IMG/VR virus record: IMGVR_UViG_3300032753_000119
Coordinates: 1 to 31,591 of that record
From: a virus
Reading direction: 5' to 3' (one strand)
DNA: 31,591 nt
Position numbers and translations under genes: made by a program. The notes under the pieces were generated by a model that made no database searches, was not told the origin of the DNA, and was given only the letters and a program-made list of their open reading frames with translations. Shown here piece after piece: positions 1-31,591 of this stretch (its first letter is position 1; every line of letters begins with the position of its first letter).

Positions 1-363
1 ATCGCCTTCTGAATTTGCAGATATTAATACAGCTCCGGTAAAAGCTCCTAATGGCATTATTAATGAATCTGGAACAAGCCAATTTCCTCTGTAATAATGT
101 ATTACAAAGTTCATATAATCATCAAGTTCTACTGCACTTGTAAATCCTTGGCATTGATTATAATTTATTAACATTGAGTCGCCAGAATCATCAAATATAT
201 GCTCTTGATTATTAAAAGCATTAAACGCAAGTGTTAAATGAGAATTTACTGGAACTATTATATTTGTTCCAGAAATTGAAATTTTTGTTGCAGTAAGTGA
301 AAAAATCACAGATGCAAAAGCAAAGGTTGGTAGAAATGATAATAAAATGATTAGTTTTTTCAA
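1..363 (-). CDS. Secreted or membrane-targeted protein, C-terminus off the left edge
   Basis: Unrecognised. An open frame of 121 codons runs off the left edge. The only start is TTG at 363, whose bases overlap the TGA stop of the upstream gene (ATTGA), the kind of coupling used throughout this block. The N-terminus reads MKKLIILLSFLPTFAFA, a clear Sec-type signal sequence (two lysines, a hydrophobic core, an AxA-like site) with probable cleavage near residue 17. The visible mature part is rich in I, N, S and T with no motif I can name. It is the last visible gene of the leftward virion operon, so a structural or tail-associated job is plausible, but a signal peptide is unusual for a capsid-assembled protein; a secreted or envelope-acting protein is the alternative. 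The TTG start is an inference from the overlap. Confidence 0.6.
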   Translation of the reverse strand, partial: MKKLIILLSFLPTFAFASVIFSLTATKISISGTNIIVPVNSHLTLAFNAFNNQEHIFDDSGDSMLINYNQCQGFTSAVELDDYMNFVIHYYRGNWLVPDSLIMPLGAFTGAVLISANSEGD

Positions 364-1079
364 TCTTGTTGCCCTCCGTTTTGGCTGTTATCTTGCGAAT
401 ATGTTGGAGCCTGAGAAAGTGCTGTTTTATTTCTATCAAGGATAGGGTTTAAATCACTTCCAATATTAGTCTTATCGTTTGGAAGCAAAATAGCAAATCT
501 TGCCATTCCCATTACCTTGTTTATAAGAACTTCAACCTGGTCTTCTGCTATTGGAATTTCTGCATCTAAATCAATAAGGTGAACTGGGTCAATAGCAGTA
601 TATATCCACATGTCTATATACTGAACATTTATTTTTTCTATTCCATAGAGAAATAAAGATGAGCCTTCCCTAGCCATTTTTGGGGCTTTTGGCTTTGGGT
701 TTCTTATTGGTATTGCATACAAACTCCATATTTTAGCTGGAGATGTTTTTTCAAAAGGAACAGACATTGCGCTGTCACAATACTTGTAATCATCTAAATA
801 ATAAGTTACAAGATGTATTCCATTATCGTTTTCTAAATCAATAATAGAATCTGGCATTGTTACATACTTTCTAACACCAGATACTTGAACTTTTATTTGA
901 CCAATATGTGAAAGAAATTCTCCAGATTGTATTCTACGCTTTTGAAGCCTTTGCTGTATAAGTCTGTTTGCAATTACTTGCGTCCAGAATATGACAGTGT
1001 TGCGTTTTAAATCTGAATCATCTTTTGATTCTTCAATTGCTTGTAATACTGAATATGCTACGTATCTGTATGTTGCCAT
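360..1079 (-). CDS. Putative head-tail connector (neck/ring) protein, 239 aa
   Basis: No enzymatic motif. It is a soluble mixed alpha/beta protein beginning MATYRYVAYS with an N-terminal helical part, a central beta-rich part, and a segment LDAEIPIAEDQVEVLINKVM near residue 185 of the type seen in phage neck/adaptor proteins (acidic Pro-containing turn followed by a helix). The C-terminus (about 25 residues) is N/Q/S-rich and probably disordered. Its ATG at 1079 overlaps the last base of the upstream gene's stop, so the two are translationally coupled. Position downstream of portal, scaffold and MCP matches the connector genes of crAss-like and other podovirus-type genomes. The connector role is inferred from position and general character, not from a recognised domain; it could also be another minor virion protein. 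Confidence 0.55.
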   Translation of the reverse strand: MATYRYVAYSVLQAIEESKDDSDLKRNTVIFWTQVIANRLIQQRLQKRRIQSGEFLSHIGQIKVQVSGVRKYVTMPDSIIDLENDNGIHLVTYYLDDYKYCDSAMSVPFEKTSPAKIWSLYAIPIRNPKPKAPKMAREGSSLFLYGIEKINVQYIDMWIYTAIDPVHLIDLDAEIPIAEDQVEVLINKVMGMARFAILLPNDKTNIGSDLNPILDRNKTALSQAPTYSQDNSQNGGQQD

Positions 1080-1867
1080 TATGATATTGAAGAAAGCAAT
1101 TTAGATATATCAGTTTCTGTTACTTGCCAAATGTTAGTTTGGTCGCCTTGGGAATAAGATAAAAACTGCAATGCTTTTTCATATATAATATTAAACACTG
1201 ATGTTGGAAACTGCAAAGACTGTGTTGAGGATGTTACAGCCGTTGGCTTTATGATACAGAATATTGCACATTTTCTTAATGGAATACTTGGCTGTATTTC
1301 TATTGAAAATGCAGTTGTTACCGGGTCTTGATATGAATAAGGAGAAACATACATAAAGTCGACATTGAGCGAAGAACCTTCTACAAGCAATGATTGACTT
1401 ATATTTGTAGGCATAAAGCCTGGTGCAAATGGATTGTTTCTGTTTTCGTTTGACTCTTCTATACTTTTTCTAGCTGCTGAATACCAGCTATTCACAAACA
1501 TCAAATCAGTGTTTTCGTAAGATGCCGTAAACCCGGCGACTGGAGTTGGAGGCGTTGGTGGAGTTTTACTATTTGATGCAGTATTTGGAAGTGGAACAAT
1601 AGAATCTATTGTCCATATTGTATCGTCTATGCCAATACGAGATAGTGACGAAGTTGTAAATATCCTGCAAGATGCAAGTTCTTTTACAACTTCGTCACTA
1701 TCTTTATTGTTTGAGCGACTTTTATCTATTAACGATATTAGCCACTTTTGAGCAGAATCTATAGCAGGTATTATTTCGTTTGTGTCGCTATAATAATCTG
1801 TATCCGGCTGGGCATCAAGACCATTGCTTCGAATCCTTGCTATAATATCTGATACTAGTATTGGCAT
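1079..1867 (-). CDS. Putative neck/ring or other virion protein, 262 aa
   Basis: Unrecognised by motif. The N-terminus MPILVSDIIARIRSNGLDAQ followed by a helix (AIDSAQKWLISLIDKSR, about residues 37-53) resembles head-completion or adaptor proteins, which usually open with a short helix bundle. The middle contains a Pro/Thr-rich linker (TPPTPPTPV, near residue 103), and the C-terminal half is beta-rich with few charges. It overlaps the previous gene's stop by one base and the next gene's start by one base, so it sits in a tightly coupled operon of 1867-2799, this gene, and 360-1079. A connector or ring subunit of the portal-proximal neck is the most likely role by position. No alternative function is supported by the sequence. 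Confidence 0.5.
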   Translation of the reverse strand: MPILVSDIIARIRSNGLDAQPDTDYYSDTNEIIPAIDSAQKWLISLIDKSRSNNKDSDEVVKELASCRIFTTSSLSRIGIDDTIWTIDSIVPLPNTASNSKTPPTPPTPVAGFTASYENTDLMFVNSWYSAARKSIEESNENRNNPFAPGFMPTNISQSLLVEGSSLNVDFMYVSPYSYQDPVTTAFSIEIQPSIPLRKCAIFCIIKPTAVTSSTQSLQFPTSVFNIIYEKALQFLSYSQGDQTNIWQVTETDISKLLSSIS

Positions 1868-2799
1868 TAGTATACTGGTTGTACTTTTGTCATATCTTCA
1901 ACTTTACCAAATTGACTTCTTGTTGCAGCTACTGAGCCTCCGCTCTCTTGAACTACATCAACTTTACCCTGGAAGAAATTTTCAAGGTCTTTTGTTGACC
2001 TTCCCCTAACTTCGGCTTCGTGCTGCATCATTCTTTTCGCACGGTTTGTTGCAAGTTTCCTGCGAAGCTCAGAAAAATCCATAGTGTTTATTGCGATTCC
2101 TTCTCTTGCACAGGCTGCGCCAACTTCATGCTCACTCATCTGAGATACCATGTTAAATGCAATTGAAAGCTTTTCTGCCATAGCTGCTGTAATGTCCTTC
2201 CCGTCGCTAATCTTTTCAAAGATGTTTATATTAAACTCTGTGTGGTTCCTTATCCAGTTTGCCACTTTCTTTGAATAAATAACTGCTGCCGATACTGTCA
2301 AAAAAGATGGATTCTTTGCGTGCGATTGAGTAAGAACCCTTGATATTGTTTTAAACTTAACTGGTCTTCCGTAAGGAATCTGTATTGCACTTCCTTGCCT
2401 GTAATCATCAAACAGTGTTTTAGAAACGCTGTGAGCGAAGAAAAATGCCGGAGTTTCAAGAATGTCATCCTTATCAACTTCTTCGTATGGTATTGGCCTT
2501 TGCCCCAAAAACCTGTTGTCAATTTCAGAAGTATCTTTTATTGCTCCCGTTAACTGACTAAGCATTTTTTCCCACTTTTCATCGCTGCTTTCTCCGCTCT
2601 TTTTCTTTGCCATATCGGTAAGGTCAGTAAGCAATTCTAAAGGTATTGTTACGTTTTGGCCGCCAGAGTTTACGTTTTCTTTTGTTTGTTTTTCAAACTT
2701 TACATCTTCTTCATTATTCGTTTTTTGCTCTACAGAATTTGAGTTTTCTAACTCATCATCAAAATCTAGGCCTATAAAGGAAAGTTTTAGCTTTTTCAT
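1867..2799 (-). CDS. Putative virion protein with MKKL-type N-terminal box, 310 aa
   Basis: Unrecognised. The first residues MKKLKLSFIGLDFDDEL strongly resemble the first residues of the two genes upstream, MCP (MKKIIFSFIGE) and putative scaffold (MKRLNLIFISEE). After this box comes a low-complexity, charged, probably disordered stretch to about residue 75 (N, E, K, S rich), then a folded helical region with QRPIPYEEVDKDDILETPAF (about 104-123) and a helical C-terminal half rich in K, R, E and A. It is the first gene after the hairpin terminator that follows MCP, so it may be expressed at a lower level than MCP. It is probably a minor head component or internal virion protein; the role is inferred from position only. 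Confidence 0.5.
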   Translation of the reverse strand: MKKLKLSFIGLDFDDELENSNSVEQKTNNEEDVKFEKQTKENVNSGGQNVTIPLELLTDLTDMAKKKSGESSDEKWEKMLSQLTGAIKDTSEIDNRFLGQRPIPYEEVDKDDILETPAFFFAHSVSKTLFDDYRQGSAIQIPYGRPVKFKTISRVLTQSHAKNPSFLTVSAAVIYSKKVANWIRNHTEFNINIFEKISDGKDITAAMAEKLSIAFNMVSQMSEHEVGAACAREGIAINTMDFSELRRKLATNRAKRMMQHEAEVRGRSTKDLENFFQGKVDVVQESGGSVAATRSQFGKVEDMTKVQPVY

Positions 2800-2829
2800 A
2801 TTTATTAATTTAGGAGTTTATACTAAAAG

Positions 2830-2859
2830 AAAACGCCAGATATTGCTATCTGGCGTTTT
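2830..2859 (-). terminator. Hairpin terminator downstream of MCP
   Basis: CGCCAGATA (834-842 of this kb) pairs perfectly with TATCTGGCG (847-855) around a 4-base loop. It is flanked by A-runs on one side and T-runs on the other, so the leftward transcript ends in a 9-bp stem followed by TTTTCTTTTAG. It sits 20-50 bases past the MCP stop and before the 310-aa gene, and could act in either direction. It probably causes partial termination, setting MCP above the downstream connector genes. Confidence 0.8.
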
Positions 2860-2881
2860 ACTCTTATTTCAGTCTAAATCA

Positions 2882-4180
2882 CTATGGAAGGTCAGTGATA
2901 TTGATGTAGCCACCTCCAAGTGGGTTATAGTATTCAATACCAAACGTTGCTGTCATCCATGTATCAACGTAGTTTTGAAGTGTTCCTTGATTAACCCTGG
3001 CCAATGTTTCTCCCATTTCTTCAGGCAAGAAATAGCATGGCTGAATTGCTTCCTGGTCAACCAGTATTAAACGGCTTCTCCAACTTGAAGGGAAGCAAGA
3101 TGGTTCTTCAAAACGCTTGATAGGAACAAACACAATGTTTGTAGAACCTATCGAAACGCTGTTAAGCTCAAGCTTTGCTACCATGTCGTTAGGAGTGTAA
3201 CGTGTAAGCTGTCGCTTGTATTGCTGGCTAAGGTAATGTATACAGCGGTTTGCTCCGTAAAGGAAGCGTGTCTTTCCATAAACACCGTATTCAGTATCCA
3301 GTGCCAGCTCCTCAAGTGCTTGAGGAAGGTTTGAAAGTGTTACCGAAGTGTTTGCTGAGCCTGCAGCTTGCATGATAGGGAATATACCACCAGAAGTTTT
3401 TGCCTTCTGGCCATTTGCAAGTGTTACTTCACCCATTTGGCCGTTCCAGTAAACGTTGGCAAGGTCAATACGGAATTGGTCTTGCATACGCTTGCGCTGC
3501 ATTTGCAGGAAGTTGCTTAAGGTTCCGGCTCTCTTATACTTTTCATACTCCATTTTGCCCCAACGCTGTGCTTTAATAAGCATCTGGATGTAGTTGGTTC
3601 TTTCTACAGTTTCAATGCGGTAGTATTGGCTGATTGCGTTTGCTCCATCTGCTTCAACAGGCGATAAGTTTGCAAATACAGTTGAGCCCTGGGCGCCAGC
3701 CGGTATTGCTGTAAGAACACCGTTTGTAGGGGCTGATATTACCACTGTTCCGGCACCTGAGTTGACAGCTGTTATTGTTCCTCTGGTATTGTCTGGGTAG
3801 ACAACAATCATATCGGTAGATACCGAGTTGATGTTTGCGATAGGAACAGTTTGAGTTGCTCCGGATGCAATACCGGCATTTGCTCCAACTATAATAGGGT
3901 CGCGGCCAAAGGTCATTTCATGGTAGAACCATTCATCAGAGTTAACCAGTTTGGGAGCCTTCATTCCAAGTATTTTTAGGTCAAAATACTGTTGAGGAGC
4001 TGCGTCATAAATTATCTGGCGAACTACGCGTTGAACGGCAGTTGTAACTTGGTGGCCATAAGCTTGGGCATATCTTGAGCCCGGAGCGTTTACGTTTCTG
4101 TTCTGAAATGGAGATGTTTCAGGAACTGTTGGACTGTACAAAAGGGTTTCTCCAATGAAGGAGAAGATTATCTTTTTCAT
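2882..4180 (-). CDS. Major capsid protein (probable), 432 aa
   Basis: This is the probable major capsid protein forming the icosahedral shell. Evidence is position and composition: it follows portal and a scaffold-like gene, is 432 aa long, and has the balanced, A/G/T/N-rich, Cys-poor composition and dense use of frequent codons typical of an abundant shell protein. After the short N-terminal box MKKIIFSFIGE, the sequence reads through an N-arm-like region (about residues 20-60), a basic stretch near residues 205-240 (KRAGTLSNFLQMQRKRMQD), and a C-terminal segment rich in aromatic and Gly residues, consistent with an HK97-type fold, although that fold cannot be proved by eye. It starts at ATG 4180, six bases after the putative scaffold stop. 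A hairpin terminator follows directly, supporting strong separate expression. Crass-like MCPs are of comparable size. Confidence 0.75.
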   Translation of the reverse strand: MKKIIFSFIGETLLYSPTVPETSPFQNRNVNAPGSRYAQAYGHQVTTAVQRVVRQIIYDAAPQQYFDLKILGMKAPKLVNSDEWFYHEMTFGRDPIIVGANAGIASGATQTVPIANINSVSTDMIVVYPDNTRGTITAVNSGAGTVVISAPTNGVLTAIPAGAQGSTVFANLSPVEADGANAISQYYRIETVERTNYIQMLIKAQRWGKMEYEKYKRAGTLSNFLQMQRKRMQDQFRIDLANVYWNGQMGEVTLANGQKAKTSGGIFPIMQAAGSANTSVTLSNLPQALEELALDTEYGVYGKTRFLYGANRCIHYLSQQYKRQLTRYTPNDMVAKLELNSVSIGSTNIVFVPIKRFEEPSCFPSSWRSRLILVDQEAIQPCYFLPEEMGETLARVNQGTLQNYVDTWMTATFGIEYYNPLGGGYINITDLP

Positions 4181-4186
4181 GTTTGA

Positions 4187-5392
4187 TTAATAAGTAAGTT
4201 GCGTTGAAACTTGTGATTGTTGAAGGAGTTCAAGTGCCTTCTTTTCTTCATCTGTTAGTGTTGCTTGTTGACCTGCTCCGCCTTTGTTACCGTCGGTCTG
4301 TGTTGTCTTAAGGACTTCAGCTTTACCTTCTGAATATCCTTTGTTTTTGGCAATGGCTACCGCTGCCTTTAAAACATCAGCTCCTGTAATTGCGAATGCT
4401 ACTCTTTCAAATCCTTCTTTAGTAAGTTTTCCATCCTTGCCTACAAATAATGATGCAATGCCTTCTTTGGCAATTACATTCTCAATTCTTTCTAGGTCTT
4501 CTGATTTGAATTGAGGATACTTTGATGTAAACTGATTTTTTGATTCTGCAATTGACGCGGCCCATTCTCTTGCTGTAGCTGCATCTTTTGTTTTTATCGC
4601 TTCTTGTTGATTTTGAAACAAAGCTTTTTCTGCTTCAAATTTTGACTGTGCAACTTTGATGCTTTTTGCAACTGCTTTGTCTTCAATGCTTGCGTTAGAT
4701 TCAATTTTATCTTCAGGGAAAAAGTAGTTATGAATTGAAATTTTTGCCTCGTCCGATAACTTTGCAAAATCTTTTGTAAGGTCAAGGGCTGGTGCTGAAC
4801 CGATTACCGTTCTCCAATCTTTGCCATCTGCAACAGCTCTTATAGCGCTTTGTATTTCTTTTGGCAACGCTTCGAGTGAAGAGGTCAACTCTTGCAATTG
4901 TGTTTTAACGGTTGTAACAGATGCCACTTCTTGCTTGGTTGTTGCAAAGTCACTTATAAACTTTTCAAACCAATCTGGTTGCGCCGTGTCAAATCCTAGC
5001 TTCCCGGCAACATCGTTTAGTTGCTCAGGCTTTGCGCCTTTAAAATCAGGAGTTTTGGTTCCTCCAAAGAAAGGAAGATTTTCAAATTCATTTGCTTGGC
5101 CGCCTTTGTTATCATCCTGTTGCGTATTTGCCCCTCCGCCTTGGCCTCCTGCCGCAGGAGCTTGTTGTTGCTGTTGCTGCTGTTGATTGCCGTCAAAGGC
5201 AGTGTGCATATCCTTGTTAATTTGTATTAATTTTGCAATCTCAGGGTCATTTGCAAGTTGAGGATTATCTGCAAGTAATCCTTCTAGTGCAGACAATTGA
5301 GATGCAATTTCAGGCGTAATGTCCTGTGGAGTAATATCTCCTGGCTTTACCGCTATCTCTTCTGAGATGAAAATTAAATTTAACCGTTTCAT
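4187..5392 (-). CDS. Putative scaffolding protein, 401 aa
   Basis: This gene lies between portal and MCP, the usual place of a scaffolding (assembly-chaperone) gene. The protein is acidic, almost Cys-free and mostly helical. It has a short N-terminal box (MKRLNLIFISEE), a helical region, then a low-complexity linker at about residues 70-100 made of a Gln run followed by Ala/Gly/Gln/Asp, then a long helical and coiled-coil-like region (about 150-350) rich in K, E, A and Q, and a Q/T-rich tail. This build, disordered plus coiled coil with little hydrophobic core, is typical of scaffolds. No protease motif is seen. A minor head protein is the alternative. The Gln run is coded by alternating CAA/CAG, so it is not a simple slippage tract. 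Confidence 0.6.
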   Translation of the reverse strand: MKRLNLIFISEEIAVKPGDITPQDITPEIASQLSALEGLLADNPQLANDPEIAKLIQINKDMHTAFDGNQQQQQQQQAPAAGGQGGGANTQQDDNKGGQANEFENLPFFGGTKTPDFKGAKPEQLNDVAGKLGFDTAQPDWFEKFISDFATTKQEVASVTTVKTQLQELTSSLEALPKEIQSAIRAVADGKDWRTVIGSAPALDLTKDFAKLSDEAKISIHNYFFPEDKIESNASIEDKAVAKSIKVAQSKFEAEKALFQNQQEAIKTKDAATAREWAASIAESKNQFTSKYPQFKSEDLERIENVIAKEGIASLFVGKDGKLTKEGFERVAFAITGADVLKAAVAIAKNKGYSEGKAEVLKTTQTDGNKGGAGQQATLTDEEKKALELLQQSQVSTQLTY

Positions 5393-5446
5393 ATTTTATG
5401 CGTTTAATATGTCAAAGATAAGACTTTAACTGAGATGTATAAAAGA

Positions 5447-7693
5447 CTATTTTTTACTTTGCTGTTGTTTATCTTGACCTCTTTTTGCAACAGCCGCAGC
5501 TATGCCAGCCTTTACTATCTCTGCATTACTTTTCATTTGCTGAATGTTAGTTTTATTCTGCAAATCCTTATCTTGTATCTCTGACTGATTTTGATGTTCA
5601 AGTTCTGCTGCTGCGGTTTGTTGCTGAACAGATGCTTGCTGAACTGCTGGAGCTGCTGCAGCTTGTTGTTTTTGCAATTCAACTTTAAGTCCAGTAAACT
5701 CTCTTAATCCATACACCGCCTCTTGAACGGTTGAATTATTAAAGTATTTTGCAAAGGTTTGCTGGTCAATTAATTGCGACTGCAAAAATCCCATTAGCAT
5801 TTGATTTGCAGCATCCCTTTCGTTATAGAAATCTGGAGACCTTCTAATTTTAGCTCTAAAGTCTTCTAGTTCATAATTTTTTGACATCTGAAATATAATA
5901 ACTCCCTCATCGCCAACTTCTAATGCAAGTTGACGTTGATTTGAAGCATATATTCTTTTGCCACGATTAACCATAGAGTTGTAGGCCATCATATACATTC
6001 TTTCTATTCCATAGAAGAATGGCTCCTGCATTGCAGTAGCCTGTGTTATATTTTGGTCTGCTTGTCCAGTAGATGCCCTATATGGATTTACATTTCCAGT
6101 TAATGCCTGTCCGCCACCGAAGTTTTCATTTGCTATAACCTTCATTTTTTCTGCTATATCATAAAGAACCATTGTTCCTTGTTTTATAGTAGAATCATAG
6201 TTTCCAACTGCGTTGTTTAATTGCCTTTGAGCCCTTACAAACACAGGCCTGCTTGTGTTCATGTTTCTTTGGATGCCTTGTTCTCCATCTTGAGGGTCAA
6301 CAACATCTTTATCAATTATTGTTCCAGAGCCACGACTATTATTAACATGAGATTCTGCAACTGACAAAACCCTATTCATGTATCTTTGTGGAGATATGAG
6401 GCAATCAACAGGAGATATAACTTCTCCAAGTATATAAGAATAAGTATACGGCTTGTACGGATAATCAATCCACTCGTGTCTGTATGAATACTTTTGTGAA
6501 TATGGACGTATTCCATAGTTTAATACTATGTCCATACTTCCACCTCCACCATTTATAAACTCGCCTGGGATAAACTCACAAAATCTACATGAATCTGTTG
6601 GAACTATCTGTGTATTATTTGTTATCTTATCTTTTCCTTTGTTTAATACAGTTCTTATCCATTCGTAGTCGTCTGCGAATTGAGCTAACTCAGATACTGG
6701 TATGAGCTCGTTTTCAGGGTTTTTATCTGTTATTTCTTTGAGTATAGGGTATCCATACTCGTCGTAAAATGCCCCGTGTCTTGTTGTTTCAATATCCCTC
6801 CAATACATTCTATATGTTGGAAGTTTCTGGGCGTAATTTACATAGAATGAAATTATATTGTGAAGTCCAACTATGTTACTCATAGATGAATCCTCAATTC
6901 TTTTTCTTTCGTCTTCACTAAGGTTTTGATGCTCTTCATATATATCTGTTCCAGAAAGCATTTCAAACTCGCCCATAAACTCAGCGTCACGTAAATCTGG
7001 ATACTCGCATGACATATCAAAGATAAATCTTTCAGGAGCAACTCTTCCCCATACCTGTTCTTCGTTTCTGTCTATTTCTCTTGGTATTGCAATGCCCGCT
7101 AGTGATAAGTCTTCGGCAAATTTTCCCTTCAATGCTGGAAGGTCATTTTTTACTTCTGATATATATTTCAGAAGATGATTCATGTTTCTTGTATACTCGT
7201 CAATATACAAGTTATTAAATGTAGCTGATGTTTCTTCTGGGTTAAGACCAACGCCAAACTGCTGCTGTATTTGCTGTTGAAGCTGTGGATTGCCCTTGGC
7301 TTTAGCTGCCATCTTAGTCCAATAAAGCATTGCGTCAAGTGCTTGGTCGCGACGATTCTTGGATTCGCGAGATATTGAAACTACTTCTGCGCTCATATCC
7401 ATTTTTATAGCAGAGCCCCTAAGGTATTCTACAAATGGCTTTACAATGTTAGATACCCACTTTATCCGGTTACGAACTTCGCCGGACTCGTCCATCAAGA
7501 AGCCTTCAAGGTCTTCTTCAAATATCCACTGGTATCCTTTATAAAAAGATACGTTAGTTAAATATCTTGACACAAATGCCTGATGAGAATAAAGGTTATA
7601 GTTACCTATACACCAACGAGCATAGTCGGTGTGATACTTTTCATCTTTTACATCAGTAAGTCTATTTGGCCTTGGCGGTATGTTTACTAGCAT
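5447..7693 (-). CDS. Portal protein, 748 aa
   Basis: This is the probable portal: a dodecameric ring at the packaging vertex through which TerL pumps DNA. The length is close to that of large podovirus/crAss-like portals. The segment RNRIKWVSNIVKPFVEYLRG (about residues 76-95) is a typical portal N-domain motif (a basic-aromatic helix ending the wing, of the type NRI...NIVKPIVEYL). A long mixed alpha/beta body follows, then a region ENFGGGQALTGNVNPYRAST (about 536-555), and a C-terminal Gln/Ala-rich, probably coiled-coil or disordered tail from about residue 680 (QKQQAAAAPAVQQ). It starts at ATG 7693, one base after the 213-aa gene stop, and ends 54 bases before the putative scaffold start. 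Gene order TerL, 213 aa, portal, scaffold, MCP supports the call. Confidence 0.8.
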   Translation of the reverse strand: MLVNIPPRPNRLTDVKDEKYHTDYARWCIGNYNLYSHQAFVSRYLTNVSFYKGYQWIFEEDLEGFLMDESGEVRNRIKWVSNIVKPFVEYLRGSAIKMDMSAEVVSISRESKNRRDQALDAMLYWTKMAAKAKGNPQLQQQIQQQFGVGLNPEETSATFNNLYIDEYTRNMNHLLKYISEVKNDLPALKGKFAEDLSLAGIAIPREIDRNEEQVWGRVAPERFIFDMSCEYPDLRDAEFMGEFEMLSGTDIYEEHQNLSEDERKRIEDSSMSNIVGLHNIISFYVNYAQKLPTYRMYWRDIETTRHGAFYDEYGYPILKEITDKNPENELIPVSELAQFADDYEWIRTVLNKGKDKITNNTQIVPTDSCRFCEFIPGEFINGGGGSMDIVLNYGIRPYSQKYSYRHEWIDYPYKPYTYSYILGEVISPVDCLISPQRYMNRVLSVAESHVNNSRGSGTIIDKDVVDPQDGEQGIQRNMNTSRPVFVRAQRQLNNAVGNYDSTIKQGTMVLYDIAEKMKVIANENFGGGQALTGNVNPYRASTGQADQNITQATAMQEPFFYGIERMYMMAYNSMVNRGKRIYASNQRQLALEVGDEGVIIFQMSKNYELEDFRAKIRRSPDFYNERDAANQMLMGFLQSQLIDQQTFAKYFNNSTVQEAVYGLREFTGLKVELQKQQAAAAPAVQQASVQQQTAAAELEHQNQSEIQDKDLQNKTNIQQMKSNAEIVKAGIAAAVAKRGQDKQQQSKK

Positions 7694-7694
7694 A

Positions 7695-8336
7695 TTAATC
7701 TCCAGCTAAAATTAAGTCCATGATTGTTGCTTGTGCATTGAGCTGCGCACCACTTTTCTTTACTGCCTCTTTTACTCCATAAGAGCTTTCTATTTCTGGC
7801 ACTAAGGTTTGCAGGTTTTCAGATGCTGATTTTACAATTTTTAGGTATTCTAACTTTTCAGAAGGTGTCATTTCTTTCATTTCCTCCTGAGATATTTCAA
7901 CCATTTTCTCCATGTTTTCAAACATCTTTTCATTCATCATTTTAGCTCTCATTCTTAATGAGGGCTTAAACAATTTCATTCTAGAACATGCAGTTTTTAT
8001 TTTCTGCGGAAACATAAATGTCAGGTATTCATTCCTGGCATAATCATTAAGTCTTTTTCCTACTCCAGATATTTCTAATGCCTTTTTTACAAACTCAATC
8101 ATTTTACTTTCGACATTTTCTGCCTTGCCTAAAAAGTATGGAGATGTGTTGTTTGCTATGCACCATACTAATATTAATTCAGAATTTGTAAGTGGCGCAA
8201 ACTCGGCTATTTCAGCTAACTCAGGATATTCAATCTTCATCTCTTTTCCTTCTGATGGAAGAAATAAATATGTTTTAGTTTTTACAACTAAATCGTCCTT
8301 GTGAATGAAGTCTTTATCTAAATCAATGTTGTTCAT
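7695..8336 (-). CDS. Conserved-position virion protein between TerL and portal, 213 aa
   Basis: Unrecognised. The protein is soluble, Lys/Glu/Met-rich and mostly helical. A long helical run with many Met and Lys residues lies at about residues 120-165 (MRAKMMNEKMFENMEKMVEI), and the C-terminus has a helix ending in ATIMDLILAGD. Crass-like genomes carry a gene of this size between terL and portal, so it is probably a packaging or head-assembly component; that is inference from position. It is the first gene after the intergenic element at 8412-8506 and so probably the first gene of a separately controlled head-gene transcript. Its ATG is at 8336, with portal following after one base. Confidence 0.5.
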   Translation of the reverse strand: MNNIDLDKDFIHKDDLVVKTKTYLFLPSEGKEMKIEYPELAEIAEFAPLTNSELILVWCIANNTSPYFLGKAENVESKMIEFVKKALEISGVGKRLNDYARNEYLTFMFPQKIKTACSRMKLFKPSLRMRAKMMNEKMFENMEKMVEISQEEMKEMTPSEKLEYLKIVKSASENLQTLVPEIESSYGVKEAVKKSGAQLNAQATIMDLILAGD

Positions 8337-8411
8337 AATATCGCTTAAACTGTATTGACTGTATATAAAATTGTAAATTTGATATTATTATGTATGCAAG
8401 TGCCTCTATTT

Positions 8412-8506
8412 ATCGTTTATATTCGTTTTAACGTTGTTTTGCGGCATTGCCCATATTTGTATACCATACGAAAATGGACGCGTTTAAAACGCATTTAAAC
8501 GTTCTG
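8412..8506 (-). promoter_or_regulatory. Upstream inverted-repeat element, copy 1 (serves 8336 minus)
   Basis: In the direction of the downstream leftward gene, a left arm CGTTTAAATGCGTTTTAAACG (reverse of about 8481-8502) and a right arm AACGTTAAAACG followed by AATATAAACG (reverse of about 8416-8434) face each other as imperfect inverted repeats about 48 bases apart. Closely similar elements lie at 18348-18437 and 29164-29252, each just before a gene or operon in the same orientation. No host-type TTG/TAnnTTTG promoter is visible in the sense direction here. It may be a phage-specific promoter or a regulator binding site. Confidence 0.65.
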
Positions 8507-8513
8507 ACTTTAG

Positions 8514-11084
8514 TTATGTCCTTTGCCTAGCTTTGTTTGCTTGCGCCGCAGTTCCTAATTTTAAATTAAAATTACTATCATAATAGTATTGAAACGTTTT
8601 ATTCTGGTTTTCTGCATACGCAGACGCACCCAGTTCCTTTATCGGCATGTGCATAAAACACTCAACGCATATATAGGCGTATGTTTCAGAATCAATCTCA
8701 TCGTCCCAGTGTATCTTCTTATTTTCAGGCTCGTATTTAAAGCCAGTAGCCGTTTCCTTTTTTACAAATGTCTTGCATTGAATCCAAAATTCAATAGAAT
8801 CAATTTGAGATGAGGTTTCAATTAGCATCTCTTCAAGTCTATTAACAATTGCCGTAGCGTTATGGCCCTTCTTGCTGATACCAATGTCCATAGTTGAGGT
8901 CTGGAGATTACTCGATAACATTTTGTTTCCAGTAAACACACCTCCGTATCCAAGGTCACGACAGAAGTTATAATACTCACCCCCAACGTTAAATTCGAGT
9001 AATTCGTCAATACCAACCTTCCTGCCTCCATACTCAGATGAATAGTATAAGTTTAATAATAGAGATTGAAGATATTCGTAACGATAGTCTTCAGATTTGA
9101 AATTCATTTTAGCTGCAGTTCTCTTGCCATTCTTTTTATCCTTAATAGTAGTTGAGAACTTGGAGTGACCAGAAGATGTAACGATAGGGTCAGTCCCCTT
9201 ATAGTACCTGTTAATGTAATTACATTGAGGAGGGTCGTAGATACTGATACATGCGAATGGTGAATCTTCATTCATCATTGCTTCGTCTGCTGGCACAAAT
9301 CGCGCTCCAACTATCTCAAACGGAACATACGCGCTCTCTCCTCGTGGCTTCTCAGTATTATATATTGGTTCAAAGTAACCTCTCCTCTCGACCAACTTCT
9401 CAGCAGCAATCTTCTTGTTGATGCGTTCAATTTGCAGATTAATCTGGGCAATTGAGATAACGGTATTAGCTGACTGTAGAAACATATCGTCCTCAGTGAT
9501 TGGGAACGACTGGTGAAAAGCGATGCGTGGGTCAGTTTTCCCTGGCTCTTTCTTTTTAGCATAATAGTATTCTTTTTCCTGCATGTAGAACTTATCATCA
9601 TGTCCTGGCTTGCAGTAATAGTTTAAGAATAAAGGAATGATTCCATGCCTGAAGTTACGTAATTGGAAAGCCGCCTTAGCCGCCTTCCATTCTACTTCCA
9701 TGTCAGAACCAGATGATGATATACTACCACCGGTTCCCCAAGCAATTACCTGCTTGGTCATTTTCATAGTGTTAGTGTTAGAGTCAAACTTAAACATAGT
9801 AGGGCGACCCTGCTCCATAATGGAGCCAAATAAGTTCATATAGCCTATTTCATCTAACAATGTAACTGATGGAGTTCCACCATTTATAGCATCAATAGCT
9901 GGCGCGCAGACTTCGAACATACTCTCCGTTGATGAGCTTTCGCCCTTCCCAGATGAGTATCCAAACTTTACCTTCTCTGTTGACCAGTTGGCAATGGTTG
10001 GCTTCATGAACGGCTCCATCCGAGTTACAGGGAACTTGATTTTGTGGTCGAATATTTCCTCCGACTTCGCTCCTTTTTGAGCACACATTTTGCAGTAAAA
10101 GTTCTTGGAAAGCATTGTGCGTAAACCCATAAGGCCACCAATTACCGTAGTCAATCCTATCTGCCTGAGTTTCCCAATCATCAGCGATAACCCCAAGTCT
10201 ATTAAAAACAATGTTGCCTCTTGACTCTTCCATGCTTTGAATTTTGTTTCACCTTTAAACTTATCGTCAACGTCTTTTATCCACATATACTTGTTTAACA
10301 AGTAAAGTGAATTTTCTAAGCATCTTTCTCTTTCATCCTTTACAAATCTCATTTGCACCTCCATTGGTGCATTAGGGTCAAACTTGTAATCATCTTGTAT
10401 CCATGAATAAGCCTGCTGGCGATATTTATTAAATCTTTCCCACCCGTCAGTCTTTTGAAAATACTGCCACCCCTGATTGATAGTCATTATAAACTGATAC
10501 AAGTCAGCTGGTATATCAAAGGTATTATCTATTGCCCAATCAGCCTTGGTAATAGGCTTCATGTGTTTTCTAACCTTTACAAATTCTGATAATACAAAAT
10601 CATCTTTGTTAAAGTCTAATAGGTTACCGGACGCCGAATACTCGTAAACTTTATTTTTATCCTCCTCGCCATCTACATTTTCTTTTGATAAATAGCTTAT
10701 CATCTCTCCAGATGATGTTAATAGAAACTTATTTACATACTTTTCTTGTATTAAGTTCTCGTGCTTTTTTGCTATGTTATTACGTGACTCGGCAGATATA
10801 AAATTACAAGAACCTAGCCATTGAACTCTTTTATATCCAATGTCAACTCCAATTAAATATAATCCTAGTCGAAACTCTTTTAAGCGGTTGAAGATGGCCT
10901 CGAACATATCTTGTCGAGTTTCTCCATACTCTCCAACAAGATACTTCCACTCCATTTTTTCAATGCACTGAATAAAGTATTCGTCTGGAGCGCTATCAAT
11001 AGATATAGTGCTCCCGATTATAGTTTCTCTCTTTTTGAGTTTAGCTATATTATTGGGAGCTACGTATCTATAATCTTTAGCCAT
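8514..11084 (-). CDS. terL: Terminase large subunit (TerL), 856 aa
   Basis: This is the packaging motor: an ATPase that pumps DNA through the portal and a nuclease that cuts it. Visible motifs: a Walker-A-like loop KLRQIGLTT at about residues 305-313, the terminase variant with Arg/Gln before Gly and Thr after; Walker B VTLLDEIGY at about 407-415 with catalytic Glu; and in the C-terminal half, RNase H-like nuclease candidates YKGTDPIV (first Asp) and STMDIGISKKGH (later acidic site). The length is at the long end for TerL, with a large N-terminal region of about 290 residues before the ATPase core. I choose the ATG at 11084 (MAKDYRYVA), two bases after the stop of the 72-aa gene; an in-frame ATG at 11114 would add 10 residues and overlap that gene. 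It is followed by the regulatory element before the next gene. Confidence 0.9.
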   Translation of the reverse strand: MAKDYRYVAPNNIAKLKKRETIIGSTISIDSAPDEYFIQCIEKMEWKYLVGEYGETRQDMFEAIFNRLKEFRLGLYLIGVDIGYKRVQWLGSCNFISAESRNNIAKKHENLIQEKYVNKFLLTSSGEMISYLSKENVDGEEDKNKVYEYSASGNLLDFNKDDFVLSEFVKVRKHMKPITKADWAIDNTFDIPADLYQFIMTINQGWQYFQKTDGWERFNKYRQQAYSWIQDDYKFDPNAPMEVQMRFVKDERERCLENSLYLLNKYMWIKDVDDKFKGETKFKAWKSQEATLFLIDLGLSLMIGKLRQIGLTTVIGGLMGLRTMLSKNFYCKMCAQKGAKSEEIFDHKIKFPVTRMEPFMKPTIANWSTEKVKFGYSSGKGESSSTESMFEVCAPAIDAINGGTPSVTLLDEIGYMNLFGSIMEQGRPTMFKFDSNTNTMKMTKQVIAWGTGGSISSSGSDMEVEWKAAKAAFQLRNFRHGIIPLFLNYYCKPGHDDKFYMQEKEYYYAKKKEPGKTDPRIAFHQSFPITEDDMFLQSANTVISIAQINLQIERINKKIAAEKLVERRGYFEPIYNTEKPRGESAYVPFEIVGARFVPADEAMMNEDSPFACISIYDPPQCNYINRYYKGTDPIVTSSGHSKFSTTIKDKKNGKRTAAKMNFKSEDYRYEYLQSLLLNLYYSSEYGGRKVGIDELLEFNVGGEYYNFCRDLGYGGVFTGNKMLSSNLQTSTMDIGISKKGHNATAIVNRLEEMLIETSSQIDSIEFWIQCKTFVKKETATGFKYEPENKKIHWDDEIDSETYAYICVECFMHMPIKELGASAYAENQNKTFQYYYDSNFNLKLGTAAQANKARQRT

Positions 11085-11086
11085 AC

Positions 11087-11305
11087 TTAGAATGTATATC
11101 CTTTTACAGCCCAATGAGCCGCGCTTTCAAGTTCTTGTTGAGCTATTTCAAATGCTCTTGTTTTTTCCTCCGATGGATTTATAGCTTTTAAAGTTTCGCA
11201 GATGTCAATAAGTTGAGCTATATGTTGCTTTATTAAACTTACGTTATCATCTTTCTTTACGTTAAAATCTATTCTTACTCTTTTTTCTCCTAATGTTTTT
11301 TCCAT
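11087..11305 (-). CDS. Acb2/Tad1-hairpin-like protein, candidate cyclic-nucleotide sponge
   Basis: A 72-aa protein with the layout GEKRVRIDFN, then a helix IKQHIAQLIDICETL (about 25-39), a short turn with ETLKAINPSEEK, and a second helix ending LESAAHWAVKGYTF. This matches, from memory, the helical-hairpin family (Acb2/Tad1 hairpin domain), whose members read A..I.....LID.C..L.P...E...A...LE.A.MWA.KA. Acb2 sponges bind cyclic di- and trinucleotides to block CBASS, and Tad1 sponges bind Thoeris signals; many members of this family have no proven ligand. It sits two bases before TerL in the leftward operon, where small family members are common in Bacteroidetes phages. The family match is fairly convincing; the anti-defence function is inferred. 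Confidence 0.6.
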   Translation of the reverse strand: MEKTLGEKRVRIDFNVKKDDNVSLIKQHIAQLIDICETLKAINPSEEKTRAFEIAQQELESAAHWAVKGYTF

Positions 11306-11315
11306 AGTTTTATTT

Positions 11316-12074
11316 TTATATAGTAAAGTTTAATGGATTTGACTGAACTCCAGAACCAATGAGTTTTATATAAGTTGTATGCGCTCCAGTTGCTATAGTT
11401 CCAGGCACTGCAATATCCGTTGTAGCATTAGACACCGCAACAGTTGAACCAAATGCTACTCCATCAATGTATATCTGAGCGTTATCGGAAACGGTATTAG
11501 CTATTGTAGTTGCTATTGATATTCCTGCTATAGTTGCAGATACGATTGAGTTAGCTATTACAATTTCAGGTTCAGGTATTATTGTTAGCCTATTAGATAT
11601 AAAGTTGGCATTTAATAAAGCTCCATAAAATGTATAGTAATCTTCTGCTACCAATGTCGCATTATATACAAAAGTCCCTGCTCCATTAGCAACATTAGCA
11701 ACCGTTCCAATAGGAGTTAGGTTTCCAACTTTGAATATATTGAGCGTGTCAGTTCCATTACTTCCTTCAACATCATACGAGATTGTAGTATGTCCATTGT
11801 TGTCGTAACTCAATCCAGTTATAGTTACCGTCATTCCAAGTGTGTATTCTGTGCAGTTAACTATTGTTGAGCTAACCGTAAGGTTTCCATAATCATCAGT
11901 AAGTGACGAGAAGATGTCTAATGAAAATGGTTCCGCGTTTACCTTCAAGTTCGGAGCCTTGCAAAAGAATCTTTGAAGCAATTCGGTTTGATTATTTGCT
12001 TCAGGGTCTATGTAAGTAACCAAGCCTCTGAATAAACAAGTTTCACAGAGGCTTGGTTGTTGGATTGTCTTCAT
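11316..12074 (-). CDS. Ig-like domain surface protein (head decoration or fibre), 252 aa
   Basis: Two beta-sandwich-like repeats are visible: residues about 75-165 ending SNRLTI, and about 170-252 ending SNPLNFTI, each rich in T, N, S, V, G and I with alternating hydrophobic residues, as in Ig-like/BIg domains of virion proteins. The first 45 residues differ: they carry Cys pairs (LCETCLFRG and FFCKAP) that could bind a metal or form disulphides. Such proteins decorate capsids or tails and may bind carbohydrate or mucus; crAss phages are known for related BACON/Ig surface domains. It starts at ATG 12074, one base after the 90-aa gene stop. A 12-bp perfect inverted repeat lies inside codons 6-19 (separate entry). 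The specific virion location is not determinable. Confidence 0.65.
   Translation of the reverse strand: MKTIQQPSLCETCLFRGLVTYIDPEANNQTELLQRFFCKAPNLKVNAEPFSLDIFSSLTDDYGNLTVSSTIVNCTEYTLGMTVTITGLSYDNNGHTTISYDVEGSNGTDTLNIFKVGNLTPIGTVANVANGAGTFVYNATLVAEDYYTFYGALLNANFISNRLTIIPEPEIVIANSIVSATIAGISIATTIANTVSDNAQIYIDGVAFGSTVAVSNATTDIAVPGTIATGAHTTYIKLIGSGVQSNPLNFTI
12019..12057 (-). other. 12-bp perfect inverted repeat in the first codons of the Ig-like gene
   Basis: ACCAAGCCTCTG (12019-12030) and CAGAGGCTTGGT (12046-12057) are perfect reverse complements around a 15-base loop. In the leftward mRNA this makes a 12-bp stem starting about 18 bases after the ATG. It has no T-run. It could restrain translation, act as an attenuator, or be incidental to a coding sequence. 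Confidence 0.7.
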
Positions 12075-12075
12075 G

Positions 12076-12348
12076 TTATACTAATAATGAGTGACCAGTA
12101 TTTGGAGGAGTCAAAGAAACATTGCTCTTTTCCGGCTCTGCTACAACTGTCTTGGCCATGCCCGCAGCTTCAGCGATTTTATTTTCTGCTGCAATTTTAT
12201 CGGCATAAGCTTTTTCTGCAAGAGCCTTTCTTACAGCATCGAATTTTTGAATTACTCCTTTAGATTTGTCTGCTCCGTCGATTTTTGCCTGAGCTAGTTC
12301 TTCATTAGAAATTGGAACCAGTTGTCCGTTTTTTAGTTGATAGTGCAT
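12076..12348 (-). CDS. Small helical protein, first gene of the leftward block, 90 aa
   Basis: Unrecognised. The N-terminus MHYQLKNGQLVPISNEELAQ has the look of small phage structural or assembly proteins, followed by an Ala/Lys/Glu-rich helical stretch (about 20-68, AVRKALAEKAYADKIAAENK) and an S/T/P/N-rich tail. It has no signal peptide or membrane segment. It is the promoter-proximal gene of the leftward block, starting at 12348 next to the divergent region, and ends one base before the Ig-like gene. A role as accessory virion or assembly protein is inferred from its neighbours only. Confidence 0.55.
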   Translation of the reverse strand: MHYQLKNGQLVPISNEELAQAKIDGADKSKGVIQKFDAVRKALAEKAYADKIAAENKIAEAAGMAKTVVAEPEKSNVSLTPPNTGHSLLV

Positions 12349-12501
12349 AGTCGTTAGTTTTAAGTTAAAGATTTTAACTGATATAATGGATTTGTAATAT
12401 ACTATGTGTTATGTGTTTTGCGTTAGATGATTTTTACTAATTGATACTTGCCTATTGTCTATATACGGCATGTTTAAAGATTATAATAAAAGTTATTAAA
12501 T

Positions 12502-12586
12502 TATGCCAGATACGGAATGTAATGTTGCAAGTAAAAGATAATAAAGTATGCCAGATACGGAATGTTATGTGGCAAGTAAAAGATAA
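12502..12586. repeat. Tandem 40-bp direct repeat, two copies, 45-bp period
   Basis: Copy 1 is 12502-12541 and copy 2 is 12547-12586, both beginning TATGCCAGATACGGAATGT and ending CAAGTAAAAGATAA, with two mismatches (an A/T in the middle and a T/G before CAAG). A 5-base spacer separates them. The start of the unit recurs as shorter words around the region, partly inverted (ATGCCA-ATATTGC-TGGCAT at 12810-12828). Likely protein binding sites (iterons or operator). Confidence 0.8.
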
Positions 12587-12631
12587 ATGTCATTGTAAAA
12601 GCTAAAAGTATAAAAATATATGTAAGGCTAC

Positions 12632-12710
12632 TGTCGCCGCATTAACCGCCCCCGTCAACCGAAATGGGGAATTGACTGACGCGACAAGGGCGAAACTGCG
12701 AAATTTTCGC
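12632..12710. other. GC-rich hairpin cluster in the divergent region
   Basis: In otherwise AT-rich DNA, TGTCGC (12632-12637) can pair with GCGACA (12681-12686), enclosing two competing helices: CCCC (650-653) with GGGG (666-669), and GTCAA (654-658) with TTGAC (672-676). Just downstream lies GCGAAATTTTCGC (12698-12710), a palindrome with a one-base centre. This may be a structured RNA, a single-strand origin or a binding site; no known RNA family was recognised. Confidence 0.45.
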
Positions 12711-12899
12711 TGGCACATAACATATTTGAAAAATCTGTATATTTTCACTGCCATATACAATGATGCTGATATGTAAATTTATATATGTCAAATAAAAATT
12801 ATCAGTTGTTATGCCAATATTGCTGGCATGTTGTTATGTTGTCAGATAAAACAACAAATGTTAAATGTTACGGATAACGAAAATAAATTGATAAAAAGC

Positions 12900-12929
12900 T
12901 TGCATTGTCGGGAATGTGTTGTATATTTG
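12900..12929 (+). promoter_or_regulatory. Host-type Bacteroidetes promoter for the 235-aa gene
   Basis: TTG at 12900-12902, 19 bases, then TATATTTG at 12922-12929: an exact match to the Bacteroidetes primary-sigma consensus (TTG, about 19, TAnnTTTG). Transcription would start near 12936 and give a leader of about 215 bases containing small hairpins (CCAGT/ACTGG; GTCC/GGAC) before the ATG at 13153. Confidence 0.75.
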
Positions 12930-13001
12930 TATCGTCAAAGGGAACGATATGGCAACCAGTCCAAACTGGGTGACTGTAAGTGTTATGTCGCAGACAAAAA
13001 C

Positions 13002-13034
13002 TTTGATGTCCGAATTACTGGACAACGTTATTTG
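13002..13034 (+). promoter_or_regulatory. Second promoter of the phage variant type, CGTTATTTG
   Basis: TTTG at 13002-13005, 21 bases, then GTTATTTG at 13027-13034. The same CGTTATTTG word, preceded by TTG at 19-21 bases, occurs before 14587, 20805 and 25393, so it looks like a recurring phage form of the Bacteroidetes -7 element. It would give a 110-base leader for the 13153 gene. Confidence 0.55.
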
Positions 13035-13152
13035 ACATATTGTGCCGATAATTGTACCAACGGCAGCGTATTGTATCTGATAATAACAATTATCAATATG
13101 AAATCTTACATATACGCGAAGTACACCAAACTGTATAAAATACTAAAACAAC

Positions 13153-13860
13153 ATGGAAAACACAACTGGAACAACAACTGAGCAATTATCTAAAGTTGAA
13201 ATTGCGAAAGCAGAAATGGGCAAGGTAAAACAAGCTATTGAATCGTTAACTGCTGCTGGTATTGCGATACCTGTATCGTTGACTGAAACATATGAAAAGC
13301 TCAAAAAATCATTGGAGGGTAATGCCAGTCAACAAACAGCTGACCTGTTCAATGCTACATTTGCGCCGAAGATTAACGATGCGAAAAACCATGAACTGCA
13401 AGCTGCAATTTTGAAACTTGCCGGCGAAGCTGGTGTGCGTATAAAAATAGTTGCAAAGCCTGTATTGGATGCCGAAGGCAAACCTACTGGCCAATCAACT
13501 GTTCATTTCGACGTAGCTGGTTCAACTGGTGGTGGAGGAGCAGCAAAAACTGGTAACGTGGGCGTAACTCGCAGCGCAAGCACAAGTGATACTCACGACT
13601 ATCAGGTATTAGTTAATGGCTCGCCATTGGCTGGCAATCCGTTTGATTCAGCAAGCAAGGCATTGGATGCTATCGTTAATGGCGGAAAAAACCCAATGAA
13701 CTTACCTGCCGGTTACGGTAAAGGCAACAGCGCTGTGCGCGTATTGGAGTCATTGAAAAAGAACCCGATATTTGCTGCGCAATACGTTGTAACTTTGGTT
13801 GAAAAAACCAAAACCGAAGCTCCGGTAACTGCCGCAACAGCTGAAGTAACAGCATCTTAA
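13153..13860 (+). CDS. Stand-alone, probably highly expressed protein of unknown function, 235 aa
   Basis: Unrecognised. The N-terminal half (about 10-110) is helical and rich in K, A, E and Q; a Gly-rich linker (STGGGGAAKTG, near 127-137) leads to a compact domain reading YQVLVNGSPL and NPFDSASKALDAIV (about 150-175). That domain resembles by eye the NG...f.S.S.A...i pattern of RAMA/DUF4357-type small modules linked to nucleic-acid modification proteins; this is a weak match. The tail is Ala/Thr/Val-rich. It is monocistronic, with two promoters upstream and a strong terminator 7 bases after the stop; its codons look more GC-rich than its neighbours. This isolation and strength suggest an early or abundant protein, perhaps DNA-binding or takeover-related. 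The ATG at 13153 is the natural start. Confidence 0.7.
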   Translation: MENTTGTTTEQLSKVEIAKAEMGKVKQAIESLTAAGIAIPVSLTETYEKLKKSLEGNASQQTADLFNATFAPKINDAKNHELQAAILKLAGEAGVRIKIVAKPVLDAEGKPTGQSTVHFDVAGSTGGGGAAKTGNVGVTRSASTSDTHDYQVLVNGSPLAGNPFDSASKALDAIVNGGKNPMNLPAGYGKGNSAVRVLESLKKNPIFAAQYVVTLVEKTKTEAPVTAATAEVTAS

Positions 13861-13866
13861 TTGCAT

Positions 13867-13899
13867 GGGACGAGATAATATATCTCGTCCCTTTTTTTT
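13867..13899 (+). terminator. Strong rho-independent terminator
   Basis: GGGACGAGATA (13867-13877) pairs perfectly with TATCTCGTCCC (13881-13891) through 11 bp around a 3-base loop, followed by eight T residues (13892-13899). It lies 7 bases after the stop of the 235-aa gene and isolates it from the AT-rich region and small-gene operon downstream. Confidence 0.95.
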
Positions 13900-14082
13900 G
13901 CAATTTTGTGAACGTCAGATTTGACTGATGTATGCTGTGCGCTGTTATTTTTAAACTGTTACTTGTTATGCGCTGTACGTGAATTTTAACAGTTTCGGCA
14001 GTCCAATTTATTAGAAACTCCATTTTACCACATCAAGATTGTTGAAAAATTATCGCTCCGCGCACGCGTTTTACTGCTTTAT

Positions 14083-14096
14083 AAAAAAAAAAAAAA
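14083..14096. repeat. Poly-A tract, 14 bases
   Basis: Uninterrupted run of 14 A residues on the plus strand, followed by TAA. It is the first of three such tracts in the same non-coding region. Length may be unstable or uncertain because of polymerase slippage or assembly error. Confidence 0.85.
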
Positions 14097-14244
14097 TAAA
14101 AATCTTATTTAAAATTTATAAGAATGTAGAAAAGGTGACTTATCACATTATATACTGTTACATGCAATTTTTTAACTGGGATTTTTGATTTGTTAATTAA
14201 GATACTTAACTCGTGAATTATCTTGCGGTGCAGCTAAAATCTGT

Positions 14245-14277
14245 TATATATATATATATATATAAAAAAAAAAAAAA
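14245..14277. repeat. (TA)10 dinucleotide run continuing into a 14-base A tract
   Basis: Ten TA repeats (14245-14264) run directly into an A-run ending at 14277, followed by TAACAGCTGTTA. Easily melted DNA next to an imperfect palindrome. Such repeats are rare in compact phage genomes. Confidence 0.85.
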
Positions 14278-14364
14278 TAACAGCTGTTATCTGTTATATG
14301 TTAAATGGTATTTACTGATTAACTTATGTTTCCATTAAAAACATACCGAATTAAAAAATTGTAA

Positions 14365-14422
14365 ATTTACATACTTGTATATTTACATACTTGTATTTAG
14401 AAAAAAAAAAAAAAAAAAAAAA
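14365..14422. repeat. Tandem 16-bp repeat followed by a 22-base A tract
   Basis: ATTTACATACTTGTAT occurs twice head to tail at 14365-14380 and 14381-14396, then four bases, then 22 uninterrupted A residues (14401-14422) followed by TAACATA. It lies 70 bases before the small-gene operon promoter. Confidence 0.85.
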
Positions 14423-14490
14423 TAACATATTATATTTTAACTGTTCCATTTTCAATTAAAGACAATTTATCAGACAATATTTATCTTTAC

Positions 14491-14521
14491 TTGATTATTC
14501 GTTATTTATATCCGTTATTTG
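14491..14521 (+). promoter_or_regulatory. Promoter of the small-gene operon (CTTTACTTG / CGTTATTTG)
   Basis: TTG at 14491-14493 within CTTTACTTG, 20 bases, then GTTATTTG at 14514-14521 followed by TATT. The same two words with the same spacing precede 25393 and, with one base less, 20805. It predicts a start near 14527 and a leader of about 60 bases before the ATG at 14587. Confidence 0.6.
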
Positions 14522-14586
14522 TATTTATTCACGCGGGCGCAAATATGCGCCAACTACTGACATCGAAATTAAACTTCAAAAATATT

Positions 14587-14778
14587 ATGAATCAGAAAAC
14601 AGCAACATCAATCTCATCGCTTACCGAGTTACGGCGTAAGCAACTGGTAATGGACATCGCTAATAACCTCGCGAAGCTTCCGAAAAAATCACCGGAGTAT
14701 ATTGACCAGATTCGCGTTCTCAATATGTTATCTCGGACTCGTCCGGAGTTACCGGAGTTACCGAAGTTCATTGACTAA
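14587..14778 (+). CDS. Small protein, paralogue of the 17904-18095 product, 63 aa
   Basis: Unrecognised family, but it has a clear paralogue in this window. It reads SSLTELRRKQLVMDIANNLA then SPEYIDQIRVLNMLSRTRPE; the 17904 product reads SEMSELERQKLAINISENLN and PAYISQLKVLNMLSKQKPK at the same positions, and both are 63 aa. Two helices with a turn are likely. I choose ATG 14587 rather than an upstream in-frame ATG at 14491 because the upstream part lies inside the promoter and the paralogue begins at the matching point. First gene of the small-gene operon. Probably soluble; perhaps a dimer or a protein-binding adaptor, but the function is unknown. Confidence 0.7.
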   Translation: MNQKTATSISSLTELRRKQLVMDIANNLAKLPKKSPEYIDQIRVLNMLSRTRPELPELPKFID

Positions 14779-14814
14779 TTGAATTTATTTCTTAACAAAT
14801 TAAATATCTGAATT

Positions 14815-15102
14815 ATGGAGGAAAATATTGAATTTACAGATACCAACGCTAACAATCTCAAATATGGCATTGACTTATGGTTAACGCAGGAGGGCATTGA
14901 CCCTCTCGATTTCTTCATACACGAGGTTTACTCGATGAATGGGAGATATTACTGCAAACTACTAAACGAATCTCACCCACATCGCAAACTATACATTTCA
15001 TGTGTTGGCGACTGGTTGACAACATTTCCTCCATACGCTACTGAAATTATGGATGAAGTAAAAATACCTGATGATGCGGTTAGATTAATTACAATCTTAT
15101 AA
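14815..15102 (+). CDS. Unknown acidic small protein, 95 aa
   Basis: Unrecognised. It is a soluble acidic protein with mixed helix and strand: an N-terminal acidic stretch (MEENIEFTDTNANN), a central aromatic part (IDPLDFFIHEVYSMNGRYYC, about 29-48) and a C-terminal strand (VRLITIL). It has three Tyr/Phe clusters and two Cys, without a metal-binding arrangement. It is 36 bases after the previous stop and immediately before the tRNA-like element at 15110-15152, which would sit in its 3' untranslated region. An early host-interaction or regulatory role would fit such a block but is not shown by the sequence. Confidence 0.65.
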   Translation: MEENIEFTDTNANNLKYGIDLWLTQEGIDPLDFFIHEVYSMNGRYYCKLLNESHPHRKLYISCVGDWLTTFPPYATEIMDEVKIPDDAVRLITIL

Positions 15103-15109
15103 CTCGTTA

Positions 15110-15152
15110 ACTCCACGTATGGAAGGTCGCAGTTCGATTCTGCGGTGGAGTT
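15110..15152 (+). ncRNA. tRNA-like minihelix: acceptor stem plus T-arm, no D or anticodon arm
   Basis: ACTCCAC (15110-15116) pairs perfectly with GTGGAGT (15145-15151); an adjacent A/T pair at 15109/15152 could extend it. Stacked directly on this is a perfect 5-bp T-stem, CGCAG (15128-15132) with CTGCG (15140-15144), and a canonical 7-base T-loop TTCGATT (15133-15139). Only 11 bases (15117-15127) join the 5' acceptor strand to the T-stem, where a tRNA would have D-arm, anticodon arm and variable loop. No CCA is encoded. It lies between two genes of one operon. Known RNase P, RNase Z and CCA-enzyme substrates need little more than this half, so it could be a processing site; a degenerate tRNA is the alternative. 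Confidence 0.6.
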
Positions 15153-15189
15153 CACTGATAATTTTATCAGTTTATTAAATAACAATTTT

Positions 15190-15606
15190 ATGTTTAATTA
15201 CAAACAACTTGCGCTAGCCATTGAGATGCGCACTCGTTATGGCAAACCAAATTTTACTGAAACTACTTACGGTTTCCAATTGGACTCCGGAGATTTGTTT
15301 CCTGAACAACGTGCAGAGTTAATTAAACTTGGCAAATTGTATTATCAGGCGTTAGATAATCCGATTACTGTTGAAATCAAGCAGCAAATGGCTGACATTA
15401 TCGCTGCAAATCCAGGCGTTGATAGTCAGACATTCAAACTTACATTTGAAGATTCGGAAGGCGATTACTCTGATGTGTTCTTCGAGATTTGGTATGATGG
15501 AAATTCCATATATCAATCATGGAGTTTGAAAATCAGAAACGAATACTCGGCACACGAGAAAATGGTTACTGATTTGGTTGTATCACAACTGCAATACTGG
15601 TCATAA
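15190..15606 (+). CDS. Unknown soluble protein, 138 aa
   Basis: Unrecognised. Mixed alpha/beta, no membrane segment, no Cys. It starts MFNYKQLALAIEMRTRYGKP, has a helical middle (EQRAELIKLGKLYYQALD, about 45-62) and a beta-rich aromatic C-terminal part containing FEDSEGDYSDVFFEIWYDGN (about 92-111) and YQSWSLKIRNEY. An in-frame GTG at 15145 would add 15 residues, but it lies inside the acceptor stem of the tRNA-like element, so the ATG at 15190 is preferred. The gene begins 38 bases after that element. The composition resembles small phage early proteins of unknown function. Confidence 0.65.
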   Translation: MFNYKQLALAIEMRTRYGKPNFTETTYGFQLDSGDLFPEQRAELIKLGKLYYQALDNPITVEIKQQMADIIAANPGVDSQTFKLTFEDSEGDYSDVFFEIWYDGNSIYQSWSLKIRNEYSAHEKMVTDLVVSQLQYWS

Positions 15607-15618
15607 CGCAAATCGAAT

Positions 15619-15648
15619 ATGTCAGCACTTAGAAATGCGTGCCGACAT
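15619..15648 (+). terminator. Intergenic hairpin, possible weak terminator
   Basis: ATGTCAGCAC (15619-15628) pairs with GTGCCGACAT (15639-15648) with one mismatch (A/C) and a 10-base loop, followed by TTATTATC. The short T-run is poor for intrinsic termination, so it may instead be an RNA-processing or stability hairpin between two operon genes. Confidence 0.4.
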
Positions 15649-15677
15649 TTATTATCTAACGAATTAAATTATCTATC

Positions 15678-15896
15678 ATGGAATTAAGAGACTTAAACAT
15701 TATTGACGCTATTTGGATGCAGCGCAAGTCTGGTTATGTAAAGAAAAACATACCACAAACCGGAACGAAATTTGGCAAGATTTTATCTATTGGTGCGTAT
15801 AGTATTCACTGTGAAAATGGAACAGTTAATTATACTCAACTTGAAGTTAAAGATGTTACATTTGATGGCTTTAAAATTAAAATTACGAATCTATGA
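15678..15896 (+). CDS. Unknown small beta-rich protein, 72 aa
   Basis: Unrecognised. It reads as one short helix (LNIIDAIWMQRKSGY, about 6-20) followed by alternating strands (FGKILSIGAYSIHCENGTVNY; VTFDGFKIKITNL), a pattern of small beta-barrel or SH3-like domains. Basic in the N-terminal half; one Cys. Its TGA overlaps the ATG of the Cys-rich protein gene (ATGA), so the two are translationally coupled and possibly work together. No function can be assigned. Confidence 0.6.
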   Translation: MELRDLNIIDAIWMQRKSGYVKKNIPQTGTKFGKILSIGAYSIHCENGTVNYTQLEVKDVTFDGFKIKITNL

Positions 15897-16348
15897 AAAT
15901 ATCAGATTTTATACTCATAGTTGAGCAGGCCAAACTAAAGAATGCTTGCAAACCAGCAATTACAGCTGCAAATCAGGCAATTGCTGATAACAACGAATTG
16001 GAAGCGCAACGAATAGTAAATCACTATTCAAAATGGCTATTTTCAAAATCAATAGAACACATAACTGATATGTCAGTTGGAACAAATGTTTACTGTATTA
16101 GATGCGAGAACTGTGAATATTGCTATATGTGTTCAAATTGCAGTGATTGCAGTGATTGCATTGGTTGCAGGTATTGCATTGATTGCATTGGTTGCAGTGA
16201 TTGCATTGGTTGCAGGTATTGCAGTGATTGCATTGATTGCAGGTATTGCAGTGATTGCATTGATTGCAGTGATTGCATTGGTTGCAGCGGTTGCATTGGT
16301 TGCAGCAAACAAGTATTTAAGAATAATTTAACCAATACAAATGACTGA
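15893..16348 (+). CDS. Cys-x-x repeat protein with 24 uninterrupted triplets, 151 aa
   Basis: The N-terminal 60 residues form an ordinary helical domain (KISDFILIVEQAKL, NACKPAITAANQAIADNNEL). From about residue 68 to 139 every third residue is Cys without a single break: 24 consecutive Cys-x-x triplets, mostly CSD, CIG, CID and CRY. The last 12 residues are ordinary. The DNA behind it is a 9-bp-class repeat (TGCATTGAT / TGCAGTGAT words), so it probably grew by slippage, but Cys is kept at every position, which argues for selection. Possible chemistries are metal or Fe-S binding or a disulphide-linked solenoid. Similar Cys-x-x proteins of unknown function are, from memory, scattered in phages. 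It overlaps its upstream neighbour by 4 bases and its downstream neighbour by 8. Confidence 0.8.
   Translation: MKISDFILIVEQAKLKNACKPAITAANQAIADNNELEAQRIVNHYSKWLFSKSIEHITDMSVGTNVYCIRCENCEYCYMCSNCSDCSDCIGCRYCIDCIGCSDCIGCRYCSDCIDCRYCSDCIDCSDCIGCSGCIGCSKQVFKNNLTNTND
16102..16307 (+). repeat. Short tandem coding repeats (TGCAnTGnT words) encoding Cys-x-x
   Basis: A run of near-identical 9- and 15-base words such as TGCATTGATTGCAGTGATTGC. It stays open in several frames, including a hydrophobic plus-strand frame and a minus-strand Met-Gln-Ser-Leu-Gln frame; these are side effects of the repeat, not extra genes. Confidence 0.8.
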
Positions 16349-16694
16349 CACACATCGCATTACAGAGCGCATGGTAGCATCTACCAAAATCTCATTTAAC
16401 GGCATACGTTACTGGATAACTGTCCGTGACACAATGAAAGGAGCTGGATTGTATCACTTTCAATCAACTCATAATGATAAGATACTCAATGCAAAATCAT
16501 TATGCTTTGCTGAACACATTACTAAATATGGATTCAGTAATCAGTTAACACCTGACCATGAACTGGAAGTTGATTATGAGCCAGAAGAAACTGTCGAAGA
16601 ACGTGAACTACGTTTCAATCCTCCACCGACAGAACTGGACATATTGAACGAGGAAATTAAAAGAATTAATTCAGAACGATTAACTAACAAATAA
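16341..16694 (+). CDS. Unknown protein with acidic C-terminal helix, 117 aa
   Basis: Unrecognised. The N-terminal part (about 1-75) is beta-rich (STKISFNGIRYWITVRD; GLYHFQSTHNDKILN) with basic and aromatic residues. The C-terminal part is acidic and helical (HELEVDYEPEETVEERELRF, then LDILNEEIKRINSE), a possible coiled coil. It overlaps the Cys-repeat gene by 8 bases, so coupling is likely. No function recognised. Confidence 0.6.
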   Translation: MTDTHRITERMVASTKISFNGIRYWITVRDTMKGAGLYHFQSTHNDKILNAKSLCFAEHITKYGFSNQLTPDHELEVDYEPEETVEERELRFNPPPTELDILNEEIKRINSERLTNK

Positions 16695-16707
16695 AAACTA
16701 ACTAAGT

Positions 16708-17028
16708 ATGACAAAGATTAAACATCTCGAGATTGCTGTATTCGAGAATAATGAAGAGCAGCCAATTAAAACTCTTGTATTGCATGAGTTTACTAATACT
16801 AAATTAAACTCAAAATGGTATGGTAAAGAATACGATGGAATTTTCGCTGGGCCTTGCGACGAAGCAGCAGAATCAGTTAAAACAGTAAATGATATAATTT
16901 CAGATTATACTGAGCCTGGAAATAAATCATTGTTTACACTTTCTATTAAAGATGATGAAAGTTGGATTACACTTGATTACGACATGGAAAGAATTATTAA
17001 AGAACTAAGCGACCACTCTGGATTATGA
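16708..17028 (+). CDS. Unknown acidic soluble protein, 106 aa
   Basis: Unrecognised. Acidic, mixed alpha/beta: strands MTKIKHLEIAVFENNEEQ and IKTLVLHEF, a Gly/Asp turn (YDGIFAGPCDEAA, about 44-56), then a helical region and strand (SLFTLSIKDDESWITLDYDM). It begins 13 bases after the previous stop and its TGA overlaps the ATG of the frameshifted gene (ATGA). Nothing in the sequence indicates a function. Confidence 0.6.
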   Translation: MTKIKHLEIAVFENNEEQPIKTLVLHEFTNTKLNSKWYGKEYDGIFAGPCDEAAESVKTVNDIISDYTEPGNKSLFTLSIKDDESWITLDYDMERIIKELSDHSGL

Positions 17029-17194
17029 TTAGAAACTATTGCATTACGCACAAGCATCCTAAGTTGTGGCTGGATACCAAATATTCGCTGACTCTTATAT
17101 AGTGCCAATATTCGAGCACGAAGAAGATGAACAAGCTGTAGGATATACGGAGATTAATTACTTTGAAATAAGATTGGACTATTCACTAAACTAA
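17025..17194 (+). pseudogene. Frameshifted small gene, about 56 codons in two frames
   Basis: The ATG at 17025 overlaps the upstream stop (ATGA) and opens MIRNYCITHKHPKL, but the frame ends at TAG 17100-17102. In the -1 frame a protein-like stretch IVPIFEHEEDEQAVGYTEIN continues to TAA at 17192-17194, just before the pentapeptide gene. The join would fall near 17063-17070, around AAGTTGTGG. The acidic continuation is much more gene-like than reading through the stop as sense (that frame meets a second TAG). Single-base indel in the genome, assembly error or programmed frameshift are all possible; no good slippery heptamer is seen. Confidence 0.5.
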
Positions 17195-17204
17195 ACCATA
17201 AAGT

Positions 17205-17888
17205 ATGAAAACTAAAATTGAAATTAAACACTGGATTACTGGCTCAATATTATTTGAATTTGAGAAAGAAGATAATAGCTTACTTAAAACATTAAAAGAG
17301 GCTATTTGTAAAAAATCAGACTTACAGGGCGCAGACTTACAGGGCGCAGACTTACAGGGCGCAGACTTACAGGGCGCAGACTTACAGGGCGCAGACTTAC
17401 AGGGCGCAGACTTACAGGGCGCAGACTTACAGGGCGCAGACTTGCGTGGCGCAGACTTACAGGGCGCAGACTTACAGGGCGCAGACTTACAGGGCGCAGA
17501 CTTACAGGGCGCAGACTTGCGTGGCGCAGACTTACAGGGCGCAGACTTACAGGGCGCAGACTTACAGGGCGCAGACTTACAGGGCGCAGACTTACAGGGC
17601 GCAGACTTACGTGGCGCAAACTTACAGGACGCAAACTTACGTGGCGCAGAAAAAATAAGTAAGGCAGTAGTATTTACAGGTTTGTATAACTATATTGTTA
17701 TTCCGTATGTTACAAAGTATGGAGAAAAAAGAATTAAAATGGGCTGCCATAATCGTTCGCTTGAAGAATGGACTAATGACTTTTGGAACAACAATAATGA
17801 GTTCCCAAATAATGGTTCAGAAAAATCTCAAATGAGATTGATGGCATTTGAAACTGCTAAAAAATGGCTAGAAATTGTATCTAAATAA
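17205..17888 (+). CDS. Pentapeptide-repeat protein, 227 aa
   Basis: The N-terminal 38 residues form a small domain ([20 protein letters not shown]). Then come 22 consecutive pentapeptides, about residues 39-148, of A(D/N)L(Q/R)G type, which fold as a right-handed square beta-helix. The C-terminal domain (about 150-227) contains [34 protein letters not shown] and [13 protein letters not shown]. This N-domain, repeats and C-domain architecture is, from memory, common in phages; the function is unknown, though some pentapeptide proteins mimic DNA and protect gyrase. Within this copy the repeat units are nearly identical in DNA, which suggests recent expansion or gene conversion. Soluble; begins 10 bases after the frameshifted gene. 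Confidence 0.9.
17319..17648 (+). repeat. 22 tandem 15-bp units inside the pentapeptide gene
   Basis: The unit GACTTACAGGGCGCA recurs with almost no change; variants are GACTTGCGTGGCGCA (twice) and a diverged 3' end (GACTTACGTGGCGCA, AACTTACAGGACGCA, AACTTACGTGGCGCA). Perfect identity across most units indicates recent slippage or unequal crossing-over; copy number is probably variable. Confidence 0.9.
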
Positions 17889-17903
17889 TTAAACCAATAT
17901 ACT

Positions 17904-18095
17904 ATGGAAGAGGAAAAGAAACCACCACGTCGCATATCTGAAATGTCTGAATTGGAGCGACAAAAACTTGCAATTAATATTTCGGAGAATCTTAACAAGT
18001 TAAATCCGACAGACCCAGCTTACATATCTCAGTTAAAGGTTCTGAATATGTTGTCTAAGCAAAAACCTAAAACTATTGAATTTGACTTTGATTAA
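17904..18095 (+). CDS. Small protein, paralogue of the 14587-14778 product, 63 aa
   Basis: It shares length and core with the 14587 product (SELERQKLAINISENLNKL against TELRRKQLVMDIANNLAKL; ISQLKVLNMLSKQKP against IDQIRVLNMLSRTRP), so one duplicated gene sits at each end of the small-gene operon. A basic, Pro-containing N-terminus (EEEKKPPRR) precedes two predicted helices. The last residues are IEFDFD; the PD-(D/E)XK nuclease at 23058 ends IKFDFD, a possible shared docking tail. Starts 15 bases after the pentapeptide gene. Function unknown. Confidence 0.7.
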   Translation: MEEEKKPPRRISEMSELERQKLAINISENLNKLNPTDPAYISQLKVLNMLSKQKPKTIEFDFD

Positions 18096-18119
18096 TTAAC
18101 CTAAATTAAATAACTAACT

Positions 18120-18341
18120 ATGAATTTTAAAATAATAATTCCATTTATAATACTGGCATCAACTTCATTGCTTACAGCATGGATAATCGTTAAGCCAAAA
18201 TCAAAAAGAAAGATTGCAAGGGTAAAAATTACATTGCAGCCATCTATAGATTTTATACCTTATATTGGAGCGCAAAATGCTTGTATGATAGAATTCTTTT
18301 TCATTTGCTTCAGGTTTGATATTTATTATCCATTGAAGTAA
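18120..18341 (+). CDS. Small single-pass membrane protein, 73 aa
   Basis: Residues about 3-24 (FKIIIPFIILASTSLLTAWI) form one strong membrane segment, followed by a very basic stretch KPKSKRKIARVK, so the C-terminal side probably stays in the cytoplasm. The remainder is hydrophobic-aromatic (FFFICFRFDIYY) and could make a second, weaker membrane contact. It closes the small-gene operon, directly before the regulatory element at 18348. A holin-like or superinfection-exclusion role is possible for such a protein, but nothing specific is seen. Confidence 0.55.
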   Translation: MNFKIIIPFIILASTSLLTAWIIVKPKSKRKIARVKITLQPSIDFIPYIGAQNACMIEFFFICFRFDIYYPLK

Positions 18342-18347
18342 GTCAAA

Positions 18348-18437
18348 GCATTTATACACGTTTTAACGCATTGTTTTTATTTTGTGGCTATTTGCCCGAA
18401 ACATACAACAAACCAACGTTAAAACGCGTATAAATGC
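18348..18437 (+). promoter_or_regulatory. Upstream inverted-repeat element, copy 2 (serves 18482 plus)
   Basis: The left arm 18348-18368 (GCATTTATAC, then ACGTTTTAACG) and right arm 18417-18437 (CGTTAAAACG, then CGTATAAATGC) are reverse complements over 21 bases with one mismatch, 48 bases apart. TTTAAACG follows at 18440-18447. It is the most symmetrical of three related elements and lies 45 bases before the NYN gene. No sense-strand host-type promoter is visible between it and the ATG. Confidence 0.75.
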
Positions 18438-18481
18438 CTTTAAACGCAGAATTTTAAACCTTTCAAACATAAACGAATAAA

Positions 18482-19024
18482 ATGGAACAGATAACACATG
18501 GACAATCAGTTGCCATACTTATAGATGGCAATAACATTGAGCGTTCAATTGCCAGTGCATACGGAAAAGATAAGATGCTCAACTATGACACATTCATACC
18601 TTATATCTTAAAGAATCGCCCTCTTATATACATGGACTACTTTATTGAAGGAATTGAAGATGGAACAAAGAAATCATTTTCAGAGCGACTTGACAAAAAG
18701 TTCTTCGGAAATATTCACAGATGTCATAAGTCTGCAGATGTTCCACTATCAATGCACGCGGCAAAGATTATGAACAAAGTTAACACTATTATTATTATGT
18801 CTGGAGATGCAGACTACTGCGATACTGTTGACTTTTTAATGAACAATGGAGTTAGAATTGAAGTATGCTGCGTATATGGAACAGGAAGTAAAGCACTCTT
18901 ATCAAGAGTTAACAACTGGACGTATATACAAGATAGGGATTGCTATGCATTAGATAAAACAATGCCAGTTACAAAAGAAGAGTTCAATTCAAACATGGAG
19001 AAATTGGAATCAGATAATGTATAG
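18482..19024 (+). CDS. NYN-domain (LabA/DUF88-like) PIN-fold nuclease, 180 aa
   Basis: This is a NYN-domain protein, a PIN-like fold that in characterised members cuts or processes RNA with metal bound by conserved Asp residues. Motifs: strand plus AILIDGNNIE (about 11-20, catalytic Asp 15 and Asn 17), KSADVPLSMHAAKI (about 83-96, the second acidic site at Asp 86), and IIIMSGDADYCDTVDFLMNN (about 103-122, third site SGDAD), followed by VRIEVCCVYG. All key acidic residues are present, so it is probably active, acting on cytoplasmic RNA. Whether the target is phage RNA, host RNA or tRNA is not known. It stands alone behind the conserved upstream element and 100 bases before another promoter-driven gene. 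Confidence 0.85.
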   Translation: MEQITHGQSVAILIDGNNIERSIASAYGKDKMLNYDTFIPYILKNRPLIYMDYFIEGIEDGTKKSFSERLDKKFFGNIHRCHKSADVPLSMHAAKIMNKVNTIIIMSGDADYCDTVDFLMNNGVRIEVCCVYGTGSKALLSRVNNWTYIQDRDCYALDKTMPVTKEEFNSNMEKLESDNV

Positions 19025-19052
19025 ACAAAATACAGACGAAAATTATCTTCGC

Positions 19053-19083
19053 TTGGTATATCAATAAACGTTATTTATATTTG
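19053..19083 (+). promoter_or_regulatory. Host-type promoter before the 19129 gene
   Basis: TTG at 19053-19055, 20 bases, then TATATTTG at 19076-19083, matching the Bacteroidetes consensus. The phage word CGTTATTT (19069-19076) overlaps the -7 element. It predicts a leader of about 40 bases before the ATG at 19129. Confidence 0.7.
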
Positions 19084-19128
19084 ACATTCAAAACGGGGCA
19101 AATTTTAACATTCACTTAAACAACAGTT

Positions 19129-19461
19129 ATGGCAACTAAACAACAACCAAAGCAGCGCAAACCGCGTAAAGCTGCACCAAAACCTGATGCCGCAAGGCCA
19201 AAGTATGGTTTTATTACTTTATTCTTTATTGACATTCGCGCCCAGAGAATTGTTCAGGGACAAGTTGAAAGTATCAATACAATTCACAAGCCAATCCGCA
19301 ACGCGGAAAAGAAATTTGAAGGCGTAGAAATGAATCACTACTACAACCTTCGCACCGAAGTTTACGAACACAACTCTTCAATCCATGAAGATAACTTGTA
19401 TACTTCACACGAAGCTGCAGCTAAGGTGTTCGGCAAAAACCACACAGATTATTTGAAGTAA
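19129..19461 (+). CDS. Unknown protein with a basic N-terminal tail, 110 aa
   Basis: Unrecognised. The first 25 residues are a Lys/Arg/Gln/Pro/Ala-rich tail (TKQQPKQRKPRKAAPKPDAA) suited to binding nucleic acid. The remaining 85 residues form a small domain (YGFITLFFIDIRAQRIVQGQ, about 26-45, then HYYNLRTEVYEHNSS) with alternating strands and aromatic residues, perhaps beta-barrel-like, and a helix near the end (SHEAAAKVFGKN). First gene of the operon carrying two of the tRNA-like elements. A nucleic-acid-binding role is a guess from the tail. Confidence 0.65.
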   Translation: MATKQQPKQRKPRKAAPKPDAARPKYGFITLFFIDIRAQRIVQGQVESINTIHKPIRNAEKKFEGVEMNHYYNLRTEVYEHNSSIHEDNLYTSHEAAAKVFGKNHTDYLK

Positions 19462-19498
19462 TTGAGCTGCGAAAGAAAGGCGCAGTAATCCAGTGGTA

Positions 19499-19539
19499 AG
19501 CGTTTAGTCGGTAAATTCTGGTTCGAGTCCAGAAACGCT
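19499..19539 (+). ncRNA. tRNA-like minihelix 2: acceptor stem plus T-arm
   Basis: AGCGTT (19499-19504) pairs with AACGCT (19534-19539). The stacked T-stem TCTGG (19517-19521) pairs with CCAGA (19529-19533) around the canonical loop TTCGAGT (19522-19528). The 12 bases joining acceptor to T-stem (19505-19516) read TAGTCGGTAAAT, which resembles a D-loop sequence (AGTCGGTA) but cannot form D or anticodon stems. No complementary 5' acceptor strand for a full-length tRNA was found upstream. ACA, not CCA, follows. It lies between the genes at 19129 and 19554. Same architecture as 15110-15152 but with different stems, so pairing, not sequence, is kept. Confidence 0.6.
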
Positions 19540-19553
19540 ACAAAATCAAAGTT

Positions 19554-20078
19554 ATGACAGTATTAGAAAGATATAAACTTTATGTTGAAGATTTGGCAAC
19601 TGCGATGGCGCATACAATATCTCCATCATTATTTTGTGAAATAAGTGAAGACGAACAGTTACTAAAATTGAATATTTGTTCATTTCAAAAAGAAGAGCCA
19701 CTATTTATATATGACTGCAGAAACAATGAAAGGACAAATGACTCATCTGAAATACCAGATGATTGGAAAAATTATACAGTAGAATCATCAATACAGGATG
19801 CAGTATTTACTTGTTCTTTAAGTTCTCCAGAATATATAAAGTTTCAAACTGCAATTAAAATTCATTTTTTAAAGTTATGTCAAACCCATGCGGCTGCACA
19901 TATTCTTGAAACAACAGAATATGAGTTGGTTGATATTCTAAATGAAAGTGATGAAGTATTTTACCTTGAAGAACTTGAATCTGGAAAAATAGTTGTTGGA
20001 ACCAATAGACTTCATTATATGCTTGAATATCTAAATTGTTACTTTTCAATACAACGTAAAGATGCAGACTTTAACTAA
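19554..20078 (+). CDS. Unknown acidic protein, 174 aa
   Basis: Unrecognised. Acidic, mixed alpha/beta, cytoplasmic. The N-terminal helix (TVLERYKLYVEDLATAMAH) and central strands (LKLNICSFQKEEPLFIYDC) are followed by a helical part (AIKIHFLKLCQTHAAAHIL, about 102-120) and acidic C-terminal strands (DEVFYLEELESGKIVVG). It has five Cys without metal-site spacing. It starts 14 bases after the second tRNA-like element and overlaps the next gene by 17 bases. Function not recognisable. Confidence 0.65.
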   Translation: MTVLERYKLYVEDLATAMAHTISPSLFCEISEDEQLLKLNICSFQKEEPLFIYDCRNNERTNDSSEIPDDWKNYTVESSIQDAVFTCSLSSPEYIKFQTAIKIHFLKLCQTHAAAHILETTEYELVDILNESDEVFYLEELESGKIVVGTNRLHYMLEYLNCYFSIQRKDADFN

Positions 20079-20397
20079 AAACATCCAGCTATCCGAAAAG
20101 ATAGAATTTCTTAATCAATTTGGACAGTTTTATACTGTTAATGGGTATAATTCTTACATTCCACATGATAAGTATAGAAATCTATTCGGAAGCAATGCCT
20201 TTGCGTCAAGCGAGCGAATGCTTTACCTTGTAAATCAAATAATAAAAGTAAATGGACTTTATCAATATCTACAGCAATTCGTATTAACTCCGATAAAATT
20301 TAAAGAAACTCTTTATTTACTAACCAATAAAAATCCAGAAAATGGAAAAGAAAACAATCCAAGAAGTGCTGGCGCAAATGTCAGTAAGAATTATTAA
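20062..20397 (+). CDS. Unknown small protein overlapping both neighbours, 111 aa
   Basis: Unrecognised. A helical, aromatic-rich N-terminal two thirds (IEFLNQFGQFYTVNGYNSYI; RMLYLVNQIIKVNGLYQYLQ) ends in a polar tail NPENGKENNPRSAGANVSKN, whose last 18 codons are overprinted by the next gene in another frame. It overlaps the upstream gene by 17 bases and the downstream gene by 56. The polar tail probably arose under the constraint of the overlap. No function assigned. Confidence 0.6.
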   Translation: MQTLTKNIQLSEKIEFLNQFGQFYTVNGYNSYIPHDKYRNLFGSNAFASSERMLYLVNQIIKVNGLYQYLQQFVLTPIKFKETLYLLTNKNPENGKENNPRSAGANVSKNY

Positions 20398-20647
20398 TGA
20401 GGAAACAACTCCTGAACTCTACGAAGACGTTATGTTTGCAGAAAAGTTTGAAGAAGATGCAAACAAGCACATCTTTGAATTTTCGGCACAGCAAGGCGAA
20501 GTCGAAGAGTGGGCTGATGATTTTTCCGGCAAGTGCTATTACTGCGAAAATCTTCAGGAAGCCGTTGATGCTTTAAACGAAGCAATCAATAACGGAGATA
20601 TTGTTACAGATGAAGCAATTGATGGCGACAAAGACCTGGAAGGGTAG
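20342..20647 (+). CDS. Unknown very acidic protein, 101 aa
   Basis: Unrecognised. Strongly acidic throughout (many Glu and Asp; for example QGEVEEWADDF and DEAIDGDKDLEG at the C-terminus), with two helices and one Cys-x-x-Cys-like pair (KCYYCEN, about 63-69). Small acidic phage proteins of this kind often mimic DNA or bind host enzymes, but nothing specific shows it here. It overlaps the preceding gene by 56 bases and is followed after 17 bases by the tRNA-like gene at 20665, in whose transcript it probably lies. Confidence 0.6.
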   Translation: MEKKTIQEVLAQMSVRIINEETTPELYEDVMFAEKFEEDANKHIFEFSAQQGEVEEWADDFSGKCYYCENLQEAVDALNEAINNGDIVTDEAIDGDKDLEG

Positions 20648-20664
20648 TCTGAATTAAAATCGGG

Positions 20665-20735
20665 TGTGTTATAGTATAATTGGTAGTATCGAAGCGCAGA
20701 GGCTTCGGGTCTGGGTTCGAAACCCAGTGGCACAA
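20665..20735 (+). tRNA. Full-length tRNA-like gene with non-canonical anticodon loop
   Basis: Acceptor TGTGTTA (20665-20671) pairs with TGGCACA (20728-20734), two pairs being G-U. Bases 20672-20673 TA correspond to T8/A9. D-arm: GTAT / AATTGGTA / GTAT (20674-20689). T-arm: CTGGG / TTCGAAA / CCCAG (20711-20727). The middle arm is CGAAGC / GCAGAG / GCTTCG (20690-20707), giving a 6-base loop (or 8 with one pair opened), with no T at position 33 and no clear anticodon. It should be recognised and processed as a tRNA but cannot decode normally. No CCA is encoded. It ends 36 bases before the DNA-ligase promoter. Confidence 0.6.
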
Positions 20736-20770
20736 CAAAGTCTATTTGATAGAAAATTATAATCTTTACT

Positions 20771-20800
20771 TTGTGTCATTGAATTTATAAACGTTATTTG
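20771..20800 (+). promoter_or_regulatory. Promoter of the ligase operon, predicting a leaderless mRNA
   Basis: TTG at 20771-20773 (within CTTTACTTTG), 19 bases, then GTTATTTG at 20793-20800. The ATG is only four bases further on (20805), so transcription would begin at or next to the start codon. The 25393 gene has the same arrangement. Confidence 0.6.
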
Positions 20801-20804
20801 CGAG

Positions 20805-22046
20805 ATGAACCGACAAACCTTTGAACAAAAGCTTAATGATGTATCTATCCTATTTCACAATATAGGCTCTACCAGTAAAAAACTGGCAAAAATTGCTTTG
20901 TTAAAAGAATATCACGACCAAGAGTTCTTGCAAAGAATATTATTGTATACTTATAATCCATACTACGTATACGGTATAAACAAGAAAACGTTTACCGGAA
21001 GTCACGAACCTGAATTTGAAACTCAGTTTCCTACTGTGTTTGACCTGTTAGATTACCTGCGTGTAACTTCAGTTGATAACGATACAAAGCGACTTGTTCG
21101 TTCTTTCGTTCATTCATTCGACAAGAGCAATCTACTCGAAATGATTATAATGAAGAACTTAAAAATTGGCATTGAAGTTGAAACCATAAACAAAGTATGG
21201 AAGAACTTGATACCGACGTTTAAGGTTCAATTGTGCGAAACTTATGAACAACCATCAGATATACGCTCAGAGTTCATATACATCCAGCCAAAACTCGATG
21301 GAGTTAGATGTATCTGCATTGTAAAAAGTGGTGGAGTTGAGCTTTTCACCCGTAACGGCTCTAAGATAGAAGGGTATGATTCAATAGAAACTGCGATGCT
21401 TGAATATCCTATTGACTATGTATACGATGGCGAAATAATTGGGAGTTCTTTTGACAATACAATGGAGGGGTTATTTGCCAAAGGAAAACGAAAAGAAGCT
21501 AACTACATTATCTGGGATATGCTACCACTTAAGGAATTTAATGAAAGAATATGTAGTATGCCATATTCATATAGATTAAATAACTTAATGCAAACTAGAG
21601 ATGCTTCGGAAAATACAAAAATTATTGTATCTACGAAAAAGTCTGCAAGATTATTTTCTGAAGACCCAGATAAAACATGCAACTTGATGGTTCTTGATGG
21701 ATACGAAGGAGTAGTATTGAAAGGGGCAGATACAAAATATGATTACAAGCGTTCATACTCTTGGTTAAAATATAAGATGATGAAAACTGATGAGTTTAAC
21801 ATCATAGGTTTTGAAGAAGGAAATGGACGCAACTTAAACTCATTGGGGGCAATTATTGTTCAGTCTTTAGATGGAAACATTGAAAGTAAAGTTGGCTCTG
21901 GATTTTCAGACGAGCAACGCCAATATATCTGGGAGCATCAGGATGAACTGGCTTGGACAAAGGTAGAAATAAAGTTTCAGGAAGTTACCAAAGACAACTC
22001 CCTCAGATTCCCAACTTTTGTTAAGTTTCGTGACGACTTAAATTAA
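20805..22046 (+). CDS. ATP-dependent DNA ligase, 413 aa
   Basis: Seals nicks in DNA by adenylating itself on Lys, passing AMP to the 5' phosphate and joining the 3' hydroxyl; likely used for Okazaki fragments and repair during phage replication. Visible motifs: I KLDGVR (163-168, Lys 163 as adenylation site), III YDGEII (about 207-212), IV EGVVLK (301-306), V WLKYKMMKT (about 320-328), then an OB-fold region (VGSGFSDEQR) and a C-terminal end RFPTFVKFRDD typical of ligases. The N-terminal 150 residues form a helical DNA-binding-type domain. All catalytic motifs are intact. ATG 20805 follows the promoter directly. DNA ligases occur in the replication modules of crAss-like phages. Confidence 0.93.
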   Translation: MNRQTFEQKLNDVSILFHNIGSTSKKLAKIALLKEYHDQEFLQRILLYTYNPYYVYGINKKTFTGSHEPEFETQFPTVFDLLDYLRVTSVDNDTKRLVRSFVHSFDKSNLLEMIIMKNLKIGIEVETINKVWKNLIPTFKVQLCETYEQPSDIRSEFIYIQPKLDGVRCICIVKSGGVELFTRNGSKIEGYDSIETAMLEYPIDYVYDGEIIGSSFDNTMEGLFAKGKRKEANYIIWDMLPLKEFNERICSMPYSYRLNNLMQTRDASENTKIIVSTKKSARLFSEDPDKTCNLMVLDGYEGVVLKGADTKYDYKRSYSWLKYKMMKTDEFNIIGFEEGNGRNLNSLGAIIVQSLDGNIESKVGSGFSDEQRQYIWEHQDELAWTKVEIKFQEVTKDNSLRFPTFVKFRDDLN

Positions 22047-22063
22047 ATCTAAAATCATAAATT

Positions 22064-22522
22064 ATGTCAGTATTAGTAAGAGCAACATTTGAATCTGGTA
22101 AAGTAAAATATATCAGAGAAACTGAATCTCAAAAACGTCAAATTGAAATACTAAAGCAATTTGCTCTCGATAACGAGAAAAAAACTATTTATAAAGAATT
22201 CTTTGCCGAAGATGAACTCAATTTTGAAAAGAACCTGTTACTGTATTACGAGAAAATAATACTTCCTGCACTGTATCCAGCAATGAAGAGTGAATACGGT
22301 TTGACTTCAATGTCAGACTGCGATGCGACATTGTCAGCAATGTTTCTATCAAAAACAATGGTCAAACTCGACAAGACAGAATACAAGATTCACAGACGCA
22401 TGAAAGACATATCATTTCAAGACCAAGCCGATTTTCTTGCCAAGATAGCAAATATTGCTATTACAAAGTATTCACTTCGTTTCCCATCAGCTGTAGAAAT
22501 TCAAAAATCAAACTTGATATGA
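22064..22522 (+). CDS. Unknown helical protein of the replication block, 152 aa
   Basis: Unrecognised. Almost wholly helical and basic-acidic mixed: EIEILKQFAL-type helix (about 25-35), a middle helix with FFAEDELNFEKNLLLYYEKI (about 46-65), LYPAMKSEYGLTSMSDCDAT (about 69-88), and a C-terminal region with RFPSAVEIQKSNLI. The overall feel is of a small replication or recombination accessory protein, but I could not match a NinB, SSB or loader motif. It lies 17 bases after ligase and overlaps the next gene by 4 bases, so it belongs to the ligase operon. Confidence 0.6.
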   Translation: MSVLVRATFESGKVKYIRETESQKRQIEILKQFALDNEKKTIYKEFFAEDELNFEKNLLLYYEKIILPALYPAMKSEYGLTSMSDCDATLSAMFLSKTMVKLDKTEYKIHRRMKDISFQDQADFLAKIANIAITKYSLRFPSAVEIQKSNLI

Positions 22523-23058
22523 TTTTAACCGGAGATGTTGAGTTAGTAAATCTAACAAATCAAACAATATACTTTTATCCAGCGGAGTCTGTTGACCTGA
22601 AAACACCAGTAAAACAATCTGATGCTATTTTAGTTACTAAACGCTCAATTGAAGTTCATTCAACTGGACATGCAAAGGTTGAGATTTCACGAGTTGAAAT
22701 GCAAAATGCAAGAATTAAAGGTAAGAATAAAAGCATACCAATAGGAGTTGGAAACTACGGTGTTGTATCTGGTATACCTGAAGAAAAACAGAATACTATA
22801 TATATAGTATCACAACTTGTATATAATGCAGCTCATCATACAAGAAAAGATATCTTTATGATAGACAAACCTATCCGCACAGAATCTGGGCAGATAATTG
22901 CGTGTCGAGCATTGAGCAGGCCTTACTATGAAGAAAATGCGAAGGCGTTAATGCCAGCGATAAATTATCTTACAAATTTGTTGCCAACCGTAGGCACTAC
23001 AAGATTTGATAAGTTAAGGGGAATTATTGTTTCACTTAATAAATTCATAGAGAAATAA
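22519..23058 (+). CDS. NLTPH-like conserved phage protein, 179 aa
   Basis: By eye this resembles a widespread phage protein of unknown function that starts near VNLTPHPI and ends with an IYIVS...R...G..I.CR.LSR pattern. Here the corresponding parts are ELVNLTNQTIYFYP (about 8-21), GVVSGIPEEKQNTIYIVSQL (about 78-97) and IRTESGQIIACRALSRP (about 119-135). It is beta-rich in the first half and helical at the C-terminus (about 138-179). The family's role is not known to me. It overlaps both neighbours (ATGA with the previous gene; the stop and next ATG share one base), placing it between ligase and nuclease genes. Confidence 0.55.
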   Translation: MILTGDVELVNLTNQTIYFYPAESVDLKTPVKQSDAILVTKRSIEVHSTGHAKVEISRVEMQNARIKGKNKSIPIGVGNYGVVSGIPEEKQNTIYIVSQLVYNAAHHTRKDIFMIDKPIRTESGQIIACRALSRPYYEENAKALMPAINYLTNLLPTVGTTRFDKLRGIIVSLNKFIEK

Positions 23059-24128
23059 TGCCTCGCCATCTCACAAACTATACAGATTTACCTTTGCCAA
23101 TTTATCAGGCAATTAAGAATGACTCTTACGTGCCAAGGGGAGATATCTCTGTTACTACATTGATAGATTCTCCTTATATTCGTTTACTGCGTAAATTTAA
23201 CGAGTATGAGGAAGATGCTTCCGATATGGTTTGGGCGCTGATGGGACAGGCTTTACACTGCGTAATTGAAAGGGCTGGCGATAAAATTGATAACAGTAAA
23301 TTCTATCCAGAAATAAAGATGGAATTGAAAATTGAAGATAGGCTGTTATCTGGAACATCTGATTTAATAGAACGAGTCTACGATGAGAATGGAGTTAATA
23401 TAAAGAATATACTCCATGACTATAAAAATATATTTGTTTGGTCTGCAATGGCTGGCGAAGATTCTCCAAGTTATGACCACTGGAAGAAGCAAACAAATAT
23501 ATACAGATTAATGGCAAAATATGGAAGACACTCAGATACTAAAGAAAAGATAGGAATTGAGATTCACGAAATATATATACATGCTTTTCTGCGTGACTGG
23601 AAGAAATCAGAGTCCAAAAGAATGTCAAACTATCCTCCAAAAGCAGTAATGACTTTTAAGATTGAACTGTTAGATGAGAAATATATAGTTCAATATTTGA
23701 AGGATAGAAAGACATCGCACTTCTTATCAGAAGATGCAATGTCTAAAGGCTTCGACATCCCAGTTTGCAACGAAGAGGAAAGATGGGCAAGGCCCGAGAT
23801 TTGGAAGATAATGAACGCTGATAAGAAACGTTCACTTAAAAACTTTACTATAAATTCAGACCAAGACAGAAATGAAGCGAACGTTTATCTTGCATTAAAA
23901 ATGGGAGATTACAATGGAAAACTCTGGATACAAAAAGAACCTGGCGTAGATACAAGGTGTGCTGACTATTGCAGCGTATGTGGATTCTGCAAGTATTACA
24001 GGGCAAATTACGACAGTTATGGCCAAAGAAAAAAAGGAGATGTCGGAGCAGGACAAAATGAAAATGTTTCTGGACAAATCGAAGAACCTGTCATACAAGA
24101 ATCTAAAATTAAATTTGACTTCGATTAA
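23058..24128 (+). CDS. PD-(D/E)XK nuclease of Cas4/RecB-like type with Cys cluster, 356 aa
   Basis: Probable DNA exonuclease for recombination or replication. Visible motifs: GQALHCVIE (63-71; Gly, His, Glu of motif I), LLSGTSDLI (97-104; Asp 102), HDYKN (120-124; the Asp-x-Lys catalytic pair), and QTNIYRLM (145-152; the conserved Gln helix). A Cys cluster, Cys 301, 305, 308 and 311 (CADYCSVCGFCKY), resembles the C-terminal Fe-S anchor of Cas4/AddB-type nucleases, but the fourth ligand in classic Cas4 is N-terminal, so metal binding here could be local. The tail is polar and ends IKFDFD. Its last 110 bases are overprinted by the next gene. A similar nuclease is typical of crAss-like replication modules. 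Confidence 0.88.
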   Translation: MPRHLTNYTDLPLPIYQAIKNDSYVPRGDISVTTLIDSPYIRLLRKFNEYEEDASDMVWALMGQALHCVIERAGDKIDNSKFYPEIKMELKIEDRLLSGTSDLIERVYDENGVNIKNILHDYKNIFVWSAMAGEDSPSYDHWKKQTNIYRLMAKYGRHSDTKEKIGIEIHEIYIHAFLRDWKKSESKRMSNYPPKAVMTFKIELLDEKYIVQYLKDRKTSHFLSEDAMSKGFDIPVCNEEERWARPEIWKIMNADKKRSLKNFTINSDQDRNEANVYLALKMGDYNGKLWIQKEPGVDTRCADYCSVCGFCKYYRANYDSYGQRKKGDVGAGQNENVSGQIEEPVIQESKIKFDFD

Positions 24129-24987
24129 TGAAATACTTGAAATTGAATATGATAAAGCCTGGGGCCAATTTGATAGAAATGAGTTTAAATCTCTGCATGA
24201 TTGTATATCTAATAATGTATATTCTGATTATGCTTATTGCCTATATCACCACTGTGCATTTGACAAAGATTACTCTTTTTATAAAATTAGAATCTATAGA
24301 CTTTGTGATATTGACGGTCAGTATATATTCTTTGTTAGTTCTGCAATCAAAAAGAATGAAGTAAATATGGCTAAGGTTAAGGTTCCAACTGTTGTAAATA
24401 AATTAAATCTGGTAAAGGGAGATGTTGTTAAGATTGACGACCTACCTCCATTGTTGGACTATAAAAACAGTTACTACGACCCAAAACTTAAAAGACGCGT
24501 CCCAAACCCAATTCAGTTAAAGGAACCTGAAAAAAAAGTAAAAGAAACAAATGAGCCAAAAGAAAAAACAACGGCAGTAAAACGCGAAAAAACTGAAGAC
24601 CTAGTGATAAGAGATTATAATATATTTGCTCCAAATATGCCGAAGCAATCTGACTTCTTGGAGCCAAGAATATGCACTAGGATATGGACACTTGGAATCG
24701 GAATAGAATCTGGATGGGGATGGTATCTAAAAGAACAGGAAGGATATAAATATAAGTTTGAATTCTATTGCCGTCCGACAACTATACTTGATGGATTTGA
24801 AGCGTATGATAAAGGGGGAGACTTTATGACACACGCTTATATGAAATGGGAGTATCCTGCGCTGTGTAATGAGGCATTGGCTCACGATAATCTATCAAAG
24901 ATATATAAGGAGAATGGCAATGCTACTGACGCGCAATTAATCTTAAACGTATTAATTGACTCATTTATTATAAACTGGAAACTATGA
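24019..24987 (+). CDS. Unknown basic protein, 322 aa, overlapping the nuclease gene
   Basis: Unrecognised. I choose ATG 24019 (MAKEKKEMSEQDKMKMFLDK); an in-frame ATG at 23959 would overlap more, and one at 24040 is also possible. It reads as three parts: an N-terminal alpha/beta region with many aromatic residues (about 40-115), a Lys/Pro-rich charged linker (KEPEKKVKETNEPKEK, about 170-190), and a C-terminal alpha/beta region with GIESGWGWYLKEQEG and FEFYCRPTTILDGFEAYD (about 230-265). The overlap with the nuclease tail is 110 bases, unusually long. Probably cytoplasmic. It is coupled to the next gene by ATGA at 24984. No function recognised. Confidence 0.6.
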   Translation: MAKEKKEMSEQDKMKMFLDKSKNLSYKNLKLNLTSINEILEIEYDKAWGQFDRNEFKSLHDCISNNVYSDYAYCLYHHCAFDKDYSFYKIRIYRLCDIDGQYIFFVSSAIKKNEVNMAKVKVPTVVNKLNLVKGDVVKIDDLPPLLDYKNSYYDPKLKRRVPNPIQLKEPEKKVKETNEPKEKTTAVKREKTEDLVIRDYNIFAPNMPKQSDFLEPRICTRIWTLGIGIESGWGWYLKEQEGYKYKFEFYCRPTTILDGFEAYDKGGDFMTHAYMKWEYPALCNEALAHDNLSKIYKENGNATDAQLILNVLIDSFIINWKL

Positions 24988-25315
24988 CAGAAGATAGGAT
25001 GAACGAAGTTTTAATCAAATAAAAGAAGGGTTACTTACAAAAAAAGAGTTCATAAGAATAGTTGAAATAGAGCTATACGAGGCAAATGATTCTAAAGAAT
25101 TGTGGGACTTTGACAATGTAGATATAATTCATCATCTTCAGCATGTTAACATTACCGTAATGGAGCGAGAATCTCTAATCAATCTTTTAGGATACAGAGA
25201 ACCTGATAATAATTTTATAGAAGCTGAAAACCTTCTTGAAGAACTTAAAATTGAAGAATTTAAAATAGCAATAGATAAATTTAGTATTGAAGAGTTAAGA
25301 AACAGATTACGATAG
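24984..25315 (+). pseudogene. Frameshifted gene, about 110 codons in two frames
   Basis: The ATG at 24984 overlaps the previous stop (ATGA) and starts MTEDRMNEV, then hits TAA after 12 codons. In the -1 frame the text resumes as NQIKEGLLTKKEFIRIVEIE and continues open to 25315 with a helical, acidic protein ending SIEELRNRLR. One extra T in the T4 run near 25009 would join the two parts into one smooth protein. A single-base deletion in a short homopolymer (real or sequencing) is the simplest reading; no slippery heptamer is present. The product is unknown. Confidence 0.6.
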
Positions 25316-25357
25316 TGTAATTGATATAGAATATTTTCAGACAAATTAATTCTTTAC

Positions 25358-25388
25358 TTGGACATTAAACATTTATTTTCGTTATTTG
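25358..25388 (+). promoter_or_regulatory. Promoter with CTTTACTTG / CGTTATTTG, predicting a leaderless mRNA
   Basis: TTG at 25358-25360 within CTTTACTTG, 20 bases, then GTTATTTG at 25381-25388. The ATG at 25393 is four bases further on, exactly as at the ligase gene. It would drive the 25393 to 29155 operon. Confidence 0.65.
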
Positions 25389-25392
25389 TATT

Positions 25393-26067
25393 ATGAATTT
25401 TTACTTCGACGATACGGAATTACTGCAAGACAAGCCAAAGTTCTCATTGGATGAGATACTTGAAGTTAAACAAGATGAAAATCTTTATCTATCAAGTGTT
25501 GATATACGAGATATGTTTGGCGAAATTATTTTCTATTGCGGAAAAAAAGATGATTTGTTAAAGCAAATGCCGACAAACTGTGCTGATATAATCATTACAG
25601 ATAATCCATCGGTTCATAACTTGAATATATTAAAGGAGATATTAAATCTCAAAAGCACAATACTTATCTTCGATATCGCTGGAATGATGATTGGAGATGA
25701 TGAAGAAAGAATTGAAAACTTTTTAAGGCGCAATAACTATGAATTTACAAAGAAATGTTATCTTGGCGACGTCCCACTATATGATTATCGTAGGCAAGAA
25801 ACCAAAAGCTATACTGACATCTTTTTACAAGGAATACCGATTGATGTTGCTAGTATGTGCTTCATTAACAGCCTTGGCATTGACACTTGCGTTATTAACG
25901 ATAGCTGCGTATTATCTGACATCGCACACTATTCCATTAAGAATGCCAAGAATGTAGTTACGATACTGGAGTTTAAGCCAGACTCAATGAAGTTTATTGA
26001 GAACGTTGACAAAATAAAAGAATCATTGCCAAATGTAGATACTAATAAAAATTATGTATTATGGTAG
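25393..26067 (+). CDS. Methyltransferase-like fold protein with altered motif IV, 224 aa
   Basis: The stretch EIIFYCGKKDDLLKQMPTNC followed by ADIIITDNPS (about 44-73) closely follows the pattern of N6-adenine/N4-cytosine DNA methyltransferases (strand, GD..ELL..LP, then DLIITDPPY), but the catalytic DPPY is DNPS here. A second part (IDVASMCFINSLGIDTCVIN, about 154-173) lies where the FxGSGT SAM motif would sit but lacks it. It may be a degenerate, inactive methyltransferase fold, or another Rossmann-like protein. It starts at the leaderless promoter and overlaps the next gene by 7 bases. The family call is weak. Confidence 0.55.
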   Translation: MNFYFDDTELLQDKPKFSLDEILEVKQDENLYLSSVDIRDMFGEIIFYCGKKDDLLKQMPTNCADIIITDNPSVHNLNILKEILNLKSTILIFDIAGMMIGDDEERIENFLRRNNYEFTKKCYLGDVPLYDYRRQETKSYTDIFLQGIPIDVASMCFINSLGIDTCVINDSCVLSDIAHYSIKNAKNVVTILEFKPDSMKFIENVDKIKESLPNVDTNKNYVLW

Positions 26068-26600
26068 AAAGAGTTGACATATTAAGTGATGCGTTTAAGT
26101 TGGTAGACCCGCACCACGGAACTAACTTTGAGAAAAGCCGAACTGCGTTCTTATCATTCGCACCTAACAACTTTCAGATTTCCATATCAGCATTCTTTGC
26201 GAGGCAGTTAGGTTTTCTATCTGGAGATAGAATGTGCTTCATTCAACACAAGACAAATCCACTGTGCTGGCTATTTTTCAAGACTACACAGAAACATCGT
26301 TCAATTGAAGTTAAGATACGTGCAGGTGGATATTCAGCTAATTCAAAAGAATTTGTAACACAGATAGGTAAAGCATTTGAATTTAATCCACTATACACAG
26401 GTCGTATAAGACTCTATGTAAATATGGACAATCCTATTAAGCATAATATTTCTGATGGCGAAGGTGGAACAACAGAATCTGTAATGTATCAGATATACGA
26501 TATACCTGAACTTCGCAAGGATTTCGAAGACGCACAAAAACTTGCAGAATACTGCATAAGAATTAAAAATTCAGATTACATTATAAAGAAACAGTCATGA
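26061..26600 (+). CDS. Unknown protein with AbrB-like N-terminal pattern, 179 aa
   Basis: Unrecognised family. The segment FQISISAFFARQLGFLSGDR then MCFIQHKTNPLCWLFFKT (about 38-75) has the pattern of a swapped-hairpin or AbrB-like strand-helix-strand unit (I...l...LGl..GD...f......W.f.k), seen in many small phage proteins. A second, beta-rich half follows (IEVKIRAGGYSANSKEFVTQ, GRIRLYVNMDN) and ends in a helix. Soluble. Overlaps both neighbours by 7 and 4 bases. Possibly DNA-binding, but this is pattern-level evidence only. Confidence 0.55.
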   Translation: MVERVDILSDAFKLVDPHHGTNFEKSRTAFLSFAPNNFQISISAFFARQLGFLSGDRMCFIQHKTNPLCWLFFKTTQKHRSIEVKIRAGGYSANSKEFVTQIGKAFEFNPLYTGRIRLYVNMDNPIKHNISDGEGGTTESVMYQIYDIPELRKDFEDAQKLAEYCIRIKNSDYIIKKQS

Positions 26601-26956
26601 TAATAGTAGACCCAGCAATTGACCCATACTTTATAAAGACTGAAAAGTCCCAATATAATGTATTCAAGAATCATAAGCCAAAGCCTCCGGCCAAAGAATA
26701 TGAAAAGTTTGTATCTTCACATACTGATATTGATGGAGCTCTCAAAAAGATTGTCGACCTTAAAATTGAAGCAAAGGGAGGAGCAGTATCACTGATTGAA
26801 TATCTTAAGGAAATACGAAGTTTAAAGATGGAAGTAAGGCGAATCACGCATGACGACTTAGATGCTCGTCTAGCGCATCTGCAAAAGCAGATAAATGAAC
26901 AAAAGACAAGAATTGACAATTTACCAAAGAATCAAAGAATTGAATTAATAGACTAA
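26597..26956 (+). CDS. Unknown coiled-coil-like protein before the SNF2 helicase, 119 aa
   Basis: Unrecognised. The N-terminal 35 residues are distinctive (MIIVDPAIDPYFIKTEKSQY then NVFKNHKPKPPAKEYEK), followed by two long charged helices with heptad-like spacing (LKKIVDLKIEAK; ARLAHLQKQINEQKTRIDNL) that should form a coiled coil. It starts by ATGA overlap with the previous gene and ends 12 bases before the helicase start, so it may partner the helicase. Function unknown. Confidence 0.55.
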   Translation: MIIVDPAIDPYFIKTEKSQYNVFKNHKPKPPAKEYEKFVSSHTDIDGALKKIVDLKIEAKGGAVSLIEYLKEIRSLKMEVRRITHDDLDARLAHLQKQINEQKTRIDNLPKNQRIELID

Positions 26957-26968
26957 CAAATCTAACTA

Positions 26969-28684
26969 ATGATAACCGTTGACAAGCAAAAATTAATAGT
27001 GACACTGCAGAAGCAGGACTTTACCTACAACGATACTCAGTTATTCAGAATGTATAACTTTGTATGGAGTCCAGATGGATACGTAAATGTTCCAGTTCGT
27101 GGAACCTCCAAGAAAGCGTTATGGTCAACGATTAAGCAACTTTACCCTACATTTAAAAGTTGGGATAAAAAAGAAACAGATAGAATAATAAATGAGATTA
27201 AAGAAGTCTTCACCATTTACGAGAACGGATTTGATGAGGCGGTATCTGAAAAGGTTCCTTTATACAAGTTTCTCTTCGCACACCAAAAAGAGTGCGTCAG
27301 GGCTCAATGCTATAAAAAGTATAACCTCATATCATTGGAACAGGGACTTGGGAAGTCTATGTCGGCTATTGTTCCATCTCTTATTTTAAATACTCCAATA
27401 ACTTTAATCATAGTTCCAAACTCATTAAAGTATAACTGGAAAGAAGAGATGACATCTACATGGCAAGAACGTTTTGGATGGTCGATTCCAGAAAATCAAA
27501 TTACAATTCTTAATGCAAACAAATCGCACTTCGCAAGAGAAGAAAGATTTATAATTGTCAACTACGACATTGTTGACAAGTATATGGAGTGGTTTTTATC
27601 TAAAGATATTAAACGAATAGTAATTGACGAGTGTCACTATATCAAAAATAGAGATGCCGGAAGAACTAAAACAATAAAGGCACTCATCTATAAGATGCGT
27701 CCATCTGTTTCTTTTCTTGGAGGAACGCCAGCACCTAATAGAATTACAGATATATTTTCATACCTTGAAATGGCAAGGCATCCAGAAGGAGAAAAGTATT
27801 CTTGGTTCCTTAAAAAATATTGTATCACTCAAAAGACACAATATGGAGAGGTTGCCAAAGAAGGTATTAACCTAGAAGAACTGAATCGTAATATTCAGAA
27901 CTTCATGATACGTAAGTTAAAAGTTGACTGTTTAGATTTACCAGAGAAAAACTATATCAAGATTAACTTTGAGAATGAAGAGTATGACGCTATATATAAA
28001 ACTGCATACGATGAGTTGATGCGAAAGATAATGGCATCTAATGGAAAGCGTTCCGCAGATATTGAAAGCCAAATGAACACTTTGCAGATTATAACTGCAA
28101 AAGCAAAAGTTAAACCTTGTATTGAACTATGTGAAAATATCATGTCAGATATTCACGTAAAGGATGGCAAAGAATATCCAAAGAAAGTTGCTATCATGTG
28201 TAACTTTAAGGAGCCATTGTTCATGCTACAAGAATACTTTAAAGAGAAATGCGTAATGATTTACGGAGGTGTTGAGTCCGAAAAAAGAATGGAACTTGTA
28301 AATGCCTTCAGAAAGATTGACAACGTTCAGGTATTCTTGGGGCAAACTACAAGTGCCGGAGTTGGGCTTAACATGACCGAGTGCGCAGATGTGATATTCT
28401 TAAACTTTCCATACACACGAGCCGAGATAGAGCAAGCAGCTGACAGGTTTCACCGTATAGGTCAAAAGGAACAGGTATCAGTTTACTTTACTGTTTTACG
28501 TGGAAAAATTGACGAGTATATATACAAGATACTGCAATCAAAATATCGCCATGTGTCAAAACTGATTGATACTAAAGTTGACAATACAGATACTGTAGAT
28601 GTTGGCGACTCATTCATAGGTGATATGTTTGAACAGATTAAGGGAGAAATATTGGCTGCAAATTTAAAACATGCTGAGTTATGA
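26969..28684 (+). CDS. SNF2-family DEAD-like helicase/translocase, 571 aa
   Basis: A superfamily 2 ATPase that moves on double-stranded DNA, in phages probably for replication restart or remodelling. Motifs: Q/I region HQKECVRAQ and Walker A EQGLGKS (124-130), II DECH (220-223), III GGTPAPNR (251-258), V AGVGLNMT (463-470), and VI AADRFHRIGQ (490-499) with the arginine finger; the RIGQ end is a hallmark of SNF2 proteins. The N-terminal 100 residues (WSPDGYVNVPVRGTSKK) resemble the leader domain of SMARCAL1-like phage helicases. All motifs are intact. SNF2 helicases are a regular member of crAss-like replication modules. It ends by ATGA overlap with the 49-aa gene. Confidence 0.93.
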   Translation: MITVDKQKLIVTLQKQDFTYNDTQLFRMYNFVWSPDGYVNVPVRGTSKKALWSTIKQLYPTFKSWDKKETDRIINEIKEVFTIYENGFDEAVSEKVPLYKFLFAHQKECVRAQCYKKYNLISLEQGLGKSMSAIVPSLILNTPITLIIVPNSLKYNWKEEMTSTWQERFGWSIPENQITILNANKSHFAREERFIIVNYDIVDKYMEWFLSKDIKRIVIDECHYIKNRDAGRTKTIKALIYKMRPSVSFLGGTPAPNRITDIFSYLEMARHPEGEKYSWFLKKYCITQKTQYGEVAKEGINLEELNRNIQNFMIRKLKVDCLDLPEKNYIKINFENEEYDAIYKTAYDELMRKIMASNGKRSADIESQMNTLQIITAKAKVKPCIELCENIMSDIHVKDGKEYPKKVAIMCNFKEPLFMLQEYFKEKCVMIYGGVESEKRMELVNAFRKIDNVQVFLGQTTSAGVGLNMTECADVIFLNFPYTRAEIEQAADRFHRIGQKEQVSVYFTVLRGKIDEYIYKILQSKYRHVSKLIDTKVDNTDTVDVGDSFIGDMFEQIKGEILAANLKHAEL

Positions 28685-28830
28685 TACGTTTACACTTCAT
28701 GTTATATTCAGAACTTCGTGCTGCTCTAAAACTGCTAGCAAAGCATAATATAAATATTTACTATTCAAACCAAAGAAGTATATTTATACAGGTCAAAACA
28801 CTTGAAGTTTTAAAATATGGAGAACTATGA
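28681..28830 (+). CDS. Small paralogue 1, 49 aa
   Basis: Unrecognised small protein, starting by ATGA overlap with the helicase stop and ending by ATGA overlap with the next gene. It reads MIRLHFMLYSELRAALKLLA, then AKHNINIYYSN, and ends LEVLKYGEL. The next gene is also 49 aa and has the same beginning (MIRLHF) and end (KYGEL), so the pair is a tandem duplication. A strand-helix-strand-strand fold is likely. Confidence 0.75.
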   Translation: MIRLHFMLYSELRAALKLLAKHNINIYYSNQRSIFIQVKTLEVLKYGEL

Positions 28831-28976
28831 TACGTTTACATTTCTACACATACGAAGAACTACACGAAGTTGTAAAGTTATTAATACTTGCAAAGATACC
28901 TCACGATTTAAGAAGTAGATGTATACTTATAAATATAGATAGAGGAACCGGACTTGTAAAATATGGTGAACTATGA
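28827..28976 (+). CDS. Small paralogue 2, 49 aa
   Basis: Tandem paralogue of the preceding gene: MIRLHFYTYEELHEVVKLLI at the start and TGLVKYGEL at the end, with the same length and the same ATGA junctions on both sides. The middle has diverged, so the duplication is not very recent. Function unknown. Its position after the helicase may mean an accessory role, but nothing shows it. Confidence 0.75.
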   Translation: MIRLHFYTYEELHEVVKLLILAKIPHDLRSRCILINIDRGTGLVKYGEL

Positions 28977-29155
28977 ATAATGAAACTTCTATAAAAATAA
29001 TGCACGCTGTATTTGAAGTTGAGTCTCTTCAAGTAAAAAGAAGTAAGTGCATAAGTATTTACTCAAGACAATACGCAAGATATACAAGCAAGATTAAAAG
29101 AAAATTAGAATACATAGAAAAATACGTGAATAAGTTTATATCTGATAACTCATAA
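28973..29155 (+). CDS. Small basic helical protein, 60 aa
   Basis: Unrecognised. It starts by ATGA overlap with paralogue 2. It is very basic (KVKRSKCISIYSRQYARYTS-type composition followed by KIKRKLEYIEKYVNKF), with a helical C-terminal half, compatible with nucleic-acid binding. It lacks the MIRLHF and KYGEL ends of its neighbours. Last gene of the operon before the regulatory element at 29164. Confidence 0.6.
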   Translation: MNNETSIKIMHAVFEVESLQVKRSKCISIYSRQYARYTSKIKRKLEYIEKYVNKFISDNS

Positions 29156-29163
29156 AATTACAA

Positions 29164-29252
29164 CGCGTTTATAGCCGTTTTAAACGCGTCAATTCACAAT
29201 CGCACACAAACATATAACACGTATACAAAACAACGTTAAAACGCATTTAAAC
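29164..29252 (+). promoter_or_regulatory. Upstream inverted-repeat element, copy 3 (serves 29271 plus)
   Basis: Left arm GCGTTTATAGCCGTTTTAAA followed by CG (29165-29186) and right arm CAACGTTAAAACGCATTTAA followed by AC (29231-29252), imperfect inverted repeats 44-48 bases apart. ACAAAACAACGTTAAAACG is shared almost word for word with the 8412 copy in its gene direction, and CAACGTTAAAACGC with the 18348 copy. The ATG at 29271 follows 18 bases later. Confidence 0.7.
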
Positions 29253-29270
29253 AACAAATAGGCATATTGT

Positions 29271-29648
29271 ATGGCAAACCTCAAACCAAAAAAGATATAT
29301 TTAGCGATACCATATTCAGGTATAGAAGATGAATCTCATGCAATAGCAAATTCTATACAAGCAAAGTTAATGAAAGAAGGATATTTGGTATTCAGTCCAA
29401 TATCTATGTGTCACTTAACAAGTAAGCATCATGGACTTCCAGGTAATATAGAATTTTGGAAAGAACTCGATACATCATTTATTGAATGGTGCGAAGCTAT
29501 TATGGTAGTGCAAATTCAAGTTGCAACTTCACATGAAGGAAGCGAGCAGAGAGCATTAAGATTAATTAAAGAATCAAAAGGAGTTCAATATGAAATTGAA
29601 CTTGCTAAAAAATTAAGAAAACAAATTTTAACTTACATATATGAGTGA
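29271..29648 (+). CDS. DUF1937-like protein (deoxyribosyltransferase-type fold), 125 aa
   Basis: It matches the DUF1937 pattern as I remember it: KKIYLAIPYSG (about 7-17), LMKEGYLVFSPISMCH (about 33-48), HGLPGNIEFWKELDTSFIEW (about 53-72), then CEAIMVVQIQ and GVQYEIELAKKLRKQILTY (about 104-122). The fold is that of nucleoside 2-deoxyribosyltransferases, and members sit in phage nucleotide-metabolism modules, but the reaction of DUF1937 is not established. There is an insertion after VVQIQ relative to the usual GW..S.G. turn. It starts right behind the third regulatory element and overlaps the next gene by 8 bases. Confidence 0.8.
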   Translation: MANLKPKKIYLAIPYSGIEDESHAIANSIQAKLMKEGYLVFSPISMCHLTSKHHGLPGNIEFWKELDTSFIEWCEAIMVVQIQVATSHEGSEQRALRLIKESKGVQYEIELAKKLRKQILTYIYE

Positions 29649-30036
29649 TAAACAAATAGACTTCGTTGAGATGTATGAGTATTACATGACTCAAATATCT
29701 TCAATAGAATATCTTAAGAAACACAAGATTGATGTTGTAATTGGAACTGTCAAACAGAAATCAGATGCTGAATCATCAATAGTGACAGCCGATGGACAAA
29801 AGACAACTCTAACAGTTGATTGCACAAGACTTCAACTATTAGTTGAAGGAGGTTCCAGTTGTATTTACATGAGAACAGTTGAAGGAGTTAGCGATGAAAG
29901 TAAATACTACTGTGCATATTTCACGTATAAGGATATACTTAACAGCGGTATTCAGTTATCATTTCTAATTTGGGAAGACCAAGCAAGAATATTAACTGAA
30001 ATGGCAGAGAAGCAAAAAGGAAAGATACTGGCATAA
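29641..30036 (+). CDS. Unknown soluble protein, 131 aa
   Basis: Unrecognised. Helix at the N-terminus (MSDKQIDFVEMYEYYMTQIS), then a beta-rich middle with small-residue turns (DVVIGTVKQKSDAESSIVTA; LQLLVEGGSSCIYMRTVE) and a C-terminal helix (DQARILTEMAEKQKGK). Such strand-rich small proteins are frequent in phage nucleotide modules. It overlaps the upstream gene by 8 bases and lies 25 bases before the lysozyme. No function recognised. Confidence 0.6.
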   Translation: MSDKQIDFVEMYEYYMTQISSIEYLKKHKIDVVIGTVKQKSDAESSIVTADGQKTTLTVDCTRLQLLVEGGSSCIYMRTVEGVSDESKYYCAYFTYKDILNSGIQLSFLIWEDQARILTEMAEKQKGKILA

Positions 30037-30061
30037 TATTTTCTAACTAATTTAACAGCTT

Positions 30062-30682
30062 ATGAAACATGGCTACACTATAATCTTAATGATAGTATTT
30101 GTAACATGCAACAAAGAAATTACCTTAATAACAAAATATAAAATAGAAAGAAATATGAACTTATCTTCACAATTCACAAAGCTCGTAGAACAACATGAAG
30201 GATTTAGTCCTAAAGCATATAAAGATGCTAGAGGGCTTCAGACAATAGGTTTTGGAACTTTGATTGATTCTGCTCAACTTGATTATCTATTAAATGCAAC
30301 AATAGATAAGAACGAAGCTGAACAACTATTGTTCGCTCATGCTGCGAAAGAAAAATTTATTCTTAATAACCTGTTGGCACAAGGTTGGAAACTTAATCAA
30401 AATCAATTCGATGCGCTGGCCGACTTCGCATACAATGAAGGAGACAATGCGCTGCTCGGAAGCACGCTACTGAAATTGATTAAAGAAGACCCTACTAATC
30501 TTGAAGCTATAAAGAATGCTTTCCTTGCGTATGACAAAACTGCTGCTATAAATGCAGATGGAACAGTTAAACGAAATCCAGATGGCAGTATAATGTTACG
30601 TGTATTGCCAGGACTTGTAACACGTAGGGAAGATGAATATAACTTATTTATAACACCTGTAAGTAATGATACTCAAGCTTAA
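30062..30682 (+). CDS. Lysozyme, GH24 (T4-type) endolysin, 206 aa
   Basis: A T4-lysozyme-like muramidase that cuts the peptidoglycan glycan chain at the end of infection. The catalytic triad reads EGF (Glu 46), YKDARG (Asp 55), QTIGFGT (Thr 61), with the spacing E+9 D+6 T of T4 lysozyme. The body contains AYKDARGLQTIGFGT, LNQNQFDALADFAYNEGDN (about 115-133) and a C-terminal LPGLVTRREDEYNLF. The N-terminus as given (MKHGYTIILMIVFVTCNKE) looks like a short hydrophobic signal or signal-arrest segment; an internal ATG (residue 32, MNLSSQFTK) would remove it, so export may be by holin instead. It overlaps the next gene by 17 bases. No holin was recognised nearby. Confidence 0.93.
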   Translation: MKHGYTIILMIVFVTCNKEITLITKYKIERNMNLSSQFTKLVEQHEGFSPKAYKDARGLQTIGFGTLIDSAQLDYLLNATIDKNEAEQLLFAHAAKEKFILNNLLAQGWKLNQNQFDALADFAYNEGDNALLGSTLLKLIKEDPTNLEAIKNAFLAYDKTAAINADGTVKRNPDGSIMLRVLPGLVTRREDEYNLFITPVSNDTQA

Positions 30683-30893
30683 GCCAGAATACGTTGATAG
30701 CTTTAAAAGCTATCTTGAATTAATAGACTGTGTATTTCAAGTTGAAAAGAACAATTTCAATATCACAGTTACAAACGAAGACCATGCCTTCCATATAGGC
30801 AGAGTTTATCAGAAAATGATTTACGACTTAAAGCAACAAAATGGCAAAGAAAAATTACTTCCAGAATCAAAGGGTGAAATTTCAGAAGGATGA
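30666..30893 (+). CDS. Unknown small protein overlapping lysozyme and nuclease genes, 75 aa
   Basis: Unrecognised. Mixed strand and helix: MILKLKPEYVDSFKSYLELI (about 1-20), FNITVTNEDHAFHIGRVYQK (about 32-51), then a Lys/Glu-rich tail. It overlaps the lysozyme end by 17 bases and the start of the DUF1064 nuclease by 53, with the tail overprinted. Its ATG at 30666 lies inside the lysozyme's last codons. Evidence that it is real is the open frame and tight packing only. Confidence 0.5.
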   Translation: MILKLKPEYVDSFKSYLELIDCVFQVEKNNFNITVTNEDHAFHIGRVYQKMIYDLKQQNGKEKLLPESKGEISEG

Positions 30894-31377
30894 TACGAAG
30901 ACGCAAGAGATTGAAACACTTGAGTTCGCAATCAAGGCTCTCCAAGATTCTAACCAACCTATACCAAGCTCGATGCTTGAAGACCTCGCTAAACTCAAAC
31001 GTTCAAACAGCGGTCAGAACAAAGTTAATGCTACTAAAATAGTTTACAATGGCGTAGAGTATGACTCCCGTCGGGAAGCACAATTTGCCAAACAGTTAAC
31101 TGAAAATGGCATTAAGTTTGATAGCCAAGTTGAAGTGGAGCTGATGGAGTCAATTGTAGTTAACATGGAAAAAATAAGGCCTATTCACATTGTTGTTGAC
31201 TTTCTTGTGGCCGGAGAATATTTTGTAGACGTTAAGGGCATCGAAATGGAAGTTTTTAAAATAAAGTGGAAGCTGCTCAAAAACAAATTAAGGGATACCA
31301 AGAAATACATTACAATTCATAAAGATTCTGAAATACCTGGAATAGTAGCTTTGATTAAACGCGACCAATGGCAGTAG
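30841..31377 (+). CDS. DUF1064-type PD-(D/E)XK endonuclease, 178 aa
   Basis: Resembles DUF1064, a phage family of Holliday-junction-resolvase-like nucleases. Motifs: a start of the domain at ATKIVYNGVEYDSRREAQFA (about 64-83; Asp 75 and Glu 79), then IHIVVDFLV (Asp 120) and YFVDVKGIE (Asp 130 and Lys 132, the D-x-K pair). The catalytic set is complete. The N-terminal 60 residues are a charged helical extension. It probably resolves branched DNA formed in replication or recombination; the family activity is inferred from structure rather than from a characterised member I can name. It overlaps the upstream gene by 53 bases, and the next gene starts inside its last codons. Confidence 0.85.
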   Translation: MAKKNYFQNQRVKFQKDDTKTQEIETLEFAIKALQDSNQPIPSSMLEDLAKLKRSNSGQNKVNATKIVYNGVEYDSRREAQFAKQLTENGIKFDSQVEVELMESIVVNMEKIRPIHIVVDFLVAGEYFVDVKGIEMEVFKIKWKLLKNKLRDTKKYITIHKDSEIPGIVALIKRDQWQ

Positions 31378-31591
31378 AAAAGTTTATTGAACTTTCGGAA
31401 TTTGGAGTTCTTAATCGTGGTAGAATTATTAATCTACTTGAATATAAAAATGAAAGACGCGACTATGAAGCGTATACATCTTTATTTTTCTTCAAGCATG
31501 ATGTGGTTGACTACGTAAATAATAACATCAACAATGAAAGTAAAAGACCATCAATAGCTGGATTTATAGGAGAATGCTCTGCAAACTATCT
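31368..31591 (+). CDS. Possible primase, N-terminus only
   Basis: Open from ATG 31368 (MAVEKFIELSEFGVL) to the window edge (74 codons). The segment AYTSLFFFKHDVVDYVNNNI (about 43-62) followed by SIAGFIGECSANYL resembles the N-terminal part of primases of crAss-like and other Bacteroidetes phages as I remember them (SVFyYDe...Y......SvsGf.G....DYLwiDID), where an acidic catalytic pair follows shortly after the present edge. The diagnostic acidic pair cannot be seen because the window ends, so the call is tentative. It overlaps the nuclease stop by 10 bases. Confidence 0.4.
   Translation, partial: MAVEKFIELSEFGVLNRGRIINLLEYKNERRDYEAYTSLFFFKHDVVDYVNNNINNESKRPSIAGFIGECSANY

Follow-up and report, generated by a model that had tools for sequence, protein, structure and literature searches.

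Organization of the locus

The window analysed here is a 31,591-nucleotide stretch of viral DNA (IMG/VR record IMGVR_UViG_3300032753_000119). Two of its intergenic gaps hold short tRNA-like minihelices, E1 and E2, in which an acceptor stem and a T-arm are joined by a short linker, and a longer tRNA-like element, E3, lies further downstream. The relevant features, all on the plus strand, are the following.

14815..15102, + strand: open reading frame upstream of E1, 95 amino acids, no family
15109..15154, + strand: E1 minihelix (sequence, fold, covariance-model match, scanner)
15109, + strand: A(-1) of E1, which can pair with T 15152 (N73 = T); CA is next
15110-15116, + strand: E1 acceptor 5' strand ACTCCAC, whose partner is GTGGAGT at 15145-15151
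15117-15127, + strand: E1 linker GTATGGAAGGT, 11 nt, including GG; its 3' end is a tRNA-like variable loop, AGGT
15128-15144, + strand: E1 T-arm CGCAG-TTCGATT-CTGCG (sequence, fold)
15154..15171, + strand: AT-rich hairpin ACTGATA-ATTT-TATCAGT, directly 3' of E1 N73-C74
15190..15606, + strand: open reading frame downstream of E1, 138 amino acids, no family
19129..19461, + strand: open reading frame upstream of E2, 110 amino acids, no family
19499..19542, + strand: E2 minihelix (sequence, fold, covariance-model match, scanner)
19499-19504, + strand: E2 acceptor 5' strand AGCGTT, whose partner is AACGCT at 19534-19539
19505-19516, + strand: E2 linker TAGTCGGTAAAT, 12 nt
19517-19533, + strand: E2 T-arm TCTGG-TTCGAGT-CCAGA
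19540, + strand: E2 N73 = A; CA is next
19554..20078, + strand: open reading frame downstream of E2, 174 amino acids, no family; its ATG is 11 nt past the E2 CA
20342..20647, + strand: open reading frame upstream of E3, 101 amino acids
20665..20737, + strand: E3, full-length tRNA-like element (ARAGORN tRNA-???; under the Rfam tRNA cut-off)
20805..22046, + strand: ATP-dependent DNA ligase gene downstream of E3 (Pfam and PHROG matches)

The first-pass annotation had described E1 and E2 as acceptor/T-arm minihelices with linkers of 11 and 12 nucleotides, and sequence and folding bear this out, except that the E2 acceptor has 6 bp and the full E2 stack 11 bp, not 12. E1 folds with an energy of -16.4 kcal/mol (z -2.0), matches a generic minihelix covariance model (R1) at 39 bits and has a score of 34 in our scanner; the corresponding values for E2 are 21.8 bits and 28, and its folding energy is unremarkable taken alone (the 44-mer has z -1.7, and inclusion of flank gives -0.4). 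The CAGTGGTA upstream in E2 resembles a D-loop, but it forms no stem with the remainder. ARAGORN calls neither element, the Rfam tRNA model gives no match above its cut-off for the elements, and the Rfam search of the window returned no relevant match. A tmRNA reading was also considered and set aside, as ARAGORN finds no tmRNA in the window and there is no Rfam match. The Bacteroidota -7 promoter motif TANNTTTG occurs only slightly above chance in the window and is uninformative on the elements.

Five tRNA-like elements in the 66-kb genome

A separate, 66-kb assembly of the same virus adds three tRNA-like elements to the first two. E3, although it lies inside the window, was absent from the first-pass annotation; E4 and E5 were beyond its view. 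E3 has an intact acceptor/T stack (N73 = A with CA next, and A as the last base of the T-loop in place of the Y of TTCRANY), and its anticodon loop has 6 nucleotides (GCAGAG) and no U33. E4 has no acceptable anticodon arm. E5 is a third minihelix, with a scanner score of 32.7, that occupies exactly the gap from a TAA stop to the next ATG; it has 8 of 11 linker bases in common with E1, and the stems of the two are unrelated. E1, E2 and E5 have no D stem and no anticodon, so that none of the five elements has a usable one.

There are exactly five T-arms in the 66-kb genome, those of E1 to E5. All five have a paired acceptor strand, a TTCRA loop and an acceptor/T stack of 11–13 bp, and all lie on the coding strand in intergenic gaps. 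The genome contains no orphan T-arm and no intact tRNA, and most of its gene gaps have no such element.

Comparison with chance expectation

R1 matches E1 strongly but misses elements with longer linkers (such as that of the phage that we call L142), and what it ranks highest across 395 Bacteroidota genomes are real tRNAs in which anticodon loop and acceptor base-pair. For this reason we worked instead with a scanner that lets the stem-stem junction float, and with permuted-loop controls. With full criteria (linker 8–16 nt, TTCRA loop, unbroken 11–13 bp stack and a score of at least 28) this scanner finds three elements in the 66-kb genome (E1, E2 and E5), whereas 120 dinucleotide-shuffled genomes average 0.017. 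The permuted-loop controls, run with 8 patterns on 4.45 Mb of other sequence, produced 8 matches. Among 297 real tRNAs, three reach a score of 28 and none reaches 30. Under a looser rule (at least 6 of 7 acceptor pairs and any TTCR loop) about 1.1 such hairpins are expected per window, so E2 alone is not conspicuous, and its weak energy z-scores might likewise suggest a chance hairpin. That all these elements are chance hairpins is nevertheless barely credible, given the count at full criteria, the canonical T-loops, the N-C-A that follows the stack in each of the nine sequences checked (below), and the GG carried by the linker in each of the six clear cases (three from this virus, plus L042b, L142 and L183 elsewhere).

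3' flanks and occurrence in other phages

N-C-A is found 3' of all five elements, and N73 is followed by CA in 9/9 sequences checked, the real tRNA-Glu of the L142 phage among them. On the assumption of a Bacteroidota host this is a familiar context: C74 is present in 32/32 distinct Bacteroidota tRNA-gene flanks checked (15 of them CA), and nearly all the Bacteroidota tRNA genes checked lack an encoded CCA. The C74 and A75 of the elements could be mere inheritance from tRNA ancestors. The AT-rich hairpin after E1 (folded as 24 nt, with none of 300 shuffles equally stable) has counterparts immediately 3' of the L142 minihelix and the L142 tRNA-Glu, and is a possible candidate for a 5'-end hairpin on the downstream mRNA; no such hairpin follows E2, E5 or either L042 element, so the feature is not general.

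Two other phages have minihelices built in the same way, L042 (1369-1410) and L142 (4970-5019), each in the gap that follows a stop codon. In two jumbo phages (G084 and G074) minihelices lie beside tRNAs, inside tRNA clusters, and for these decay is the simpler reading. Protein and pattern scans of viral contigs for relatives of the present virus returned only the same virus, phage records yielded none by portal protein or DNA, and the L142 lineage is likewise without relatives found. We also looked around related helicase genes in MAGs and cellular genomes (80 loci), where no clear minihelix was seen. In the literature that we searched, we came across no description of such minihelices in phages.

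Origin and possible function of the elements

The 3' halves of tRNAs often serve as attachment sites, and in some real tRNAs a pairing between the anticodon loop and the 3' strand of the acceptor, at 11-nt spacing, mimics a minihelix. It is nonetheless very improbable that these elements are attP sites: the 3' halves of E1 and E5, allowing up to 3 mismatches, have no site in the 395 Bacteroidota genomes (a search that covered these two elements and took the host as Bacteroidota), for which reason we reject this reading for both. In addition, there is no integrase among the proteins scanned, one genome carries five different elements, and E1 (34) and E5 (32.7) outscore all 297 real tRNAs.

The main rival to a functional explanation is that normal tRNA genes once stood in these gaps, that internal deletions took their D and anticodon arms, and that what remains is too young to have decayed or is kept since its loss brings nothing. 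The AGGTCGCAGTTCGATTCTGCG of E1 (variable loop and T-arm) is identical over 21/21 positions to a Vibrio phage tRNA-Cys, E3 and E4 are still tRNA-like with damaged anticodon regions, the jumbo-phage minihelices sit inside tRNA clusters, and NCA is a normal flank of Bacteroidota tRNA genes. On the other hand, such relics should include broken stems and orphan T-arms, none of which is present, and all five elements combine a whole stack with the lack of a usable anticodon arm. The 11-bp stacks of E2 and L042b, in C74 register, would require matched losses on both strands, the helix stays continuous even where the stem-stem junction has shifted (8|5 in E1, 5|8 in E5, 5|6 in L042b), and no intact tRNA remains in the genome. 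We consider this history unlikely. The earlier suggestion that random decay is hard to reconcile with the two minihelices thus holds for scattered mutation, in view of the five whole stacks and the recurrence of the plan in other phages, but not for relics of clean deletions, to which the E1 variable loop and the jumbo-phage tRNA clusters may still point.

We tentatively prefer, while giving it slightly less than an even chance, the explanation that the elements are acceptor/T-arm substrates for the host's tRNA end-processing enzymes and punctuate polycistronic phage transcripts. Sequence and folding show that the transcript forms each element into a continuous 11–13 bp stack capped by the T-loop, on which the linker GG may dock in the manner of G18-G19 in the tRNA elbow. 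RNase P would then cut 5' of the stack, just past the upstream stop codon, and RNase Z would cut after N73, leaving a downstream mRNA that begins with CA and sometimes carries a 5'-terminal hairpin. Processing of this kind would need no anticodon, which would account for the fact that none of the elements keeps one. E. coli RNase P RNA cleaves model hairpins made of an acceptor stem, T-stem and T-loop at the normal site, and polycistronic mRNA and phage C4 RNA are documented as further RNase P targets (PMC11143913). RNase Z grips the elbow and cleaves pre-tRNA that lacks CCA (PMC4919913; PMC4810234). Punctuation is further supported by the five T-arms that are all acceptor-paired, coding-strand and intergenic, by counts far above chance, by the exact fit of E5 between stop and start, by the linker bases that E5 and E1 have in common despite unrelated stems, by the junction shifts that leave the stack continuous, by the like minihelices of L042 and L142, by the N73-CA flank and by the hairpins that come directly after E1, the L142 minihelix and the L142 tRNA-Glu. 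The case is weakened by the normal tRNA variable loop at the end of the E1 linker, as expected of a deletion relic, by the jumbo-phage clusters, by the many gene gaps without an element and by downstream hairpins that are not general.

Alternatively, the elements could be excised as stable small RNAs and work in trans, titrating or serving as decoys for RNase P, RNase Z, the CCA-adding enzyme, or tRNA-modifying or tRNA-targeting defence proteins. They offer just the acceptor/T domain to which enzymes of this type bind (PMC4919913; PMC4810234), the presence of several different copies in one genome would raise the dose, and an anticodon nuclease could not inactivate an RNA that has no anticodon. 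However, a decoy has no need of exact stop-to-start placement, the elements sit within operons with no promoters or terminators of their own established, and nothing in the genome names a target, so we regard this role as quite improbable. Cleavage punctuation, one of the roles proposed in the first-pass annotation, agrees with where the elements lie, between stop and start codons, and with a 3' flank like that of tRNAs; its choice over a decoy or small RNA is something that we infer.

A stronger form of the punctuation hypothesis is more doubtful, namely that in some phages anticodon-less minihelices with an elbow-forming linker are dedicated operon cleavage marks, where host RNase P and RNase Z divide the transcript into individual mRNAs much as in mitochondria, but without decoding. 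If it is true, the minimal RNase P/RNase Z substrate known from in vitro work is used in nature, phage mRNA can be processed without a nuclease of the phage's own, and tRNA annotation programs have missed a class of phage elements. It also makes testable the question of which part of a tRNA is retained once decoding is no longer needed.

Relationship to known tRNA-like substrates

The AT1-type RNase P model substrates of McClain and Altman resemble these elements in having stacked acceptor and T helices and a T-loop without D or anticodon arms, but they are synthetic, whereas the elements here are phage-encoded and keep an 11–16 nt linker with GG. In mitochondria, tRNA structures between coding genes free the mRNAs through end cleavage by RNase P and RNase Z (PMC11144196). 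Those punctuation marks are decoding tRNAs; the present elements cannot decode, and they are found in a bacteriophage. The RNase P sites of bacterial mRNAs and C4 RNA are irregular structures not known to have a canonical T-loop and a tRNA 3' flank, unlike E1 to E5. Such sites in bacterial polycistronic mRNA and in the C4 antisense RNA of phages P1 and P7 do share with the elements the idea of a non-tRNA transcript cut by bacterial RNase P (PMC11143913), a cleavage that is only presumed here. Gene fragments made by integration are partial tRNA genes with a T-arm (PMC9897764). These correspond to the end of a host tRNA, whereas E1 and E5 have no such counterpart in the 395 Bacteroidota genomes, and their 5' acceptor strand is paired.

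The tRNA-like domain of tmRNA, like the elements here, consists of an acceptor and a T-arm with a stemless D-loop-like segment; tmRNA differs in that it has alanine identity and carries an mRNA-like body. N4-like phages (Schitoviridae) likewise encode a short element, a D-armless relative of tRNA-Cys(GCA) with a canonical T-arm and acceptor and no D stem, which is conserved across genera with a varying anticodon stem (it is annotated as tRNA-OTHER or tRNA-Undet). What sets it apart is that it sits among tRNAs, still has an anticodon arm (GTGCAC(A) loop) and includes its own CCA.

Genome of the virus

The window, a 31.6-kb IMG/VR record, is 99.98–100% the same as stretches of IMGVR_UViG_3300031813_000015 (66,393 bases), in permuted order, and we took the remainder of that genome as L004 plus L005. 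Genes for a portal, a tail fibre, a DnaB-like helicase/primase, an SNF2 helicase, an ATP-dependent DNA ligase and a phage lysozyme identify it as a tailed phage. A search for other viruses with its portal, ligase and two small proteins recovered only this virus itself, and phage records searched by DNA and by portal gave no match to it. Window positions 17205–17888 are a pentapeptide-repeat gene with 15-base tandem repeats (17317–17650) in which the second assembly of the virus breaks, so repeat copy number may be unreliable; 15893–16348 is a Cys-rich repeat protein coded by short tandem repeats at 16134–16310. A long near-perfect inverted repeat at 1629–1713 (GATAGTGACGAAGTTGTAAA / TTTACAACTTCGTCACTATC) lies within ORF 1079–1867 and matched only microRNA models in Rfam, under their cut-offs; another long inverted repeat (18346–18439; GCATTTATACACGTTTTAACGC ... 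AACGTTAAAACGCGTATAAATGC) is upstream of an NYN-domain gene (18482–19024).

Five tRNA-like elements

A scan of both strands of the whole genome for T-arms (TTCRANN loop, five closing pairs, G-C or C-G pair adjoining the loop) found exactly five sites:

E1, window 15109–15154, minihelix (acceptor stem and T-arm, short linker), A-ACTCCAC [GTATGGAAGGT] CGCAG-TTCGATT-CTGCG GTGGAGT-T-CA
E2, window 19499–19542, minihelix, AGCGTT [TAGTCGGTAAAT] TCTGG-TTCGAGT-CCAGA AACGCT-A-CA
E3, window 20665–20737, the window's one odd tRNA by ARAGORN, six-base anticodon loop
E4, L005 13672–13753, minus strand, perfect acceptor/T stack without an acceptable anticodon arm
E5, L004 4382–4427, minihelix, TA-A-GCCA [GTTTGGAATCT] GAGAGGGG-TTCGATT-CCCTTCTC TGGC-T-CA-ATG

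Each of the five has a matching acceptor strand and runs in the coding direction of its region. E3 and E4 are full-length; E1, E2 and E5 have neither a D-arm nor a second acceptor strand upstream, and E5 occupies the entire gap from stop codon to start codon. ARAGORN makes no call for E1 or E2, and the whole 66-kb genome contains no normal tRNA. The first-pass annotation had described hairpins with perfect acceptor and T-stems at 15110 and 19499; both are present and their stacks are confirmed, the acceptor part of E2 being just 6 bp. Its observation of unrelated stems on one plan also holds, and extends to E5 and to other phages.

Similar elements in other phages

L042 (3300024257_000065), 1369–1410, minihelix, ACCAG [ACTGGCAGTCA] CTCAGG-TTCAAGA-CCTGAG CTGGT-G-CA, starting two bases past a stop codon, next ATG downstream
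L042, 388–434, second, less canonical minihelix
L142 (3300036969_000266), 4970–5019, minihelix, A-AGCCTGA [ACAGGTAACAAACAT] CGTGG-TTCGATT-CCACG TCAGGCT-T-CA-ATG
G084 (L183), 18243–18291, minus strand, minihelix built on this plan, in or next to a tRNA cluster
G074 (L241), 17798–17844, minus strand, minihelix adjoining another tRNA that ARAGORN cannot type

Neither L042 nor L142 is closely related to the window phage. L142 also has a normal tRNA-Glu near its minihelix. By helicase, L042 has L075 as its nearest relative, and L075 carries a tRNA-like element that ends in CCA and lacks a normal anticodon arm. G084 and G074 are jumbo phages with one minihelix each, within or beside tRNA clusters.

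The stem sequences are unrelated; what the minihelices have in common is the T-loop and a continuous 11–13 bp stack, with GG in the linker in 6/6 clear cases. The linker interrupts the stack at differing positions (8/5, 5/8, 6/5, 5/6). All except the two from jumbo phages share the 3' flank N73-C74-A75 (discriminator and next two bases), and CA directly follows N73 in 9/9 sequences checked, the real tRNA-Glu of L142 among them. In two Bacteroidota genomes (L351–L380) C74 is present in 32/32 distinct tRNA 3' flanks and CA in 15; CCA is almost always absent from these genes, C74 thus being fixed without an encoded CCA. Because of these two regularities the elements appear to end like host-type tRNA genes, if the host is a member of the Bacteroidota. 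A hairpin begins immediately after C74 in E1 and lies close downstream of both the L142 minihelix and its tRNA-Glu; that of E4 is weak, and the 3' flanks of E2, E5 and the L042 elements have none. As for attP sites, 395 Bacteroidota genomes contain no match to E1 or E5 at up to 3 mismatches, and this candidate was rejected.

Chance and tRNA mimicry

Minihelices were sought as a TTCRA loop on an unbroken 11–13 bp stack with one 5'-side interruption of 8–16 bases and a score of at least 28. The 66-kb genome has 3 matches, against a mean of 0.017 and a maximum of 1 in 120 dinucleotide-preserving shuffles. Among other viral and cellular loci, 4.45 Mb in all, the real loop gave 7 matches, the non-tRNA ones including minihelices of other phages, and eight permuted-loop patterns gave 8 in total. 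Some real tRNAs mimic the plan through pairing between the acceptor 3' strand and the anticodon loop, with a spacing of 11: among 297 distinct tRNAs, 3 score 28 or above and none 30. E1 (34) and E5 (32.7) exceed every one of these; E2 (28) and the 1369–1410 element of L042 (29) are inside the range that real tRNAs occasionally attain. The structure, placement and rarity of the elements are demonstrated.

A D-armless element of N4-like phages

A D-armless tRNA-Cys(GCA)-like element with encoded CCA is conserved in N4 and other Schitoviridae (L342, which is phage N4, ~370–435; L343; L344–L350, including L346; L010); it reads TTCCGG(T/C)G-TAGGTACTA-anticodon arm-...-GGAACCA. Its anticodon stem differs by genus with pairing largely kept (GTGTC/GGCAT, CGTT/AACG, ACCCT/AGGGT), and it is annotated as tRNA-OTHER, tRNA-Undet or, as in N4, not at all. 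Phages can therefore retain arm-lacking tRNA-like genes over long times. Directly upstream is a 60-base block (AGTCCAGAC..ATATCTG..CAGATGGAGCCAGGTGGAATCCCTGGCAA; L010 ~501–559, also L342–L350), an unnamed structured element that has no Rfam match. It is conserved across Schitoviridae, and BLAST finds it as well in phages of Klebsiella and Salmonella with genomes of ~40–60 kb, 9NA among them. In Vibrio phage 1.081.O (L011) a tRNA-Cys is annotated on the strand opposite to its placement by ARAGORN and the T-arm, and the same probably applies to other tRNAs of that phage.

Origin and possible role

E1 is likely of tRNA origin, judging from its tRNA variable loop, which with the T-arm makes 21 bases identical to a phage tRNA-Cys. 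The elements might then be tRNA genes that lost arms by deletion, and the jumbo-phage minihelices show that such remnants may exist. Decay, however, should strike the acceptor/T part equally often and leave orphan T-arms, and among E1–E5 all stacks are intact and the whole-genome scan found no orphan; nor do the 11-bp stacks of E2 and the L042 1369–1410 element, or the shifted junctions of E5 and the latter, resemble the outcome of plain deletion. We consider relics of this kind rather unlikely. The first-pass interpretation is thus partly supported; recent deletions are conceivable, the searches above having returned no relative. Action in trans, as decoys, seems improbable.

Our best reading, held tentatively, is the cleavage punctuation already proposed in the first-pass annotation, because the elements consist of an acceptor/T stack and T-loop, are intergenic on the coding strand and are without decoding parts. 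RNase P holds the elbow and measures the stacked acceptor and T helices; the elbow is also clamped by RNase Z, which cuts CCA-less precursors after N73 (PMC4919913, PMC4810234). The elements would mark sites in the transcript where the host's RNase P and RNase Z would cut; the cutting, the order of the cuts and the benefit are what we infer. The Schitoviridae element is a related case in that an arm is missing, but it differs from the minihelices in having an anticodon arm. Hairpins made up of acceptor stem, T-stem and T-loop, the parts that the elements described here have, are cut at the correct site by E. coli RNase P RNA (PMC11143913).
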